Below, piece by piece: positions 1 through 64,000 of a stretch of 64,000 nt of DNA. The notes under the pieces are model-generated. The model was not told where the DNA came from. It was given only the letters and a program-made list of their open reading frames with translations, and made no database searches. Numbering within the stretch: the stretch's first letter is position 1; each line of letters begins with the position of its first letter. The position numbers and the translations under genes are program-made. The stretch is from Comamonas halotolerans (GTDB taxonomy: Bacteria > Pseudomonadota > Gammaproteobacteria > Burkholderiales > Burkholderiaceae_C), in assembly GCF_030162935.1 (NCBI RefSeq), contig NZ_JASAUZ010000012.1:186001-250000 (forward strand). The letters run 5' to 3'.

Positions 1-526
1 TGTCTCGCGCATTCCAGGCTAGAGCCTCCACCCCCAGGTTCTTGTAAAGGGGATTCAAGGACAACTGGGCATGGGGGGCTTCGTCAAGATGAATGACTTT
101 GGTGTCTTTCGCAATTTCAACCTGCCAAAGCGCATTGGTCTTCTCATCCACGATCATGAATTGATCGTGATGAAGATGAGTGATACCTTCCGTATCTTTG
201 CCTCCACGCACCCGGATGATGCGCAGCACCTCGCCATCGGTAGTCATCTCGACCACCCTCGACGGAGCATTGGCAATGCCAAAGAGCGTTTTGGATTCCG
301 GGTGAAACGTCAAGCCCGACAAGTTCTGACGAATTCCCTGCACTGCTTTGGCTTCCACAGTGACTTTGTAATCCCTCAAACCCAAAGCATCTGAAACCGG
401 TGCTTTTTGCTGCTGCAGCACATAGTAAACAAGTGCTGGAAGATAGAAAAAGACCAGCCACAAGCCAATCAACAGAGCTAGCAAAGCTAACAGGTATTTA
501 CAACGCTTTTTCCAGACAGAGTGCAT
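1..526 (-). CDS. SdiA-regulated (YjiK-like) membrane-anchored protein, partial
   Basis: The reading frame opens with ATG at 526 and runs off the left edge without a stop, so only about 175 N-terminal residues are visible. Residues 10-35 form a hydrophobic membrane segment (LLALLALLIGLWLVFFYLPA). The part after it resembles the SdiA-regulated/YjiK family, predicted beta-propellers found in the envelope: 'LSGLTFHPESKTLF' followed by 'GEVLRIIRVRG' and 'GITHLHHDQFMIVDE' are typical blade sequences. The gene lies 148 bp downstream of the giant ATPase gene on the same strand, with no clear terminator between them, so it could be co-transcribed with the stress operon. The family has no firmly established biochemical role. 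The assignment is moderately sure; the start is the only ATG near the hydrophobic segment. Confidence 0.7.
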   Translation of the reverse strand, partial: MHSVWKKRCKYLLALLALLIGLWLVFFYLPALVYYVLQQQKAPVSDALGLRDYKVTVEAKAVQGIRQNLSGLTFHPESKTLFGIANAPSRVVEMTTDGEVLRIIRVRGGKDTEGITHLHHDQFMIVDEKTNALWQVEIAKDTKVIHLDEAPHAQLSLNPLYKNLGVEALAWNARD

Positions 527-674
527 TTCGAGATTTTGCACTTAGCCGGACATCCCCATAGAAAAAATCCTCAAGCCAAGAGATGCTGCTACCAGTCATC
601 GTGCTTGAATTTTCATTCGCAATTGCGTCGAAACAGGCTGGCCGCTCCACACAATATTCCAATCAATCCAGCGT

Positions 675-3600
675 TCAAGACGCACTGTCCTGCATGCGGT
701 CAAAGGCCCTGTGTATCTCTTCGGAGCGCAGCGTCGGCTGCAAGCTGTCACGCTGTAGTTGTGCACGCTGACTGTCGATCTGCTCCTGCATGCGGGTGGC
801 CACCTGCATGAGCACCCGGTGCAGGCCCAACTGTTGTCTGCGGCTGTGCTCCAGGTGCTCGACCACCGGCTGCAGCGATCGGGACGCCAGCTGCTCCAGC
901 AATGCTGCCATGCGGTGGACCTGGGTATTCTCTGCGCCCTCATCAGTATCAGCGTGCTGATTCTGTGCAAGCACCTGCCAAACGCCCTGCAGAGACTGCT
1001 GCGTCGCGCTGTGCGCCTGCTGCAGTTGTTCCAGCAAAGCCTGCCAGCCCTCACGCTGTGTCAACTCCGCATCGCGCTGCTGCGATTGCTGCTGTCGGGC
1101 GTCTGACATGCCATGCGCCACCTCGCGCGTGACAGCAACCAAGTCCACCAGTTGCGACGCCACGCGCGTACCTGCATCAGCGTTGGCCCCGCCCATGGAC
1201 TTCTGGCGCAGAAACTCGGCCTTGATGTCGTTCCAGCGCGCAGCATCTTCCGCATTCAAGGTGCCGCGTAATTCGCGCAGCTTGAGCAGGTTTTCCTCTG
1301 CGCCCGTGGTCAGCATCTGCGCCTCGCCCTGGTAGTGGTCGTCCAGCATCTGCTGCATCTCGGCGTCGTTCATCACCGGTGTGATCTTCTCCGCGAGCTT
1401 GCTCATGTTGCGATAGCTGCCCTGCAACTTGAACGGCGGTTCTTCGCGATATTGGTCGTCCTGCGCAGCGCTGTGAATGTACTGCTGATTCACGCGAAAC
1501 ACAGTCTCACGTACCTTGAGCATGCGCTTGAGCGTCGCATCAATCTCGCGCAGCTCTGCCGACGAATACTCATAGCTCAGTGCATTGCTGGAAATTTCCT
1601 TTCCCTGCGCCTTTTCGATCAACAGATAGAGATCGTCCAGACTGCGCGTAGCCATGGGCGCCAGCACCGCGTTGGAGGTCATGCTGTTCTCGATATAGCT
1701 GAGCTTGAACACTTCTTCCATGCCACCCAGCACGTCGCCCAGGTTGTAGATGTCCGCACGGTTGGCCAGCATGTCGGGGATCTTGAAGACCTCACCCGAC
1801 TCGGTGTACGGGTTGCCCGACATGACGATGCAAAACCGCTTGCCGCGCAGATCGTGCGTCTTGGTCTTGCCGCGCCACACGCCCTCGATACGGCGCGTGC
1901 CGTCCGACAGCGAGATGAACTTCTGCAGAAACTCGGGATGCGTGTGCTGTATGTCGTCGATGTACAGCATCACGTTGTTGGCCATCTCCAACGCCAGATT
2001 GAGCTTTTCCAGTTCCTTGGCTGCTGTTGCATCGGGTGCCTGCGCCGGATCGAGCGAGCGCACAGAATGCCCCAGCGCCGGTCCGTTGATCTTCATGAAG
2101 ATCAGGCCCAGTCGGCTCGCCACATATTCCATCAGCGTGGTCTTGCCGTAGCCCGGTGGCGAGATCATCATGAGCAAGCCCATCTGGTCGGTACGCTTGG
2201 TCTCTCCCACAGCACCGATCTGCTTGGCCAGGTTGTCGCCGATCACCGGCAGATAACTCTTGTTGATGAGCTTGTTGCGCACAAACGAGGTGAGCGGGCG
2301 CGCCTTGAATTCCTCCACGCGGATGCGCTCGCGGTAGTCCTTGAGCACCTGCTGACGCAGTTGCTGATAGCGTTCAAACTGCGGTACGAAGTGGCGAAAG
2401 TGATGAACCGCGCGCATGCCCAGGTCATCGATCTGCAGCACCATGCGCCCGTTGCCGATGCGCGCATGCTGACCCAGCAAACCCTGCACCTCGCTGCGCA
2501 GATCCACATTGCTCACCACACTCGGCAGGTGGCTCGCACAGGTCAACCACGAGGCAGCCTCGCCTGCATAGGCCCACCATGCATCACCATCGGCAGACTT
2601 CAGCGCCCGACACGCCGTCTGCACCCAATGCAACGCACTGCGCCAGCGCTCGGCCAGCGGCGCGATCTGGTTGCGATGTTCACGGTCTTCGCCCCGCCAG
2701 TAGTCCAGCATTTCATCCCAGCGCTGCGGGTTCTGCAGATCGCTGTTCAACGCCGTTTGCAGTGCCGCCACCGCACTCTGGCTGTAGCTTGAGAAGTGAA
2801 AACGTACCGCCTTTACGGCCAGCTCCGCCTGCAGATAATTCGCCGCTGAGCGGATCAATCCGTCAATGTCGCCATGCGCCGACAAGGCCGTGAAATCATC
2901 AAGCAGGCCACGGTCTTTGACAAACACACGCAACACGCCGCCGATGTCCGCCTGAAGCGCATGCATTTCCGCCTCACTCGCAAACAACTGCTGCATGCAT
3001 TGCGCATGCTGCGCGCGGCGCGGCCACTGGGCAATATCAGCGGCCAGCTGCGGCTGCTGAATGTGCTCATGCTCGCGCCAGAACAGCACCGCCAAGGCCC
3101 GCGCGTCGGGTCCGAAACGCAGCACGCCTGCCGCATCACGCAGTGGCAGCAGAGCCTGCAGAATCAGGGCAGCATCATGGTCGTGAATGCCGCGCTCGTA
3201 GCCTTCGCGATAACGCGGCGCTGCAAACTCGCGCACCGCCAGGGTCAATGCCGTGCCATCGAGAAGCAATTGCGCCAGGCGTTGCTCATTCCAGCCATCG
3301 GTGCGATTGCGCGCCGCCAGCACCACGTTCAGCGCCAGATACTCGCCGCGATACAGCTCGGCGGATTCGGCCAACGTAGACACGTCCCAATAAGCCTGCA
3401 GATTCGCCAGCTCTGCGTTGTCGACCGCTTCGAAATACTCCGTGCCCACCAGATGCAGAAACAGCTCGCCATTGCGTGGCAGCAGCGTCAGCTCCAGATC
3501 CTGGTTGCCCACGCTGAAGCGGTGCCGCCCCAGCTTGATGACGTTGCCGCCACCTTCATAGAGATCGGAGCGATCCTGCAGCGAACGGAACGCCTGATCG

Positions 3601-6128
3601 CGCAGCGACTTCACACGTGTGTCGATATCGTCGGCCTTCACCGCATCGAACAGCTCGTTGCGCAGCCGCGCGCCCAGCTCCTTGAGTTTGGCGATCAGCG
3701 TATCGCCCGCAAAGAATGCATGCAGCGCCTCGCTGGACGCCAGCTTGTCGGTGCGCTTGGGCAGGCCCTGGATGATGCGCAGCGCCGCATCATGCACCCC
3801 CTGCGCGCGGCGCTGGCGCTCGTCCTGCAGCGACTGTCGCCGCGATTCAAACGTCTCCAGCAGCTCCTCGCGCTTGGCAACGATGTCGTTCAGAAACTGC
3901 TCGTGTTCGCCAAACTGGCCCTCGATTTCTTCGAGCTGCACCAGCAATCGCGCAAGCTGTTCATCGCACTTCTCGGTCGTCTGCGCCAGACCCAGCGCAT
4001 TGACAATGCTTTGCGAGAACAGCGCCAGTTGTGACGCAAACTGCGCCACCTGCTCCGAGCTGCCCAGGCTGCTGCGGCGCTGCTCGGCGCGTGCTCGCAC
4101 CTGGTTCAGGCGCGAGTAGATGGCCGAGATGCGGTCCACCACCTGCGTGCGCTGTGTGGCGTCGTCGATCTTGAGGCCGGTCATCAGCTCGGACAGCATG
4201 TCCAGCGCCGCCGAGATGCGCGTCATCTCCGCCAGCGGCTCACGCAGTTGCACCACGGTGGCCGCCGCCTGTGCCTGCTGATCGAGCTTGTGCAACTCAT
4301 CCACATAGGGCTGCAGCGCCGCATCGGTGGCAATGAAGGCGGCCGTGCGCTGCGACACCTCACCCTGCACCTCGCCCACCGCTGCAGCCATCGTGTCGAT
4401 GGCCTCTGTATCCACATAGCGCAACTCGCGCGTGGACATCAAGTGCCCGCGCAACTTCGCCAGTTCTTCCAGCGCACTCACGTGCTCGTCCACCGTCGTC
4501 CAGTCGCTGGTGCGCAAGCGCTTGAGCAGATTGCCATGCTGCGAGGACACATCATTCATCGCGCGCGACGAAGCCTGGCGGATGCTCTCGACCTTCTCGT
4601 ACTCGTCGATCACCGCATCGCCCGTGGCGACTATGCCATGCAGCACCTCGTTCATCGCGGCAAGCTGCGGCGTGTTGATCCACTGGTGGCGCTCGAACAG
4701 CAAGCGCGTGGTGTCGATCAGCCGTTCATAACGCGCCAACGACACCTCGGGCGCAGCGATTTCCTTGCGCACGCTGTACACATCGGAGATGCCGCTGACC
4801 AGTTCCGCATTGCCGATGTGGCCCAGAAAGCTGTCCTTCTGCGGCTGGCGCGCGGCAAAGTCTTCCGACGCAAATGGCGTGCGCCAGATCTGCATGGGAT
4901 GCACGCGCGTGGCCTCGTCGCCATCGGCGGCAAAAATCACGATGCGCCCGTCTTCCAGCCGCGCATAACCGTGGCAGACAATAGGCGGCTGCAGTGCGCG
5001 CTCGATCAGGTTGTACTTGAACAGCGCCATGCGCCCGCTGCCCGGCTCATAGAAGATGTAGAGCACATCCTCGCCGTTGGGCGAGCGGATGCTGCGGCGA
5101 TAACGCATGCCCTGCATGTTCTGCTCGAACGAGCGGTGCTCGCCGCTCTGCAGCACATAGCCACCGGGAAAAATGATGCCATGGTCATCAGGCAGCTGGA
5201 TGCATGCGCCCGCAATCGCATCCATGCGCAACACCTGACGCGACAGTGTGTTGTAGATGAGATAGCGCCACTGCTCTTCGCGATACGGCAGAATCTTCAG
5301 CAAAATCATGCTGCCGAGCTGCGCGTACTCGAACACCGCATCATCCAGCGATTGATTGGCTTCCTGCACAGGCTCGCTGTAGATACCAAGCCCGTCGTTG
5401 GTATTGTTCTCGACCTTGAGGGTGAGCGTGCCGCCAAGCGTCTCCACGAACACCTTGTCGAGGATGTTCATGTGCGGAAAGCGGCCCTGCACGATCTGAT
5501 CGCGCCCGCAGCGCTGCCACTCAAAGTCAAACGGCGCCGGGGGGTCGATGTCGCGTTCACCGCGGTTGTCGATGTACTTGACTTTCTTGCCATCCGGCGA
5601 GATCGACCAGCGAAACACGCGCACGTCGGTAATGCGCTCCCCGATCTGAAAGCTCGCCAGCAGCTTGCTGTCGCGCACCACCAGCTGCATCAGCCGCGTG
5701 TTCTTGTAGTAGGCGTACAGCTCCTGAAAATCCTGCACAAAGCTCTGGATGCCAAGGAAACTGTCCTTCAATTCGACCGGCACGACCTCGTAGCCGTGCT
5801 CGTTCTCCTCCAGGCGATACAGCGCGAACACATCTTCCACGCGCGTGGCCTGCTTGAGTCCCATGAAGACGTTGTAGCCGAAGAGCAGCAGGTCTCCCAC
5901 CTGGGTGATGTCGCGCCCCACGCAGTTGTTTTCGGTGCGCACGCGCATGCGGCCGATGACTTCCATCTGGCTTCGGCCAAACTCTTCGAGGCGTTCCTCG
6001 TTGAGCTGACGCACCAGGGTTTCCAGCGTCTGGCCTTGCGTTGCCAGACGCTTGGCCAGCACTTCATACGATCCACCGCTCGCAACGGCCTGGTCTACAA
6101 CGGAGGTGGGCTGTTCAGCTTGAGACAT
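675..6128 (-). CDS. Giant AAA+ ATPase ('DNA repair ATPase' family, DUF3686-type N-terminus)
   Basis: This 1,817-residue protein has one AAA+ module near its C-terminus: Walker A PPGYGKTT at about residue 1320, Walker B LYIDDIQ at about 1390 (Asp-Asp where Asp-Glu is usual), a sensor-1-like MSGNPYTESG, then NRADIYNLGD. The first 500 residues look beta-rich ('VGRDITQVGDLLLFGYNVF'), as in the DUF3686 family. They are followed by several hundred residues of charged, Gln-rich predicted coiled coil, and a second coiled coil closes the protein. The family is often labelled a DNA-repair ATPase, but I know of little experimental support. Its position directly downstream of flotillin, YqiJ, PspA and DUF2170 genes suggests a membrane-remodelling or stress role instead (inference). 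ATG 6128 is preferred over an upstream TTG at 6146. Confidence 0.85.
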   Translation of the reverse strand: MSQAEQPTSVVDQAVASGGSYEVLAKRLATQGQTLETLVRQLNEERLEEFGRSQMEVIGRMRVRTENNCVGRDITQVGDLLLFGYNVFMGLKQATRVEDVFALYRLEENEHGYEVVPVELKDSFLGIQSFVQDFQELYAYYKNTRLMQLVVRDSKLLASFQIGERITDVRVFRWSISPDGKKVKYIDNRGERDIDPPAPFDFEWQRCGRDQIVQGRFPHMNILDKVFVETLGGTLTLKVENNTNDGLGIYSEPVQEANQSLDDAVFEYAQLGSMILLKILPYREEQWRYLIYNTLSRQVLRMDAIAGACIQLPDDHGIIFPGGYVLQSGEHRSFEQNMQGMRYRRSIRSPNGEDVLYIFYEPGSGRMALFKYNLIERALQPPIVCHGYARLEDGRIVIFAADGDEATRVHPMQIWRTPFASEDFAARQPQKDSFLGHIGNAELVSGISDVYSVRKEIAAPEVSLARYERLIDTTRLLFERHQWINTPQLAAMNEVLHGIVATGDAVIDEYEKVESIRQASSRAMNDVSSQHGNLLKRLRTSDWTTVDEHVSALEELAKLRGHLMSTRELRYVDTEAIDTMAAAVGEVQGEVSQRTAAFIATDAALQPYVDELHKLDQQAQAAATVVQLREPLAEMTRISAALDMLSELMTGLKIDDATQRTQVVDRISAIYSRLNQVRARAEQRRSSLGSSEQVAQFASQLALFSQSIVNALGLAQTTEKCDEQLARLLVQLEEIEGQFGEHEQFLNDIVAKREELLETFESRRQSLQDERQRRAQGVHDAALRIIQGLPKRTDKLASSEALHAFFAGDTLIAKLKELGARLRNELFDAVKADDIDTRVKSLRDQAFRSLQDRSDLYEGGGNVIKLGRHRFSVGNQDLELTLLPRNGELFLHLVGTEYFEAVDNAELANLQAYWDVSTLAESAELYRGEYLALNVVLAARNRTDGWNEQRLAQLLLDGTALTLAVREFAAPRYREGYERGIHDHDAALILQALLPLRDAAGVLRFGPDARALAVLFWREHEHIQQPQLAADIAQWPRRAQHAQCMQQLFASEAEMHALQADIGGVLRVFVKDRGLLDDFTALSAHGDIDGLIRSAANYLQAELAVKAVRFHFSSYSQSAVAALQTALNSDLQNPQRWDEMLDYWRGEDREHRNQIAPLAERWRSALHWVQTACRALKSADGDAWWAYAGEAASWLTCASHLPSVVSNVDLRSEVQGLLGQHARIGNGRMVLQIDDLGMRAVHHFRHFVPQFERYQQLRQQVLKDYRERIRVEEFKARPLTSFVRNKLINKSYLPVIGDNLAKQIGAVGETKRTDQMGLLMMISPPGYGKTTLMEYVASRLGLIFMKINGPALGHSVRSLDPAQAPDATAAKELEKLNLALEMANNVMLYIDDIQHTHPEFLQKFISLSDGTRRIEGVWRGKTKTHDLRGKRFCIVMSGNPYTESGEVFKIPDMLANRADIYNLGDVLGGMEEVFKLSYIENSMTSNAVLAPMATRSLDDLYLLIEKAQGKEISSNALSYEYSSAELREIDATLKRMLKVRETVFRVNQQYIHSAAQDDQYREEPPFKLQGSYRNMSKLAEKITPVMNDAEMQQMLDDHYQGEAQMLTTGAEENLLKLRELRGTLNAEDAARWNDIKAEFLRQKSMGGANADAGTRVASQLVDLVAVTREVAHGMSDARQQQSQQRDAELTQREGWQALLEQLQQAHSATQQSLQGVWQVLAQNQHADTDEGAENTQVHRMAALLEQLASRSLQPVVEHLEHSRRQQLGLHRVLMQVATRMQEQIDSQRAQLQRDSLQPTLRSEEIHRAFDRMQDSAS

Positions 6129-6164
6129 AGCGCTCACAGACTTCAACGTGAATAGGAAGACTCA

Positions 6165-6193
6165 GCCCCTCTCCCGCAAGCAAGAGAAGGGGC
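6165..6193 (-). repeat. Intercistronic hairpin between the flotillin and ATPase genes
   Basis: GCCCC at 6165-6169 pairs with GGGGC at 6189-6193, with CTC (6171-6173) and GAG (6184-6186) extending the stem across a short bulge. No T-run follows in the direction of transcription, so it is not a canonical terminator. It may stabilise the upstream flotillin message or reduce expression of the very large downstream ATPase gene. The stem sequence resembles short GC-rich palindromes common between genes in Comamonadaceae. Confidence 0.5.
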
Positions 6194-6206
6194 AAGACGC
6201 ATGGCC

Positions 6207-8279
6207 TCAAGCCGATGGCGGCAAACTCTTCTGATCGTCGCCCGCACCGCCGCCCAGCAGCGAGGGCACACCACCCTTGCTATTCAGAAATTTATTGAGC
6301 AGCTCCTGCACGATCGGGCTCTTGCCCGACACGCCTTCAATCGCCTTCCCCACCGACAGCGCCTTGGCGAAGTTGTCGAAGAATGCGCCCTCGCCACCCA
6401 CGATGTCGATATTGGCCTTGCTGAGCGCAGACGACAGCACCTCAGCCTGCTCCTTCGCAACACTCTTGTTCGCGTCGATGGCCGCCAGCGCCTGCTCGAA
6501 GTTCTTCTCGAGCTGCATGCGGAACTCTTCGTGCGAACGTGCCTGATCGGACAGGCCGCCCAGTGCAGCGAATTTCTCCGTCAGGCCCTTGGCTTCAGCG
6601 AACAGTTTGTCGCGCAGCACGTCGGCCTCGGACTGACCCACCTCGCGTGTCACCAGCGCCTTGGTGTTGCCTACCTGCGCCTCGCCGCGTGCCTGTGCCA
6701 TCAGGCGCTCTTCAAGCACCCTCGCCTCGGCCAGACCCTGTTTCTCGTTGGCATCCGCCGTCGCCTCGATCACGCGCGCCTCGGCCATGCCCTTTTCCTG
6801 CTGCCCCTTGGCCTCGGCGATCAGGCGCTCGGCCACCACCTTTGCCTGTGCCAGGCCTTCCTTCTCGATGGCAGCCGCCGTCACCTCGCGCACCTTGGCA
6901 TCGGCCAGACCGGGCGCTGCACGCTCCACTTCAATGGCTTCGGCCAGCTTCTTCTTGGCCTCGGCAGTCTTGCCAGCAGCTTCCAGTTCAGCCTGTGCCA
7001 GCGTGGTCACTTCCACGGCCTTGTGGCGCGAGGCTGTCTCGTCGGCCTCCGCCTTCTTCACCTGACGCACCAGATCCTCTTGGGCAGCGGCCTCAGCGGT
7101 CAGCACGGTGACCTGTTTCATGCGCTCGGCCTCGGACACCACGCGCACTTCCTTGATGCGCTCTTCTTCCTGCGCCACCGTCTTCTCCACCGCCACGCGC
7201 TCGCGGATCACGTTGGCGATGTTGGCCTTCTCGACTTCAATCGCCTTCTCCTTCTCGATGCGCTGCAGCTCCACCTCGCGTTGCCGCGCAACAATCTCCA
7301 GCTCCTTGGCACGCGTGACTTTTTCCACTTCAATCACCACTGCGCGCTCGCGATTCTGCTGCGCCACCGCCACTTCGCGGGCCTTGTTCTCTTCACGGAT
7401 GTCGAGCTGCTCCTGCGTCTGTATACGGGCCTGCTCGGCTTTCAGGCGTTCCTCTTCCTGCACCTTCTGCGTCTCGGCCTGCTCGCGCGCCTGGATGGTC
7501 GCGATCTCGCGTTTCTGGCGGGCTTCCGCATCAGCCTGCTGGCGCGCCAACGCCAGCATGGCTTCCTTGGTTTCAACGTTTTTCTTGGTCACCGCCAGTT
7601 CGGCATTGCGCTCCAGTTCGTTGGTCACAATGTTCTGCTTGGCCGTCAGTTCGGTGATTTTCCGGATGCCCTCGGAGTCCAGGATATTGTTCGGATCCAA
7701 CGATGATTTGGGCGTCTGTTCCAGGTAATCGATGGCCACATCTTCAAGTACGTAACCATTCAGGTCGTTGCCAATCACATGAATGATCTGATCTCGGAAC
7801 TCCTGGCGGTTCTCGAACAGCTTCACGAAATCAATCTGCTTGCCGACGGTCTTGAGCGCCTCGGAAAACTTGGCGTTAAACAACTCGTTCACGGCCACCT
7901 TGTCAGAAGCACGGTCCACGCCAATTGACTTAGCCACCTTGAGCACATCTCCCACTGTCTCATTGACACGCAGGTAAAACGCCACGGTGATATCGGCGCG
8001 CATATTGTCCCGGCAGATCAGTCCCTCCTTGCCACGGCGATCAATCTCCAGTGTGATCAGAGAGATACGCATGAACTCCTTCTTGTGAATCACCGGCAGC
8101 ACCAGTCCCCCTGTGAATTTCACCTTGGGCTGAGAAGTAGTGTCATTGATGATCAAGGCCGTACCCTGGGGCACCTTGATGTAGAAAGCCTTTATCAGCG
8201 CAAACAGCCCGAGTATGAGAATGAAGACGGTGCCAAGGACCACGGCCGCCACGATGTACCACTCCATATTGCCTGTCAT
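6207..8279 (-). CDS. yqiK: Flotillin-family (YqiK-like) membrane scaffold protein
   Basis: The 690-residue product starts with an N-terminal membrane segment (YIVAAVVLGTVFILILGLFALI, about residues 6-28). An SPFH/band-7 domain follows (about 30-200; 'VPQGTALIINDTT', 'RISLITLEIDRRGKEGL'). After it comes a very long Ala/Glu/Lys-rich flotillin coiled coil with repeated 'AEAKG' and 'EARVLEERL' elements to about 560, and a C-terminal tail rich in Gly and Pro. Bacterial flotillins of this type organise membrane microdomains and partner with NfeD/YqiJ OB-fold proteins. The YqiJ-type gene is 32 bp upstream, as in the E. coli yqiJ-yqiK pair. A GGGAG ribosome site precedes ATG 8279. Confidence 0.9.
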   Translation of the reverse strand: MTGNMEWYIVAAVVLGTVFILILGLFALIKAFYIKVPQGTALIINDTTSQPKVKFTGGLVLPVIHKKEFMRISLITLEIDRRGKEGLICRDNMRADITVAFYLRVNETVGDVLKVAKSIGVDRASDKVAVNELFNAKFSEALKTVGKQIDFVKLFENRQEFRDQIIHVIGNDLNGYVLEDVAIDYLEQTPKSSLDPNNILDSEGIRKITELTAKQNIVTNELERNAELAVTKKNVETKEAMLALARQQADAEARQKREIATIQAREQAETQKVQEEERLKAEQARIQTQEQLDIREENKAREVAVAQQNRERAVVIEVEKVTRAKELEIVARQREVELQRIEKEKAIEVEKANIANVIRERVAVEKTVAQEEERIKEVRVVSEAERMKQVTVLTAEAAAQEDLVRQVKKAEADETASRHKAVEVTTLAQAELEAAGKTAEAKKKLAEAIEVERAAPGLADAKVREVTAAAIEKEGLAQAKVVAERLIAEAKGQQEKGMAEARVIEATADANEKQGLAEARVLEERLMAQARGEAQVGNTKALVTREVGQSEADVLRDKLFAEAKGLTEKFAALGGLSDQARSHEEFRMQLEKNFEQALAAIDANKSVAKEQAEVLSSALSKANIDIVGGEGAFFDNFAKALSVGKAIEGVSGKSPIVQELLNKFLNSKGGVPSLLGGGAGDDQKSLPPSA

Positions 8280-8311
8280 GCATTGCTCCCTGTCTGCTGG
8301 ATATCTGAAAA

Positions 8312-8998
8312 CTAAAAACCGTTCCTGTCCTGCCCCGCGCGCTCACTGCCATCGAATTCGGCCTTGCTGACCACGCGCCAAGCGTTCTGTTCCTGAAGGT
8401 GCTCTATCAACACAATCTCCGTGCCGCGCACCAGCTCGCGCTCTGGCGAGCGCATCTGCAGATTCAGGCCGCCGCCTCCGTCATCCACGCTGCCATAGCC
8501 CTGCTGTGCATTCACCACCGCGCTACGCACCAGCCCTGTCCGCCCCAGCAGAACCTTCTGTACTTCACCCGGTGCCAACTTGGTCAGCACGCTGCGCAAA
8601 GGTCGCAACACAGCAACGGTGCCCAGAAATCCGAGAACAACAGCTGCACAGGCCACCAAGGAGCCGGTCATGAAACTGAGCCAACCACCCCCTTGCTGCA
8701 TGGGCACCAGATGAGACATCACATAAGAGGCCAACCACGAAAGCAGCAACAACACTGTGATGATGACGGTCAAAGGAATACCGCCCAATCCAACCTTCAG
8801 CAGCAGCCCGGCCAACGCACTGGCCGAACTTTCAACGCCGTTAGCACTGTCGCTGCCATCAAAAAGCACCCAGTGGTCCAGCGCATCAATGTCCAGCAAT
8901 CCCAGCATGGCCACCATCCAATACAGCAGCATGAAAAGCAGCAGCGCCCCGAACAAGAATGTCGGGAAGCCGAATGCGTACTCCAAGAAAGCGCCCAT
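8312..8998 (-). CDS. yqiJ: YqiJ-family inner-membrane protein with C-terminal OB-fold-like domain
   Basis: The 228-residue protein has three or four predicted membrane segments: about residues 12-35 (FLFGALLLFMLLYWMVAML), 63-95 (LKVGLGGIPLTVIITVLLLLSW region) and 108-130. A soluble C-terminal portion (about 140-220) contains 'GRTGLVRSAVVNAQQGYGSV' and 'EIVLIEHLQEQNAWRVV', resembling the OB-fold of NfeD-like proteins. YqiJ proteins are partners of YqiK flotillins and are thought to help localise or assemble them. The gene sits between the pspA-like and flotillin genes in a minus-strand operon. No catalytic residues are expected. Family assignment rests on topology, length and neighbourhood. 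Confidence 0.8.
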   Translation of the reverse strand: MGAFLEYAFGFPTFLFGALLLFMLLYWMVAMLGLLDIDALDHWVLFDGSDSANGVESSASALAGLLLKVGLGGIPLTVIITVLLLLSWLASYVMSHLVPMQQGGGWLSFMTGSLVACAAVVLGFLGTVAVLRPLRSVLTKLAPGEVQKVLLGRTGLVRSAVVNAQQGYGSVDDGGGGLNLQMRSPERELVRGTEIVLIEHLQEQNAWRVVSKAEFDGSERAGQDRNGF

Positions 8999-9118
8999 GT
9001 GGTTTTCCTCCCGTACGTTGCTGTGTCGCCAGGCCTGCCTTCAGCGGCAGGCGCCGCGTCCTCTTGCTCTTGTTGCTTTAACGGTGCATGTCATGTGGTA
9101 GCAGCATGCAGGTCCAGA

Positions 9119-9826
9119 TCAGGCAGCCTTGCCAGAACCTGCGCGCTGCGCCTTCAAACGCTCCAGCACGGTCTTTGCATCGCTGGCCTGCGAGGCAATT
9201 CCTGCAGCTCGAAGTTTGGCGTCCAGCGCATCTTCTGCCCCCTCTTTTGCCAGTTCAGCAGCACTTTGCAGTCGCGCTCCATGCTCTGCCTGCTTCTGCT
9301 TGATGCGCTCCAGTGAATCCAATGCCGTCTGCACCCTTGACTGCGTGCCTGTGTACCGCCCCGCCACCGTTGCCTGCGCACGCTGCACGCTTTCAGTCGC
9401 TTTGACGGTGTCTGCCTGCTGCTTGAGCCTGCGAATGTTCGACTGTGCTGTCTGGATCGCGGCCCGCAACTGCTCCACGCTCTGGGTAAAGGCCTCGAGT
9501 TGCGTTTGCTCTTCATCGCGCTGCGCTTCCAGCAATGCCACCTTGCCTGCGACTTCCAAAGCCAGTGCCTCATCGCCTGTATCGAGCGCCTTGACCGCAT
9601 AGTCCTCGTATTCGATGAGCCTGGACTGGGTGGTCTGCAGCTTGTCAGCAGCGAGCTTTTGCTTGGCCATGATTTCGGCCAATGCTTCCCGGGACCTGCT
9701 CAAGTCACTGTCCGCGTCGCGAATTTCCTGATCAAGGATGCGCAACGCCTGGCTGTCAGTGACAGCTTCCCCGGCTTCGTGGGCCGCTCCGCGCAATGCT
9801 GTTACCAGCTTGTTCCATAGTGCCAT
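9119..9826 (-). CDS. pspA: PspA/IM30 (ESCRT-III-like) membrane-stress protein
   Basis: The 235-residue product is almost wholly helical coiled coil, beginning 'MALWNKLVTALRGAAHEAGE', the expected PspA start with an amphipathic N-terminal helix. The helical hairpin follows ('DADSDLSRSREALAEIMAKQ', then heptad-rich sequence to about residue 190). PspA proteins are bacterial ESCRT-III relatives that polymerise on damaged inner membrane. ATG 9826 is chosen because an AGGAG ribosome site precedes it and because PspA members start there; an upstream ATG at 9859 adds an unconserved 11 residues. The gene lies 48 bp after the DUF2170 gene. It is closer to the YjfJ-type PspA paralogues that accompany YjfI than to the pspABC operon type, because no pspB, pspC or pspF is near. 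Confidence 0.88.
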   Translation of the reverse strand: MALWNKLVTALRGAAHEAGEAVTDSQALRILDQEIRDADSDLSRSREALAEIMAKQKLAADKLQTTQSRLIEYEDYAVKALDTGDEALALEVAGKVALLEAQRDEEQTQLEAFTQSVEQLRAAIQTAQSNIRRLKQQADTVKATESVQRAQATVAGRYTGTQSRVQTALDSLERIKQKQAEHGARLQSAAELAKEGAEDALDAKLRAAGIASQASDAKTVLERLKAQRAGSGKAA

Positions 9827-9874
9827 GATGTTCTCCTGGAGCTGAGGGTTGTAGGGCAATGGTCGGGGTGCAGC

Positions 9875-10513
9875 TCACGCCTGCGCCAGCGACAGGTAGC
9901 TTTCCAGCGCTTCGGTAGCCTGGATTACGCTATCGGACAGCGTCAGAATTCCGCAGACGATGTCATCACAGTTGCTGGATGTCCTCAGGGCCGAGAACAT
10001 CACATAGCCTTCGCCCCCTTGCGCCAGAGGTTCGAGCGCCATGTTTGTGAAGGGGAATAGTTTTTGCAGCCGCAAAATCTGCTCATTCATCCCCGCACGA
10101 TCCTTGACCTGGTCGGCAGGCCACAAGAAAACCTCGATCACGAGCTGCTCGCCAGATAGCGCCAGGTGCACGGGCAAATCACCGAACTCCGGCAAAGTCA
10201 CAAGCACGCTGGCATCTGCGCCTTCAAGCACCTCCACATTCAGCTTGCCCTCGCGTGCGAGCAAGCTTTGCTGCAGATCTGCGGCCAAGCTGTGAATACT
10301 CGAGTACGCATGAGTTTCGTTCTCCATAGAGCCCTCCTTATGGTCGATCAGCAATGAAACCGGGAGCGCCTGATGGAGGCGCATCTGCTTTTCCAGCCGC
10401 TGCAGCAGCGGGCCGTGCTCGGGAAGAATCCAGACTTCCTTCTTCACCAGCCCTTGTTCACGCAGTCTTTGCCTGTGCAAGCGCTGGTAGTGGGCTGATG
10501 TTTTGTTTTCCAT
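9875..10513 (-). CDS. yjfI: DUF2170 (YjfI-like) protein with RHH-like N-terminus
   Basis: The 212-residue protein has two parts. Residues about 8-45 ('HYQRLHRQRLREQGLVKKEV', then 'WILPEHGPLLQRLEKQMR') resemble the ribbon-helix-helix antitoxin/MazE-like (DUF3018) pattern of an Arg-rich helix, G-L, a strand ending W-h-P, then a helix. Residues about 63-212 match the DUF2170/YjfI type ('SVLVTLPEFGDLPVHLALSG', 'LFPFTNMALEPLAQGGEGYV'). DUF2170 genes habitually precede PspA-family genes. This is the first gene of the minus-strand stress operon, and two tandem CACATGTAA repeats lie just upstream. A DNA-binding, possibly self-regulating role is inference. ATG 10513 was preferred to 10573 because the longer form begins with low-quality sequence over the repeats. 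Confidence 0.78.
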   Translation of the reverse strand: MENKTSAHYQRLHRQRLREQGLVKKEVWILPEHGPLLQRLEKQMRLHQALPVSLLIDHKEGSMENETHAYSSIHSLAADLQQSLLAREGKLNVEVLEGADASVLVTLPEFGDLPVHLALSGEQLVIEVFLWPADQVKDRAGMNEQILRLQKLFPFTNMALEPLAQGGEGYVMFSALRTSSNCDDIVCGILTLSDSVIQATEALESYLSLAQA

Positions 10514-10534
10514 GTCGCCCACCGTAGCAGGCAT

Positions 10535-10556
10535 CACATGTAAGTTGCACATGTAA
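10535..10556 (-). promoter_or_regulatory. Tandem CACATGTAA direct repeats upstream of the DUF2170 gene
   Basis: CACATGTAA occurs at 10535-10543 and again at 10548-10556, a 13-bp period. Each copy contains the palindrome ACATGT. The array lies 22-43 bp upstream of the DUF2170 start codon. Tandem short palindromes are the classical target layout of ribbon-helix-helix repressors, and the first gene encodes an RHH-like N-terminus. The role as an operator is inferred. Confidence 0.45.
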
Positions 10557-10630
10557 AACGCATTGATCCCCAAAAAACTCCGTTAACAATCATTTCCCGC
10601 GAACAACAGGAGAATCCAACGGCAGATGCA

Positions 10631-10666
10631 AAAAAACCACGACGAGCATCAAGCCCATCGTGGTTC
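10631..10666 (-). terminator. Rho-independent terminator of the PACE pump gene
   Basis: Read on the minus strand, AACCACGA pairs with TCGTGGTT (10658-10665 with 10635-10642) and is followed by a run of T. It lies about 60 bp beyond the stop of the efflux gene. Confidence 0.75.
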
Positions 10667-10724
10667 AGAAACCTACTCAGACTCCAGCTCGTAAAAGCTG
10701 CTTGCTGAGTTCTGTTGAAGCCTC

Positions 10725-11210
10725 CTACTGCTTCACAAGCAGCTGTGCCGAAGCCGGCAAGCCAAAAATGCGGTCAAAGCACCAGTTAAATACAAAGGTG
10801 TAGATCATGAAAAAGACCAGCAATCCGGCTTCCATCACCGTTGCCTGCCACAACGATATGTTGAACCACCAGGCCATGAGCGGAATCAGCATGGCGGCAA
10901 TGCCGCCCTCAAAGCCGATCGCATGCGCAATGCGGCGCCACACGGAGCGGCCCTTTTTGGTTTGGCGCAGCTCCCACCTCTCAAACATCCAGTTGAAGGT
11001 CAGATTCCAGCAAATGGCGATGGTGGAGGCAGCCACAGCCATGACGCCGGAAGAGCCCGCCCCCTGGCCCGTCGCCATAAACAGCACGCTGGACACAAGG
11101 ATGGCAATGAATTCATAAAGGCCGACAAACACCACACGGCGCCAGGGCCCTTGCAAGCCCGTAGGCTGCACTGTGGCCGCGACCGATGTGGCAGAAATGG
11201 TTTCAGACAT
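10725..11210 (-). CDS. PACE-family multidrug/biocide efflux transporter
   Basis: The 161-residue membrane protein has four predicted helices arranged as two repeats of the bacterial transmembrane pair domain. Helix 1 includes 'VVFVGLYEFIAILVSSVLF' with the Glu typical of AceI-like pumps. Helix 2 ends 'CWNLTFNWMFERWE', a signature of the family, and the second repeat ends 'MIYTFVFNWCFDRIFG'. PACE pumps export chlorhexidine, acriflavine or polyamine-like substrates by proton antiport in the inner membrane. The gene is divergent from a LysR-type regulator across 356 bp, the usual arrangement for PACE genes. Length matches the family. Substrate cannot be read from sequence. Confidence 0.88.
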   Translation of the reverse strand: MSETISATSVAATVQPTGLQGPWRRVVFVGLYEFIAILVSSVLFMATGQGAGSSGVMAVAASTIAICWNLTFNWMFERWELRQTKKGRSVWRRIAHAIGFEGGIAAMLIPLMAWWFNISLWQATVMEAGLLVFFMIYTFVFNWCFDRIFGLPASAQLLVKQ

Positions 11211-11566
11211 GAGAAAAGTGTAGGTGTGAACAATGACAGAAATCGGGCAACGCTTTCACCGCCCTCAGACAGTGCCGCACAAGCTGTTATGCCCTGCTCA
11301 ACAGATCAGGCCCAAGCGGCAGATCTGCATGTATTGATGCACGCCGGTGGCAGGCCCGGCTTCACAGCAGCGCACGACTGGTGTGCCCGGTTTCGGCCAA
11401 CACACGCCAGACTGTTATGTGCACAAAGGCTGGGCTGCTGCATAAAGAAGGCGCAGAAGTGCACGTATGCCATCGCGTACAGGGTTGCAAACATAGTAGG
11501 CATGATATGCAATAAAAATTGAACACAAAATCTAAGTTCTTTCAGATTTTCTGATAGGTTCACGCC
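11211..11566. promoter_or_regulatory. Divergent PACE/LysR intergenic region with LysR-type inverted repeats
   Basis: No gene is supported in this 356-bp gap. Close to the LysR start, AAAATCT (11527-11533) and AGATTTT (11544-11550) form an inverted repeat with a 10-bp spacer. A second palindrome, TCAGA-TTT-TCTGA, overlaps it at 11542-11554. These are plausible LysR operator half-sites for autoregulation and control of the divergent pump gene. Confidence 0.45.
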
Positions 11567-12463
11567 ATGCCATTCCCACTGGAACAAGTTCCCCTCTTTC
11601 TGGCTGTGCTCGATACCGGCTCCTTCTCGGCGGCTGCGCGCCGCCTTGGTCGAGCACCTTCGGCCGTCAGCATGGCAATAGGCAACCTTGAAGCCGAACT
11701 GGGCCTGCGCCTTTTTGATCGTACCGGGCGGGAACCCACTCCCACATCGGCTGCCAAAGCGCTGGAGCCCCAGGCACGCTTGCTGTCTCAACAATTGCAG
11801 CAGCTCAACCAGCAGGCGCAGGCTTTACACGCAGGGCTGGAGAAACGGCTCACGCTGGCTATTGCTCCAGAGTTGCTGACCAGTGACTGGGCTGAGGATT
11901 TGCGCCCTGTGGTGGAACAATATCCGTCGCTGGTGGTCGAGGTGCTCGCGGCACCGCAGGACGACGCACTGGAGCTGCTTCACGCAGGGCGGGCACAACT
12001 TGCGCTGGTGTTCGAGCGGCCCAACATTGATGCGCGGGAAGATTTCCGTGAACAAGGCTATGAAACATTGGTGGCCGTGATGTCGCCCCGTCACCCACTG
12101 TGTCTCCAGTGGCCAGCAGGCTCCACGCCAACCATCGATATGAACCAGCTGGCTGCATCACGCCAGGTTCTGGTCGCCAGCCGCAATCTGACGATTACCG
12201 ACACCCGTTTTGTCTTCTCCCACCATATTTGGCGCGCTGATAGCCACGGAGCTGCACGCGCCTTGATTGCAGCGGGGCTGTGCTGGGGCTGGTTGCCCCA
12301 GAGTCTGGTTGAACCGCACATTCAAAGCGGTGAGTTGCTGCGCATTCCATTCAGCAATATCAGCAATGGTTCGAAACTTTTTGTGGACTGGGTCTGGTCC
12401 AAGGAGCGCCCCCTTGGGCTGGCTGCCTCGCGCTTTGTGCAGCAGCTGCAATCGCGCACCTGA
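11567..12463 (+). CDS. LysR-family regulator, probable controller of the PACE pump
   Basis: The 298-residue protein has an N-terminal winged helix-turn-helix (about residues 4-62; 'LFLAVLDTGSFSAAARRLGR', 'APSAVSMAIGNLEAELGLRL'). A periplasmic-binding-protein-like effector domain follows from about 88 to 290. Length and layout are standard for LysR regulators. It is transcribed away from the PACE efflux gene, so it is likely to activate the pump in response to a pump substrate. The effector ligand is unknown. The start is the ATG at 11567, which gives the conserved position for the helix-turn-helix. Confidence 0.88.
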   Translation: MPFPLEQVPLFLAVLDTGSFSAAARRLGRAPSAVSMAIGNLEAELGLRLFDRTGREPTPTSAAKALEPQARLLSQQLQQLNQQAQALHAGLEKRLTLAIAPELLTSDWAEDLRPVVEQYPSLVVEVLAAPQDDALELLHAGRAQLALVFERPNIDAREDFREQGYETLVAVMSPRHPLCLQWPAGSTPTIDMNQLAASRQVLVASRNLTITDTRFVFSHHIWRADSHGAARALIAAGLCWGWLPQSLVEPHIQSGELLRIPFSNISNGSKLFVDWVWSKERPLGLAASRFVQQLQSRT

Positions 12464-12506
12464 TTGCACAGCCAGATACCGTCGTGCTCACACTCAGCAT
12501 GGCGGC

Positions 12507-13787
12507 ATGTATGTGGAGTTGATGCGTTTTTTGCTCTACAGTGGGTCTGTGACGCAAGCTATTCCACCCTCTCCTTCCAATGGCACCACGCCCCCAGCTC
12601 CCGTCAGCTTGAATGCGGGCTCCAGCTCAGCATCCAGCTTTTCCAATGTGGCTGCCGCACAAGGTGCGATCTCCAGCACGCCAGTGGCTGCACCAGCGCC
12701 TATCCAACAAGCAGGCAGTAGCGCGGAGATTGCCCGCATTGTGGCCACCGCCCTTGCCAGTACCGTCAACCTTTCACCGCAAGCACAGCAGGCCGTGAAG
12801 CTGGAAGCATTCAATCAATTGATCGCCAGCATGGTCAACCAGATTCAATCTGGCAGCACCACCTTACCCAGCAACTGGCCCACACAAGGCATGGCCCCGC
12901 AGTTGCAAGCTTTGCTTAGCCAACTGCTGCAGCAGGCCACAGCAAGCCAGGCCTTGCCGCAACAATTAGTCAGCGCGCAAGCCTGGCCGACCGTGCTGAC
13001 CCAGGCTGTGCTGCAGCAGGCAAGCGAACACGCTGCTCAGGCCCAGTCTTCGATGCCTCCCCATACGAACACTGCAGCAAATGCTTCACGCAGCTCGCCA
13101 CCGCTGCCAGCACTGCAAACCTGGCTGGTACAACACGGTGTCGTGCAAGGCAGTGATGGAGAACGGGCTTTTACTTTGACATTGCGTGTGCCAGTTGCCT
13201 GGGCGCAAGCGCAGGCAGCGCTGAGGGCTGCATTGCCATCTAGCTCCCATGCTGGGTCCACACCAGGAGCCGGCGCACCACCTGCTCCGACCTTGGGCCC
13301 TGTCCTGTCCAGCGGCACACTCACTACGACTGAGTTGGTGCCACTGACGTTTGCAGGGAGCGTGCGGCAATTAGCCAGTGGCAGCATGGGTCTGGTGATG
13401 CAGCCCCAAGTGTTGCCCGGCTCGCCTGTCACTGCGGCGGCCATGCAGGCCATGCGCACCAGCGCCATCTTGCAACTGGAATTTCAGCCACTTGTACAGG
13501 CCCTACAAACTGCTCAGGCAGCCTCCGTCTACATGCCCGCACATTTGCTGCCCACTGACCTGCAGACTGTGCTGCAAAACAGGGGCACCGATCCATGGCT
13601 GCTCATGGCGCAGGCACAAGCGGATGAAGCAAGCAAGAAACATCCGAAAAACGCCAACGAGCAAAGCAGTTTCTGCAACCGTGCAGGCTGCCAGTACCAG
13701 GGACGGGCTATCTGTGCACAACCGTTTTGCGCAGAGATGAATTACCTGTGGTCCGTAGATCGCGCCCAGCGCTCTTCACGCATCTAA
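12507..13787 (+). CDS. FliK-like (flagellar hook-length control related) protein with Cys-rich tail
   Basis: The 426-residue product is rich in Ala, Gln, Pro and Ser, with low-complexity stretches through about residue 330 ('AQALLSQLLQQATASQALPQ'-type sequence) as in hook-length rulers. The folded C-terminal part (about 330-426) includes 'LQLEFQPLVQALQTAQ' and ends with a cysteine-containing motif CNRAGCQYQGRAICAQPFC. The cysteines are spaced C-x4-C-x7-C-x4-C. Some Comamonadaceae proteins labelled flagellar hook-length control carry a similar tail, but no flagellar gene is adjacent. An earlier in-frame start would overlap the LysR gene and add unlikely sequence, so ATG 12507 (or 12522) is used. 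Function is uncertain. Confidence 0.6.
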   Translation: MYVELMRFLLYSGSVTQAIPPSPSNGTTPPAPVSLNAGSSSASSFSNVAAAQGAISSTPVAAPAPIQQAGSSAEIARIVATALASTVNLSPQAQQAVKLEAFNQLIASMVNQIQSGSTTLPSNWPTQGMAPQLQALLSQLLQQATASQALPQQLVSAQAWPTVLTQAVLQQASEHAAQAQSSMPPHTNTAANASRSSPPLPALQTWLVQHGVVQGSDGERAFTLTLRVPVAWAQAQAALRAALPSSSHAGSTPGAGAPPAPTLGPVLSSGTLTTTELVPLTFAGSVRQLASGSMGLVMQPQVLPGSPVTAAAMQAMRTSAILQLEFQPLVQALQTAQAASVYMPAHLLPTDLQTVLQNRGTDPWLLMAQAQADEASKKHPKNANEQSSFCNRAGCQYQGRAICAQPFCAEMNYLWSVDRAQRSSRI

Positions 13788-13798
13788 GGCAACAGCAT

Positions 13799-14692
13799 TC
13801 ACAGCTGGTGATAGCGCATCACCGACTGCATCAGCTCCTGAACATGACTGGCCACATTGCTACCCTCACGCACCAGCATGTAACGGGGTCGGATGGCCCA
13901 ACTGTCGGCCAACATAATCTGCCTTAGCTGTCCCTGGGTGCTGCTGCGCCGCGCAGCGCTTTCAGGCACCACAGCGACCCCAACCCCTGCGGCAACCATC
14001 CTGCACATGGCCTCGAAGCTTGCCAACTGAATGCGCAGCTTGAGTTTGTGCCCCAATTGCTGGCTGATATTGCCTAAAAAGGTTTGCAAGGTACTGCTGC
14101 GATGCATGCCAACGAAGTGCTCGTGCAAGACATCGGCAAAGCCCAGCGATCGCACGCCGTGCCAGCGTGGCAAATCAGGAGTCACCAGCACCAGCCTGTC
14201 TGTGCTGAAGTGCACACTGGTCAGTCCATGTGTGTCCACCTCACCAGCAATGATGCCAAGGTCGGCACGCCCTTCGCGAATATCCGCGGCGATCTCCGCA
14301 TTCGGACGCTCTTGCAAGTCCACATTGATATGGGGGTGCCCCATCAAATAGGCTGCCAAAATATCTGGCAAAAAATCTGTCACTGCCGTGGTGTTCGCAA
14401 ACACACGCACGTGCCCGCGCAAGCCCGCTCCGTATTCTTGCAAATCGGCTTCCAACTGCTGCGCCTGCTGCAGCATGGCTCGCGCATGGAAAAGAAAGGC
14501 CTCGCCCGGGGGCGTCAGCCGCACGCCCCGAGCCTCTCGAATCAGCAAAGGCATACCTGCCTCTTCTTCCATGGCCTTGATGCGTGCGCTCGTGGCTGCC
14601 AAAGATAGAAAACACTGCTCAGCGGCCTTTGTCAGGCTTCCTGATTTCTCCACTTGGACAAAGAGCAAAAAGTCCTTCAGTTCGAGTTTCAT
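13799..14692 (-). CDS. LysR-family regulator of the itaconate-type operon
   Basis: The 297-residue protein begins 'MKLELKDFLLFVQVEKSGSL', followed by the helix-turn-helix 'TKAAEQCFLSLAATSARIKA' and a substrate-binding domain (about residues 90-290, including 'NVDLQERPNAEIAADIREGR'). It is divergent from the hydratase gene across 158 bp. In Pseudomonas aeruginosa a LysR regulator (PA0877) occupies the equivalent place next to the itaconate genes. Inference: it senses itaconate or a CoA derivative and activates the operon. ATG 14692 is chosen because the longer frame adds 68 residues running into the promoter region. Confidence 0.85.
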   Translation of the reverse strand: MKLELKDFLLFVQVEKSGSLTKAAEQCFLSLAATSARIKAMEEEAGMPLLIREARGVRLTPPGEAFLFHARAMLQQAQQLEADLQEYGAGLRGHVRVFANTTAVTDFLPDILAAYLMGHPHINVDLQERPNAEIAADIREGRADLGIIAGEVDTHGLTSVHFSTDRLVLVTPDLPRWHGVRSLGFADVLHEHFVGMHRSSTLQTFLGNISQQLGHKLKLRIQLASFEAMCRMVAAGVGVAVVPESAARRSSTQGQLRQIMLADSWAIRPRYMLVREGSNVASHVQELMQSVMRYHQL

Positions 14693-14791
14693 AGACAGCT
14701 CGGGTTTATACGGATTTCGAATAGCCTTTTGAAAAACCGAAGGCTCGCTTGCAAAAGCTGTGATTGTAGAAAGTCTTTCGCAGCACCAAGA

Positions 14792-14806
14792 TGCATTGCA
14801 AATGCA
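14792..14806. promoter_or_regulatory. Candidate LysR operator (TGCATT-GCA-AATGCA)
   Basis: A perfect 6-bp inverted repeat separated by 3 bp sits between the divergent LysR and hydratase starts, 45 bp before the hydratase ATG. It is the best dyad in the 158-bp gap and has the size of a LysR half-site pair. The role is inferred. Confidence 0.4.
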
Positions 14807-14850
14807 CGTCAGCAATGACTGACTTTTCTTAGCAAAGCAAGACTTTGGCC

Positions 14851-15744
14851 ATGAGCGACAAACTCTCCCCACAAATCGACGCCACCCAGCTGGCACACCT
14901 GCAAACCTGGCAAGGCCGCAGCGAGACCACGGCCGATCTGATCACTGCGGCGCCGCTGCGTGCCTTGTCGGCCACGCTGGACCGCGACGATGTTCCCCCC
15001 GTTTCTGGCAGCACGGTGCCACCGCTGTGGCACTGGCTGTATTTCCTGCCACATGCTCGGCAAAGTGAAATTGGTGAAGATGGTCATCCTCAGCGCGGAG
15101 GCTTTCTTCCACCCGTTCCTTTGCCACGTCGCATGTGGGCCGGCGGACGCTTGCGCTGGGAAGCGAACAACCCGTTGCAAGTCGGCCAGGATGTGGAACG
15201 GGTCTCCACCATCCAGTCTGTCAAGCACAAAGCGGGGCGCTCTGGAGAGTTGCTGTTTGTGCAGGTGGAGCACCGATTTGGCAATGCCGACGGCCTCTGT
15301 CTGACCGAAGAGCACGACATCGTTTACCGTGCGGCAGCCCAACCCGGGGAAGCTGCACCTGCGCCACAAACACCTGCGCTGGCAGGCCAGCAGCAATGGT
15401 CACGCGTGATCACTCCTGATGACGTATTGCTGTTTCGCTACTCAGCACTGACCTTCAACGGCCATCGCATTCATTACGACCGCAAATACGTCACGGAGGT
15501 GGAAGGCTACCCCGGACTGATCGTGCATGGCCCCTTGATTGCCACGCTGCTGGTGGACTTGCTGCGTCGCAGCCTACCTAACGCGCAATTGCAAAGCTTC
15601 TTTTTCAAAGCGGTACGCCCCACCTTTGATCTGCACAGCTTCAGCGTGCACGGCAAACCTTCAGCCGATGGCAAGACCATTGAGCTTTGGGCGCAGGACC
15701 ATGAAGGCTGGCTGACCATGCAGGCCACGGCCACATTGGCCTAA
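14851..15744 (+). CDS. ich: Itaconyl-CoA hydratase-like (FAS1/MaoC-type) enzyme
   Basis: The 297-residue enzyme has a degenerate FAS1-like dehydratase N-terminal half and a MaoC-like hot-dog C-terminal half with 'FNGHRIHYDRKYVTEVEGYP' followed by 'GLIVHGPLIATLLVDLL', the hydratase-type active-site region. Such proteins hydrate branched dicarboxylyl-CoA esters, for example itaconyl-CoA to citramalyl-CoA (Ich, PA0878) or mesaconyl-C4-CoA (Meh). The neighbours (CaiB transferase, CitE lyase, MmgE/PrpD) favour itaconyl-CoA hydratase. It is the first gene of the operon. ATG 14851 is chosen over an in-frame TTG six bases upstream. Substrate is inferred from context. Confidence 0.78.
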   Translation: MSDKLSPQIDATQLAHLQTWQGRSETTADLITAAPLRALSATLDRDDVPPVSGSTVPPLWHWLYFLPHARQSEIGEDGHPQRGGFLPPVPLPRRMWAGGRLRWEANNPLQVGQDVERVSTIQSVKHKAGRSGELLFVQVEHRFGNADGLCLTEEHDIVYRAAAQPGEAAPAPQTPALAGQQQWSRVITPDDVLLFRYSALTFNGHRIHYDRKYVTEVEGYPGLIVHGPLIATLLVDLLRRSLPNAQLQSFFFKAVRPTFDLHSFSVHGKPSADGKTIELWAQDHEGWLTMQATATLA

Positions 15745-15795
15745 GCCCAAGGTCCTGCAACGTCCGCCGCCTTCCAAAAAAATTCCGAGACACCC

Positions 15796-16962
15796 ATGAT
15801 TGAGCTGACCCAATCCAACAACCACCACGAAATCCGCGATGCCATTCGCGACCTGTGCGCCGCTTTCCCGGATGAGTACTTCCGCAAAGTGGATGAAGCG
15901 CGCGCCTATCCCGAGCAATTCGTCAACGCATTGACCGAAGCGGGCTGGATGGCTGCGCTGATTCCGCAAGAGTACGGAGGCTCAGGCCTGGGACTGACCG
16001 AAGCCTCGGTCATCATGGAAGAGATCAATCGCTGCGGTGGCAACTCCGGAGCTTGTCACGGCCAGATGTACAACATGGGCACGCTGCTGCGCCATGGCTC
16101 TGCCGAGCAAAAGCAAAAATACCTGCCCAAGATTGCATCGGGCGAGTGGCGTCTGCAATCCATGGGCGTGACCGAGCCCACCACGGGCACAGACACCACC
16201 AAGATCAAGACCAGCGCCGTCAAGAAAGGTGACAAATACGTCATCAACGGCCAGAAAGTGTGGATCAGCCGCATCCAGCACTCGGACTTCATGATCTTGC
16301 TGGCGCGCACCACGCCACTGGCCGAAGTGACCAAGAAGAGCGAAGGCATGTCGATCTTCATGGTGGACCTGCGCGAGGCCGAGAAAAAGGGCATGACCGT
16401 GCGCCCCATCCCGAACATGGTCAACCACGAGACCAACGAGCTGTTCTTTGAAGACCTGGAGATTCCTGCCGAGAACCTGATCGGCCAGGAAGGCAAGGGC
16501 TTCAAGTACATCCTTGATGGTCTGAACGCAGAGCGCACACTGATTGCCGCCGAATGCATTGGTGATGGCTACTGGTTCATGGACCGCGTGACCAAGTATG
16601 TGAAGGATCGCAACGTGTTTGGCCGCCCCATCGGGCAGAACCAGGGCGTGCAGTTCCCGATTGCCGAGACCTTTATCGAGCTGGAAGCCGCCAATCTGAT
16701 GCGCTGGAAGGCCTGTGAGCTGTATGACAAGCACGAGCACATGGGCGCGCAAGCCAATATGGCCAAGTACCTGGCGGCCAAGGCCAGCTGGGAAGCGGCC
16801 AATGCCTGCCTGCAGTTTCACGGTGGTTTCGGCTTTGCCTGCGAGTACGACGTGGAGCGCAAATTCCGCGAAACGCGTCTGTACCAGGTGGCGCCCATCT
16901 CCACCAACCTGATCTTCTCCTACGTGGCCGAGCACCTGCTGGGTCTGCCTCGTTCGTTCTAA
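15796..16962 (+). CDS. Acyl-CoA dehydrogenase of the itaconate-type operon
   Basis: The 388-residue flavoenzyme shows the full acyl-CoA dehydrogenase order. The N-terminal helical domain contains 'AALIPQEYGGSGLGLTEASV'. The middle strand domain has 'MGVTEPTTGTDTTKIKTSAV' and 'YVINGQKVWISR'. The C-terminal helical domain has 'VFGRPIGQNQGVQFPIAETF', 'CLQFHGGFGFACEYDVER' and 'RLYQVAPISTNLI'. It should oxidise a short or branched acyl-CoA with FAD. A related gene (PA0879) lies in the Pseudomonas itaconate cluster, where its exact role is not settled; methylsuccinyl-CoA oxidation is one possibility. It sits 51 bp after the hydratase gene and 17 bp before the CoA-transferase. Confidence 0.88.
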   Translation: MIELTQSNNHHEIRDAIRDLCAAFPDEYFRKVDEARAYPEQFVNALTEAGWMAALIPQEYGGSGLGLTEASVIMEEINRCGGNSGACHGQMYNMGTLLRHGSAEQKQKYLPKIASGEWRLQSMGVTEPTTGTDTTKIKTSAVKKGDKYVINGQKVWISRIQHSDFMILLARTTPLAEVTKKSEGMSIFMVDLREAEKKGMTVRPIPNMVNHETNELFFEDLEIPAENLIGQEGKGFKYILDGLNAERTLIAAECIGDGYWFMDRVTKYVKDRNVFGRPIGQNQGVQFPIAETFIELEAANLMRWKACELYDKHEHMGAQANMAKYLAAKASWEAANACLQFHGGFGFACEYDVERKFRETRLYQVAPISTNLIFSYVAEHLLGLPRSF

Positions 16963-16979
16963 AACCGGGGGAATCCGAC

Positions 16980-18179
16980 ATGGCAGTATCTGAACGCCCC
17001 CGTCCACTGGACGGCATTACCGTTGTCTCGCTGGAACATGCTGTGGCCGCTCCGTTTTGCACACGCCAGCTGGCCGATCTGGGTGCACGCGTGATCAAGG
17101 TGGAGCGTCCCGGAAGCGGCGACTTTGCGCGCGGCTATGACCAGCGGGTGAACGGCCAATCCTCGCACTTCACCTGGATCAACCGCAGCAAGGAAAGCCT
17201 TGCGCTGGACGTCAAGCAGCCTCAGGCCAAAGCCGCATTGCTGGAGCTGCTTAAAACCGCTGACGTGCTGGTGCAAAACCTTGCTCCGGGTGCCGCAGCC
17301 CGCATGGGCTTGTCGTATGAGGCACTCAAGGACAGCAACCCCAAGCTGATTGTTTGCGACATCAGCGGTTATGGTGCGGATGGCCCTTATCGCGACAAAA
17401 AAGCCTACGACTTGCTGATCCAGAGCGAAGCTGGTTTTTTGTCGGTAACGGGAACACCTGACACGCCCAGCAAATCAGGCATCTCCGTGGCCGATATTGC
17501 TGCGGGCATGTACGCCTACACCAACATCATGTCGGCACTGCTGCTGCGTGCCAAAACCGGCCAAGGCAGCCACATTGATGTATCCATGCTGGAAGCCATG
17601 AGCGAGTGGATGGGATATCCCCTCTACTATGCCTTTGACGGCGCACCTCCACCACCGCGCACCGGGGCTTCACACGCCAGCATCTACCCTTATGGTCCCT
17701 TCCGGGCTGGGGATGGCAAGACGGTGATGCTGGGGCTGCAAAACGAGCGCGAATGGAAGATCTTTTGCGACGCCGTGCTGCAACAACCCGATGTGGCTAC
17801 CGATGCGCGTTTTGACAGCAACGCCCGGCGCAATGCCAACCGTGAGGCATTGCAGGCACTGATTACGCAAACTTTCGCTGCACTGACGGCCTCACAAGTG
17901 GTGCAGCGCCTGGAAGAGGCAGGCATTGCCAACGCACGTGTCAACGAGATGGCAGACCTGTGGGCACACCCGCAATTGCAAGCGCGTCAACGTTGGCGCA
18001 CGGTAGAAACGCCCAAAGGCGAAGTACCGGCATTGCTGCCGCCAGGTGTCAACAGTGCCTTTGACTACCGCATGGAGGCAGTGCCTTCGGTAGGGCAGCA
18101 CAACGCCAGCATTCTGGCCAGCCTCGGCTGGAGCGAAGCACAAATCCAGGCACTGCAATCGCCTGCTACCAGCACATGA
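16980..18179 (+). CDS. ict: CaiB/BaiF-type CoA-transferase (itaconate CoA-transferase-like)
   Basis: The 399-residue protein is a family III CoA-transferase: N-terminal 'LDGITVVSLEHAVAAPFCTR', 'DLGARVIKVERPGSGDFAR', then 'GISVADIAAGMYAY', in which Asp172 is the expected catalytic carboxylate. 'GQGSHIDVSMLEA' follows. These enzymes move CoA between carboxylic acids, here most simply from succinyl-CoA to itaconate, as for Ict (PA0882). A GGGGGA ribosome site precedes ATG 16980. Its place between the acyl-CoA dehydrogenase and MmgE/PrpD genes supports the pathway, but the actual acid is inferred. Confidence 0.82.
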   Translation: MAVSERPRPLDGITVVSLEHAVAAPFCTRQLADLGARVIKVERPGSGDFARGYDQRVNGQSSHFTWINRSKESLALDVKQPQAKAALLELLKTADVLVQNLAPGAAARMGLSYEALKDSNPKLIVCDISGYGADGPYRDKKAYDLLIQSEAGFLSVTGTPDTPSKSGISVADIAAGMYAYTNIMSALLLRAKTGQGSHIDVSMLEAMSEWMGYPLYYAFDGAPPPPRTGASHASIYPYGPFRAGDGKTVMLGLQNEREWKIFCDAVLQQPDVATDARFDSNARRNANREALQALITQTFAALTASQVVQRLEEAGIANARVNEMADLWAHPQLQARQRWRTVETPKGEVPALLPPGVNSAFDYRMEAVPSVGQHNASILASLGWSEAQIQALQSPATST

Positions 18180-18224
18180 ACCACGCAGCAGACGGTGTAG
18201 ATGCCGTCTGCATCAGAGACAGCA

Positions 18225-19589
18225 ATGAAAGCAGAAAAAGAAGTACACATCCACCCACTGGCCACCTTTGCAGCCCAGTTGCGCTGGGCCGATGTGCCCG
18301 AAGCGGTACAACGCAAAACCGAAGACCTGTGGGTCGACTGGTTTGGCTCCGTGCTGGCAGGCCAAAGTGCACGCCCGGTGCAAAGCATCTGCCGCTTTGC
18401 GCTGTCGCAAGGACCGTCCTCTGGTGCCAGCGAAGTGATTGCCCAAGGCGCCACCACCTCGCCCATGATGGCAGCCATGACCAATGCGGCTGCCTCACAC
18501 GTGGCCGAGCAGGACGATGTGCACAACGGCTCGGTATTTCACCCGGCCGCTGTAGTGTTCCCACCTGCGGTCGCGGTGGCGCAAAGCATCGGTGCCAGTG
18601 GTGCGCAACTCATGGCTGCCTGCGTGGCAGGCTATGAGGTGGGCATTCGCGTGGGCGAGTTCCTCGGCCGCAGCCACTACAAGATCTTCCACACCACCGG
18701 CACGGCGGGCACGCTGGCTGCCGCCACTGCTGTGGGCAATTTGCTGGGTCTGACGCCCTTGCAAATGCAGCATGCGCTGGGTTCTGCGGGCACGCAATCG
18801 GCAGGTCTGTGGGAATTTTTGCGCACCGCTGCCGACAGCAAGCAACTGCACACCGCGCATGCCGCCAGCGCAGGCCTGATGGCTGCGTACCTAGCCCAGG
18901 AAGGCTTTACCGGCGCGCAAGACATCTTCACCGGCCCGCAAGGCCTGGCTGCAGGCATGAGCCAGGATGCCAATCCGACCAAACTCACCGATGGTCTGGG
19001 CACACGCTGGGCCACGACAGAGACCAGCTTCAAGTGGCACGCGTCCTGCCGCCACACGCATCCTGCGGCAGACGCACTGCTGCAGGTCATGCAGCAAAAC
19101 AAGCTGCAAGTGGCAGACATTGCGCATATCGCCTGCCATGTGCACCAGGGTGCCATCGATGTGCTGGGCCCCGTTGTGAGCCCCAGCACGGTGCACCAGA
19201 GCAAGTTTTCCATGGGAACGGTGCTGGCACTGGCCGCACGCTTTGGCTTTGCGGGTTTGACCGAGTTTGACGCGCACTTTCAAGCGCCGGAGACTGTGGC
19301 TGTGCGCGAGAAAGTGCAGATGGTGCTGGACGCTGAAGTGGATGCTGCCTATCCCCAGCGCTGGATTGGCAAGGTCACCGTGCAGACCGTGGACGGACGC
19401 ACGCTGCAAGGGCGCGTGGACGAGCCCAAGGGAGACCCGGGCAACACCTTGTCGCGTGCAGAAATTACGGACAAGGCCTTGCGACTGGCAGCTTACGGGG
19501 GAGCCGTCACTGCAAATCAGGCACAAGCTTCGATAGAACAACTGTGGCAAATCGCACAGTGGGAGCGTGTAGGCCATTTATTGGCCTGA
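18225..19589 (+). CDS. MmgE/PrpD-family protein
   Basis: The 454-residue protein belongs to the family that includes 2-methylcitrate dehydratase and mammalian cis-aconitate decarboxylase (the itaconate-forming IRG1). Typical segments are 'HVAEQDDVHNGSVFHPAAVV' near residue 90, 'YKIFHTTGTAGTLAAATAVG' and 'SFKWHASCRHTHPAADALL'. A homologue (PA0881) is present in the Pseudomonas itaconate locus. Possible roles are interconversion of itaconate with an aconitate-type acid, or hydration of a related acid; neither can be decided here. A GAGAC-like site precedes ATG 18225; the in-frame ATG at 18201 is an alternative start. Confidence 0.8.
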   Translation: MKAEKEVHIHPLATFAAQLRWADVPEAVQRKTEDLWVDWFGSVLAGQSARPVQSICRFALSQGPSSGASEVIAQGATTSPMMAAMTNAAASHVAEQDDVHNGSVFHPAAVVFPPAVAVAQSIGASGAQLMAACVAGYEVGIRVGEFLGRSHYKIFHTTGTAGTLAAATAVGNLLGLTPLQMQHALGSAGTQSAGLWEFLRTAADSKQLHTAHAASAGLMAAYLAQEGFTGAQDIFTGPQGLAAGMSQDANPTKLTDGLGTRWATTETSFKWHASCRHTHPAADALLQVMQQNKLQVADIAHIACHVHQGAIDVLGPVVSPSTVHQSKFSMGTVLALAARFGFAGLTEFDAHFQAPETVAVREKVQMVLDAEVDAAYPQRWIGKVTVQTVDGRTLQGRVDEPKGDPGNTLSRAEITDKALRLAAYGGAVTANQAQASIEQLWQIAQWERVGHLLA

Positions 19590-19597
19590 GAAGAACG

Positions 19598-19628
19598 CCA
19601 ACTGCATAGCCGGAGGGCTATCGGTTGG
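19598..19628 (+). repeat. Intercistronic two-tier hairpin before the Bug receptor gene
   Basis: ATAGCC (19606-19611) pairs with GGCTAT (19616-19621) around the loop GGAG, and CCAAC (19598-19602) pairs with GTTGG (19624-19628) outside it. There is no T-run, so it is not a terminator. Such hairpins upstream of solute-receptor genes often protect the downstream message and raise receptor levels. Confidence 0.55.
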
Positions 19629-19693
19629 TATGGGAGCAATTCTCACAGAGGGTGCTTGAGCGCCCCAATTTCAACCGTTAAGGAGACTTAGAG

Positions 19694-20689
19694 ATGACAT
19701 CTTCCCTGCAATTTTCACGTCGTACTTTGGTCGCAGCTTGCACCTTGATGACATTGGGAGTGAGCAACGCCATGGCCAGCACCTGGCCTGACAAACCAAT
19801 CACTCTGGTGGTGCCTTACTCGGCCGGTGGCCCAACCGACGTGGTGGCGCGTTTGCTGGCCGTCCCCATGGGGCAGGAGCTGGGTCAATCCGTGCTGGTC
19901 GAGAACACCGTAGGTGCTGGCGGCACGATCGCCCCTGCACGTGTGGCCAAAGCCAAGAACGATGGCTACACCATTCTGATCCACCACATGGGCATGGCTA
20001 CAGCCCCGGCGCTGTACAAAAAACTGCCCTATGACCCGATCAAGGACTTCGAACCCATCGGACAGGTGCTGGATGTGCCGATGACACTGCTGTCGCGCAA
20101 GGATTTCCCTGCCAACAACTTCCAGGAACTGCAGGACTATGTCAAGAAAAACCAGGAAAAGGTTTCTTTGGCAAATGCCGGAATTGGTGCTGTTTCTCAG
20201 CTGTGCGGCATGCTGCTCATGCACCAGTTGGGCGTCAACCTCACCACGGTTCCGTACAAGGGTGCCGGCCCTGCCATGAACGACCTGATGGGCGGACAGG
20301 TGGATTTGCTGTGTGATCAGACCACGCAAACCGTTCCGGTCATCAAGGACGGCAAGCGCGCCAAGGTGTTTGGTGTGACCACGCCAGAACGTCTGGCATC
20401 GCTGCCCGATATTCCCACCCTCAACGAACAAGGCCTCAAAGGCTTCGACGTGAAGGTTTGGCACGGAATGTACGCACCCAAGGGTACGCCCAAGGAAGTG
20501 ATCAACACCATCAACAAGGCGCTGAATGTGGCGTTGAAAGATGCCAATGTCAAAGCGCGTATTGCCGATCTGAGCTCTGACCTCGTGTCCCCTGAAAAGG
20601 CCACCCCCGAAGGTCTGCGCAAGCACCTTGAGGCCGAAGTGGCTCGCTGGGCCAAGGTGATCAAGGAGACAGGCGTGAGCGCGGAATAA
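19694..20689 (+). CDS. Bug-family (TctC-like) periplasmic solute receptor
   Basis: The 331-residue protein has a signal peptide (about residues 1-28, 'RRTLVAACTLMTLGVSNAMA'; the RR may indicate Tat export). The mature Bug fold starts 'WPDKPITLVVPYSAGGPTDV'. 'VENTVGAGGTIAPARVAKAK' and 'VPYKGAGPAMNDLMGGQVDL' are family hallmarks. Bug proteins bind small carboxylates and work with TctAB-type permeases that are often encoded elsewhere, as is the case here. In this operon the likely ligand is itaconate or a related dicarboxylate, in place of the TRAP receptor found in the Pseudomonas locus. A strong AAGGAG site precedes the start. Confidence 0.88.
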   Translation: MTSSLQFSRRTLVAACTLMTLGVSNAMASTWPDKPITLVVPYSAGGPTDVVARLLAVPMGQELGQSVLVENTVGAGGTIAPARVAKAKNDGYTILIHHMGMATAPALYKKLPYDPIKDFEPIGQVLDVPMTLLSRKDFPANNFQELQDYVKKNQEKVSLANAGIGAVSQLCGMLLMHQLGVNLTTVPYKGAGPAMNDLMGGQVDLLCDQTTQTVPVIKDGKRAKVFGVTTPERLASLPDIPTLNEQGLKGFDVKVWHGMYAPKGTPKEVINTINKALNVALKDANVKARIADLSSDLVSPEKATPEGLRKHLEAEVARWAKVIKETGVSAE

Positions 20690-20737
20690 ATGTGGCCCCC
20701 GGGGCTGAGCAGGCAAGTCTGCACAGCCCTGTTTCCG

Positions 20738-20753
20738 GCGAGCATCAGCTCGC
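20738..20753 (+). repeat. Small hairpin between Bug and lyase genes
   Basis: GCGAGC-ATCA-GCTCGC forms a perfect 6-bp stem in the 116-bp gap between the receptor gene and the CitE-like gene. No T-run follows. It may moderate read-through into the lyase gene. Confidence 0.4.
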
Positions 20754-20805
20754 GTCTCCCGAGCACCAACCACAAGCCAGCGCTTGCCCATGAAACGCTT
20801 TCGCC

Positions 20806-21666
20806 ATGTCTGATCTGCTTCGCAACGCCAGTTCGTTTTTGTTTGTTCCAGCTTCACAGCCAGAACGCTTGTACAAAGCCCTCGCCAGCCACGCCGATAT
20901 GGTGATTGCCGACTGGGAGGATGCCGTGGCCCCGGCCGACAAGGATGCCGCCCGGAACGCGCTGGAGGCGGCTGTCACCACCCTGGATCATGCACAGCGT
21001 GCCCGTTTGCTGGTTCGCATCAACGCCGCAGACACGCAATGGTTTGCAGCCGATGTGCAGGCTTTGGGTCGGCTGGTGGGGCACGGCATCGCCGGAGCCG
21101 TCGCCCCCAAATCCGAGGCATCTTCCACCCTGGCGCAGGTAGCACATGACGCAGGCAAGGGTTGTGCCTTGGTAGCCCTTGTGGAGACTGTAGCTGGCCT
21201 CGATGCACTCGATGCGCTGGCCACAGCGCCACAAGTGCAGCGCCTGGCATTTGGTCACCTGGACTTTCAAGTGGACGCGGGCATGCAATGCAGCGAGGAC
21301 GAACATGAATTGCTGCCAACGCGCATGGCTTTCGTCATGGCATCACGCCGCGCAGGTCTGGCCCAACCCATCGATGGCGTCACTGTTGACACCAAAGATG
21401 CCGCACGCATTCACAGAGATACCAGCCGCGCACTGCACATGGGATTTGGCGGCAAACTATGTATACACCCAGCACAAATCGCTGGGGTCAACGCTGTTTT
21501 TACGCCCAGTGAATCAGTTGTAGAACACGCGCGCGCCGTTGTTCAGGCGATGGAACAAGCTCAGGGAGGCGTCTGCGTGGTAGCAGGCAAAATGGTGGAT
21601 GCCCCGATCCTCAAGATGGCACAACGCACGCTACAGCGCCACGCCTGGGCACAGCAGCGCGGATAA
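20806..21666 (+). CDS. ccl: CitE-like CoA-ester lyase (citramalyl-CoA lyase-like)
   Basis: The 286-residue enzyme belongs to the HpcH/HpaI-CitE superfamily of TIM barrels. Visible motifs are 'VPASQPERLYKALASHADMV', 'ADWEDAVAPADKDAARNAL' with the metal and CoA-binding acidic residues, 'LARLVGHGIAG'-type central sequence, 'FGHLDFQVDAGMQC' and 'GKLCIHPAQI'. It would cleave citramalyl-CoA to acetyl-CoA and pyruvate, completing itaconate breakdown as Ccl (PA0883) does. It is the last gene before a strong terminator. Substrate assignment is from operon context; malyl-CoA type lyases look alike. Confidence 0.8.
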   Translation: MSDLLRNASSFLFVPASQPERLYKALASHADMVIADWEDAVAPADKDAARNALEAAVTTLDHAQRARLLVRINAADTQWFAADVQALGRLVGHGIAGAVAPKSEASSTLAQVAHDAGKGCALVALVETVAGLDALDALATAPQVQRLAFGHLDFQVDAGMQCSEDEHELLPTRMAFVMASRRAGLAQPIDGVTVDTKDAARIHRDTSRALHMGFGGKLCIHPAQIAGVNAVFTPSESVVEHARAVVQAMEQAQGGVCVVAGKMVDAPILKMAQRTLQRHAWAQQRG

Positions 21667-21691
21667 AAAAAGCGGCCAAAGGCCGCTTTTT
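21666..21691. terminator. Bidirectional terminator after the itaconate-type operon
   Basis: AAAAAGCGGCC, loop AAA, GGCCGCTTTTT is a perfect 11-bp stem with T-runs in both directions. It separates the CitE-like gene from the convergent glutamate dehydrogenase gene. Confidence 0.92.
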
Positions 21692-21707
21692 GAAAACACG
21701 CCTTGGC

Positions 21708-23015
21708 TTAAGGGTACAGGCCTCGCATTTCACGGGCATGCAGGATGCGCTTGCAGGCCACGATGAACGTCGCCGTGCGCAGACTCACCTTGTTCTCTTG
21801 TGCCACCTGCCAGACGCCCGCAAACGCGTCCTGCATGATGCGCACCAGACGGGCGTTGATTTCGTCCTCGCTCCAGAAGAAGCTGGAGAAGTCCTGCACC
21901 CACTCAAAATAGCTTACGGTGACACCGCCTGCATTGGCGATCACATCGGGCAGCACCAGCACACCCTTGTCATGCAGGATGTCGTCAGCCTCCGGTGTCG
22001 TGGGCCCGTTGGCGCCTTCAATCACCATCTTGGCCTTGATGCGCTGGGCATTGTCCTTGTTGATCTGCCCTTCCAGCGCCGCGGGAATCAGGATATCGCA
22101 ATCCACGGCCCAGAATGCATCGTTTTCAATGCTCTCAGCGCCCGCAAAACCGGCCACGCCCCCTTGCGTGCGCACATGCTCTTGCAAGGCTGGCACATCA
22201 AGCCCGTTGGCGTTCTGGATGCTGCCGGTATGGTCCTGCACCGCCACCACCTTGGCGCCAGCGTCAGCAAACAATTTACCTGCCGTGCCCCCCACGTTAC
22301 CGAAACCCTGCACGGCAACGCGCGCACCTTCCACGGGCAGGCCGATCAGTTTGGCGGCCTCGATGCCGACAGTGAACACGCCCCGCCCCGTGGCCTCCAC
22401 GCGGCCCAAGGAGCCGCCCAGATCAATGGGTTTGCCGGTAACCACGCCGGTGGCGGTAGAGCCGGTATTCATGGAATAGGTATCCATCATCCATGACATG
22501 ATCTGACCATTGGTGTTCACATCAGGCGCTGGAATGTCTTTGGTCGGGCCGATGAGCAAGCCAATCTCACTGGTGTAGCGGCGCGTCAAACGCTCCAGTT
22601 CACCTTTGGAGAGCTTGCGGGGATCCACACGAATCCCGCCTTTGGCGCCGCCATACGGCACGTTGACTGCCGCGTTCTTGATCGACATCCATGCCGACAG
22701 GGCCATGACTTCCGACAGCGTCACATCCTGGTGGAAACGCACACCGCCCTTGCCCGGGCCGCGGCTCAGGTTGTGCTGCACGCGGTAGCCCTCGAAGTGG
22801 GCAATGGAGCCATCGTCCATCTCAATAGGAACGTCCACCACCAGGATGCGCTTGGGACGCTTGAGCGTCTCTACCCAGCGCGCCAATGAGCCCAGGTAAG
22901 GTGTAACGCGATCCACCTGTTGCAGGTAAGTACCCCAGGGGCCCACGTCGTCCGGATTGAGATAGGAAGGTAAAGCGTGTGTCATCAGATGCGCCGAAGA
23001 ATCATGTGCAGGCAT
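21708..23015 (-). CDS. gdhA: Glutamate dehydrogenase (Glu/Leu/Phe/Val family)
   Basis: The 435-residue enzyme interconverts glutamate with 2-oxoglutarate and ammonia. The glycine-rich catalytic segment is '[18 protein letters not shown]', '[20 protein letters not shown]' follows, and the dinucleotide fold carries '[20 protein letters not shown]' around residue 240. The later '[19 protein letters not shown]' and '[19 protein letters not shown]' are also characteristic. ATG 23015 has a GAGG site 8 bp upstream; an upstream start at 23144 would add 43 unconserved residues. NAD or NADP preference is not decided. It is divergent from the fumarylacetoacetase-family gene. Confidence 0.92.
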
Positions 23016-23342
23016 AAAAACCTCAAAAATGTGACGCAGCCCAATCACAGCACAGGCGGTGTTTGAGCTACTGGGCAGCAGCGTACGCAGCCAATGTTCA
23101 ACTGTCCAAGGCCGCTTGCTTGAGAATCTATGCATTTTACGCATATAAACACAACTAACAACAAACCAACCCTATTTCGCACTCATCTAACATCAAAGTC
23201 ACCAAAATATCCATCAGAAAAACAGAATATTTTCAACCCGTAACCACGCTGTCTTTTCCAATAACACTGCGCGGCCCCTGATGCAGGGCCCACCGATGGG
23301 CTCAGCAATTCCCTGCTTTGCGCAAAGTCATGTGGTTTTGCC
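23016..23342. promoter_or_regulatory. Divergent intergenic region, gdhA / FAH-family gene
   Basis: No gene is supported in this 327-bp gap. An AT-rich stretch around 23125-23160 includes an ATGC/GCAT inverted repeat and TATATG, a plausible -10 for the minus-strand gdhA. I see no convincing operator or RNA element in the rest. Confidence 0.4.
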
Positions 23343-24299
23343 ATGATTGCGTCCATGTCGACCAAACCCGAACAAGATTGCCCCTCTGGCCAGTGCTCCC
23401 CGCAGAGCGGGCCCTCGCCTTTTGCCAACCAGCCTCCGCTGGGCCTGAGTCTGCTCGCCAAGGATGATCCCGAAGACATCCTGCCCGACTGGCCGCAGAT
23501 TGCTCCCGATCTGCCGCAGGACGCCTACTCCATCGCAGATGCGCTGTGGTGGTGCCACAAGTTGGGAGAACCCTCGGCACGCGGCGCGGATGTAGCCTAT
23601 ATGCTGACCAGCGAGGCTGATGCCCGCGCCGTGCAAAACGCCCTGGCAATTGCCCGCAAATGGTGGCCTGCCGGCACGGTGCCGCGCTACTGGAAGTCTG
23701 GCGGCCCGAGGCGCGATGCAACACTGATTCATGCCCCACTTCCCGAGCCTGGTGTGTTGACCGATGTGGATGTCGCGCCCCCTCCTGCGCAGGTATTCAA
23801 TTTGCGTGGCGTGGAAGGAGAAATCGTGCTGCGCATTGGGCATGACGTCACTGCGCAGCAGGCGGCAGCGTTGACACCCGCCTCCGCACTGGCGCTGGTG
23901 GATGCCTTTACCGTTGCCATCGAGTTTGTGGACAGCCGCTGGCGTGAAGGCACCCAGGCCCCCGCACTGACACTGCTGGCTGACGGTCAATGCCACGGCG
24001 GCCTGGCTCTGGCCCCCTGGCAAGACTTTGCACCGCTGCGCCACCACGACTGGAGTCAGCAAGTCTGCACGCTGCAAATCAATGACCACACCGCGCAAAG
24101 CTTTACCGGCACACACAGCCTGCAAGACCCTACCTGGTTGTTGACAGCATGGCTGCAGCACGTAACCACGCATTACGGCACGGTAACCGCAGGCACCGTG
24201 GTGACCACAGGCACCTGGACAGGCTGCCCCACGGTCAATGCTGGCGACTTGGTGACGGTGCGCTTTCACGGGCTGGGACAGTTGCGCTGGCAGTTCTGA
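23343..24299 (+). CDS. Fumarylacetoacetate hydrolase-family protein
   Basis: The 318-residue protein matches the FAH/2-keto-4-pentenoate hydratase superfamily in its second half: 'VFNLRGVEGEIVLRIGHDV' (acidic metal-binding strand), 'DAFTVAIEFVDSRW', 'GGLALAPWQDFAPLRHHDW' and the closing 'TGTWTGCPTVNAGDLVTVRF'. Members hydrate, decarboxylate or cleave 2-keto acids using Mg2+. The N-terminal part ('YSIADALWWCHKLGEPSARG', 'YMLTSEADARAVQNALAIAR') is less conserved. No degradation pathway genes adjoin it, so the substrate is unknown. A start at 23355 is possible. Confidence 0.8.
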   Translation: MIASMSTKPEQDCPSGQCSPQSGPSPFANQPPLGLSLLAKDDPEDILPDWPQIAPDLPQDAYSIADALWWCHKLGEPSARGADVAYMLTSEADARAVQNALAIARKWWPAGTVPRYWKSGGPRRDATLIHAPLPEPGVLTDVDVAPPPAQVFNLRGVEGEIVLRIGHDVTAQQAAALTPASALALVDAFTVAIEFVDSRWREGTQAPALTLLADGQCHGGLALAPWQDFAPLRHHDWSQQVCTLQINDHTAQSFTGTHSLQDPTWLLTAWLQHVTTHYGTVTAGTVVTTGTWTGCPTVNAGDLVTVRFHGLGQLRWQF

Positions 24300-24330
24300 G
24301 CGCCTCAAGCACTGACGGCGACCTGACCTC

Positions 24331-24364
24331 AAAGCCCTGCTGCTGATGCCGCAGGGCTTTTTTA
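24331..24364 (+). terminator. Terminator of the FAH-family gene
   Basis: AAGCCCTGC (24332-24340) pairs with GCAGGGCTT (24351-24359) across a 10-base loop, followed by TTTTTT. It separates the gene from convergent norR. Confidence 0.85.
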
Positions 24365-24371
24365 TTTATGC

Positions 24372-25916
24372 TCACGCGCCCTGTTTCAGACCCAGGCGCT
24401 TTGCCAGCTTATGCAGATTGCTGGGATCTACCTGCAATGTGCGAGCAGCCTTTGCCCACTGCCCGCGATGGGTCTTGAGTGCCTGACGAATCGCCGCGCA
24501 CTGAGCGGCATCCACCACGGCACGCAAGGGCTGATTGAGTGCGGCGGCAGGCATCAGGCTCACAGCGTCATCCTGCGGTACAAGACTTACATCCAGTCCC
24601 AGCCAGGCAGCCTCCAAAGACACGATCTCACTGCGTTGCACGCCATTGCTCAGCGCCTTCAATGCTGCGCGGCTGAGTACATGCTCCAACTCCCGCACGT
24701 TCCCGGGCCATGAATATCTGCGCAACGCGTCTTCAGCCGCTGGAGACAGGCGCAGACTGCGCAAGCCCAGCCGCGCACGGTTCAATTCCAGGAAAAAGCC
24801 CGCCAGCAACAGCACATCGTTGCCACGCTCACGCAGCGGCGGGATCTGCACGGGGTACACCGACAGGCGGTGGTACAGGTCAGCGCGAAAACTCCCGTCC
24901 TGCACGCGTTGCTTCAGATTGCGATTGGTTGCCGCAATGATGCGCACATCCACTTTGCGTGGTCTGTCTGCCCCCAGTCGCTGGATTTCTCCGTTTTGCA
25001 AGGCCCGCAACAGTTTGGCCTGAATAGAAAGCGGCAGCTCGCCCACTTCATCCAGAAACAACGTACCTCCGTCCGCCGCTTCAAAACGGCCGGGACGCTC
25101 CGTGATCGCGCCAGAAAATGCGCCACGGACATGGCCGAACAATTCGCTCTCTGCCAGGGCCTCTGGCAATGCCGCGCAGTTCACATGCACCAGTGGCTTC
25201 ATGCTGCGGCGCGACATCTGGTGCAAGCGCCGTGCGAACAGCTCCTTGCCGACACCGGTTTCACCCAGTAGCAAAACAGGTAGCTCTGTATCAGCAACCA
25301 CCTGCAGCTCTTTGAGCAAGCTGCGCAAAGGCTTGCTCTCGCCGATGATTTCACCTTTGGGGCGCGCCACTACCTCTTCCACCATGGCAACTGATGACTG
25401 GCGCGCGCTGCGCAATGCAGACTCCAGCCGCGAAACACGAATAGACGCCTCAATCAGCAAAACCAGTTGCTCTAGCTCCCGCACGGCCTTGCCTTCAAAA
25501 GTGCCCACCTTCAACGCATCCAAGGTCAACACTCCCCAGCACTGCCCCTCCACCTCCAGCATGACACCCATGCAGTCATGCACATCCAGCGGCATGCCAG
25601 CCTGTTCAATGAGCAGTCCGTCATAAGGATCGGGCAAGTCGCTGTCATGGGCAAAGCGCACCACTTCCCCCGTTCGTTGCAGCAAGGTTGCCAGGCGCGG
25701 ATGGTCGGCCACGGGGAAACGACGCCCCAGCGCGTCGCTGGAGAGCCCATCCACCGCGACCGGGCGCAGGCTTCGCGTCTCCGAATCAAGACACAGCAGC
25801 GCCACCGCACCACATGCGAAGTGCAAACGCAAAAGTTCGACCAGGCGCTGCAAACGCACTGCCATTGGCAGTTCCATGGTCAGGTCGGTCAGCAGCAAAG
25901 CATGCAAAGGATTCAT
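24372..25916 (-). CDS. norR: NorR, nitric-oxide-sensing sigma-54 activator
   Basis: The 514-residue protein has the NorR order. An N-terminal GAF domain (about 20-165) contains candidate non-haem iron ligands (acidic cluster at 91-99, VHDC with His113 and Cys115, Asp133). An AAA+ sigma-54 interaction domain follows (Walker A GETGVGKE 218-225, Walker B GGTLFLDE 283-290), then a Fis-type helix-turn-helix at the C-terminus (about 475-510). The sigma-54 contact loop is GAFSGA (265-270) instead of the usual GAFTGA. NO binding to the GAF iron relieves repression of ATPase activity. It is divergent from nirK-ytfE-norB, with three NorR boxes between them, the first directly before its own start codon. 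Confidence 0.93.
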   Translation of the reverse strand: MNPLHALLLTDLTMELPMAVRLQRLVELLRLHFACGAVALLCLDSETRSLRPVAVDGLSSDALGRRFPVADHPRLATLLQRTGEVVRFAHDSDLPDPYDGLLIEQAGMPLDVHDCMGVMLEVEGQCWGVLTLDALKVGTFEGKAVRELEQLVLLIEASIRVSRLESALRSARQSSVAMVEEVVARPKGEIIGESKPLRSLLKELQVVADTELPVLLLGETGVGKELFARRLHQMSRRSMKPLVHVNCAALPEALAESELFGHVRGAFSGAITERPGRFEAADGGTLFLDEVGELPLSIQAKLLRALQNGEIQRLGADRPRKVDVRIIAATNRNLKQRVQDGSFRADLYHRLSVYPVQIPPLRERGNDVLLLAGFFLELNRARLGLRSLRLSPAAEDALRRYSWPGNVRELEHVLSRAALKALSNGVQRSEIVSLEAAWLGLDVSLVPQDDAVSLMPAAALNQPLRAVVDAAQCAAIRQALKTHRGQWAKAARTLQVDPSNLHKLAKRLGLKQGA

Positions 25917-25929
25917 GGTGAAAACAACC
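25917..25929. promoter_or_regulatory. NorR box 1
   Basis: GGTGAAAACAACC fits GGT-N7-ACC, the site described for NorR of Ralstonia eutropha. It abuts the norR start codon (25914-25916), suggesting autoregulation as well as activation of nirK. Confidence 0.75.
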
Positions 25930-25936
25930 CTAACAA

Positions 25937-25949
25937 GGTGTTTTCTACC
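25937..25949. promoter_or_regulatory. NorR box 2
   Basis: GGTGTTTTCTACC fits GGT-N7-ACC. Its centre is 20 bp from box 1 and 25 bp from box 3, a three-site enhancer layout like that of known NorR promoters. Confidence 0.78.
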
Positions 25950-25961
25950 CTATCCAGGTCG

Positions 25962-25974
25962 GGTATTTATGACC
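25962..25974. promoter_or_regulatory. NorR box 3
   Basis: GGTATTTATGACC fits GGT-N7-ACC and lies 40 bp upstream of the -24 element of the nirK promoter. A degenerate FNR/DNR-like dyad (TTGAT-TTAA-GTAAA, 25975-25988) adjoins it. Confidence 0.78.
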
Positions 25975-26013
25975 TTGATTTAAGTAAATGCTTGTCTCTA
26001 TTTTGTTTTTTTC

Positions 26014-26028
26014 TGGCCTGATCTGTGC
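26014..26028 (+). promoter_or_regulatory. Sigma-54 (-24/-12) promoter of nirK-ytfE-norB
   Basis: TGGCCTGATCTGTGC keeps the essential GG and GC with the required 10-bp interval (consensus TGGCAC-N5-TTGC). Transcription would start near 26040, about 40 bp before the nirK ATG. Three NorR boxes lie upstream. Confidence 0.7.
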
Positions 26029-26080
26029 GTATGTACGGTTGTGACAAACCATCACTCATCAACCAAGGAAGACCTTGACC

Positions 26081-27520
26081 ATGAAACAGCCTCCACGGAA
26101 CGTCCTCTCTCTGGCTCTTTGCGCACTGGCCTTTACAGCCTTTGTTCCAGCGGTGCATGCAGCGCCCGCCCAAACCAGCACCGTGGCCCAAGCACACCAG
26201 GCAATCAAACATTTCGTACTGCACACCAATGTCGTCGACGGCAAGATGGTCTACGTGGACGACAAAGGTGTGGCCAACCCCACATTGAATGTCACCGTGG
26301 GAGATATGGTGGAGATTGAGCTGCAAAGCGGTGAAGGCGCAGAACACGACTTCATCATTGATGCATTCAATGTTTCCTCCGGAAAATTCAGCGGTGAAGC
26401 CAAGAAAACGGTCCGCTTCAAAGCCAGCAAGGCGGGAGACTTTGAGTATTACTGCTCCATTCCCGGGCACCGGCAGGTTGGCATGTTTGGCACGTTCAAG
26501 GTCTCGGGCTCCGGGCAGACCGCAGATGCAGAGCACACCACCTCCAGCGACGCTGCGCTGGCCTTGTACACGCCCATGAACGTGCCACTCAAAAGCGCAG
26601 ATGCATCTGCGCTGAGCATTGCCGCCGACCCGAACAAGGTTCCTGCAGCCGTGGCACATGCAAGCCCTCAGGTGCAAAAGATCAGACTTGAAACGGTCGA
26701 GCTCTCGGGCAAGCTCGATGACGACACCAGCTTCACCTACTGGACTTTCAACCGCCAGGTGCCTGGACCCATGCTACGCGCCCGCGTGGGCGACACGGTG
26801 GAGCTCACCCTGGCCAACGCCAAAGACAGCAAGGCCATTCACTCAATCGACCTGCACGCAGTGACTGGTGGTCATGGTGGCGGCCAACACACCCAGGTAG
26901 CGCCGGGACAAGAAAAAACCATCACCTTCAAAGCCATGCATGCCGGCTTGTTTGTGTACCACTGCGCCACGCCACTGGTGCCACAGCACATTGCCGCTGG
27001 CATGTACGGCATGATTTTGGTGGAGCCTGAAGAAGGGCTGCCCAAGGTAGACCGCGAGTTCTACGTGATGCAAGGCGATATGTACACGCAGCGCCCCATT
27101 GGCGCCAAGGTACACCAAGAGGTGGACTTGCAGAAAATGTCCGATGAGTTGCCCAGCTATTACGTTTTCAACGGTGCCGTCGGCGCGCTGAGCAAGACCC
27201 ACAAGATGCAGGCCAAAGTGGGAGAAACCGTGCGCATCTACTTCGGCGTTGGAGGCCCCAACAAGGTCTCCTCCTTCCACGTCATTGGAGAAGTGTTCGA
27301 CAAAGTCTATAGCGAGGCAGCGCTCAACACCATCAAGCACAGCGTGCAAACCACCCTGGTCGCTCCGGGCGGCGCCGCCATTGTCGAGCTCAAGGTCGAT
27401 CACCCTGGCAGCTACCTGCTGGTGGACCACGCACTCTCGCGCACCGGCAAAGGGGCTGTGGGCGTTCTGGAAGTCACCGGCGAGCCCATCCCTGGCATCT
27501 ACAAGACCGGCGCGCTCTAA
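26081..27520 (+). CDS. nirK: Copper nitrite reductase with extra N-terminal cupredoxin domain
   Basis: The periplasmic enzyme reduces nitrite to NO. After a signal peptide (about 1-28) comes an additional cupredoxin domain (about 40-145) with a full type 1 copper set: His89, Cys125, His130, Met135 (YYCSIPGH...M). The catalytic two-domain unit follows with type 1 ligands His254, Cys295, His303 and Met308, type 2 ligands His259, His294 and His450, and catalytic Asp257 and His400. At 479 residues it is about 100 longer than a standard NirK. N-terminally tethered cupredoxin NirKs are known (Hyphomicrobium denitrificans). It is the first gene of the NorR-controlled operon. ATG 26081 follows an AAGGAAG site. 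Confidence 0.93.
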   Translation: MKQPPRNVLSLALCALAFTAFVPAVHAAPAQTSTVAQAHQAIKHFVLHTNVVDGKMVYVDDKGVANPTLNVTVGDMVEIELQSGEGAEHDFIIDAFNVSSGKFSGEAKKTVRFKASKAGDFEYYCSIPGHRQVGMFGTFKVSGSGQTADAEHTTSSDAALALYTPMNVPLKSADASALSIAADPNKVPAAVAHASPQVQKIRLETVELSGKLDDDTSFTYWTFNRQVPGPMLRARVGDTVELTLANAKDSKAIHSIDLHAVTGGHGGGQHTQVAPGQEKTITFKAMHAGLFVYHCATPLVPQHIAAGMYGMILVEPEEGLPKVDREFYVMQGDMYTQRPIGAKVHQEVDLQKMSDELPSYYVFNGAVGALSKTHKMQAKVGETVRIYFGVGGPNKVSSFHVIGEVFDKVYSEAALNTIKHSVQTTLVAPGGAAIVELKVDHPGSYLLVDHALSRTGKGAVGVLEVTGEPIPGIYKTGAL

Positions 27521-27628
27521 GCCCTCATTGCCAACGCTTGCCAGCCGTTGCTGACAAGCCTGCCACGCAACACATGCAGCCTCGGCACGGAGGCTGCCTT
27601 CATCACCACACACATAAGGAGATTCACC

Positions 27629-28306
27629 ATGTCTTACATGGAGCAATCGTTGGGTCAGCTCGCCCGTCGTATTCCTGGAGCAACCGCCTTGTTCAGTGCC
27701 TATCAGCTTGATTTTTGCTGTGCTGGCAACCGCAGCCTGCGCACTGCCACCGAAGGCACGAACATCAATCTCCAAGCCTTGGTCTCCGGACTGCAAGCAC
27801 TGGAAGAGCGTGCGGCTGCCGAGCCCGAGAAAGACTGGAGTGATGCCAGCGATGAGCAACTGGTGGCGCACCTGCTAGAGCGTTACCACGCAGTCCACCG
27901 CGAGCAATTGCCCGAGCTCATACGCTTGGCACGTCGCGTGGAGCAGGTGCACGGAGATCGTGAGGACTGCCCCCATGGGCTGGCCGATCACCTGGATGCC
28001 ATGGCGCAAGAGCTGGAAAGCCATATGCGCAAAGAAGAGATCGTGCTGTTTCCCATGATCACGCGCGGAGATGGCGCAATGGCGGACATGCCGATCTCGG
28101 CCATGCGTTCCGAGCACGATGACCACGGCGACGCGTTGCGCCGTTTGGCCGAGCTGACCAACGACATCACGCCACCGCGTGACGCATGCACCACCTGGCG
28201 GGCGCTCTACACCGGTTTGCGCAGTTTCCGCGACGACCTGATGCACCACATCCACACTGAAAACAACATTCTGTTCGAGCGCTTTGCGCCCGCGCAGGTG
28301 CTGTGA
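27629..28306 (+). CDS. ytfE: Di-iron Fe-S cluster repair protein (YtfE/RIC, NorA/DnrN type)
   Basis: The 225-residue protein has the N-terminal ScdA-type segment with the paired cysteines DFCC (Cys30-Cys31) and a hemerythrin-like four-helix bundle. The di-iron ligands expected from YtfE are visible: His87, His132 with Glu136/137 ('SHMRKEE'), His163 ('EHDDHGD') and His207 with Glu211 ('HHIHTENN'). The protein repairs NO-damaged iron-sulfur clusters and may bind or reduce NO. It lies between nirK and norB, 22 bp before the latter, as norA precedes norB in Ralstonia. An AAGGAGA site supports ATG 27629. Confidence 0.9.
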   Translation: MSYMEQSLGQLARRIPGATALFSAYQLDFCCAGNRSLRTATEGTNINLQALVSGLQALEERAAAEPEKDWSDASDEQLVAHLLERYHAVHREQLPELIRLARRVEQVHGDREDCPHGLADHLDAMAQELESHMRKEEIVLFPMITRGDGAMADMPISAMRSEHDDHGDALRRLAELTNDITPPRDACTTWRALYTGLRSFRDDLMHHIHTENNILFERFAPAQVL

Positions 28307-28328
28307 CTATCGCGAGGGAGTCCTCACC

Positions 28329-30584
28329 ATGGGTCCATATAAAAAACACTGGTTCACGCTGATTGGCCTGTGCATTGTGATGTTCTCGCTGCTCGGCTAT
28401 CTGGGCGCTGACATCTACCGCGCCGCGCCTCCCATCCCTGAGCGCGTGGTCACCGAGCAAGGCCAGCAACTCTTTGCCGAAACAGACATACTGGATGGGC
28501 AAACCGCCTGGCAGTCCGTCGGCGGCATGCAGCTGGGTTCCATCTGGGGCCATGGGGCTTATCAGGCGCCTGACTGGACCGCCGACTGGTTGCACCGTGA
28601 ATTGACAGCGTGGCTCGACCTGGCAGCACAGGCGCAGCATCAAAAACCGTATGCCAACCTCGACGTTGCAGCCCAGGCCGCATTGCGCGCCCAATTGGAA
28701 GCGGAGTACCGCCACAACCGGGTCGATGACAGCAACACCTTGACCATCAGCGCGCGCCGTGCCCAAGCCATCGAGCAGACCGCAAACTACTACGACCAGC
28801 TCTTTTCCGATGCGCCCGCTTTACGCGGCAGCCGCGAGAGCTTTGCCATGAAGGAGAACACACTGCCCAGCGCCGAGCGGCGCGCGCAGATGAGCAAGTT
28901 CTTTTTCTGGACCGCCTGGGCGGCCGCCACCGAGCGCCCAGACAGCAAGGTCACCTATACCAACAACTGGCCGCATGAGCCTTTGATCAGCAATGTTCCC
29001 AGTGCTGAAAACGTGATCTGGTCCATTGCCAGTGTCGTGATTTTGCTGGCTGGCGTGGGCTTTCTGGTGTGGGGCTGGTCTTTCCTGCGTCAGCAAGAAG
29101 ACGACAGCGCGCCAACGCCTGCTCAAGACCCGCTCACGCGCTTTGCGCTCACTCCTTCGCAGCGTGCTCTGGGCAAATACTTGTTGCTGGTGGTGGGCCT
29201 GTTCGTTTTCCAGGTGATGCTGGGCGGTTTTACCGCCCACTACACCGTTGAAGGCCAGGAGTTCTACGGCATCGATGTCTCGCAATGGTTCCCCTATTCA
29301 CTGACCCGCACCTGGCACATCCAAAGCGCACTGTTCTGGATTGCGACAGGGTTCCTGGCCCTAGGCCTGTTCCTGGCCCCCATCATCAACGGCGGTAAAG
29401 ACCCGAAATTCCAGAGACTCGGTGTGGACGTGCTGTTCTGGGCGTTGGTCTTTGTGTGCGTGGGCTCTTTTGTCGGCAACTACCTGGCTATCGCACAGCT
29501 CATGCCGCCGGAGTGGAACTTCTGGCTCGGGCACCAAGGCTACGAATTTATCGACCTGGGCCGCCTGTGGCAGATCCTCAAATGGGTGGGCATGCTGCTG
29601 TGGCTGGTGCTTATGCTGCGCGGCGTGCTGCCGGCCTTGCTGGCGCGCAACGGCAAAGACAAAAACCTGCTGGCCCTGCTGACCTGCTCATGCGGCGCTA
29701 TTGGTCTGTTCTACGGTGCAGGCCTTTTCTATGGCGAGCGCACCAGCCTGACCGTGATGGAGTACTGGCGCTGGTGGGTGGTGCACCTGTGGGTGGAAGG
29801 CTTCTTTGAAGTGTTTGCCACAACCGGCCTGGCCTTTGTCTTCTCCAGCATGGGACTGGTCTCGCGCCGCATGGCCACCACCGCCAGTCTGGCATCGGCA
29901 TCGCTGTTCCTGCTTGGCGGCATTCCCGGCACTTTCCACCACCTGTATTTTGCTGGGACCACCACTCCGGTCATGGCCGTGGGTGCCGCGTTCAGCGCGC
30001 TGGAAGTTGTGCCGCTGATCGTGCTCGGTCATGAGGCCTGGGAGAACTGGCGTCTGCAAAATCGCGCCCCCTGGATGCAGCGCGTGAAATGGCCGCTGAT
30101 GTGCTTTGTGGCCGTGGCCTTCTGGAACATGCTGGGTGCCGGGGTGTTTGGTTTCATGATCAACCCGCCCATCTCGCTGTACTACGTGCAAGGCCTGAAC
30201 ACCACACCGCTGCACGCTCACGCTGCCTTGTTCGGAGTGTATGGCTTCCTGGCCCTGGGCTTCAGCCTGATGGTGCTGCGCTATGTGCGCCCGGAGATGA
30301 TGTTCAGCGAGAGCTTGATGAAAACCGCTTTCTGGTGCCTCAACATCGGCCTGGTGCTGATGATTGTGACCAGCTTGCTGCCCATCGGTATCTTGCAATT
30401 TCACGCCAGCGCCAGCGAAGGCCTGTGGTGGGCACGCAGCGAAGCTTTCATGCAGCAACCCTTGCTGGAAAACCTGCGCTGGATACGCACCTTTGGTGAT
30501 GTGGTCTTCATCGTCGGCGCTCTGGCCATGGCCTGGCAGGTGGTCAAAGGCATCGCCTGCTCTGCGCGAAAGGATGCCGCATGA
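28329..30584 (+). CDS. norB: Quinol-dependent nitric oxide reductase (qNOR)
   Basis: The 751-residue inner-membrane enzyme reduces two NO to N2O using quinol. An N-terminal helix is followed by a periplasmic haemless cytochrome c-like domain (about 35-220; 'SIWGHGAYQAPDWTADWLHR' is diagnostic of qNOR), then a heme-copper-oxidase-like bundle of 12 or so helices. Expected metal ligands are visible: His330 (WHIQSA), His486 and Glu490 (HLWVEGFFE), His537 and His538 (GTFHHLYFAG), His629 and His631 (PLHAHAALFG). No norC is present, consistent with the quinol type. It is the last gene of the operon; a terminator lies 140 bp downstream. Confidence 0.94.
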   Translation: MGPYKKHWFTLIGLCIVMFSLLGYLGADIYRAAPPIPERVVTEQGQQLFAETDILDGQTAWQSVGGMQLGSIWGHGAYQAPDWTADWLHRELTAWLDLAAQAQHQKPYANLDVAAQAALRAQLEAEYRHNRVDDSNTLTISARRAQAIEQTANYYDQLFSDAPALRGSRESFAMKENTLPSAERRAQMSKFFFWTAWAAATERPDSKVTYTNNWPHEPLISNVPSAENVIWSIASVVILLAGVGFLVWGWSFLRQQEDDSAPTPAQDPLTRFALTPSQRALGKYLLLVVGLFVFQVMLGGFTAHYTVEGQEFYGIDVSQWFPYSLTRTWHIQSALFWIATGFLALGLFLAPIINGGKDPKFQRLGVDVLFWALVFVCVGSFVGNYLAIAQLMPPEWNFWLGHQGYEFIDLGRLWQILKWVGMLLWLVLMLRGVLPALLARNGKDKNLLALLTCSCGAIGLFYGAGLFYGERTSLTVMEYWRWWVVHLWVEGFFEVFATTGLAFVFSSMGLVSRRMATTASLASASLFLLGGIPGTFHHLYFAGTTTPVMAVGAAFSALEVVPLIVLGHEAWENWRLQNRAPWMQRVKWPLMCFVAVAFWNMLGAGVFGFMINPPISLYYVQGLNTTPLHAHAALFGVYGFLALGFSLMVLRYVRPEMMFSESLMKTAFWCLNIGLVLMIVTSLLPIGILQFHASASEGLWWARSEAFMQQPLLENLRWIRTFGDVVFIVGALAMAWQVVKGIACSARKDAA

Positions 30585-30599
30585 ACCTGTATTGAGCAT

Positions 30600-30676
30600 C
30601 GCAAACACCACCCGCGAGCCGAAGGTTTGCGGCTGAGACGAGGCCAAGCAACGACGTATCAGCGGTGGTGTTTGCG
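30600..30676. repeat. 77-bp element bounded by 13-bp inverted repeats
   Basis: CGCAAACACCACC (30600-30612) and GGTGGTGTTTGCG (30664-30676) are perfect inverted repeats separated by 51 bp. Inside, AGCCG (30617-30621) and CGGCT (30630-30634) form a second stem. It could be an RNA structure in the norB 3' region or a REP/MITE-like palindromic element. No second copy is seen in this window. Confidence 0.6.
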
Positions 30677-30721
30677 AACAAGAGGCAACAGGGATGAGAA
30701 CTCCTTGCAGAAGGCACCTTT

Positions 30722-30746
30722 AGCCCTGCTTTGCAGGGCTTTTTTT
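30722..30746 (+). terminator. Terminator of the nirK-ytfE-norB operon
   Basis: AGCCCTGC, loop TTT, GCAGGGCT, then a seven-base T-run gives a strong intrinsic terminator for plus-strand transcripts. Confidence 0.9.
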
Positions 30747-30766
30747 GGTGTTCCTGCCATAAACAA

Positions 30767-30795
30767 AGCGCCTGACAATTGACTTGTCAGGCGCT
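30767..30795 (-). terminator. Terminator of the metH-like gene
   Basis: AGCGCCTGACAA and TTGTCAGGCGCT form a perfect 12-bp stem with a 5-base loop. Read on the minus strand it is followed by TTGTTT. It lies 64 bp after the stop of the homocysteine methyltransferase gene. Confidence 0.8.
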
Positions 30796-30859
30796 GCAAG
30801 TTACTTGTCTTGCCTGCGTCGTAGCGCGGCAGAGCACAGCTTCTGAGTTCAGCGGTGCA

Positions 30860-31924
30860 TCATGCCTCTGCGGGGTAGAACAGCTTGCGCCCCTTATCGC
30901 CGGAAACCGCCTTGGCGATGGCACCAATATGGTCGGGTGTGGTTCCGCAGCAGCCCCCCACAATATTTACCAGGCCTTCCGCCGCAAACTCATGCACCAG
31001 ACGGCTGGTCACATCAGGCGTTTCATCAAAACCGGTATCGCTCATGGGGTTGGGCAGCCCTGCGTTCGGGTAACAGCTGATGAAAGTGTCGGGCGCGGCC
31101 TTGGCCAGCTCCTGAATGTAGGGGCGCATCAGGGTGGCCCCCAGAGCACAGTTCAGCCCCACCGACAATGGGTTGCTGTGGCGCACGCTGTGCCAAAAGG
31201 CAGTCACGGTCTGCCCCGACAAGATTCGGCCAGAGGCATCGGTCACTGTGCCGCTGATCATGATGGGCAACACCTCGCCAGTCGCATCAAACGCCTCTTC
31301 CACAGCAAACAATGCCGCCTTGGCGTTGAGCGTGTCGAAAATGGTTTCCACCAGGATTACGTCCGCGCCACCTTCAATCAGCGCCACCGTCTGCTCAAAA
31401 TAGGCTTGGCGCAGGGTTTCGAAGTCCACATTGCGTGCGCCTGGATCATTCACATCGGGGCTGATGGATGCAGTCTTGGGCGTTGGGCCCAAGGCTCCGG
31501 CCACATAACACTTGCGGCCATTGACACTGTATTTGTCGCACGCGGCACGGGCCAGCTGTGCGCTCTTGAGGTTCATCTCCCGCGCCAGATCGGCCATGTG
31601 GTAGTCCTCTTGCGCCACGGTGGTCGCACCAAAGGTGTTGGTTTCGATCAGGTCGGCACCAGCAGCCAGATATTTTTCGTGGATGTCTCGAATCACATCG
31701 GGGCGAGTGATGGACAGCAACTCATTGTTGCCCTTCACATCGTGCGGAAAATCAGCAAAGCGATCGCCCGCAGCATCCGTGCCGGCATAGCCTTCGCCGC
31801 GGTACTGGGCCTCGCCCAGCTTGAAGCGTTGGATCATGGTGCCCATGGCGCCATCCAGGATGGCAATGCGTTGTTGCAGCAGGGCGGGCAGCGCTTGGGC
31901 GCGGGTGTAGTGTGGCAGGCTCAT
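30860..31924 (-). CDS. metH: Methionine synthase homocysteine-binding domain (split MetH)
   Basis: The 354-residue protein corresponds only to the first module of cobalamin-dependent methionine synthase. It opens with '[20 protein letters not shown]', continues with '[20 protein letters not shown]' and '[20 protein letters not shown]', and has the zinc site cysteines in 'VGLNCALGA' and the C-terminal '[14 protein letters not shown]'. It stops where full MetH continues into folate, cobalamin and reactivation domains. Split metH genes occur in Comamonadaceae; the second half is not in this window. ATG 31924 is preferred; a start at 31951 would add nine residues. Confidence 0.88.
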
Positions 31925-31995
31925 AGCCCTCAATTGTAGGAAGCTGTACAAGCCCCGGGCAGCAGCAAGTCGATATGCACCGCGTCGTCGGCGGT

Positions 31996-32655
31996 TTAAG
32001 CGCTGTAACGACTTTGCGCCATGCGAAAGGTGAGATTCCAGCGCTGCGCTCCCAGCACCGGGTGGCGCCCGTCCTGCAACGGACGTACACCATGGAACAC
32101 CATGTGCGATGCCCCTCCCCAGACCAGCACATCGCCATGTTCAAGCCGGAAGCTGCGCACGGGGTCGGCGCGCTTCAGTCCGCCCCAAACAAAAGTGCAG
32201 GGCAGTCCCAAGGACACCGAGACAATGGGCGCTGACTTGTCCTTTTCGTCTGCATCATGGTGCAGGCCCATCTTGGCGCCCACTTCGTAGCAGTTGATCA
32301 GGCAGACATCCGGTTCGAAATCTGCATAACCGGCCTGCAAGGCCAGCAGCCGGGCTTGATGCCGCAAAAAAGCGGGCATGGCCGGCCACGGCTTGCCCGT
32401 TGCCGGATCGCTGCGTGTGTAGCCATAGCCGCTGCGGCTGGCAGCCCAGCCCCATTCCCCGCAATTGCTGGTGCGTACCGACATGGGCAGGCCGCTGGCA
32501 GTGTACGCGGCCTGAAACGGCTGCTGTGCCAGCACCTCCTGTACAGCCGCCACCCATTCGCCATCGTTGACTGCCGCCCAGCTACGCAGCAGCACCGCCC
32601 CATCAGCGATGCTTTCGGCTGGCTGTGGTTCGGCTGGAAACAGCGAAAAAGTCAT
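31996..32655 (-). CDS. alkB: AlkB-type 2-oxoglutarate/Fe(II) dioxygenase
   Basis: The 219-residue protein repairs alkylated bases (1-methyladenine, 3-methylcytosine) by oxidative demethylation. The iron-binding pair is in 'LHHDADEKD' (His132, Asp134) and the distal histidine in 'MVFHGV' (His188). The 2-oxoglutarate-binding arginines lie in 'RWNLTFR' near residue 205-211. The nucleotide-recognition segment '[19 protein letters not shown]' resembles E. coli AlkB. The length is standard. It stands alone between metH and hutG without ada nearby, so it is not in the classical ada-alkB operon. Confidence 0.92.
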
Positions 32656-32693
32656 GACGCCTCCCGCACATGCTTCTATCGTAAGATTTTGGG

Positions 32694-33512
32694 CTACGTT
32701 GGGTTTCGTTGCTGAGCAAATGCAAGTGCTGCCTGCAGCATGCGCTGCAGCGTGGGTTGAATGCGCGATGCACGCTCAGGCAGGAAATCAAAGGGCAGCA
32801 CCTCCTGCATATAGCTGCACTGCGTCATTTCCAGTTGCACGGCATGGATGTTGCGAGCCGGATCGCCGTAATGGCGCGTGATATAGCCGCCTTTGAAGCG
32901 CCCATTGAGTACTGCGGTGTGACCAGGCGCTTCCTGCGCAATATCGAGCAGTTGTTGCGCCAACCGGTGGTCGCAACTCTTGCCGTCGGCGGAGCCCAGG
33001 TTCAGATCCGTGAGCTTGCCCGCAAAGAAGCGGGGCAGGACAGAGCGAATCGAGTGCGCATCCCACAACACCACCTTGCCGTGCAACGCCAGCAAGCGCT
33101 CCAGCTCGGCATGCAACTGCACATGGTAGGGCTGCCAATAGGCTTCGCGGCGGCGCGCTATTTCTTCGGGCTCCACTGCCGGGCGGGCATCAGCGTAGAG
33201 CGGCGTGTCATCAAAGGTATCCACAGGGCACAAACCCGTCACGCTCTGGCCCGGGTACAGGCTCTCTCCGTTGGGTGGACGGTTCAAGTCCACCACGTAG
33301 CGCGAATGCGTCGCAACCAAAACCGATGCCCCCATGGCCTGGGCAAAGTCATACAGCAAGGGCATATGCCAGTCGGTATCAGGCACTTGCCGTGCTTCCT
33401 CCGTCAGCTCAGCGGCAATCTCTTCGGGCACATGAGTGCCTGCATGCGGCATGGAAACAAGCAATGGCACATTGCCTGGATGGAAAACAAAAGGAGACAC
33501 GGCTTGGTTCAT
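32694..33512 (-). CDS. hutG: N-formylglutamate deformylase
   Basis: The 272-residue enzyme releases formate from N-formylglutamate, the last step of one histidine degradation route. Family features include 'VPLLVSMPHAGTHVPEEIAA' near the start, 'DTDWHMPLLYDFAQAMGASV', 'ATHSRYVVDLNRPPNGESLY', 'VLWDAHSIRSVLPRFFAG' and 'LNGRFKGGYITRHYGDPARN', with His and Asp/Glu residues for zinc binding. No other hut gene is adjacent, so it is either the detached end of the pathway or acts on a related formyl-amino acid. It ends 38 bp upstream of alkB on the same strand and may be co-transcribed with it. Confidence 0.88.
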   Translation of the reverse strand: MNQAVSPFVFHPGNVPLLVSMPHAGTHVPEEIAAELTEEARQVPDTDWHMPLLYDFAQAMGASVLVATHSRYVVDLNRPPNGESLYPGQSVTGLCPVDTFDDTPLYADARPAVEPEEIARRREAYWQPYHVQLHAELERLLALHGKVVLWDAHSIRSVLPRFFAGKLTDLNLGSADGKSCDHRLAQQLLDIAQEAPGHTAVLNGRFKGGYITRHYGDPARNIHAVQLEMTQCSYMQEVLPFDFLPERASRIQPTLQRMLQAALAFAQQRNPT

Positions 33513-33621
33513 GGATTATCAACACCTGAAAAACGTCAACGCCTAAAGCAAAATGCACGCCATAGCGCCGCAGTGAGGTGCAGGCTTCACTCACCAAGCG
33601 TGCGCCCTCCTTTTTACTGCG

Positions 33622-35004
33622 TCAGAAAACCTTGCCAGGATTCATCAGTCCCAGGGGATCGAGCGCCGCTTTGATCGCTCGCATGGCTGCCAGCTCCTGT
33701 GGCGTGCGGCTCAATGCCAAAAAAGGTTTTTTGTGCAGCCCAATGCCATGCTCCGCAGACACGGAACCCTGGAACTGGCCCACCACGCGGTACAACTCAG
33801 CTTCCACTGCGTCACATGCACCACCAACCGTTTTTCCATCCGTGGAGACATGCAGGTTTCCATCGCCCACATGGCCAAAGAAGATGGAATGGTGCCCGGG
33901 CCAGCGCACGTCAAAGGCGGCCTGAATGGCCTGTGCGAAACGGCCAATCTCTGACTGCGGCAGACTCACGTCGAAGTTGATCGGCGGATGCATATTCGTG
34001 TTCATCTCCGCGGGTGCTTCGCGCAGCTTCCACAAGGTTTTGGCCTGTGTCTGAGATTGGGCAATGACGGCATCCAGCACATTGCCAGCTTCCATGGCTT
34101 CGCCAAGGGCCTCCTCTACAGCTTCGCGCAAGCTGGCTTCGTCTTTGCCATCCACATCTATCAGCGCCAGGAAAGGATGGCTTTGCGCAAAGGGCGCTTG
34201 CAGTTTCTGCCAGCGCACCGAGGTTTGCACAAAGCTGTCCCACATGAGCTCGAACGCGGCCACACTATTGCCAAAGCGCTGCTGCATGTGCTGCAGCACG
34301 GCCAGCGACTGGTCAAAGCTGGGCATGGCCACCAAGGCTGTGGCCTTGGCCTGCGGCTGTGGGCGCAAGCGCAGCATGACGCGGGTGATAATGCCCAGCG
34401 TTCCTTCTGCTCCGATAAAGAATTGCTTCAGGTCGTAGCCTGTGTTGTTCTTGATCATGGGCCGCAGCATGGGCAACACGGTTCCATCTGCCAGGACCAC
34501 CTCCAGACCCAGCACCTGCTCGCGCATCATGCCGTGCTGCAGCACGCCGTTACCTCCGGCATTGGTAGCTACATTGCCGCCAATCTGACAACTGCCGCGT
34601 GCCCCAAGATCAACGCCAAACACCCAACCGGCATCAGCAGCGGCCTCCTGCACAGCCTGCAGCGTAGCCCCGGCTTGCACCGTCATCACGCCCGAACGTG
34701 TGTTGACCTCCTCCACGGCATGCATACGCTCCATGGAAATCGCCACGCAGCCAGCCACAGGGACCGCTCCTCCAGCCAGACCAGTCAAACCGCCTTGCGG
34801 CACTACGGCCACGCGGTGCGCATGACAAAGCTGCAGCGCAGCGCTGACTTGTTCAGTACTACGAGGGCGCACCAGCGCCAGCGGGGCCACAGGAGGTGTC
34901 CCGCTCCAGTCAGTGTGGTAGCGCGCTTGGACGGACTCCCCCACCAGCACAGTATCCGCGCCTAGTGTGCATAGCAACGCATCTAAGAATTCTTGTTGAG
35001 ACAT
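33622..35004 (-). CDS. FAD-linked D-lactate/glycolate dehydrogenase-like oxidoreductase
   Basis: The 460-residue flavoprotein has the PCMH-type FAD-binding domain ('VVPQGGLTGLAGGAVPVAGC', 'GSCQIGGNVATNAGGNGVLQ', 'GYDLKQFFIGAEGTLGIITR') and the FAD-oxidase C-terminal domain ('HHSIFFGHVGDGNLHVS', 'EHGIGLHKKPFLALSRTPQE'). It oxidises a D-2-hydroxy acid (D-lactate, glycolate or D-2-hydroxyglutarate). GlcD, Dld-type and D2HGDH enzymes are hard to tell apart by sequence reading, and no glcEF genes are adjacent, which argues against a glycolate oxidase complex. ATG 35004 is preferred over a start 34 residues upstream. Confidence 0.88.
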   Translation of the reverse strand: MSQQEFLDALLCTLGADTVLVGESVQARYHTDWSGTPPVAPLALVRPRSTEQVSAALQLCHAHRVAVVPQGGLTGLAGGAVPVAGCVAISMERMHAVEEVNTRSGVMTVQAGATLQAVQEAAADAGWVFGVDLGARGSCQIGGNVATNAGGNGVLQHGMMREQVLGLEVVLADGTVLPMLRPMIKNNTGYDLKQFFIGAEGTLGIITRVMLRLRPQPQAKATALVAMPSFDQSLAVLQHMQQRFGNSVAAFELMWDSFVQTSVRWQKLQAPFAQSHPFLALIDVDGKDEASLREAVEEALGEAMEAGNVLDAVIAQSQTQAKTLWKLREAPAEMNTNMHPPINFDVSLPQSEIGRFAQAIQAAFDVRWPGHHSIFFGHVGDGNLHVSTDGKTVGGACDAVEAELYRVVGQFQGSVSAEHGIGLHKKPFLALSRTPQELAAMRAIKAALDPLGLMNPGKVF

Positions 35005-35291
35005 CAGCAAACCTTTCTCTGCACGCAATTGTGCGGCTTGTGTGCACCCAGGATGATGTGAGTTGCCACATACCTGTTTTGAGCAATTAGCCAATACTTT
35101 TTGCATATATCAATGCTTCAAACACATAGTTTTAGAATTCAAACTGATGGCTTTTTTATGACAGCTCCATAGAATGACCGCCTGCTGCAAAAAAAAAACA
35201 GGCAGCAAAAAGGTCATAAGCACCAAAAACGGTTATGCCAGCTTTGCTTGCAGAGCTGACGTCACCGCTTTTAACCATCCCGGAGACATCG

Positions 35292-37160
35292 ATGAATGCA
35301 GCCGCACCTAAAACTCTGCAAGTGCAAGCCCCTGACTATGTAAAAAACCCCAAGCTCATCGCCTGGGTCAGCGAAATGGTGGCCTTGTGCAAGCCCGCCA
35401 CAGTGCATTGGTGTGATGGCTCGCAAGAAGAGTACGACGCACTGTGCCAACAGTTGGTGGACGCCGGCACGTTCAAAAGGCTCAACCCGGCCAAGCGCGC
35501 CAACAGCTACCTGGCCTGCTCCGACCCTTCGGACGTGGCACGCGTGGAAGATCGCACCTTCATCTGCTGCGAAAAGCAAGAAGACGCGGGCCCCACGAAC
35601 AACTGGAAAGCGCCTGCAGAGATGCGCGCCAAGCTGCAGCCTTTGTTTGATGGTTGCATGGCTGGTCGCACCATGTATGTGGTGCCTTTCTCGATGGGCC
35701 CGCTGGGCTCTCCCATTGCGCACATCGGCATCGAGCTGTCCGACAGCGCGTATGTGGCCGTGAACATGAAGATCATGACCCGCATGGGCAAGGCCGTGTA
35801 CGACGTCATCGGCACCGATGGCGAGTTCGTGCCCTGCGTGCACACCGTGGGAGCGCCCTTGAAAGAAGGCGAAAAAGACAGCACCAGCTGGCCGTGCAAT
35901 CCCACCACCAAGTACATCGTGCACTACCCCGAAACGCGCGAAATCTGGTCGTACGGTTCGGGCTACGGCGGCAACGCATTGCTGGGCAAGAAGTGCTTTG
36001 CGCTGCGCATTGCCTCCACCATGGGCCGCAGCCAGGGCTGGCTGGCCGAACACATGCTGATCCTGGGCGTGACCAACCCCGAGGGCAAGAAATACCACGT
36101 GGCCGCCGCCTTCCCTTCCGCTTGCGGCAAGACCAACTTCTCCATGCTGGTGCCACCTGCAGGCTTTGAGGGCTGGAAGGTCACAACGATTGGTGACGAC
36201 ATTGCCTGGATCAAGCCCCAGGCCGATGGCAGCCTGCGCGCCATCAACCCCGAAGCAGGCTACTTTGGCGTTGCACCCGGCACCAATATGCTCACCAACC
36301 CCAACTGCATGAAGAGCCTGAACAAGGACGTCATCTTCACCAACGTGGCACTGACCGACGATGGCGACGTGTGGTGGGAAGGCATGGAAAAGGACACAGG
36401 TTTTGTGCCCGAGCACCTCATCGACTGGCAAGGCAAGGACTGGACTCCCGCCATCGCCAAGGAAACCGGCGCCAAGGCCGCACACCCCAATGCCCGCTTC
36501 ACCGTTGCTGCTACCAACAACCCCGCACTGGACGAAGCCTGGGACGACCCGGCTGGCGTGAAGATTGACGCCTTCATCTTTGGTGGCCGCCGCTCTACCA
36601 CCGTACCTTTGGTGACCGAGGCTCGCGACTGGACCGAAGGTGTGTACATGGCCGCCACCATGGGCTCTGAAACCACTGCCGCCGCTTTTGGTGCGCAGGG
36701 CGTGGTGCGCCGCGACCCGTTCGCCATGCTGCCTTTTGCCGGCTACAACATGAGCGACTACTTCCAGCACTGGCTGGATCTGGGTGCCAAGGTGGAAGCT
36801 TCGGGTGCCAAGCTGCCCAAGATTTTCACCACCAACTGGTTCCGCAAGGATGCTGACGGCAAGTTTGTCTGGCCCGGTTACGGTGAAAACATGCGTGTGC
36901 TCAAGTGGATGATTGACCGCATCGAAGGCCAGGTGCAAGGCCAGAACACCGCATTCGGTGTGGCGCCTCAGTACGGTGAAATCAACTGGACAGGGTTGAA
37001 CTTCACTGCTGAGCAATTTGCCACGGTCACCGGCATAGACAAGGCAGCCTGGGCGCAAGAAATGAAACTGCACACCGCCCACTTCGAGCAGTTGGCTCTG
37101 GGCATGCCCCAAGAATTGCTGGACACCAAGGACAAGCTGCAAGAGCGTCTGGCCGCCTGA
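35292..37160 (+). CDS. pckG: Phosphoenolpyruvate carboxykinase (GTP)
   Basis: The 622-residue cytosolic enzyme converts oxaloacetate and GTP to phosphoenolpyruvate for gluconeogenesis. The nucleotide-binding P-loop and reactive cysteine lie in '[16 protein letters not shown]' (about residue 280). Other marks are '[16 protein letters not shown]' in the substrate site, '[20 protein letters not shown]' for metal binding and '[20 protein letters not shown]'. The length fits the GTP class, not the ATP class. A 287-bp AT-rich upstream region separates it from the divergent flavoprotein gene; it contains an A10 tract but no recognised operator. GGAG precedes ATG 35292. Confidence 0.95.
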
Positions 37161-37207
37161 CTGGCAAGCGGGCCGCATGGTTAACCACGCCCACCCCCGC
37201 ATCATGC

Positions 37208-37238
37208 AAAAGGGGCTTGCTGTGCAAGCCCCTTTTTT
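37208..37238 (+). terminator. Terminator of pckG
   Basis: AAGGGGCTTGC, loop TGT, GCAAGCCCCTT followed by TTTT is a perfect 11-bp stem. Confidence 0.92.
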
Positions 37239-37255
37239 ATTGAACATCTGCAAAC

Positions 37256-37282
37256 AAAAAGCCGCTGTATGGACAGCGGCTT
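37256..37282 (-). terminator. Terminator of the 70-residue protein gene
   Basis: AAGCCGCTGT (37259-37268) pairs with ACAGCGGCTT (37273-37282). On the minus strand it is followed by TTTGTTTG. It lies 53 bp beyond the small gene's stop. Confidence 0.82.
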
Positions 37283-37334
37283 GATGATCAAAGAAGCTCA
37301 CAGGTAGGCATGACCGTGCCCAAATGCCCTGGCC

Positions 37335-37547
37335 TTAGCGCTTGGCTGCCGTCTCCGACATGGCACGCGAGAGGTCGGCCATCAGGCGAGCATCCTGCAA
37401 AGCCATATCCCAGGTCAGCTCGTCTGCACGTACCGCACGGCGTGCCACCTTCCAGGCCTTCCACTGCTGGGCAGCGATGGAGAAAAGCCAAGGCAGCAAA
37501 GCTTTGGGAGCAGTGCGAACGGGATAAACAGCAGTCGTAGTGGTCAT
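37335..37547 (-). CDS. Small protein (70 aa), unknown function
   Basis: The protein has a basic, Trp-containing amphipathic middle ('LLPWLFSIAAQQWKAWKVAR') and an acidic/helical C-terminus ending 'AMSETAAKR'. It has no signal peptide or clear membrane span and no domain that I recognise. It has its own terminator and is divergent from a LysR-type regulator across a short gap containing the dyad TAGGG-TTAT-CCCTA, which suggests it is a real gene and a target of that regulator. A longer frame starting at 37661 would run through that dyad, so ATG 37547 is used. Confidence 0.65.
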   Translation of the reverse strand: MTTTTAVYPVRTAPKALLPWLFSIAAQQWKAWKVARRAVRADELTWDMALQDARLMADLSRAMSETAAKR

Positions 37548-37612
37548 GGATAAGGCCTTTGCAAAAAACCAGCCGGGCGCTTGTGGCAGATAGCTGGTCT
37601 TGGCTGTAATAC

Positions 37613-37626
37613 TAGGGTTATCCCTA
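37613..37626. promoter_or_regulatory. Candidate LysR operator TAGGG-TTAT-CCCTA
   Basis: A perfect 5-bp dyad with a 4-bp spacer lies between the divergent 70-aa gene and the LysR gene, 65 bp from each start. The spacing T-N12-A fits LysR-type sites. Confidence 0.5.
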
Positions 37627-37690
37627 AAACCTTTCAAATTTATATTTTGAATCTGGATCATTCACGGCAGTGATGTTCAAATGCCAGTCC

Positions 37691-38647
37691 ATGACGCCTC
37701 TGGACTTTCGCCTGCTGGACCTCAATTTGCTGCGCGTGTTTGACACTGTCATGGCAGAAGGCAGTTTGACGCGCGCTGCAGATAAGTTGGCACTCACACA
37801 ACCTGCTGTCAGCAATGCCATGCGACGCTTGCGCGATGCTCTGGGTGATGAACTGCTGGTACGCCAAGGCTACGGCGTGCAGCCCACTCCACGGGCATTG
37901 ACCTTATGGCCCGTGGTACGTGAAGCACTGGGCAATTTGCAACAAAGTCTGGCTCCGGAAGTGTTTGACCCCGCTACCGCCAACCTCACCTTGGTACTGG
38001 CGATGGCTGATGCAACCGCAGGCACTCTGGTGCCCAATCTGGTGCCAATTCTGGAACGTGAAGCACCCAAACTTTCTATCCGCATCGTGCCACTGACCAC
38101 ACGCGATCCACGTGGGCTTTTGGATGCCGAAGCTGCAGACATGGCCGTTGGCCATTTTCCCGCCGTGCTGGCCGACCTGACCGCACGCGCCCAGTCTGGC
38201 ACCTTGGTTCCGCATGAGCACCGCCGCCTGTACGACGGAGAGTACGTGGCCGTGATGCGCAAAAACCACCCGCTGGCGCTGATGCCACTGACGCTGGAGC
38301 ACTACTGCGCAGCGCGCCACCTGCTGGTGAGCTTTTCGGGGCGCGCCTATGGCTTTATCGATGAGGCTTTGGCTGCACTGGGGCGAGAGCGCCACATTGT
38401 GCTGACCGTCAACCAATACACCACCGCAGCACGGGTGGTGAGCCAGTCGGATCTGGTCACCGTGTTACCCAAGCATTTCGTACCCATCACAGGCATACAG
38501 CAGCAATTGCAGGTACACCCGCTCCCGCTGGACGTGCAAGCCGTGCATGTGGATGCACTCTGGCACAAGCGTGGCCCCAACAGGGCCGCTTACGAATGGT
38601 TGCTCCACGCTTTAAACAGAGCGACGCTCAAGGCGTTCATGCAGTGA
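37691..38647 (+). CDS. LysR-family regulator
   Basis: The 318-residue protein begins 'MTPLDFRLLDLNLLRVFDTV', leading into the helix-turn-helix 'AEGSLTRAADKLALTQPAVS', then an effector domain (about residues 95-300) of the NodD/PcaQ-like type ('DPRGLLDAEAADMAVGHFPA'). It is divergent from a 70-residue protein gene with a dyad between them. In-frame starts at 37673 (ATG) and 37670 (GTG) would add six or seven residues. Its last 36 bp overlap the 3' end of the convergent membrane protein gene. The ligand is unknown. Confidence 0.86.
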   Translation: MTPLDFRLLDLNLLRVFDTVMAEGSLTRAADKLALTQPAVSNAMRRLRDALGDELLVRQGYGVQPTPRALTLWPVVREALGNLQQSLAPEVFDPATANLTLVLAMADATAGTLVPNLVPILEREAPKLSIRIVPLTTRDPRGLLDAEAADMAVGHFPAVLADLTARAQSGTLVPHEHRRLYDGEYVAVMRKNHPLALMPLTLEHYCAARHLLVSFSGRAYGFIDEALAALGRERHIVLTVNQYTTAARVVSQSDLVTVLPKHFVPITGIQQQLQVHPLPLDVQAVHVDALWHKRGPNRAAYEWLLHALNRATLKAFMQ

Positions 38648-39328
38648 GTTACGGGCAAAGTGCAGTGTTTGCAAATAGTTGCCGCTGCGCCACTGGCGCA
38701 TATGTTGCACCAGCAGCCACTGCGCCCACCACACTGCCAGATATGCCCAGCATTCAGCCACCTCCTCCATGGTCAAACGCACACCCTGCAGTTGCGACCA
38801 CCACATCTTGCCAACATGGCCCTCAGCAGCAGCCGATAGCACCATAGCCAGAACAAACACCAACAAGCCTCCCCAAGGCAGGGCGTTTTCACGCTGGCAG
38901 CGCAGCAACACCTGGTGGAACAGGCGATAACGCATCACCCAAAACACGCAGAGCAACAACATGGCACAGCACATCCATGCAACCGCAGGTTTCCACATTA
39001 AAACGCTGGAGCTATAGCGCGGGCCACGCTCAGCATCCATCCCCAGCGGCTCCAGAAACACCGCGCCCCAGGCCAGCTCACGTCCCAACATGACCAGCCA
39101 GAACAAGGCCGCGATCCACCAAAACGAGGCCGTTTTCGGGCGATGTGCCTGCGCAGCCAGCAAAGCCACCAGCAGGCCAGCCAGCAATGTGAGTGTCTGG
39201 AAAATCTCCAAAGGCCCGTTTTCCCAACCCCATGTCAGCGGCAACCTGACCGCCAGGGCATAGCTCACGCACAAACCAAGCAACAATAATCTGCTACTGA
39301 CTCTCGTATTCCCAAGGGTTCTTATCAT
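38612..39328 (-). CDS. Hypothetical multi-pass membrane protein
   Basis: The 238-residue protein has about six hydrophobic segments, including 'LLLLGLCVSYALAVRLPL', 'IFQTLTLLAGLLVALLAA', 'FWWIAALFWLVMLGREL' and 'LLVFVLAMVLSAAAEG'. Conserved-looking acidic residues sit at membrane borders (Glu in 'GPLEIFQT', 'GRELAWG', 'MEEVAECW'). I do not recognise the family. Its 3' end overlaps the convergent LysR gene by 36 bp, so the two messages are antisense at their ends. No ribosome site or operon partner clarifies the role. Confidence 0.7.
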   Translation of the reverse strand: MIRTLGNTRVSSRLLLLGLCVSYALAVRLPLTWGWENGPLEIFQTLTLLAGLLVALLAAQAHRPKTASFWWIAALFWLVMLGRELAWGAVFLEPLGMDAERGPRYSSSVLMWKPAVAWMCCAMLLLCVFWVMRYRLFHQVLLRCQRENALPWGGLLVFVLAMVLSAAAEGHVGKMWWSQLQGVRLTMEEVAECWAYLAVWWAQWLLVQHMRQWRSGNYLQTLHFARNSLHERLERRSV

Positions 39329-39441
39329 CGAAAGACTTGCATTCGATAAGCAAGCAAAATCTTAAAGGGGAGCGATTCTAAAAATCACGCACCAAACACG
39401 TGCATGCAAGAGAATTCGTTTTGTGCTCACCCACCCGCACC

Positions 39442-40296
39442 ATGAAACTCCAACTGCTCTCCGACCTTCACCTGGAAGTCCACCCTCACTATCAGGCCAC
39501 CCCTGCCACTGACGCCGATGTACTGGTTCTGGCCGGAGACATAGGCTCTTATCAGGCAGGCAGTCTGCTTGAGGGTGAGTTGTTTGGGTTGGAGCGTTTC
39601 TCGCCCTTGCCCCAGTTTGCAGGCTGGCCCTGCCCGGTCCTTTTTGTACCGGGCAACCATGAATATGACATGCAGGACTGGGACGAGGCCCATGTGCGGC
39701 TACGCCGCGTATGTGACACGCTGGGCATCATCTGGCTGGAGCGCGAAAGCGTGGTGATCGATCAGGTGCGCTTTGCCGGAACCACTTTGTGGACTGATTT
39801 TGATGCCATCGCCTTGCTGGATGAGCAAGTGCAGGCGGGTGATATGGGTCGCTTGCTCAAACTGCGCGAAAAATCTTTTCGCGCAGCGAACTTCTATTTG
39901 CAAAAAACTGGTGGCACACGCCATGGCCGTCCTTTCCTGGCTGAGCCCATGCGTGAACAGGCCCTGACTTGCCAAGCCTGGCTGCGCGATGCACTGCAGC
40001 AACCTTTCGCGGGAAAAACAGTGGTAATCACTCACTTCGCTCCAAGCCTCCAAAGCAGTGATCCCCGCTATGGACTCGCTCCCGGAACGGCAGGCTTTTG
40101 CAATGCGCTTGATGACTTGCTGGCACACGCAGATCTGTGGCTACATGGGCACTTGCATGCTCCCAGCGATTATCAGGTGCAAGGCAAGCATGCAGATGGC
40201 GGCAATTGGCGCTGCCGGGTGGTCGCCAATCCGCTAGGCTATGCCCGTAAAAATGAACAGCTTTACTTTCAGCCTGCGGCATGCATCACCGTATGA
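39442..40296 (+). CDS. Calcineurin-like metallophosphoesterase
   Basis: The 284-residue protein has the ordered dinuclear metal motifs of the family: D-x-H in 'LLSDLHLE' near residue 7, GD in 'VLAGDIGSYQ', GNHE in 'VPGNHEYDMQDW', and distal histidines in 'VVITHFAP' and 'WLHGHLHAPSDYQV'. It hydrolyses phosphodiester or phosphomonoester bonds; the substrate cannot be told from sequence. It appears to be a single-gene unit. ATG 39442 puts the first motif at the normal distance from the N-terminus; a start at 39400 would add 14 unlikely residues. Confidence 0.88.
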   Translation: MKLQLLSDLHLEVHPHYQATPATDADVLVLAGDIGSYQAGSLLEGELFGLERFSPLPQFAGWPCPVLFVPGNHEYDMQDWDEAHVRLRRVCDTLGIIWLERESVVIDQVRFAGTTLWTDFDAIALLDEQVQAGDMGRLLKLREKSFRAANFYLQKTGGTRHGRPFLAEPMREQALTCQAWLRDALQQPFAGKTVVITHFAPSLQSSDPRYGLAPGTAGFCNALDDLLAHADLWLHGHLHAPSDYQVQGKHADGGNWRCRVVANPLGYARKNEQLYFQPAACITV

Positions 40297-40331
40297 TTTC
40301 CATGCACCCACTGGATCAAGCCCTCAAAAAC

Positions 40332-40345
40332 ATGACTTAAGTCAA
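40332..40345 (+). promoter_or_regulatory. FNR/ANR-like box upstream of uspA
   Basis: ATGAC-TTAA-GTCAA matches the TTGAY-N4-RTCAA dyad at nine of ten positions. Its centre is about 62 bp before the start codon, compatible with class II activation from a start near 40380. Universal stress genes are known ANR targets in pseudomonads. Confidence 0.6.
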
Positions 40346-40400
40346 GACAACATGCGCTCCAGTGATTACGCTTAACGTTATCCAATTGGAGATATGTCCC

Positions 40401-40826
40401 ATGAAAATCCTGCTCGCTGTCGACGGTAGCCCCTTCACAAAAAAAATGCTGGCGTATTTGTCCGCGCATGATGAATTGATCACCGCTGGTCGCCACGAAT
40501 ACACAGCTCTCACAGTTCAGCCAGCTCTGCCTCCCCGCGCACGTGCTGCGCTGAGCAAAGATATCGTGAACGAGTACTACGCAGATGAATCTGCCAAGGT
40601 CCTTGACCCTGTCAGCAAGTTCATGGCGCAAAGTGGTATCACGGTCAATGCACGCTCTGAGGTTGGTCCAGCGGGCGAAACCATCGCCAAGATTGCCGAA
40701 GAAGGCAAGTACGACCTGATCATCATGGGTACCCACGGTCACGGCTCACTGGGCAAGCTGGTGATGGGTTCGGTCTCCACCCAAGTGCTGGCCAATTGCT
40801 CTGTTCCCGTGCTGCTGATTCGCTAA
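40401..40826 (+). CDS. Universal stress protein, ATP-binding UspA type
   Basis: The 141-residue protein begins 'MKILLAVDGSPFTKKML' and ends with the ATP-binding signature G-x2-G-x9-G-S in 'MGTHGHGSLGKLVMGSVS'. It is a cytoplasmic single-domain Usp. An FNR/ANR-like dyad upstream suggests induction at low oxygen, which fits the denitrification genes elsewhere in the window. A GGAGAT site precedes the start, and a strong terminator follows 16 bp downstream. Confidence 0.92.
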   Translation: MKILLAVDGSPFTKKMLAYLSAHDELITAGRHEYTALTVQPALPPRARAALSKDIVNEYYADESAKVLDPVSKFMAQSGITVNARSEVGPAGETIAKIAEEGKYDLIIMGTHGHGSLGKLVMGSVSTQVLANCSVPVLLIR

Positions 40827-40841
40827 TCTCCGCACCCTTAT

Positions 40842-40877
40842 AAAAAAAGCCGCAAGGAGTTCCTTGCGGCTTTTTTT
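40842..40877. terminator. Bidirectional terminator, usp / sensor kinase
   Basis: AAAAAAGCCGCAAGGA and TCCTTGCGGCTTTTTT form a near-perfect 17-bp stem with a 2-base loop and T-runs on both strands. It ends both convergent transcripts. Confidence 0.95.
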
Positions 40878-40931
40878 GTCTGCCTTTGGCCTAGTGCACG
40901 CATCTGACATACACGTGCCCCATCCTGCGTC

Positions 40932-42179
40932 TTACCCCCAGCCGTGCAGCACCTGCGGCAAACGCAACTCAAAACACGCACCGGGCTGCCCATCCACGCG
41001 GTCTTTACAGACCACGCTGCCCCAGTGATGCTGGGCAATGCTGCGCACCAATGCCAGTCCCAGCCCCACGCCCCCGGAGCGCTCACTGGCACCGGGCAGG
41101 CGGTAAAACTTTTCGAAGATTCGCTCGCGTTGCTCCAGTGGAACCCCAGGGCCGTGGTCCTCCACGCGCACCACCGCCGTTGTGTCCTCGCGGCTAAGGG
41201 TCAACGTAACCTCACCCTGGCTGTAGCGCCGGGCATTCTCCAGCAGATTGCGCACAGCGCGACGCAAGAGTTTGGGCACGGCATTCACATCCATGGCCCC
41301 AACGTCATCCAGTATCAACTCCGCGTCAACACGAGCACACTCTTCTGCCGCCAAACCGATCAGATCGACCACTTCATTGCAACCTACATCCACATCGGGG
41401 GACTCCAGACGACTGGCCAACAAAATTTCGTCCACCAGTTGGTCCAACTCATTGATGTTGCGCTGAATCTCGGTTTTGGCTTTGGACACGGAAGCATCAC
41501 CACCCATCAGCTCCAGGCCCATGCGAATGCGCGCCAGCGGTGAACGCAGTTCGTGCGAGGCATTGGCCAGCAACGATTTGTGCGATTGCACCAGATCTTC
41601 AATGCGGCTTGCTGCCGCGTTGAACTGACGGGCCAGATCCGCCACCTCATCCTTGCCTTCGGTAGGCACACGCACCGTCAAATCCCCTTCACCAAAGCGC
41701 TGGACGCCTCGTTGCAGGTTTTCCAGGCGCTTGAGCAAGCGACGGATGATGGGGAACACACCGATTGCCACCGCCACCCCCACCAGGCCCAACAGCCACA
41801 AAAAGCTGAACGGCGAGCGAATCCAAAATGCCCAGCCATGTCCAGGAGGGGCTGACGCATGCCGCCCACCAGAGCCGCCGCCCATGCGAGAACTCATTTC
41901 AAGATAGTAAGCACTGCCATCCTCGCTCTTGATTTCAAAACGTGGAACGTCGTTTTCGCCACGTCGGATACGCTCAAACGGCCCTTGCACCAAGACTTGA
42001 CCATTGGCATCTGTCACGGTCATTTCACGCGCCATGGAGGTGGGAGATGCATTGTTGCGTGCATTGTGCTCTTCGGCCTGCTGCCAGGCCCAGCCTACCA
42101 CCAGCGTCAGCACGGCCACGCCCCCCACTACCGCCAACCAGATACGCAGATACAGACGCTGAGAGAAAGCTTTGAACAT
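40932..42179 (-). CDS. Sensor histidine kinase (CpxA/RstB-like)
   Basis: The 415-residue inner-membrane kinase has two membrane spans (about 10-32 and 130-155) bracketing a roughly 95-residue periplasmic domain, then HAMP ('LKRLENLQRGVQRFGEGDLT'). The phospho-acceptor H-box is 'ASHELRSPLARIRMGLE', and the ATPase domain shows 'NLLENARRYSQG', 'DHGPGVPLEQRERIFEKFYR' and 'GGVGLGLALVRSIAQHH'. The periplasmic part carries 'MGGGSGGRHASAPPGHG', a Gly/His-rich segment that could bind metal. It follows its response regulator with the two genes nearly abutting. ATG 42179 is preferred to a TTG at 42185. The signal is unknown. Confidence 0.9.
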   Translation of the reverse strand: MFKAFSQRLYLRIWLAVVGGVAVLTLVVGWAWQQAEEHNARNNASPTSMAREMTVTDANGQVLVQGPFERIRRGENDVPRFEIKSEDGSAYYLEMSSRMGGGSGGRHASAPPGHGWAFWIRSPFSFLWLLGLVGVAVAIGVFPIIRRLLKRLENLQRGVQRFGEGDLTVRVPTEGKDEVADLARQFNAAASRIEDLVQSHKSLLANASHELRSPLARIRMGLELMGGDASVSKAKTEIQRNINELDQLVDEILLASRLESPDVDVGCNEVVDLIGLAAEECARVDAELILDDVGAMDVNAVPKLLRRAVRNLLENARRYSQGEVTLTLSREDTTAVVRVEDHGPGVPLEQRERIFEKFYRLPGASERSGGVGLGLALVRSIAQHHWGSVVCKDRVDGQPGACFELRLPQVLHGWG

Positions 42180-42185
42180 GCGCAA

Positions 42186-42914
42186 TCAGTCCTGCTGCTT
42201 GGCAAACACATAGCCCACACCACGCACCGTAAGAATGCGCTTGGGCGACTTGGCGTCCACCTCAATCGCTGCACGTATACGGCCCATGTGCACATCAATG
42301 GAGCGGTCAAATGCTTCCAGCTCACGCCCGCGAACCGCTTCCATGATCTGGTCACGCGTCAACACGCGGCCAGCACGTTCAGCCAGCGCCACCAGCAAGT
42401 CAAACTGGTAACTCGTCAGCTCCGCAACCTGGCCCGCCACGCTGACGGTGCGGGCATCGCGGTCAATCTCCAGGCTTCCAAAACGCATCACATTGGCTGC
42501 GGCAGGCACAGCAATCGCTGCCCCGTCATCACCACGGCGGCGCAAGATGGCGCGAATACGCGCCAGCAATTCGCGTGGCTCAAACGGTTTGGGCAGATAG
42601 TCGTCCGCACCAATCTCCAGTCCAATGACGCGATCCATGGGGTCTCCCTTGGCCGTCAGCATGAGCACTGGCACCTTGCCTGCAGGCCCTTGCATGGCGC
42701 GCAGGCGGCGGCACACCTCCAGCCCGTCCATGTCCGGCAGCATCAGGTCCAGAATCAGCAAGTCCGGCAGATTGCCGCTGTCTTGCAGATGTGCCAGCCC
42801 GCTGCTGGCATCGGCGCAGTGCACCACAGACAGGCTGTTTTGCCCCAGATAGTCGCTGACCATGCCGGCCAGGCGCACATCGTCTTCAATCATCAACAAG
42901 GTATGTGTGCTCAT
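42186..42914 (-). CDS. OmpR-family response regulator
   Basis: The 242-residue regulator has a receiver domain ('LLMIEDDVRLAGMVSDYLGQ', phosphorylation site in 'LLILDLMLPDMDGLEV', Lys in 'VLMLTAKGDPMDR') and a C-terminal winged helix ('LTSYQFDLLVALAERAGRVL', ending 'ILTVRGVGYVF'). The downstream sensor kinase is transcribed with it. The pair resembles CpxR-CpxA/RstA-RstB by kinase architecture. ATG 42914 is chosen; the longer frame adds a 25-residue leader without similarity. Target genes cannot be read from the window. Confidence 0.92.
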   Translation of the reverse strand: MSTHTLLMIEDDVRLAGMVSDYLGQNSLSVVHCADASSGLAHLQDSGNLPDLLILDLMLPDMDGLEVCRRLRAMQGPAGKVPVLMLTAKGDPMDRVIGLEIGADDYLPKPFEPRELLARIRAILRRRGDDGAAIAVPAAANVMRFGSLEIDRDARTVSVAGQVAELTSYQFDLLVALAERAGRVLTRDQIMEAVRGRELEAFDRSIDVHMGRIRAAIEVDAKSPKRILTVRGVGYVFAKQQD

Positions 42915-43010
42915 GGTGTCAGTGTAGAGAGGCTGTTTGTCTGCAACGTAAAGCCGGTGTAAACCAGCGTCGAATTTGAAATAGCGCAATCAATCGCAGC
43001 GGCGGCTGAG

Positions 43011-44357
43011 TCATTCCCCTTTGGCAACCATTTTGACCCTCGAAGCCACTGCCACCAAAATCAATACCGGCACGCCCAGGCATGCAGTACCCACAAAAAA
43101 AGGAACATAGCCATAGGCATCGACAAACTGGCCCGAAAAACCTGCCAGCCACTTGGGGGCCAGCACCATCATCGAGCTGAACAAGGCGTACTGCGTGGCT
43201 GAGTACTTCACATTCGTCAGGCTGGACAGGTAGGCAATGAACGCAGCCGAAGCAATCCCTCCGGCCAGATTGTCGGCGCTGACCACCATGGTCAAGCCCA
43301 CCAGATCATGGCCACGTGTGGACAGCCATGCAAACAACAGATTGCTGGCCGCAGACAAGATGGCTCCCAGCATCAGCACGCGCATCACACCCCAGCGCAT
43401 GGACATCACGCCTCCAATGAACGCTCCGAGCAAAGTCATCACGATGCCGAAAGCCTTGCTGACGGCAGCCACTTCGTCCTTGCTGAACCCCATGTCGACA
43501 TAAAACGGATTGGCCATGATACCCATCACCACATCGCTGATGCGGTAGACCGCAATCAAGGCCAACACCAGCACAGCCTGCCAGCGATACCGGGTTAAAA
43601 ATTCGGCAAAAGGAGCCACCAAGACACTGTACAGCCAATGCACGACACCTTTGACGGCTGGCAACGGTGTTTGCTGTGGCTCGCGCGAGCACAGTACTGT
43701 CACCACCCCCACCAGCATGCTCGCCGCCATCACACAGTACGCCACTTGCCAGGCACCATGCACATAACCCACGGCGGAACCTTGTGCACGGGCAGCAATC
43801 CACAAAACGCCTGCCCCGGCCCAGATCATGGCCAGGCGGTATCCAGTCTGATAGGTGGCTGCCAATGCCGCTTGCCGGTCCTGGTCAGCCGACTCGATGC
43901 GATAGGCGTCCAGTGCAATGTCCTGAGTAGCCGAGCCGAATGCCACCGCCACCGCACACCAGACCACGGGATGTATTGCAACAGCCGGGTCGTTCCATGC
44001 CATGCCCAGCAGACCCGCAATGATGGACAGCTGCGCCAGCAGCAACCAGCTGCGCCGACGCCCCAGTGCACGCGTCAGCCAAGGCAAGGGCATACGATCC
44101 ACCAAAGGGGCCCACATCCATTTGAACGCATAGGCCAGCCCCACCCAGCTGAGGTAGCCAATGGTGCTGCGCTCAATACCCGCTTCGCGTAACCAAAATC
44201 CCAAAGTGCCCAGCAGCAGCAGCGGTGGCAGCCCAGCGGAAAACCCCAGGGCCAGCATACGCAGGCTGGCGGGCTCCAGATAGACCTTCAAAGTGGCGCC
44301 CCAAGATCGGCGGGGCACGGAAACGGCAGAGGTTGTGGCGGAGGATTCTTCAGACAT
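43011..44357 (-). CDS. ampG: AmpG-like muropeptide permease (MFS)
   Basis: The 448-residue protein has about 12 membrane helices. AmpG family marks include 'ALGFSAGLPPLLLLGTLGFW', 'SWVGLAYAFKWMWAPLVDR', 'GSATQDIALDAYRIE' and the second-half 'FYVDMGFSKDEVAAVSKAFG'. AmpG imports anhydro-muropeptides released during wall turnover, feeding recycling and beta-lactamase regulation. Other major-facilitator roles are possible, but these motifs are fairly specific. ATG 44357 is preferred over 44384 and 44408 because the longer leaders lack similarity. It is divergent from an AraC-type regulator by 59 bp. Confidence 0.85.
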   Translation of the reverse strand: MSEESSATTSAVSVPRRSWGATLKVYLEPASLRMLALGFSAGLPPLLLLGTLGFWLREAGIERSTIGYLSWVGLAYAFKWMWAPLVDRMPLPWLTRALGRRRSWLLLAQLSIIAGLLGMAWNDPAVAIHPVVWCAVAVAFGSATQDIALDAYRIESADQDRQAALAATYQTGYRLAMIWAGAGVLWIAARAQGSAVGYVHGAWQVAYCVMAASMLVGVVTVLCSREPQQTPLPAVKGVVHWLYSVLVAPFAEFLTRYRWQAVLVLALIAVYRISDVVMGIMANPFYVDMGFSKDEVAAVSKAFGIVMTLLGAFIGGVMSMRWGVMRVLMLGAILSAASNLLFAWLSTRGHDLVGLTMVVSADNLAGGIASAAFIAYLSSLTNVKYSATQYALFSSMMVLAPKWLAGFSGQFVDAYGYVPFFVGTACLGVPVLILVAVASRVKMVAKGE

Positions 44358-44416
44358 GGTGCTGTGCAAAAAGCGTTGCCCCATTATCACCAGCGCAGCT
44401 ACCATCACAGTCCATC

Positions 44417-45106
44417 ATGCAAAGCCCCCGCCCTTCTGTTACTGTTGATTGCAGTGTTCGCCATTACAGCGGCGAGCACGCTGCGCATGTACATGATGGA
44501 CACGCCCAGGTGCTGTATGCATTGTCAGGGCGCATGGAACTGGAAGTGGACGGGCACAGCAGCTTCGTCGATACGGCGTGCGGACTGCTGATTCCTGCAG
44601 GTAGCCGCCATGGCTATCTCGCCCCACCGGGGGCTCAAATGCTGGTGCTGGATGTGCTTGGCCCCCATCAGCGTGATTTGGAAAAGCTGCGTCGCTTTCA
44701 AGTCCCTGCAAGCGCACGCTGCGCCCCGCATCTGCTTGCTCCTGAAGCACGCTTGCACCTGCTGCTTCAATCGCCGACATGGCTGGCACGCCGCAGCGTG
44801 AATGTGCAAGTCATTGAACAACAGGTCCGCAGCACGCTGCATACGGACTGGCCTACAGCACGCATGGCCGCGCTGTCGCACCTGAGCCCACAGCGCTTCC
44901 ACGCGCGCTGGCTGGAACTGACTGGCCATACCCCGCAACAGTGGCTGCGCCAGCTGCGCCTGGACGAAGCAGAGCGCCAACTGGCCCGGGGACGCAGCCT
45001 CAGCGCCTGCGCAACCGCCTGTGGCTATGCCACCGCCAGCGCGCTGGCCTATGCCTTGCGGCGCGACCGCGACACGGGTGCACGCCAATTGCGCCAGTCA
45101 CGTTAA
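44417..45106 (+). CDS. AraC-family regulator with cupin sensor
   Basis: The 229-residue protein has an N-terminal cupin ('SVRHYSGEHAAHVHDGHAQV', 'LYALSGRMELEVDG', 'LLIPAGSRHGY') and a C-terminal AraC double helix-turn-helix ('AALSHLSPQRFHARWLELTG', 'QWLRQLRLDEAERQLARGRS'). The second helix pair is slightly short compared with typical members. An EamA exporter gene follows 80 bp downstream on the same strand, a common pairing in which the regulator controls the exporter. ATG 44417 is chosen because upstream in-frame sequence lies inside the divergent ampG gene. Confidence 0.85.
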   Translation: MQSPRPSVTVDCSVRHYSGEHAAHVHDGHAQVLYALSGRMELEVDGHSSFVDTACGLLIPAGSRHGYLAPPGAQMLVLDVLGPHQRDLEKLRRFQVPASARCAPHLLAPEARLHLLLQSPTWLARRSVNVQVIEQQVRSTLHTDWPTARMAALSHLSPQRFHARWLELTGHTPQQWLRQLRLDEAERQLARGRSLSACATACGYATASALAYALRRDRDTGARQLRQSR

Positions 45107-45186
45107 AGGCTAGGCCTTGGCCTTCTGCCCCACACAATGCGTGTTTCTCGACATTTGCTGCGGCCAAAGCTGTCAGCATTTCTGAC

Positions 45187-46086
45187 ATGCCGCACTCCTC
45201 ATCTTCCACGCACGGCGTTGTGCTTGTACTTTTGGCCGCAGTCCTGTGGGGCACCACAGGAACCGCCCACAGTTTTGCCCCCGAAGGCATGTCCGCATTC
45301 TGGGTTGGTGCGCTGCGACTGGTCATGGCTGGCACATTTTTCGTGCTGCTTGGTCGCTTGCTGCGCCAAAGCACACCCAAACATACAGCACCACTGAACT
45401 GGTCGCGCGTGCTCCTTTGCGCACTGAGCATGGTGACCTACAACATGGCTTTTTTCGCTGGTTTGCAACACACCGGCGTGGGACTTGGAACAGCTGTGGC
45501 CATTGGTTCCAGCCCCGTCTGGGCAGGCTTGCTGCAAGCTGTGCTTCAACGCCGATGGCCCAGTGCCTTGTGGTGGCTGGGGACCTCCATAGGTGTGGCT
45601 GGCGGCTTCATCATGACAGTGGGGAAAGGGTCTGACATGGATGGATCCATGACCGGACTGCTGCTGTGTCTGCTGGCGGGTTTTGCTTACGGTGCCTACG
45701 CGGTCATCAGCCAGCCTCTGGTTCTGCAATCGGGAGTCACACGCGTGAATGCCTGGGTTTTTTTCAGCGCCGCTCTGATGGCCTTGCCCATTGCCGCCCT
45801 GCTGGGTGGAACACCCCATACCAGCCCGCAAGGCTGGGCCGTGGTGATCTACCTTGGCGTGGTCGCCACCGGAGTGGCCTATCTGTTGTTTTCTGCGGGC
45901 CTGCGCAGCATTTCCGCCGCCACCAGTGTGGCGCTGAGCAAATTTGAACCGATTACAGCTTTTGTGCTGTCGATACTGATCGTGGGTGAACGCCCTGGGT
46001 GGCTGGCCTTCGCAGGTTTGGGCTTGGTGCTTCTGGGTCTATGGCTGGTGGTGCACAGCGAAATGCGACAAAACCGACAACACTAG
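45187..46086 (+). CDS. EamA/DMT-family transporter
   Basis: The 299-residue protein has about ten membrane helices in two EamA repeats: 'VLVLLAAVLWGTTGTAHSFA' starts the first and 'TGLLLCLLAGFAYGAYAVIS' the second, ending 'VGERPGWLAFAGLGLVLLGL'. These exporters carry metabolites, amino acids or drugs, and the substrate is not predictable. The AraC-type gene upstream is its likely regulator. ATG 45187 places the first helix correctly; the longer open frame overlaps the AraC gene. Confidence 0.88.
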   Translation: MPHSSSSTHGVVLVLLAAVLWGTTGTAHSFAPEGMSAFWVGALRLVMAGTFFVLLGRLLRQSTPKHTAPLNWSRVLLCALSMVTYNMAFFAGLQHTGVGLGTAVAIGSSPVWAGLLQAVLQRRWPSALWWLGTSIGVAGGFIMTVGKGSDMDGSMTGLLLCLLAGFAYGAYAVISQPLVLQSGVTRVNAWVFFSAALMALPIAALLGGTPHTSPQGWAVVIYLGVVATGVAYLLFSAGLRSISAATSVALSKFEPITAFVLSILIVGERPGWLAFAGLGLVLLGLWLVVHSEMRQNRQH

Positions 46087-46137
46087 GTCACGAGCAGCTT
46101 CTACACTCGGACGCATTGAAGATGGAGTCAGACCACC

Positions 46138-47052
46138 ATGCGCCCCAATCAACCCCAGACCGCACACACCGACGATTCGCTCAACATCGCCTGCTGGTGC
46201 GGTAGCTCCCACACCGCCGGTGCCGCCCACAGCCTGTGGCAAGCACGCCGCGCTTTCTTGCAGCTAGGCGGCCTGGCAGCGACCGCAACGGCCTTGCCTG
46301 CATGGGCCCAGGTTCAGGTAGGCGAGGCTTCACGCCTGCGCCATCTGATTCCCGCTGAAGAGCTGGAGCAAGCAGCATCCCAGCAATACACCGAGCTGAT
46401 CCAGCAAGCGCACTCACAAGGGGCTTTGGTGGCCAACAACGACGCCCAGACGCAGCGCTTGCACCGCATCGCCAAATCCCTGATCCCTTACACACCAGCA
46501 TGGAACGAACGCGCCAGTGACTGGAAATGGGCGGTGGCCTTGATTCGCAGCGACGATGTGAATGCTTTTTGCATGCCCGGAGGCAAGATTGCCTTTTTCA
46601 CCGGCATCATCCAGAAATTGAAGCTCAGTGATGATGAGATCGCCATGGTCATGGGGCACGAAATGGCCCATGCGCTGCGTGAGCACTCGCGTGAGCAGCT
46701 GGCCAAGAACTCCGCTACCAGTATTGGCATATCGCTCGGTGCGCAACTCCTGGGACTAGGTGATGTTGGCAACTATGCTGCGCGCCTGGGTGGCCAGTTG
46801 CTCAGCCTGCGCTTTAGCCGCAACGATGAAAGCGATGCGGACTTGGTCGGCCTGGAAATTGCTGCACGAGCGGGCTACAAGCCTCAGGCTGCCGTGATGC
46901 TGTGGGAAAAAATGGGGAACGCCACTGGCAGCAATGCGAATGGCTTGTCCTTTTTGTCCACCCACCCCAGCGGGCCTGATCGCATCCGGGAACTACAGCG
47001 CAATGTGCCTTTGGTGCAAGGCCTCTACGAAGCGGCACGGCGTTCACGGTAA
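46138..47052 (+). CDS. M48-family metallopeptidase, exported
   Basis: The 304-residue protein has an unusual long N-terminus with a Tat-like motif RRAFLQ at 37-42 and a hydrophobic stretch to a probable cleavage after Ala57 (LPAWA). The zinc protease core contains HEMAH (174-178) and the third ligand Glu231 in 'RNDESDADLVGLE', with 'NAFCMPGGKIAFFTGIIQKL' before it. BepA/LoiP-like relatives act in the periplasm on outer-membrane proteins. A Cys-containing segment 'IACWCGSSH' upstream of the Tat-like motif is odd. The real start could be internal near the RR motif, but no better ATG is evident. Confidence 0.86.
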   Translation: MRPNQPQTAHTDDSLNIACWCGSSHTAGAAHSLWQARRAFLQLGGLAATATALPAWAQVQVGEASRLRHLIPAEELEQAASQQYTELIQQAHSQGALVANNDAQTQRLHRIAKSLIPYTPAWNERASDWKWAVALIRSDDVNAFCMPGGKIAFFTGIIQKLKLSDDEIAMVMGHEMAHALREHSREQLAKNSATSIGISLGAQLLGLGDVGNYAARLGGQLLSLRFSRNDESDADLVGLEIAARAGYKPQAAVMLWEKMGNATGSNANGLSFLSTHPSGPDRIRELQRNVPLVQGLYEAARRSR

Positions 47053-47148
47053 GCCAGCAGAACACTTTTCAACCAAACCACCCTTTTCTGCCCAGCTTTG
47101 GCAAAATCAATAGCGGCTTGCATGGGGCTGAAAAGCCTTTTTCAAACC

Positions 47149-47787
47149 TCAGGTGTTGCCCACATAGGGGTTCGCCTTGCGCTCGCGCCCAAAGCTGCTT
47201 TCAGGGCCGTGACCAGGAATGAACACGGTGTCATCGCCCATGGGCCACAGGCGTTGCACGATGGAGTCGATCAGCTGCTGGTGATTGCCTTGGGGAAAAT
47301 CAGTGCGGCCAATGCTTCCCGCAAACAGCACATCACCCACAAAACAGCGCTCAATTTGCGGTGCATGAAACACCACATGACCCGGTGTATGCCCAGGTGT
47401 ATGGCGCACATTCAATACTTCCTGCCCGATGCGCACCGTGTCACCATCTTGCAACCAGCGCGTGGGCTCAAAAGACTGCGCCTCGGGAAAACCGAACATG
47501 GCACCTTGCTGCGGCAAGCCTTCAATCCAGAAGCGATCGCCTTCATTGGGACCGATGATTTCCAGCGGCAGCTTGCTTGCCAGCTCCGCCACCCCCCCTG
47601 CGTGATCAATGTGGGCATGCGTAAGCCAGATGGCTTTGAGGTTCAGACCCAGACGCTCCACCTCCCATTCAATGGTTTCAAGGTCTCCGCCAGGATCAAT
47701 GACCGCCGCATCCATGGTTTGGTCGCACCACACCAAAGAACAATTTTGCTGAAAGGCTGTCACGGGAACGGTCTGATATTGGAGCAT
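47149..47787 (-). CDS. MBL-fold hydrolase (glyoxalase II-like)
   Basis: The 212-residue protein has the metallo-beta-lactamase motif THAHIDHAGG (near residue 60), then 'HTPGHTPGHVVF', 'CFVGDVLFAGSIGRTDFPQG' and the distal histidine in 'VFIPGHGPESSFGRER'. Members hydrolyse thioesters such as S-lactoylglutathione or act as short YcbL-type glyoxalase II enzymes, which this length resembles. It is convergent with the M48 gene. ATG 47787 is preferred over 47841. It stands 56 bp before the azurin terminator region on the same strand. Confidence 0.87.
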   Translation of the reverse strand: MLQYQTVPVTAFQQNCSLVWCDQTMDAAVIDPGGDLETIEWEVERLGLNLKAIWLTHAHIDHAGGVAELASKLPLEIIGPNEGDRFWIEGLPQQGAMFGFPEAQSFEPTRWLQDGDTVRIGQEVLNVRHTPGHTPGHVVFHAPQIERCFVGDVLFAGSIGRTDFPQGNHQQLIDSIVQRLWPMGDDTVFIPGHGPESSFGRERKANPYVGNT

Positions 47788-47842
47788 GGGGGCGATCGTT
47801 GATGTAAGAAATCCAAATATTGTGGCGGAAGCTGACCACAAT

Positions 47843-47878
47843 AAAAAAAGCCTTGTGTGTCAAAGGCACACAAGGCTT
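47843..47878 (-). terminator. Terminator of the azurin gene
   Basis: AAGCCTTGTGTG (47848-47859) pairs with CACACAAGGCTT (47867-47878). On the minus strand it is followed by TTTTTTTATTG, a strong intrinsic terminator. Confidence 0.92.
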
Positions 47879-47902
47879 GGCATCAATGCTGCAAGCAAGC
47901 AG

Positions 47903-48367
47903 TTAGCTGCCTAGCTTGAGTGCACCTCGCATGATGAAGGAGTGGCCGGGGAAAGAGCAGAAATAGGTGTAGTCCGTTCCTGCCTTGAGCTTAGAGACAT
48001 CGATATCCACCGAAGTGCTCTCGCCACCACCCACCATCTTGGAGTGTGCAATCACACGTGTGTCGCCTGGCTTCACGTAGTCGGCGGCCGCGCCAGCCTT
48101 CATGCCATCAGCAGCCGTGGCGTTCGAATCAGCAGTTGTCGTCAGCACAATGTTGTGGCCCATCGCGGATTTGGGCATCTTGCCAACGTGCTTCAAGTTC
48201 ATGGTGAACTTGCTGCATGCCTTGGGCACTTCAACACTCTTGATGTTGTACTGCATCTGGTCATTGCCCTCAATGGTGATAGCACAATCCGCTGCCAGAG
48301 CCGGAATGGAGAAAGCACCAGTGGTCAACAAGGCCAGCGTCATCAAACTCTTCTTCACGATCAACAT
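47903..48367 (-). CDS. azu: Azurin, periplasmic blue copper protein
   Basis: The 154-residue precursor has a signal peptide (1-25, ending ALA) and a mature azurin with all type 1 ligands: His71 ('AMGHNIVL'), Cys137, His142 and Met146 ('FCSFPGHSFIM'). The disulfide cysteines Cys28 and Cys51 are also present. Azurin carries electrons from the cytochrome bc1 or cytochrome c pool to periplasmic acceptors such as copper nitrite reductase. An FNR/DNR-type box lies 133 bp upstream of the start, so it is probably induced at low oxygen or by NO, along with the nirK cassette. ATG 48367 follows AAGGA; a longer frame lacks a signal at its start. Confidence 0.95.
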   Translation of the reverse strand: MLIVKKSLMTLALLTTGAFSIPALAADCAITIEGNDQMQYNIKSVEVPKACSKFTMNLKHVGKMPKSAMGHNIVLTTTADSNATAADGMKAGAAADYVKPGDTRVIAHSKMVGGGESTSVDIDVSKLKAGTDYTYFCSFPGHSFIMRGALKLGS

Positions 48368-48810
48368 CCTTTGGAATGGTTGGAGGAAAGGCTGTGGTTT
48401 CACAGCACTGCAATCAACGTCTATTCTCAAATAAAAACTATTAAATTGGTGTCTTTTTCCAATTACGCATTTCAAAGTGGTCTATTTCACCATGATCCTT
48501 TGACAACTATCAAAATACACAGCACGCGTTCAGACCGCAAGCTTTTTGTGTGTTCACTTTTCCGGCCTGAGCGCTCGGAATTCAGAAGCCCTTGCTTTGA
48601 GAACAGCGAACAAACCCAAGCGTGCTGCTCTCAAACTATACAAACCATGCTCGCCTTCTGTATCCGAGGCGACAGGCCCGGTTGAATACGAGCAGTTGCG
48701 CCCCCGTCCCAAGCGCCTGTAGCAGCTAGCATTCGCTGCAGTATTAGCCCCACCCACACATTGCTGCACACCGCTTTGCATAATTTCAGTTCCACTTAGA
48801 CTTGCCTGTT
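48368..48810. other. Intergenic region, azurin / flavin reductase
   Basis: No gene is supported in this 443-bp gap. It holds the divergent promoters and one clear FNR/DNR dyad at 48500-48513. The remainder shows no convincing RNA element or repeat. Confidence 0.4.
48500..48513 (-). promoter_or_regulatory. FNR/DNR box upstream of azurin
   Basis: TTGAC-AACT-ATCAA is a full match to TTGAY-N4-RTCAA. It lies 133-146 bp upstream of the azurin start codon, far enough to need a long 5' leader if the activator sits at -41. Confidence 0.7.
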
Positions 48811-49314
48811 GTGAATACCTCCACCCTTGCGGCACCGGTGTGCCCGCCAGCTTTTACCGAACGAGACTTCCGCAATGCCCTGGGGCAGTTTGCTACGGGG
48901 GTGACGGTGGTCACCACCGTAGATGTACAAGGCCGCCCCGTGGGCATGACCGTGAGTTCCTTCAACTCTGTTTCCCTGGAGCCTGCTCTGGTGCTGTGGA
49001 GCATTGCGCGCACTTCCGGCTGCTATCCTGCTTTCGAGCAGGCGCCTTACTACGCGATCCATGTGCTGGCCAGCCACCACCGAGATTTGGCTTACCAATT
49101 CGCACAGCGCGGCATCGACCGCTTTGCCAATGTTCATTGGCAGGCCAACACACACGGCGTGCCGCTACTGGAAGACACTTTGGCGACCTTTGAATGCCGT
49201 GCGCGCAGCCAGTATGCCGAGGGCGATCACCTCATCATGGTGGGAGAAGTGCTGGCTTGCCGCCACGCCGCGCATGCAGGCCCGCTGCTCTATCATGGAG
49301 GGCAGATGCGCTAA
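48811..49314 (+). CDS. Flavin reductase-family protein
   Basis: The 167-residue protein matches the HpaC/flavin reductase-like FMN-binding split barrel: 'FRNALGQFATGVTVVTTVDV', 'GRPVGMTVSSFNSVSLEPAL', 'YYAIHVLASHHRDLAYQFAQ', 'GDHLIMVGEVLACRHAAHAG'. It would reduce flavin with NAD(P)H for a partner monooxygenase, or act as a small flavoprotein oxidoreductase. No monooxygenase gene is adjacent. No ATG is available near the conserved start; GTG 48811 is chosen and TTG 48802 is an alternative. Confidence 0.85.
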   Translation: MNTSTLAAPVCPPAFTERDFRNALGQFATGVTVVTTVDVQGRPVGMTVSSFNSVSLEPALVLWSIARTSGCYPAFEQAPYYAIHVLASHHRDLAYQFAQRGIDRFANVHWQANTHGVPLLEDTLATFECRARSQYAEGDHLIMVGEVLACRHAAHAGPLLYHGGQMR

Positions 49315-49335
49315 AGCAAATTTCGCGCACCTATA

Positions 49336-49389
49336 AAGAAACCGCAGCCCTTACACAAGGCACTGCGGTTTTTTATCGGCAACGGTGGT
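49336..49389 (+). terminator. Terminator module, copy A (flavin reductase gene)
   Basis: ACCGCAG (49341-49347) pairs with CTGCGGT (49363-49369), with an inner CCTT/AAGG stem, and is followed by TTTTTTA. The sequence is nearly identical to the module at 59986-60040, including about 20 bp after the stem, so it may be a dispersed repeat. Confidence 0.8.
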
Positions 49390-49568
49390 CATGAAAGCCA
49401 TAAGGAGGACCGCGGGCACGCGCATCACGCCCAGCGCTTGGTCCAACTCCTCCGTTGCATACGACAGCAGGGGCTGCCAGATATGCAACTTCTTCGCTAC
49501 GTGAGTCTTCCGCTGCAAGCACGAACGGGTCTCAGACTTGCAGCTTCACTGGAATGTCATGAACCCCG

Positions 49569-51848
49569 TCAGAAATCCATCGCTGCGGAGAGCAAGAAGG
49601 TACGGGGCGCCCCCAGCCCCAGGCTTGTGAAGTGGGGCTTGGCCCAATATGCCTTGTTACCTACGTTGGTGACGGAGGCTCGCAACGTCAGCGGATAGCC
49701 TGTGAGCTTGGTGACATAGCGCGCACCAACATCGAACACGGTACGCCCTGGTATCGACAAGGAATTGTCAGAGCTGAGGTATTGCTTGGATGCCGAGCTT
49801 GCATTGGCCGTCAGGGTCAAACCTTGTGCTGCGGGTACATCCCATTCAGCACCCAGCTTGGCCTGCCATTTTGGCAAGCCCGTCGCCTGCTTACCTTCAT
49901 CGGCAGCTGCAGCGGCTTTCACCACCTCGGCATCTGAGTAGGCAATTCCGCCCATCAGTCGCACGCCCTGCACAGGCGAGCCAAAGAATCCCCATTCCAC
50001 CCCCCTGTTGCGCTGCTCTCCACCAAACGAGAATACGTTGGTGATTGGGTTGGTGTAGCTGCTTGGACGCTTGATTTCATACACGCTGAGGGTATGGGCG
50101 AAATCACCAAGGTCGAACTTGACGCCCACTTCCTTTTGCCGGGTCTTGTAAGGCGCAAAAACCTCACCGGCATTGGCCACCGTATTGGGGGCCATGGCCC
50201 CCTGGCTCAAGCCCTCGATGTAGTTGCCGTATATGGATATCTGGTCCGTCGCCTTGAGCACAAGCGCGACGGCTGGGGTCGTGGCGCTTTGCTTGTAGCG
50301 ATGGCCCATGCGTGCGCCTGTCATGCTGTTAAAGCTGTCGTTGATCACTTCCTGGTGACGCACACCCAGGGTCAGCTGAATCCGGTCCTTGGCAAAAGAC
50401 AGCGTGTCCGCGACGCCAATACTGCTCAAGCGTGTATCGGTACGGGTGAGTGCAGGAATATTGCCAGGACGTGGCGCTGCAGGGCCCCAGACCGGGTTGT
50501 AGATATTGGACACCCAGGGCTTGGGCAGAACGTTTCTGAACCCTCGGAGAACATATTCCTCATCGTAGTACGTGGCGTTGATGGCGTACTGATGACCAAC
50601 CGCTCCCGTGCGTGCCTTGCCCTGCAGGCCGACTTCCGCTGATTTGCGCTCCATCCTGTCTGACACGCCGCTGAAGTTGGTCCGGAAGTCTCCCGCTTCA
50701 TTGAACACTTGGCCCACACCCATGATGGTGTCGATTTCTGACTTGCTGGTGCCCGCGGCGACATAGGCCATCAGCTGATCAGTCAGATCGACTTCGCCGC
50801 GCACCATGGCACCTTTGTCCATGCTGTCGTAGTAGGCCCAAGGGGGATTCCACGAAGAAGCATCTGGCTTTGGCGGCTTGGGAACAGCAAGACCGGGCAC
50901 GAGTGTCAGGCCTCGCGTCATTCCATACACGCGATCCTTGGTCTGGAACAAATCTGCGGACACCCGCACGCCATCACCCCGCCAATCCATGCCAAGGGAA
51001 GCCAGCGTAACTTTCTTGTCCTGCTTGTTGATGGCCGTGTCGCCATCCCGATAAGCGCCGTTGAAGCGGATACCAAACTGCTTGTTCTCACCAAAGCGAC
51101 GACCCAGGTCTAAATGACCACCAAAATGCGAATCAGACATGTAGCTGGCGGTGAGCCGTGTCAAAGGTTCATTTCCCGCGCGCTTGGAAACCAGGTTCAC
51201 CGCACCACCAGCCGACCCCTTTGGCGGCATTCCATTGAGCAAGGCTGAAGGGCCTTTGAGCACGTCAACACGCTCATACATCTCTGGGAGATTTCGGTGA
51301 TACCCCCCCATGCCAGCCAGACCGTTGACAGTCACATCGGCTACGGCGGATGCAAGCCCACGGATTGAATACGTCTCCAGGCTCTCGCCGGGAACGCCGC
51401 CCATGAATACCGTTGGATCAGTCTTGGAGATCACTTCCTGGATGTCACCAGCCTGCAGATCTTCCATGTATTTTTCGGTGTAAGTGATGGTGGAAAAAGG
51501 CGTTTCCATGAAGTCTTTTTCACCAAGAAGCCCCATGCGAGCGCCAGAGCTCACTTGTCCACCGGAGTATGTGGGCGCGGTCGTTGCTTCCTTGACCACC
51601 ACCGACGGAAGTGTCGCCTCCTCACCTGCGGGCAACGGAGATGCTGGTTTCCCGCCAGCAGCATTTGTTGTGTCATGCGTCTGCGCCAGTGCCGGTTGCA
51701 CCGCAGCAGTCAAAGCAGCAAATGCCAGCCCGGACAGCACGGCGCTGCGCACTGCCAATGTGATTCGGTTAGGAATGAAGCCAAAGTTTGAGGGCATTGG
51801 CTGCCGTGAGAATCGCACGGTGGGTTGAGTCGAATGGGGTTTGGCCAT
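49569..51848 (-). CDS. TonB-dependent siderophore receptor
   Basis: The 759-residue outer-membrane protein has a signal peptide (cleavage near the ALA at about 55). A plug domain follows ('VFMGGVPGESLETYSIRGLA', 'VLKGPSALLNGMPPKGSAGG'), then a 22-strand barrel ending in the typical terminal Phe ('LLSAAMDF'). Plug and barrel motifs resemble ferric-siderophore receptors of the FoxA/FcuA/FhuA type. It is the last gene of a six-gene minus-strand iron-uptake block, with the lipoprotein receptor gene immediately upstream. The TonB box is not clear. The siderophore is unknown; the receptor most likely takes up an exogenous hydroxamate or mixed siderophore, as no biosynthetic genes are present here. 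Confidence 0.88.
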   Translation of the reverse strand: MAKPHSTQPTVRFSRQPMPSNFGFIPNRITLAVRSAVLSGLAFAALTAAVQPALAQTHDTTNAAGGKPASPLPAGEEATLPSVVVKEATTAPTYSGGQVSSGARMGLLGEKDFMETPFSTITYTEKYMEDLQAGDIQEVISKTDPTVFMGGVPGESLETYSIRGLASAVADVTVNGLAGMGGYHRNLPEMYERVDVLKGPSALLNGMPPKGSAGGAVNLVSKRAGNEPLTRLTASYMSDSHFGGHLDLGRRFGENKQFGIRFNGAYRDGDTAINKQDKKVTLASLGMDWRGDGVRVSADLFQTKDRVYGMTRGLTLVPGLAVPKPPKPDASSWNPPWAYYDSMDKGAMVRGEVDLTDQLMAYVAAGTSKSEIDTIMGVGQVFNEAGDFRTNFSGVSDRMERKSAEVGLQGKARTGAVGHQYAINATYYDEEYVLRGFRNVLPKPWVSNIYNPVWGPAAPRPGNIPALTRTDTRLSSIGVADTLSFAKDRIQLTLGVRHQEVINDSFNSMTGARMGHRYKQSATTPAVALVLKATDQISIYGNYIEGLSQGAMAPNTVANAGEVFAPYKTRQKEVGVKFDLGDFAHTLSVYEIKRPSSYTNPITNVFSFGGEQRNRGVEWGFFGSPVQGVRLMGGIAYSDAEVVKAAAAADEGKQATGLPKWQAKLGAEWDVPAAQGLTLTANASSASKQYLSSDNSLSIPGRTVFDVGARYVTKLTGYPLTLRASVTNVGNKAYWAKPHFTSLGLGAPRTFLLSAAMDF

Positions 51849-51982
51849 GCGATGCTCCTTTCAGTTGAAATTTGGGTGGCTCTCGCCACAGGTCACAGGT
51901 GAAAAAAGGGGGGAAGCGAAAAGCAAGAGGGATAAGTCGAATGCATTGACGGCATTGAACTGACTGCCTGCCACGCAGAAAA

Positions 51983-52990
51983 TCAGTTTCGATAGCCTTG
52001 GATGACGTCGTCGATCACGAGCTTCACGGAGCTCGGGCTTGCTGCCGTGACATACCAGGCTTCAGCGTCGGCAAAGACCACACGCCCGTTCTTCCAGGCA
52101 TTGGTCTGACGCAGCAAGGGGTTGCTCAGCGTTTGAGCATCCAGCGCGTGACGACGCTCCATCACGGCAGTGCGGTCAACGATATAAATCGCGTCGGGAT
52201 TGGTTTGCTGGATGAACTCGCTGGAAATCGGCTGACCATGCAGACCGGTTTCTGCTGCCGGGCTGGCCGGCTTTACACCCAGCGCGTTGAAAACGAATCC
52301 GTAGCGTGACTGCACACCGAAAGAGCTGAAAGCGCCGTTGTTGTGCAACACGATCAGTGCCTTGTCGGGGCGATCCTGGGTAATGCTTCTGGCCTCATTG
52401 ACCTTGGCGTCCAGCTCTGCGGCTTTCTGGCGGGCGAGGTCCAGCTTTCCGAATATCTGGCCCAAGGTCAGCAGGTGCTCCTTGATGACCTCGATGTGCT
52501 TGCTCTGACTGTCGCGGTAGTCCACATCGAAGTGAATGGTCGGGGCGATCTCGCTAAGTTCCTTGTAATGCTGCGCCTGCAGTGAAGTCATCAAAATCAG
52601 ATCCGGCTTGGCCGCATGCACCCGCTCCACATTGGGCTGAACGATGGCGCCGGTGTCCTGCACGTCTGCCGAATCCTTGTATTTGCTCAGGAAGTGCGGA
52701 ATGAAGTCCTTGGGCATGCCCACAACCGGAACACCCAGTTGGTCAAGAAAATCGACCTCGTTCATGTCAAGCGCCACCACACGGTGCGGCAGTCTCTCGA
52801 TCACGGTTGTTCCCAATTTGTGCTTCACCGTGACGGATTCGTAGGCTTGCAACGCGCTGCTGCTGACAGCAGCAGGCTGCGTCAATGCCTGTGGCGTATC
52901 AGCCGATTTCTCGCCGCAGCCCTGTAAGGCAAGCGTCGCGGCAATCAGCAAGGTCAACGCCCCATAACGATGTTGGTGCTTGAGTGTCAT
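51983..52990 (-). CDS. Siderophore ABC transporter substrate-binding lipoprotein
   Basis: The 335-residue protein has a lipoprotein signal with lipobox LQGC (cleavage before Cys25) and a FatB/CeuE/YclQ-type helical-backbone binding domain ('VVALDMNEVDFLDQLGVPVV', 'VERVHAAKPDLILMTSLQAQ', 'SPSSVKLVIDDVIQGYRN'). It captures ferric siderophore and delivers it to the FecCD permeases. A start at 53212 would add 74 residues without similarity, so ATG 52990 is used. It lies between the permease genes and the TonB receptor. Confidence 0.88.
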   Translation of the reverse strand: MTLKHQHRYGALTLLIAATLALQGCGEKSADTPQALTQPAAVSSSALQAYESVTVKHKLGTTVIERLPHRVVALDMNEVDFLDQLGVPVVGMPKDFIPHFLSKYKDSADVQDTGAIVQPNVERVHAAKPDLILMTSLQAQHYKELSEIAPTIHFDVDYRDSQSKHIEVIKEHLLTLGQIFGKLDLARQKAAELDAKVNEARSITQDRPDKALIVLHNNGAFSSFGVQSRYGFVFNALGVKPASPAAETGLHGQPISSEFIQQTNPDAIYIVDRTAVMERRHALDAQTLSNPLLRQTNAWKNGRVVFADAEAWYVTAASPSSVKLVIDDVIQGYRN

Positions 52991-53090
52991 TTCTGTCCTC
53001 TTTCTGGATTGAAGTCGTTGCACAGGCTGTTGTGCTTGCTGTGCGTGATCAGGAAATACCGCCCCTAAAGTTCCCACATGCCTGCGCCGT

Positions 53091-53123
53091 TGGGGGCTAA
53101 CAGCAAAGTCCATCGCGCCCCCA
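53091..53123 (-). repeat. Intercistronic hairpin between permease and binding-protein genes
   Basis: TGGGGGC (53091-53097) pairs with GCCCCCA (53117-53123) across a 19-base loop. No T-run follows on the minus strand. In iron operons such structures often boost the binding-protein message relative to the permeases. Confidence 0.45.
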
Positions 53124-53192
53124 GAAAGCGCACTGACACTTCGCACAGAACGGCTCTGCAGCCATTCGCTTTTGAACGCTTGTGGGCGGCGG

Positions 53193-54143
53193 TCATGCAG
53201 CCCCCCGGGCACGCACCATCAGCGCCAGGAACCAGGCACCACACACCAGGTTGACCAGGATTCCGACGGTGGTTCGATAGTTGAAGACGTGCTCAACCGC
53301 AAGCTGGGCAAGAATGAAAATGCCGATGGCAATGGCGCAGCCCGTGGGCAAGGTGATCCGATGCCGAAAGCTTTGGCTGAGCGCATAGCTGGTGTTGGCG
53401 ACGAAGATGCCCATGAATGCCGTCGGCCCGAGCAGGCTGGTTGAGACGGCAACCAGTACCGATATCTGCGCTAGATACAGGCGCACGGCGCGTTGATAAT
53501 CCACGCCCAAAGAAACCGCCTGATCGCGGCCCAAAGAAAGCACATCCAGCTTCGTCAAGGTCTTCAGGCTGGCGGCACATACAGCGGCAACGAGAATGGC
53601 TGAGACCAGCAGCTGATGCGGTTGCGCTTTCCCGAAAGAAGCCTGACTGAAGCCCAGCAGTATGGAGAACTCTCCAGGGCTGACCTTGAGCTGGACAAAC
53701 TGCGTGAAGGTAGCAATCACCATCGTCAGCACCAGCCCCACCAGCAGCAGCTGATACACGTTGTTGTGACCTTGCGGGAATAAGCAACGATGGATCGCCC
53801 AGGAGTAGCCGAGCATCAGCACAATAGACACGAAGAAGTTGCCATTCGCGCCCAAGGCTGTCAGGCTCTGCGTGCCCATGACGAGTATCAGCAGGGATTG
53901 CAGCAGAAGATAGACCGCCTCGTATCCCATGATCGCAGGCGTCAGTATTCGGTTGCCGGTAATCGTCTGGAAGGTGATCGAAGACCATGCAACACAGACT
54001 CCACCAATGAGCATTGCCGCCAGCCGTGCGAGTCGCTTGGGAATGACGTAGTTGAAATCGAAACCTGAGCCGATGAACAGGAAAGCCAGCGCCAACGCGA
54101 TGACCGCCATCCATAAGGCGTATCGGGATACCCAATGCTTCAT
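53193..54143 (-). CDS. FecCD-family iron-siderophore permease, second subunit
   Basis: The 316-residue inner-membrane protein has about nine or ten helices of the BtuC/FecCD fold. Marks include 'TGNRILTPAIMGYEAVYLLL', 'GYSWAIHRCLFPQGHNNVYQ', 'FGKAQPHQLLVSAILVAAVC' and 'LGPTAFMGIFVANTSYALSQ'. It forms a heterodimeric channel with the preceding permease. It overlaps that gene by 4 bp (ATGA) and has GGAGGA before ATG 54143, which is why this start beats 54155. No FecE-type ATPase gene is found in this window. Confidence 0.87.
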   Translation of the reverse strand: MKHWVSRYALWMAVIALALAFLFIGSGFDFNYVIPKRLARLAAMLIGGVCVAWSSITFQTITGNRILTPAIMGYEAVYLLLQSLLILVMGTQSLTALGANGNFFVSIVLMLGYSWAIHRCLFPQGHNNVYQLLLVGLVLTMVIATFTQFVQLKVSPGEFSILLGFSQASFGKAQPHQLLVSAILVAAVCAASLKTLTKLDVLSLGRDQAVSLGVDYQRAVRLYLAQISVLVAVSTSLLGPTAFMGIFVANTSYALSQSFRHRITLPTGCAIAIGIFILAQLAVEHVFNYRTTVGILVNLVCGAWFLALMVRARGAA

Positions 54144-55081
54144 CTGCTCCTCCAAAAGATGAGCACGAGGAACAGCACGCCACCGATACCGCCAGCGGTC
54201 AAGCCGATCGGCACCTCGAACGGATAGATGATCAAACGCCCAAAAATATCGCAGGCCAGCAACAATGACGCACCGCCCAGCGCCACCACGGGCAAAGTGC
54301 GCCCCAGGTTGTCGCCGTAGTGCAGCGCAACCAGATTAGGAACAACTAGCCCAACAAAGGGAATCGCTCCAACAGTGATCACCGTGGCAGACACCGTAAC
54401 GGCCACCAGCATCAGACCCAATGCCACCGTGCCCGGGTAGTTCAACCCCAGGCTTGTCGCCATGCCCTCGCCCATACCCAGTACGGTGAAGCGATGCGCA
54501 TACAGGTAAGTCAGCGCAACAATCGGCAAAATCAGATAGACAATTTCGTAATTGCCCTGAACGATCTTGGAGAAGTCTCCCAGCAACCAGCCCTGCATGC
54601 TTTGCAGGTTGTTGTTGCGATAAGCGTAGAACTCCGCAATCGCACTGAGCACACCGCTGTACATCAAACCGATCACGGGGATGAGGACCATGTTCTTAGC
54701 CCTGATGTGGCGCACTATCGCCACAAAAATCAGGCTGGTGGCAAAGCAAAAAACCAAGGCGAAGAGCATTCGCCCCCTCACTCCGGAGGCCGGAGCCACA
54801 GTCAGCGCGACGAGGATGCCAAGCTTGGCTGCATCCAGGCCACCAGAGGTGGCTGGTTCAACAAACTTGTTGCGAACGATGTGCTGAAGAATCACGCCAC
54901 AAACTGCCAGCCCCACACCTGTCAGCACCAGTGCGGCCAGGCGTGGCAAGCGGCTGGCGGTCAGCGTCAGCCAGGCATCTCCCGATAACGTCCACACTGT
55001 TGACCATGCCATGTGCTGCGCCCCCAGCAGCAGCGACGCGCAGCACAGCAAGAGAAACAGCCCCAGCAACCCGACACGCAT
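54140..55081 (-). CDS. FecCD-family iron-siderophore permease, first subunit
   Basis: The 313-residue inner-membrane protein shows the FecCD pattern: 'TASRLPRLAALVLTGVGLAV' near residue 55, 'FVEPATSGGLDAAKLGI', 'IPVIGLMYSGVLSAIAEFYA', 'GAIPFVGLVVPNLVALHYGD' (cytoplasmic coupling region) and 'GLTAGGIGGVLFLVLIFW'. It starts at ATG 55081, sharing one base with the stop of the upstream ABC gene (TGATG), which indicates translational coupling between the fused-ABC and FecCD systems. A longer frame to 55123 is less likely. Confidence 0.87.
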   Translation of the reverse strand: MRVGLLGLFLLLCCASLLLGAQHMAWSTVWTLSGDAWLTLTASRLPRLAALVLTGVGLAVCGVILQHIVRNKFVEPATSGGLDAAKLGILVALTVAPASGVRGRMLFALVFCFATSLIFVAIVRHIRAKNMVLIPVIGLMYSGVLSAIAEFYAYRNNNLQSMQGWLLGDFSKIVQGNYEIVYLILPIVALTYLYAHRFTVLGMGEGMATSLGLNYPGTVALGLMLVAVTVSATVITVGAIPFVGLVVPNLVALHYGDNLGRTLPVVALGGASLLLACDIFGRLIIYPFEVPIGLTAGGIGGVLFLVLIFWRSR

Positions 55082-56850
55082 CAGACACCTGCTCCACCGG
55101 ATGCGGCGTGCGCAATGCGCCAACCTTTGGAAGCCTGATGCAGGGTCAGGAATTGCGCATAGCGCCCCTGACGCTCACGCAGCTGCGCGGGTGTACCCTG
55201 CTCGACAATTTGTCCGTTCTCTAGCACCACGATGTGATCGGCCATTGCCACCGTGGAAAGCTGATGCGCAATCACCACCAGCGTGCATTTGCCCCGCAGT
55301 CGCGCCAGTGTTTCGGTGATGACCGCCTGGTTTTCCGGGTCCAAGGCTGCCGTTGCTTCGTCCACCAGCAAGATGGGGGCACCCTTGATCAGCGCACGTG
55401 CAATCGCGATGCGCTGACGCTCGCCACCTGACAAACGTGCGCCACCCTCGCCGACAGGCGTATTCATCCCTTGCGGCAGACGCTCGACGATATCAGCGAC
55501 ACCCGTCAGCCGCACCACCTCCATAAGATCAGCATCGCTGGCATCCGGTCTGCCAACGCGGATGTTCTCAGCAATACTGCCGGTGAACAGATAGTTGTCC
55601 TGGAAGATCTGACTGATCTGCCCTGCCAGTTGCGCAGCATTGATCTCCCTGACATCCACGCCCCCCACCAGCACACTGCCGTGGTTCACGTCCAAAAAAC
55701 GCGCAATCAGCTGCGCCAAAGTGGTCTTGCCGGAACCGGACTCACCGATCAAAGCAGTCATGCTCCCTGGCTCGATACGCAGGCTCACACCGCGCAACAC
55801 CTCGGGCTCATCCCTGCCATAACGAAAGTGGACATTGCACAGCTCAACCGCCCCATCACTCGGCGCTTTCGGTGTTTTGGTCTGCGACAACGGCTCTGCC
55901 GCCAACACTTCACGGATCGCACCAAGCTGACCGCTTGCACCGCGCAAAACCTCGCCATAGCCAACCACTTCAAGCAGCGCGTCGATAAAGCGGCTGACCA
56001 GCAAGAGCGCAATGATGAGTGCAGTGACTTCCCTTGCCTCCAGACCACCGCCCAAGTGACGGTTCAACAGCAACGCTGCCGCAGCCAGCAAGGCTGCAAA
56101 CACCGCCTGCACGGCCCATGCGCTGAGCACAGCCGAGCCTGCCGACAGCCAGATCAACCGCAAACCCGATTGACGTTGCTGCTCAACGGCATGCGCCAGC
56201 ATGCGCATGCCTCCACCCTCACCATTGAACGCGCGCAACACCGACTGCGCCTGGGCGAACTCCACCACGCGCTGGCTGGCTTGCGCGAAGTGCTGCTGGT
56301 ATGCATCGTCAGTACGCCGTGAAAGCTGGGCCATCAATACAAGAGCACCTGTCAGCAGTGGCAAGGCCAGCAAAGCGATCAGCCCCAACAACCAATGCAG
56401 GGCGAACAGGACTGCAACCAGAACCAAGGAAGTCACCGCGCCAGCAATAACCGGCGTGAACACATGCGCCGGCAGTTGGGCCACAGACATCATGCCCTGC
56501 GTGACAACGTGAGCAAGTCTGGCAGTGTTGTGCGCAGTGAACCAGCCCACAGACAGCTGCGCCACATGATCGCCAAGGCGGTGGCGCCCCTTTTGCAAGA
56601 TGGCAACGCCCACACGCACACCTGCCTGCTCCACATAGCGCCGCAAAACCCAGCAAATGACAAGCCCCGCCAAAACTGCGCTCAACCATGACGCTGCCTG
56701 CCGTACATCGCCTGCCAGCAAATGGGTAAGAACAGGCACCAGCGCCGCAACGGTCAACCCACAAAGCGCGCCATAGATCACCGTCATCCAGGCGTAGCGC
56801 CGCAAGAGGGCTGCATCGTCCCCCAGCAAATGAACCAAGGTCTTCAGCAT
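55081..56850 (-). CDS. Fused permease-ATPase ABC protein, second of pair (YbtQ/IrtB-like)
   Basis: The 589-residue inner-membrane protein has six transmembrane helices (about 20-320) and a nucleotide-binding domain with Walker A GESGSGKTT near residue 375, signature 'LSGGERQR', Walker B 'ILLVDEATAALD' and the switch His in 'VVIAHQLSTV'. It pairs with the preceding half-transporter. Such exporter-fold pairs act as siderophore importers in Yersinia (YbtPQ) and mycobacteria (IrtAB). Its place in an iron operon favours import or cytoplasmic release of ferric siderophore. It overlaps the upstream gene by 7 bp. Start ATG 56850. Confidence 0.88.
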   Translation of the reverse strand: MLKTLVHLLGDDAALLRRYAWMTVIYGALCGLTVAALVPVLTHLLAGDVRQAASWLSAVLAGLVICWVLRRYVEQAGVRVGVAILQKGRHRLGDHVAQLSVGWFTAHNTARLAHVVTQGMMSVAQLPAHVFTPVIAGAVTSLVLVAVLFALHWLLGLIALLALPLLTGALVLMAQLSRRTDDAYQQHFAQASQRVVEFAQAQSVLRAFNGEGGGMRMLAHAVEQQRQSGLRLIWLSAGSAVLSAWAVQAVFAALLAAAALLLNRHLGGGLEAREVTALIIALLLVSRFIDALLEVVGYGEVLRGASGQLGAIREVLAAEPLSQTKTPKAPSDGAVELCNVHFRYGRDEPEVLRGVSLRIEPGSMTALIGESGSGKTTLAQLIARFLDVNHGSVLVGGVDVREINAAQLAGQISQIFQDNYLFTGSIAENIRVGRPDASDADLMEVVRLTGVADIVERLPQGMNTPVGEGGARLSGGERQRIAIARALIKGAPILLVDEATAALDPENQAVITETLARLRGKCTLVVIAHQLSTVAMADHIVVLENGQIVEQGTPAQLRERQGRYAQFLTLHQASKGWRIAHAASGGAGV

Positions 56851-58646
56851 GGTTGCTCCTCCGAAGCGCTGGAGGTTTGGTAACGCCCTTTGGCCCACAG
56901 CCTGGCATAGCGCCCCTTCTGCGCCAGCAACTGCTCATGCGTGCCTTGCTCGATGATGGCTCCGTCTTCGAGCACCAGGATTCGGTCAGCATGCATCACG
57001 GTATCGAGCCGATGTGCGATAACCATCAGGGTGCGCCCTTGCGCGAAGCGCGACAGCGCGCTCTGAATCGCCACTTCGTTACTGGCATCTGCTGCCGCCG
57101 TGGCCTCGTCGAGCACCAGCACTGGAGGGTCGAGCAGTACCGCTCGGGCAATGCTCACGCGCTGGCGCTCACCACCAGAAAGCTGTGCATCCTCACCAAC
57201 GATGGAGTCATATCCACGCGGCAGGGCCATGATGCGCTCATGGATGTTGGCAATCCATGCCGCGTCTTCTATTGCTTGCTGGCTGGCCGAAGGGCAGCCC
57301 AGCGCAATGTTGTCGCGCACGCTGGCATGGATCAGGCGCACGTCCTGCAGCACAAAGCCGATGTGCTGATAGAGCTTTGAAGCCTCGATGTGCCGCAGGT
57401 CCACGCCTCCGAGCGTGATGCGACCTTCCGAGGGATCGAAAAACCGTAGCAGCAGTCGCGCCAGCGTCGATTTTCCCGCCCCTGAAGGACCAACAACGGC
57501 TGTGATCGTTCCCGGCTCCAGCGTGAAGCTCACACCAGAAAGCGCCTTGTGATCCTTGCCGTAGACGTAGCTCACATTCTCAAAGCGGACCTCATGGCCT
57601 GCAGGCGTTTGCTGCTGAGCAGCTGGCAGCGACTGCAGCACAGGCGTATCCAATAGCGCGAGCACACGCTGCGCAGCACCCGTGGCAGCACCAAGATCGT
57701 GCAGCAAGGTGTGCAACAACAAAAGCGGTGCGCAGATACTAGGAGCCACCAACGCAAAAGGCAGCACTTCCAAGGGCGTGATCCAGCCCAGGCTTATGAA
57801 AACAGCGCCAAAGACCAGTACAACACCCAGCACCGTTACCGGCGCAATCATGGCGTGGGCATGCGCCATCGCTTTCACCAACGGCCGTGTGAAGCTGATG
57901 AAAGCCTCCGCAAAGGCATCTACCGCTTCCCTGTAGCCGCCATGCGCCTTGCCTGCGCTGCCAAACGCTTTGACCACCGGCATTCCATTGACGAACTCCA
58001 CCGTTGCGCTGTTGATGCGTCCGAGCCTGCCAACAAACTCCTGCATGTTCTCCCCGCTCGTCTTCATTGCGTAGCGCATGAACAGGAAAAACCCAGGAAA
58101 TGGCAGCAGTGCGGCAACCGCCATACGCCAATCCAGCGCCAACATATAGACGACCGAGATCAGAATGACACCCGCGGCACGCCCCACCGCTGTATAGAAA
58201 TGGGCCGTCAGGCTGTGCAGCGTTGAGACATCGTCTTGTATGGCCTGCTTAAGCTCTCCAGACGCCCGGCTGCTGAACCAGCCCAGTGGAACACAGGCCA
58301 GACGCTGCGCAACACGCATGCGCAGGTGGTAGGTGACGCGGTTGTCGGCCAGATGCGCGATCAACTCGCCAGCCGATACCAGCACCATTCCAGCGAACAT
58401 CGCCGCCATGCTGCCACCGACCGTCCACCAGATATCAGCTTGCGTTTGTGCAATTGCCACGCTGCCCATGTCACTCAGAGCAATCCTCGCGATATGAGCA
58501 ATGCCAGCCAGCGGAACCAGCGTGAGCATGGAGCCCACAGCAGCTAGCACGGCAGCGATGGTGAGTTGGCTACGTATCGGGGCCAGCACCTTGCTCACAG
58601 GGCTGCGCTTGTTTGCTTTGCCGATTGCTGATCCAGAAGTGTTCAT
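56844..58646 (-). CDS. Fused permease-ATPase ABC protein, first of pair (YbtP/IrtA-like)
   Basis: The 600-residue protein has six membrane helices (about 30-320) and a C-terminal ATPase with Walker A GPSGAGKST near residue 385, signature 'LSGGERQR', Walker B 'VLVLDEATAAAD' and 'VIAHRLDTV'. It is the first gene of the iron-uptake operon, directly behind a promoter with a Fur box and tandem palindromes. No siderophore-interacting domain like that of IrtA is visible at the N-terminus, so it is closer to YbtP. The longer open frame back to 58781 covers the promoter and is rejected. Confidence 0.88.
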   Translation of the reverse strand: MNTSGSAIGKANKRSPVSKVLAPIRSQLTIAAVLAAVGSMLTLVPLAGIAHIARIALSDMGSVAIAQTQADIWWTVGGSMAAMFAGMVLVSAGELIAHLADNRVTYHLRMRVAQRLACVPLGWFSSRASGELKQAIQDDVSTLHSLTAHFYTAVGRAAGVILISVVYMLALDWRMAVAALLPFPGFFLFMRYAMKTSGENMQEFVGRLGRINSATVEFVNGMPVVKAFGSAGKAHGGYREAVDAFAEAFISFTRPLVKAMAHAHAMIAPVTVLGVVLVFGAVFISLGWITPLEVLPFALVAPSICAPLLLLHTLLHDLGAATGAAQRVLALLDTPVLQSLPAAQQQTPAGHEVRFENVSYVYGKDHKALSGVSFTLEPGTITAVVGPSGAGKSTLARLLLRFFDPSEGRITLGGVDLRHIEASKLYQHIGFVLQDVRLIHASVRDNIALGCPSASQQAIEDAAWIANIHERIMALPRGYDSIVGEDAQLSGGERQRVSIARAVLLDPPVLVLDEATAAADASNEVAIQSALSRFAQGRTLMVIAHRLDTVMHADRILVLEDGAIIEQGTHEQLLAQKGRYARLWAKGRYQTSSASEEQPC

Positions 58647-58710
58647 TGAAAAACATCCGTGGTTGAAGTGACGCGATGACTGTCTATTCCTCAAATCCAC
58701 AAGATGCAAT

Positions 58711-58725
58711 TGAGAATTAGTTTCA
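58711..58725 (-). promoter_or_regulatory. Fur box of the siderophore operon
   Basis: TGAGAATTAGTTTCA matches the 7-1-7 Fur consensus TGATAAT-N-ATTATCA at 11-12 of 14 positions. It lies just downstream of the -10 of the minus-strand promoter, where Fe-Fur would block initiation. Confidence 0.7.
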
Positions 58726-58770
58726 TTACTATAAACTAAATAATTAATTAGTTTCAACCATGCAACTAAA
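58717..58770. promoter_or_regulatory. Tandem TTAGTTT/AAACTAA palindromes (candidate TetR operators)
   Basis: TTAGTTT (58717-58723) faces AAACTAA (58733-58739), and a second TTAGTTT (58748-58754) faces CAACTAA (58763-58769). The half-sites alternate four times between the divergent iron operon and the TetR-type gene, overlapping the promoter. They are the obvious candidate for binding by the divergent regulator. Confidence 0.6.
58728..58757 (-). promoter_or_regulatory. Sigma-70 promoter of the siderophore operon
   Basis: On the minus strand, TTGAAA (58752-58757) and TATAGT (58728-58733) stand 18 bp apart, a good -35/-10 pair. Transcription would start near 58720, inside the Fur box. Confidence 0.6.
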
Positions 58771-58828
58771 TAGGGATGCAAGTTAAAGTCATGACGTAGC
58801 CCACCGCCATTACCAAGGAGAAGAAGCC

Positions 58829-59926
58829 ATGAAAGGCCCTGAGCAGTCCGTCACTCGAGGACGCCCCCGAACCATCACCCGTGAACGAATTGCAGACGCA
58901 GGCATTGAGGCTGGCCTGCCAAACATCACCTTCACCGGCATTGCCGCTGCGCTGGGCGTCAGCCACATGGCGCTCTACAAGCACGTACCCAATCTCGAAG
59001 AACTCAAGCGTCTGGTGGCCGAAGAAATCTTCAGCCGCTGGCAGATTCCTGTGCCTGGGGGCAACAACGGAGAAGAGTTGAGGACTTACCTGAGCGTGTT
59101 CTCCTTATCCGTGCGGGAGTTCGTCAAGAGCTACCCAGGGGTGACGCCCTATGTGCTGCGCAGGCTGGCAGCGACACCGTCCATGCTTGCCAAAATTGAT
59201 GGGCATCAGCGCCATATCGCCCAAACCTACGGAATCTCAAAGGAGCAGGCGCGCGAGTTGCTGGCTACCGTTGCCTTTCACACCCTGGCTGCCTCTGACA
59301 CCGTGTATTCCGTTGCAGGACAAGAGCCCGAGGACGAAAAAATCCGCGCAGCTGAAGAAGCCGAGATGGAAGCTGAACTTGACCAAGGCATACAAACGCT
59401 GATCGTTGGTGCGCTGACCATGATGCAAGATGCTGTGCGTTCGGTTAAACCGGACAGTTCCCGAAACTCCTCTGCGTCCTCTGAAACGCAGGCAAGGGAA
59501 TGGGCGGCTTCCATCGCACAAATCGACCAATGGCTGGCAGAGATGACTGCGCTAATGCTGGCGAAACAGCCCTTCGTGCTGATCTACGAGCGTCAACCGG
59601 AGTCAGATGAACTGCACCACGCAGATGTCTCCAAGAAAATCCTGCTGTGGATGAAAGCGCATCGCAAAGCCTTCAAAACATATTGCCGCGGCATGGTTCT
59701 AATGAGCAAAGATGCAAAAGACCGGCCTGCGCTGCAGGCCGAGCTGGGTCAACTGGAAAAAACTTATCTTGTCCCCGCTCGTGTCGCCATCACAAACGCT
59801 GAAGCACAAGCCCATGTGAAAGAGTTGTCTGCAATCCAAGTCATGATGACAGCGCAGCTGCTTGCTGCCAGTTGCAGAACATACGATGAGTACGATGGAC
59901 ATACGCAGTCTTCAGGCAGCGGATAA
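58829..59926 (+). CDS. TetR-family regulator with unusually long C-terminal region
   Basis: The 365-residue protein has an N-terminal TetR helix-turn-helix ('TRERIADAGIEAGLPNITFT', 'GIAAALGVSHMALYKHVPNL'). It continues through a normal-length ligand domain (to about 210) and a further helical region of about 150 residues ('QIDQWLAEMTALMLAKQPFV', 'KKILLWMKAHRKAFKTYC', 'KELSAIQVMMTAQLLAASCR'). Typical TetR regulators have about 200 residues. It is divergent from the siderophore operon, with tandem palindromes between them, so it probably controls that operon. An AAGGAG site precedes the start. The function of the extension is unknown; it may be a duplicated ligand domain. Confidence 0.82.
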   Translation: MKGPEQSVTRGRPRTITRERIADAGIEAGLPNITFTGIAAALGVSHMALYKHVPNLEELKRLVAEEIFSRWQIPVPGGNNGEELRTYLSVFSLSVREFVKSYPGVTPYVLRRLAATPSMLAKIDGHQRHIAQTYGISKEQARELLATVAFHTLAASDTVYSVAGQEPEDEKIRAAEEAEMEAELDQGIQTLIVGALTMMQDAVRSVKPDSSRNSSASSETQAREWAASIAQIDQWLAEMTALMLAKQPFVLIYERQPESDELHHADVSKKILLWMKAHRKAFKTYCRGMVLMSKDAKDRPALQAELGQLEKTYLVPARVAITNAEAQAHVKELSAIQVMMTAQLLAASCRTYDEYDGHTQSSGSG

Positions 59927-59985
59927 TTTTCTGGCTGTGCATCGGACTCAGCAACGCGCAAGATCAGCGAGCAAGAATCTGACAA

Positions 59986-60040
59986 GAAAAAAACCGCAGG
60001 CCTTTCACAAGGCACTGCGGTTTCTTTAAGGGCAAGGGTG
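59986..60040. terminator. Terminator module, copy B (tetR / minE)
   Basis: ACCGCAG (59993-59999) pairs with CTGCGGT (60015-60021), with an inner CCTT/AAGG stem. The stem is flanked by A-rich and T-rich runs, so it can end both convergent transcripts. It is nearly identical to the module at 49336-49389. Confidence 0.82.
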
Positions 60041-60042
60041 AC

Positions 60043-60306
60043 TCAGCGTGTGGCTTCAGGCAGCTCGATCTTCACTTCCAGGACTTCCAGGTTTTCCTGG
60101 CGCTCCAGCTGTACTTTGATGTCTTCTGGGTTGATCGAGACGTATTTGGAGATCACCGCCATCAACTCGCGCTGCAAGGCAGGCAGATAGTCAGGCTGCC
60201 CGCCTGAGCCGCCGATGCGCTCACGCGCGAGGATGATTTGCAAACGTTCTTTGGCGACAGAAGCAGACTTTTTCTTCTCGCCCAGCAGCATAGAAATGAT
60301 GGACAT
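60043..60306 (-). CDS. minE: Cell division topological specificity factor MinE
   Basis: The 87-residue protein has the N-terminal membrane-targeting and MinD-activating helix ('[14 protein letters not shown]' after a Lys-rich linker) and the C-terminal dimerisation domain ('[20 protein letters not shown]', ending '[12 protein letters not shown]'). It stimulates MinD ATPase and drives pole-to-pole oscillation that keeps the division ring at mid-cell. It is the last gene of minC-minD-minE, 6 bp after minD. Confidence 0.96.
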
Positions 60307-60312
60307 AACGTC

Positions 60313-61125
60313 TTACCTCCCGCCAAACATGCGTTTGAAGAAACCTGGCTTGGTCGCTTCGATAAAGCGCATGGGTTTTTCTTCACCCAAAAAGCGGGCA
60401 ATCACATCCTTGTAGGCCTCGGAAACATCCGAGTTCTCCATATGGATGGCAGGCACACCCTGGTTGGAAGCTTGCAATACCGTTTCCGATTCTGGAATCA
60501 CGCCAATCAGTGGAATGCGCAGAATGTCTTCAATGTCCTGAAGGGACAACATCTGTCCATCTTCCACCCGATTGGGGTTGTAACGTGTGATCAGCAGGTG
60601 CTCTTTGACCGACTTGCCATTCATGGCCTTGTCCGTCTTGGAGCCGAGCATGCCCAGGATGCGGTCAGAGTCACGCACCGACGAAACCTCAGGGTTGGTC
60701 GTCACAAGCGCTTCATCAGCGTAGTGCATGGCCAGCAGCGCGCCACTTTCAATACCGGCTGGCGAATCGCAGATGATGTACTCGAAATCCATCGCTGCCA
60801 GGTCGTCCAGGACCTTTTTGACGCCTTCTTGCGTCAACGCTTCCTTGTCACGCGTTTGCGAAGCTGCCAGCACGAACAGGTTGTCGCACTGCTTGTCTTT
60901 GATCAGAGCCTGATTAAGATTGGCCTCGCCATGAATCACGTTGATGAGGTCATACACCACGCGGCGCTCGCAGCCCATGATCAGGTCCAGGTTACGCAGA
61001 CCGACGTCAAAGTCGATCACTGCTGTCTTGTGGCCACGCAGAGCCAAACCAGAAGCAAAACTTGCGCTTGTGGTGGTCTTGCCAACGCCACCTTTACCAG
61101 AGGTCACTACGACAATTTTGGCCAT
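60313..61125 (-). CDS. minD: Septum-site-determining ATPase MinD
   Basis: The 270-residue ATPase begins 'MAKIVVVTSGKGGVGKTTTS' with the deviant Walker A motif. 'VIDFDVGLRNLDLIMGCERR' and 'FEYIICDSPAGIESGALLAM' follow, and the protein ends in the membrane-binding amphipathic helix 'KPGFFKRMFGGR'. ATP-bound dimers recruit MinC to the membrane, and MinE releases them. Minus-strand order minC-minD-minE is the standard one. Confidence 0.97.
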   Translation of the reverse strand: MAKIVVVTSGKGGVGKTTTSASFASGLALRGHKTAVIDFDVGLRNLDLIMGCERRVVYDLINVIHGEANLNQALIKDKQCDNLFVLAASQTRDKEALTQEGVKKVLDDLAAMDFEYIICDSPAGIESGALLAMHYADEALVTTNPEVSSVRDSDRILGMLGSKTDKAMNGKSVKEHLLITRYNPNRVEDGQMLSLQDIEDILRIPLIGVIPESETVLQASNQGVPAIHMENSDVSEAYKDVIARFLGEEKPMRFIEATKPGFFKRMFGGR

Positions 61126-61192
61126 GTTTGCAGAGTTCCTTAGAAGAGAATCTTGTACAGAATAGGTTCAATGAGAGGGATGTCGTTGGTGC

Positions 61193-61951
61193 TCATGCTA
61201 AACGCAAAGGCTCAATTACCAATTTTTCACCCTCTAAACGCGCTTGGGCAGGCTTGCCTGCGATGTCTTGGGGCAAGTCCGTTTCCAGAGCCCGGTAGTT
61301 GCCCGCAATCGACAACAGCTGAGGCTCCATGCAGGTGCTGAAAATCCGCGCCTCCGTATTCCCGCGCGCTCCAGCCACTGCCCGGCCACGCAATGGTGCA
61401 TACACATGTACATTGCCGTCGGCAATCACTTCAGCGCCATAGCTCACAACCGCCATCACCACCAGATCACAGCCTTTGGCATACACCTGCTGGCCCGAGC
61501 GCAGTGGCTTATCAATGATCATGGCGTTGGGTGCCGCAGCGGGAATCTCGCGCACAACTTCCACCGGCACTTCCCGAATCACTTCCACCTCTCGCACAAC
61601 TTCCTTGGTACGAACAGGGTGGGCATCCGGCGCAGGCATCAAGCCCGCATCATGCGCAGCGCCCATTTGTTCAGCAGAACCATTGCACACTGCCACAGGC
61701 ACTGTGCGGTGCTTTTTCAGCACTTTGATGAGCTTGGGAAAATCAATCGCTTGCGTGCTCTCGCGCACGTGCTGCAAATCAATCAGAACGGGGTCGTTGT
61801 CAAAGAAGTCTGGGTCATCCGCCAATCGCTGTGCCAGATCATCGGCCAGTACGGACACCTTGGTATCCCGCAACGCAACGGCCATTACGGGAAGCTGAGC
61901 GCTTTTTAGATCAAAGCTGGAGCGGGCTGTGCCCTGCGAGTCAACGGCCAT
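61193..61951 (-). CDS. minC: Septum-site inhibitor MinC
   Basis: The 252-residue protein has an N-terminal FtsZ-inhibiting domain ('LPVMAVALRDTKVSVLADDL' and onward to about residue 105), a variable linker with 'EVVREVEVIREVPVEVVREI' repeats, and a C-terminal beta-helix domain ('PLRSGQQVYAKGCDLVVMAV', 'GNVHVYAPLRGRAVAGARGN', 'LSIAGNYRALETDLPQ') that binds MinD. The repeated Val-Arg-Glu linker is longer than in E. coli. It heads the min operon; a 67-bp gap leads to minD. Confidence 0.95.
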   Translation of the reverse strand: MAVDSQGTARSSFDLKSAQLPVMAVALRDTKVSVLADDLAQRLADDPDFFDNDPVLIDLQHVRESTQAIDFPKLIKVLKKHRTVPVAVCNGSAEQMGAAHDAGLMPAPDAHPVRTKEVVREVEVIREVPVEVVREIPAAAPNAMIIDKPLRSGQQVYAKGCDLVVMAVVSYGAEVIADGNVHVYAPLRGRAVAGARGNTEARIFSTCMEPQLLSIAGNYRALETDLPQDIAGKPAQARLEGEKLVIEPLRLA

Positions 61952-62071
61952 GGTGTGGAGTGCGATAGAAAAAAGGGACGCGAACTCAAAACGCGCTAAG
62001 TGTACTCTGCAAGCTCACACAACCAATGCAGGACAGACTCCAGTGCGCAACACCATGTATCCATGCAAAGT

Positions 62072-64000
62072 TCAGGCCACCCGCGCCTTCAGGGCTTGCT
62101 TTCGCTGGGCATAAGCTACAAACCAGTCCAGACTGGAGGGATTTGCCATGGTGTCTTTGTTGACGACCTTTTCCAATGGCTGCCCCAGCAACAGCTTCTT
62201 AATGGGCAACTCCTGCTTTTTTCCGGTCAGGGTGCGAGGAATTTCAGGCACTTGCACGATCTCATCGGGCACGAACCGAGGAGACAAGGCTTGCCGGATG
62301 GCTGCGCCCAGCTTGGCCTCCAGGGCCGCATCCAGCGCCACACCTTCGCGCAGCACTACAAACATCGGCATAAAGCTCTCGCGCCCCAGATACTCCAAAT
62401 CCACCACCATGCTGTCCAGCACCTCGGGCAGCGCCTCCACGGCGCTGTAAATCTCGCTGGTACCCATGCGCAAACCGTGACGATTGATGGTGGCGTCGCT
62501 GCGACCATAAATGGTGCAACGCCCTTGCGCACTGACTCTGAGCCAGTCACCATGCCTCCACACACCCCCCATCTCGGCGGGGCCGTCGCCACCGCCGGGG
62601 CGGCGGCCATGGCCTGCGGGGTACATGTCGAAATAGCTGCTCAGATAACGCTGGTTGCCGGCATCACCCCAGAAATACAAAGGCATGGAAGGAATAGGCT
62701 GGGTGCACACCAGCTCCCCCACCGCGTCAATCACAGGCTGACCTTGCTCGTTCCAAGCCTCCACGGCAGCACCCAGCATCCGACACTGCATTTCCCCTGC
62801 TTGCTGCGGCAACTCACGGTTTCCGCCAATGAAAGCGCCGCAAAAGTCCGTACCGCCCGACAGATTGTTCCACCAGATATCTGGCGTGCCCAGCTTGGCA
62901 AACTGCTGTGTGCCCCAGGCTTGCACATCGGGAGAAAGCGGCGAGCCGGTGCTCCCCAGCCCGGTAATGCGCGTCAAATCACCGCACTGTGCCAAATCCA
63001 CGCCCGCTTTCATGCAATTGGCATAAAACGCAGCGCCCGCACCAAAGCTGCTGACCTGGTGACGCGCTGCAAAGCGCCACAGCACACCCCAGTCGGGCTG
63101 TTCTTTGCTGCCACCGGGGCTGCCATCAAAGACCACACAGGTGGTGCCCCCCAGCAAGCCAGCAACCTGAGAGTTCCACATCACCCAACCCGTGGAGCTA
63201 TACCAGTGGAATCGCTCGCCCCAGCTGTGCGGGTCATAGCTGCAGCCCACATCGTTGTGCAGCGCCTTCATGGCCAGCGCCACGATGACAATGCCGCCAT
63301 GACCGTGCACGATGGGTTTGGGCAGGCCTGTAGTGCCACTGGAATACACAATCCACAAAGGGTGATCAAAGGGGAGCCACATCGGCTTGAATGCAGCCAC
63401 TGCGGCATCGTCGCGCGCCACCACATCATCCCAGCTTGCGCTGTCTGCCACCGCTTTCTGCGCAAACGGCGTGCGCAGCACCAGCATGTGCTGCACCGTG
63501 GGAAGCTGCGCACGCAGTGCACTGGCAACCGCCCCCTTGTCCATGGGTTTGCCGGCGTAGTGCACACCATCGGCGGCAATCAGAATCTTGGGCTCAATCT
63601 GCTTGAAGCGGTCCAGCACCGCAGCAGTGCCCATGTCGGGCGAACAAACGCTCCACACACCGCCGACGCTGGCCACCGCCAGGAATGCCACGATGGTTTG
63701 CGCAATATTGGGCATATATGCCGCTACGCGATCGCCGGGTTGCAGGCCTTGCTGCTGCAAATGCAAGGCCAGGGCCGCAACCTGGCGGCGCAGTTCGGGC
63801 CAACTGAGCTGCGTCATCTCGCCCAGTTCGTTTTCCACAATCACGGCGGGCATGCCAGCAGCATGAGCCGCATCCACATGCCGCAACACCTGCTGGGCGT
63901 AATTCACCTGGGCGCCTGGAAACCACTGGGCCCCGGGCATCACATTACGCCCCAGTGCTGCACTGTGCGGCGTAGGTGACTGCATTTCGAAATAGTCCCA
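62072..64000 (-). CDS. Acetoacetate-CoA ligase, 5' end beyond the window
   Basis: At least 642 residues of an ANL-superfamily ligase are visible. The AMP-binding motif is 'IVYSSGTTGLPKPIVHGHGG', preceded by 'GDRVAAYMPNIAQTIVAFLA', with 'GSTGSPLSPDVQAW' and the C-terminal 'VPDEIVQVPEIPRTLTGKKQ' with its catalytic Lys. 'MPGAQWFPGAQVNYAQ' near the start is typical of acetoacetyl-CoA synthetase. The frame stays open from the first visible ATG at 63985 to the edge (W-D-Y-F-E before it), so the true start lies outside. It activates acetoacetate for ketone-body or polyhydroxybutyrate metabolism. Confidence 0.9.
   Translation of the reverse strand, partial: WDYFEMQSPTPHSAALGRNVMPGAQWFPGAQVNYAQQVLRHVDAAHAAGMPAVIVENELGEMTQLSWPELRRQVAALALHLQQQGLQPGDRVAAYMPNIAQTIVAFLAVASVGGVWSVCSPDMGTAAVLDRFKQIEPKILIAADGVHYAGKPMDKGAVASALRAQLPTVQHMLVLRTPFAQKAVADSASWDDVVARDDAAVAAFKPMWLPFDHPLWIVYSSGTTGLPKPIVHGHGGIVIVALAMKALHNDVGCSYDPHSWGERFHWYSSTGWVMWNSQVAGLLGGTTCVVFDGSPGGSKEQPDWGVLWRFAARHQVSSFGAGAAFYANCMKAGVDLAQCGDLTRITGLGSTGSPLSPDVQAWGTQQFAKLGTPDIWWNNLSGGTDFCGAFIGGNRELPQQAGEMQCRMLGAAVEAWNEQGQPVIDAVGELVCTQPIPSMPLYFWGDAGNQRYLSSYFDMYPAGHGRRPGGGDGPAEMGGVWRHGDWLRVSAQGRCTIYGRSDATINRHGLRMGTSEIYSAVEALPEVLDSMVVDLEYLGRESFMPMFVVLREGVALDAALEAKLGAAIRQALSPRFVPDEIVQVPEIPRTLTGKKQELPIKKLLLGQPLEKVVNKDTMANPSSLDWFVAYAQRKQALKARVA

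What the first reader, a model, noticed from the sequence alone, without database searches (positions are those of the whole stretch)
675..10513. PspA-flotillin-YqiJ-DUF2170 operon carrying a giant AAA+ ATPase: a possible bacterial membrane-remodelling machine
Five minus-strand genes in order encode an RHH-like/DUF2170 protein, a PspA/IM30 protein, YqiJ, a flotillin and an 1,817-residue AAA+ ATPase, with gaps of 32-120 bp. PspA is an established ESCRT-III relative, and eukaryotic ESCRT-III is disassembled by the AAA+ ATPase Vps4. The gene order suggests that this ATPase, usually labelled as DNA repair, acts on PspA or flotillin assemblies. The link is inferred from neighbourhood.
Basis: partly seen in the sequence, partly recalled or inferred. 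Interest (0 to 1): 0.75.

Follow-up and report, generated by a model that had tools for sequence, protein, structure and literature searches.

The report
Flotillin operon with giant AAA+ ATPase
A known type of bacterial membrane-stress operon pairs a very large ATP-driven motor protein with a membrane scaffold protein called flotillin, and related genomes suggest the motor works with flotillin rather than with the ESCRT-like protein PspA.

Summary
The operon is real: five minus-strand genes (DUF2170, PspA, YqiJ-like, flotillin, 1,817-residue AAA+ ATPase) at 675-10513. The arrangement is already in print: Ravi et al. 2024 describe it with the ATPase, and the Pseudomonas aeruginosa bacABCDEF operon is its apparent experimental counterpart. 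The ATPase's near-constant partner is one flotillin subfamily: in 274- and 398-genome samples all ATPase genomes (7 and 8) carry it, and the one other carrier is cut at a contig end. On an ATPase tree flotillin changes once, PspA 6-8 times. In 11 of 12 genomes tested whose ATPase operon lacks PspA (mostly Xanthomonadales), no PspA gene was found at all. MIT and Vps4_C domains are missing; the AAA+ clade stays uncertain. Best reading: an AAA+ remodeller at a flotillin-YqiJ membrane platform, with PspA-DUF2170 a frequent accessory. Interaction and substrate are inferred.

The parts
675..6128 (-). Giant AAA+ ATPase, 1,817 aa: N-terminal beta-propeller (DUF3686), long coiled coil (includes DUF7902), helical domain about 929-1270, AAA+ module about 1279-1610 (Walker A SPPGYGKT 1323, Walker B LYIDDIQ 1388, sensor-1 GNP 1438, ANRAD 1455, SYRNM 1571), C-terminal coiled coil
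   Evidence: Pfam; translation; motif positions; conservation over 110 aligned sequences; AlphaFold2 models; Foldseek. Names of the motifs are from general knowledge.
6207..8279 (-). Flotillin-type (SPFH) membrane scaffold, 690 aa, one N-terminal hydrophobic segment
   Evidence: No Pfam hit on its own; 2 of 29 aligned relatives hit Band_7; the weak QmcA structure match, E 0.084, covers the coiled-coil part only; co-occurrence with the ATPase. Hydrophobic segment read from the sequence.
8312..8998 (-). YqiJ/NfeD-like membrane protein, 228 aa
   Evidence: No Pfam hit on its own; YqiJ_N in 5 of 25 and NfeD in 3 of 25 aligned relatives, weak
9119..9826 (-). PspA/IM30 protein, 235 aa, the only PspA_IM30 match in the window's genome
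   Evidence: PF04012 E 2e-47; one match in G000
9875..10513 (-). DUF2170 (YjfI/BacA-type, CesT/Tir-like) protein
   Evidence: PF09938 E 9e-41; NCBIfam BacA 231 bits, below its cut-off of 300; DUF2170 solved structure 8q8o phmmer E 6e-26
10634..10666 (-). Terminator-like stem-loop bounding the operon on its 5' side
   Evidence: 13 such sites found in 1-11400, 9.1 expected in shuffles; this one has the most pairs

Best explanation
The five genes encode a membrane-stress module built around a flotillin-YqiJ platform in the inner membrane. Flotillin and YqiJ (an NfeD-type partner) form an oligomeric SPFH scaffold. The giant ATPase docks on it from the cytoplasm, plausibly through its N-terminal beta-propeller and coiled coil, and uses its AAA+ ring to remodel the flotillin assembly or what it holds. 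PspA and its CesT/Tir-like partner DUF2170 are a frequent accessory that uses the same platform to reach damaged membrane, not the ATPase's obligatory substrate. Shown here: operon, partner statistics, domain layout, conserved ATPase motifs. Inferred: docking, ring formation, the substrate and the membrane role.
For: Within 6.5 kb upstream on the same strand, flotillin accompanies the ATPase in 78 of 79 genome-contig loci (1 cut off), 17 of 18 unnamed-genome loci and 11 of 11 plasmid-collection loci from Pseudomonadota, Deinococcota, Actinomycetota and Bacteroidota (4 of the 18 are the same loci as in the first set). The one locus without it, in G292, has a flotillin of the same kind beside YqiJ on another contig. 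In 274 class genomes the 7 ATPase genomes all have the close flotillin (E below 1e-200); the only other carrier, G164, ends at a contig end inside the flotillin gene. In 398 phylum genomes the same 8 have both, and the next flotillin is E 3.7e-69. Of these 13 distinct genomes, 7 gave no sequence to the search profile. Minimum changes on the ATPase tree: flotillin 1, YqiJ 2, PspA and DUF2170 8 each as scored, 6 each with the two far-off copies counted as present. No PspA gene found in 11 of 12 genomes with a PspA-less operon, control 11 of 11. The two more distant flotillin loci opened, L153 and L154, carry a PspA-like gene (E about 1e-9 to 3e-9 with my profile) and flotillin without the ATPase, so flotillin links both. 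Walker A, Walker B, sensor 1 and sensor 2 positions are nearly invariant in 110 aligned sequences.
Against: No interaction is shown. Co-occurrence counts are not corrected for phylogeny; the tree has long-branch warnings. The flotillin profile included sequences of 6 of the 13 ATPase genomes, and not the distant flotillins, so part of the gap is by construction. Completeness of the 12 genomes tested for PspA was not given. [quoted passage not shown] aeruginosa gave no pronounced phenotype (PMC13086221, passages), whereas the PspA-like bacB mutant is biofilm-defective (PMC2587700, abstract and passages).
Confidence: 0.5

Rival explanations
1. Vps4-like role: the ATPase disassembles PspA (ESCRT-III-like) polymers.
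For: The P-loop stretch also matches many p97/Cdc48 chains, which are classical AAA proteins like Vps4.
Against: No PspA gene found in 11 of 12 genomes with a PspA-less operon; PspA-flotillin loci without the ATPase; no MIT or Vps4_C domain; strands before sensor 1 in the model at moderate confidence; no Vps4 among the 50 Foldseek rows shown of 289.
Confidence: 0.15
2. Narrower version of the platform model: the ATPase is a protein unfoldase or disaggregase for clients trapped at the flotillin platform, without a protease, a functional parallel to FtsH with HflK/C, and does not act on flotillin itself.
For: FloA-NfeD of Staphylococcus aureus holds unfolded proteins (PMC11222466, passages); FtsH-HflK/C is an SPFH-AAA+ pair (PMC13220708, abstract); ClpB/Skd3/ClpA among weak structural neighbours.
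Against: No peptidase or known chaperone domain found; Foldseek matches are weak, best E 0.0039.
Confidence: 0.2
3. DNA repair ATPase, as databases label it.
For: Pfam description of PF12458; similarity to RuvB, which is the best sequence and Foldseek match.
Against: The RuvB similarity in sequence is confined to about 45 residues around the P-loop; no DNA-binding or nuclease domain was matched; operon partners are membrane proteins.
Confidence: 0.04
4. Mobile accessory stress or resistance module in which the ATPase serves TelA or the phospholipase-D-like protein.
For: Patchy within the genus, 8 of 37 genomes; on plasmids such as pQBR103; TelA within 2.5 kb downstream in 47 of 79 loci and PLD in 15 of 79 (2 undetermined each).
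Against: TelA and P235 are in 0 of 16 determinable unnamed-genome loci, P235 in 0 and TelA in 2 of 11 plasmid-collection loci, and neither was found at the window's locus; no PADLOC match for ATPase, flotillin, YqiJ, DUF2170, P235 or TelA.
Confidence: 0.08

Closest known systems
CesT/Tir-PspA + band-7/flotillin + YqiJ + AAA+ ATPase operon class (Ravi et al. 2024, PMC11237479; passages, section 19)
   Same: Same gene set, same ATPase description (AAA+ fused to coiled coil and beta-propeller), optional phospholipase D, shorter flotillin-YqiJ-ATPase versions
   Different: That paper suggests the shorter operons may work with PspA elsewhere; here no PspA was found in 11 of 12 genomes tested. TelA and the P235 protein are not mentioned in section 19; its figures and supplements were not seen.
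Pseudomonas aeruginosa bacABCDEF operon (PMC10948618 and PMC2587700, passages)
   Same: DUF2170 (bacA), PspA (bacB), short NfeD (bacC) and SPFH protein PaFlo3 (bacD; PMC13086221, passages), then bacE and bacF; PA3728 is listed as ATPase in PMC8190622 (passage). RT-PCR bridges every intergenic region; in the sessile bacA mutant the other five proteins rise 6.1- to 13.5-fold
   Different: That bacE is PA3728 and a DUF3686 ATPase is inferred from gene order, not checked by sequence here. A sigma-54 site is proposed there; none was found in the 300 bp upstream of the window's operon.
HflK/C-FtsH (SPFH assembly with AAA+ protease; PMC13220708, abstract)
   Same: SPFH scaffold paired with a dedicated AAA+ motor
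   Different: No peptidase domain found here; the SPFH protein is flotillin-type
Vps4-ESCRT-III
   Same: AAA+ motor encoded beside an ESCRT-III relative
   Different: No MIT or Vps4_C domain; PspA dispensable

Membership tests
CesT/Tir-PspA-flotillin-YqiJ-ATPase operon (Ravi class / bac operon) | DUF2170/CesT gene, PspA, YqiJ-type, flotillin, beta-propeller-coiled-coil-AAA+ ATPase in one operon | tested here: met
   (YqiJ and flotillin only through relatives; co-transcription not tested)
bac operon | sigma-54 promoter before the first gene | tested here: not met
   No TGGCAC-N5-TTGCW match with up to 2 mismatches between 10514 and 10818; 70 in the window, about 76 expected by chance
Vps4 | N-terminal MIT domain and C-terminal Vps4_C domain | tested here: not met
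   No such Pfam match at E 0.1; N-terminus folds as strand-rich domain plus coiled coil
Vps4 | Classical AAA clade, no hairpin between Walker B helix and sensor 1 (clade rule recalled) | tested here: inconclusive
   Model has strands 564-569 and 572-577 between Walker B and sensor 1 at pLDDT about 65-75, and Foldseek rows are RuvB, NorQ, CbbQ, Skd3, Clp, MCM; but Pfam AAA and AAA_5 match 53 of 53 members almost equally, and p97/Cdc48-type chains fill most of the 55 sequence matches behind RuvB
Vps4 | Disassembles an ESCRT-III polymer with ATP | not testable with these tools
   needs biochemistry
AAA+ ATPase, catalytically competent | Walker A, Walker B, sensor residues, arginine finger | tested here: met
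   SPPGYGKT, LYIDDIQ, GNPYT, ANRAD, SYRNM conserved over 110 aligned sequences; Walker B is DD rather than DE; activity itself not tested
SPFH/flotillin | Band_7/SPFH domain | tested here: inconclusive
   Window protein itself no hit; 2 of 29 relatives hit
PspA/IM30 | PspA_IM30 domain over the whole protein | tested here: met
   PF04012 E 2e-47, positions 2-218 of 220
HflK/C-FtsH type pair | AAA+ partner with a peptidase domain | tested here: not met
   No peptidase family among the Pfam matches
DNA repair ATPase | Any DNA-binding or repair domain | tested here: not met
   Only P-loop-region similarity to RuvB, below the RuvB cut-offs

The most novel reading that the evidence does not exclude
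The ATPase and its dedicated flotillin subfamily are a second SPFH-AAA+ machine beside HflK/C-FtsH, spread over at least four bacterial phyla and by plasmids: a protease-free, propeller-bearing motor that actively rebuilds a bacterial flotillin microdomain, with PspA, TelA and phospholipase-D-like proteins as interchangeable add-ons. This would add an ATP-driven step to flotillin platforms, so far described in S. aureus as ATP-independent.
Probability: 0.35. Interest if true: 0.75.

Novelty: new member of a known kind. Interest (0 to 1): 0.42.

Why it matters
If the motor acts with flotillin, it gives a genetic handle on what drives bacterial membrane microdomains, which are described as ATP-independent in S. 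aureus (PMC11222466, passages). It also argues against reading every PspA-AAA+ neighbourhood as a bacterial ESCRT-Vps4 system, and against the 'DNA repair' label carried by this family in databases.

Tried and rejected
Vps4 membership was tested: the MIT and Vps4_C features were not met, the clade test stayed inconclusive. A sigma-54 promoter like that proposed for bacA was sought and not found. PADLOC gave no match for ATPase, flotillin, YqiJ, DUF2170, P235 or TelA; weak hits were for the window's PspA (LmuB, JetC models) and for the PLD protein of another genome (DrmC and others). Profile comparison of P235 with TelA gave probability 33.5% (E 0.00044 for that single comparison), P235 with PspA 0.8% and TelA with PspA 0.2%, so replacement of PspA by TelA is not argued from homology; TelA occurs in 32 of 35 PspA-less and 13 of 39 PspA-bearing loci. 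Naming the 929-1270 helical domain failed: the Foldseek rows shown name AAA+ proteins. Solved-structure sequence searches gave only weak hits for flotillin, YqiJ and the AAA+ region. Paper searches: PspA/ESCRT-III/flotillin/AAA+/DUF2170, 30 papers with 3 terms, 20 listed; DUF3686, 0 papers; PA3728/PA3729/PA3731, 23 papers, 20 listed; YqiK/YqiJ/flotillin, 13 papers; 'DNA repair ATPase' with flotillin, 0 papers; TelA/flotillin/toxic anion resistance, 113 papers, none of the 20 listed looked relevant by title; SPFH/AAA+/cage/bacterial flotillin/NfeD, 26 papers, 20 listed.

Limits of counts: PspA at L039 and on pQBR103 (L119) lies more than 6.5 kb from the ATPase and was scored absent; with both set present the PspA changes fall from 8 to 6. 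Four of 18 unnamed-genome loci have the same ATPase as genome-contig loci. Of 94 confirmed relatives the tool kept 80, giving 79 loci, close relatives by design. Of 12 plasmid-collection hits 11 were fetched; H2, near-identical to H1 in the table, was left out. Whole-genome PspA absence was tested for 12 of the 35 loci scored without PspA. One of the 12 (L057) is titled Bacillus subtilis; I count it with the rest because its operon is Stenotrophomonas-like and no PspA was found, whereas the B. subtilis control has one. L122 was not searched (over 8 million bases).
Full report
Observation. The ATPase runs 675-6128 (1,817 aa). Gaps are 48, 120, 32 and 78 bp from the first gene on. A terminator-like stem at 10666-10634(-) lies between the upstream PACE-efflux gene and the operon. 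The host looks like a Comamonadaceae bacterium: the best ATPase relatives are an uncultured Comamonadaceae MAG (83%) and two Diaphorobacter species (85%). The PspA is the only one found in the genome.

Already in print. Ravi et al. 2024 (PMC11237479; [quoted passage not shown] In P. aeruginosa the bacABCDEF operon is the apparent experimental counterpart: RT-PCR products bridge every intergenic region, and in the sessile bacA mutant the other five proteins rise 6.1- to 13.5-fold (PMC10948618, passages). PaFlo3 and a short NfeD are the bacD and bacC products (PMC13086221, passages); PA3728 is listed as an ATPase (PMC8190622, passage). A pa3728 insertion mutant has been used as an unrelated growth control (PMC12599236, passages), so the gene is not essential there. 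That bacE is PA3728 and the DUF3686 ATPase was inferred, not checked by sequence.

Who is the ATPase's partner? Genes were scored within 6.5 kb upstream on the same strand. Of 79 genome-contig loci, flotillin is present in 78 and one contig is cut; YqiJ in 75 (3 undetermined, 1 absent); PspA and DUF2170 in 39 each (35 absent, 5 undetermined). Of 18 unnamed-genome loci: flotillin 17, YqiJ 17, PspA 11 (6 absent, 1 undetermined), DUF2170 12. Of 11 loci from the plasmid collection (Proteus, Pseudomonas pQBR103, two Deinococcus, Halomonas, Nonomuraea, two Streptomyces, Vibrio, Photobacterium, Hymenobacter): flotillin 11, YqiJ 10, PspA 1, DUF2170 0. L039 and pQBR103 have PspA and DUF2170 further off and were scored absent. 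The single locus without flotillin (L023, G292) has the same kind of flotillin beside YqiJ on another contig. On a FastTree of 63 dereplicated ATPases, minimum state changes were flotillin 1, YqiJ 2, TelA 5, PLD 6, PspA 8, DUF2170 8, P235 9; PspA and DUF2170 fall to 6 with the two far-off copies counted as present. The tree carries long-branch warnings.

Whole-genome profiles agree. In 274 class genomes PF12458 is found in 7. The close flotillin (E below 1e-200) is in the same 7, and in G164 at E 2e-180, where the contig ends inside the flotillin gene; 8 further genomes have matches of E 8.6e-64 or weaker. In 398 phylum genomes the ATPase is in 8 and the close flotillin in the same 8; 44 further genomes have matches of E 3.7e-69 or weaker. 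G000 and G199 are in both samples, so 13 distinct genomes. The flotillin profile held sequences of 6 of these genomes and none of the distant flotillins, so 7 are independent of it and the size of the gap is partly by construction. These counts are not corrected for phylogeny.

PspA. Of the 35 genome-contig loci scored without PspA, the genomes of 12 were searched. In 11 there is no PspA_IM30 match at E 0.001; the twelfth, Pseudomarimonas, has two weak ones. By record title 11 of the 12 are Xanthomonadales (Stenotrophomonas, Luteimonas, Xanthomonas, Pseudoxanthomonas, Pseudomarimonas, a Lysobacteraceae) and one, L057, is titled Bacillus subtilis but looks mislabelled. Their completeness was not given; one, S. 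maltophilia D457, is titled a complete sequence. The model is sensitive enough: it rings in 11 of 11 genomes whose operons carry even very divergent PspA, worst E 9.2e-10. DUF2170 is in 7 of 7 ATPase genomes of the class sample but in only 12 of 267 others. So the PspA-DUF2170 link is real and frequent, but the ATPase can be kept without PspA. In the two more distant flotillin loci opened (L153, L154), a PspA-like gene (E 2.5e-9 and 1.1e-9 with my profile) and flotillin occur together without an ATPase. Flotillin therefore connects both. Among 34 loci with all five genes and ATPase identity under 62%, median identity to the window is 65% for flotillin, 58% for the ATPase, 49% for PspA, 38% for YqiJ and DUF2170.

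The ATPase. Pfam finds DUF3686, DUF7902 and AAA_5/AAA, with no MIT, Vps4_C or peptidase domain. AlphaFold2 of residues 1-700 (mean pLDDT 85) gives a strand-rich domain and long helices; Foldseek's best rows are proteins that I recall as beta-propellers (Elp1, Sec12, clathrin heavy chain, Ski8), E from 2.5e-7 but TM-scores of 0.2 or less to the query, agreeing with Ravi et al. Residues 850-1817 (mean pLDDT 77) give a confident helical domain, an AAA+ module and a C-terminal coiled coil. Two strands sit between the Walker B helix and the sensor-1 strand, as in the pre-sensor-1-hairpin superclade (clade rule recalled), at moderate confidence. Of 289 Foldseek matches the 50 shown include RuvB, NorQ, CbbQ, Skd3, Clp and MCM proteins and no Vps4; the best E is only 0.0039. 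Against this, the sequence search lists RuvB first but then mostly p97/Cdc48-type classical AAA chains over a P-loop stretch, and Pfam's classical AAA and AAA_5 models match 53 of 53 relatives almost equally. The clade is therefore open. Walker A, Walker B, sensor 1, ANRAD and SYRNM are nearly invariant in 110 aligned sequences, window included and sets overlapping, so it should be an active ATPase.

Operon extras. Downstream of the ATPase, within 2.5 kb, TelA occurs in 47 of 79 genome-contig loci, an unnamed protein of about 235 aa (P235) in 39, a phospholipase-D-like protein in 15 (2 undetermined each; identities). TelA accompanies 32 of 35 PspA-less and 13 of 39 PspA-bearing loci; by record titles these are largely Xanthomonadales, so phylogeny confounds this. 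Two Vibrionaceae loci have PLD and TelA. None of the three was found in the 19 kb around the window's operon (L117).

Mechanism. S. aureus FloA-NfeD holds unfolded proteins without ATP (PMC11222466, passages), and HflK/C works with the AAA+ protease FtsH (PMC13220708, abstract). The most economical reading is that this ATPase is the motor of a flotillin-YqiJ platform, acting on the scaffold or its clients, with PspA-DUF2170 recruited to the same platform. Contact, substrate and output are all inferred.

Verdict.

Noticed in passing
L060, L045, L048 and others, directly after the ATPase: In many Xanthomonadales loci the ATPase is followed by an unnamed protein of about 235 aa without a significant Pfam match and by a TelA (toxic anion resistance) protein, apparently in the same operon.
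   Followed up: partly
L119 4028-17232 (pQBR103): A Pseudomonas plasmid joins the yjfI-pspA-rhomboid-DUF2491-DUF350-DUF1190-glutathionylspermidine synthase operon with YqiJ-flotillin-ATPase in one stretch.
   Followed up: partly
G000-G036: The ATPase is patchy within the window's genus: 8 of 37 genomes carry it, and it occurs on several plasmids, which suggests horizontal transfer.
   Followed up: no
L027 (G199), L044, L065, L105: Relatives with broken ATPase (L027) or broken flotillin (L044, L065, L105) reading frames in otherwise similar operons, or assembly errors.
   Followed up: no
L057: Record titled Bacillus subtilis SK7B5 carries a Stenotrophomonas-like operon (YqiJ, flotillin, ATPase, TelA), and its genome has no PspA match; probably a mislabelled or contaminated assembly.
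   Followed up: partly
L118, L122: Two 'plasmid' records (Proteus mirabilis 4.1 Mb, Nonomuraea gerenzanensis 11.9 Mb) are chromosome-sized.
   Followed up: no
window 10725-11210(-): PACE-family efflux transporter upstream of the operon, separated from it by a strong terminator-like stem.
   Followed up: partly
window 2-541(-): SdiA-regulated family protein downstream of the ATPase on the same strand, gap 133 bp; whether it is co-transcribed was not examined.
   Followed up: no
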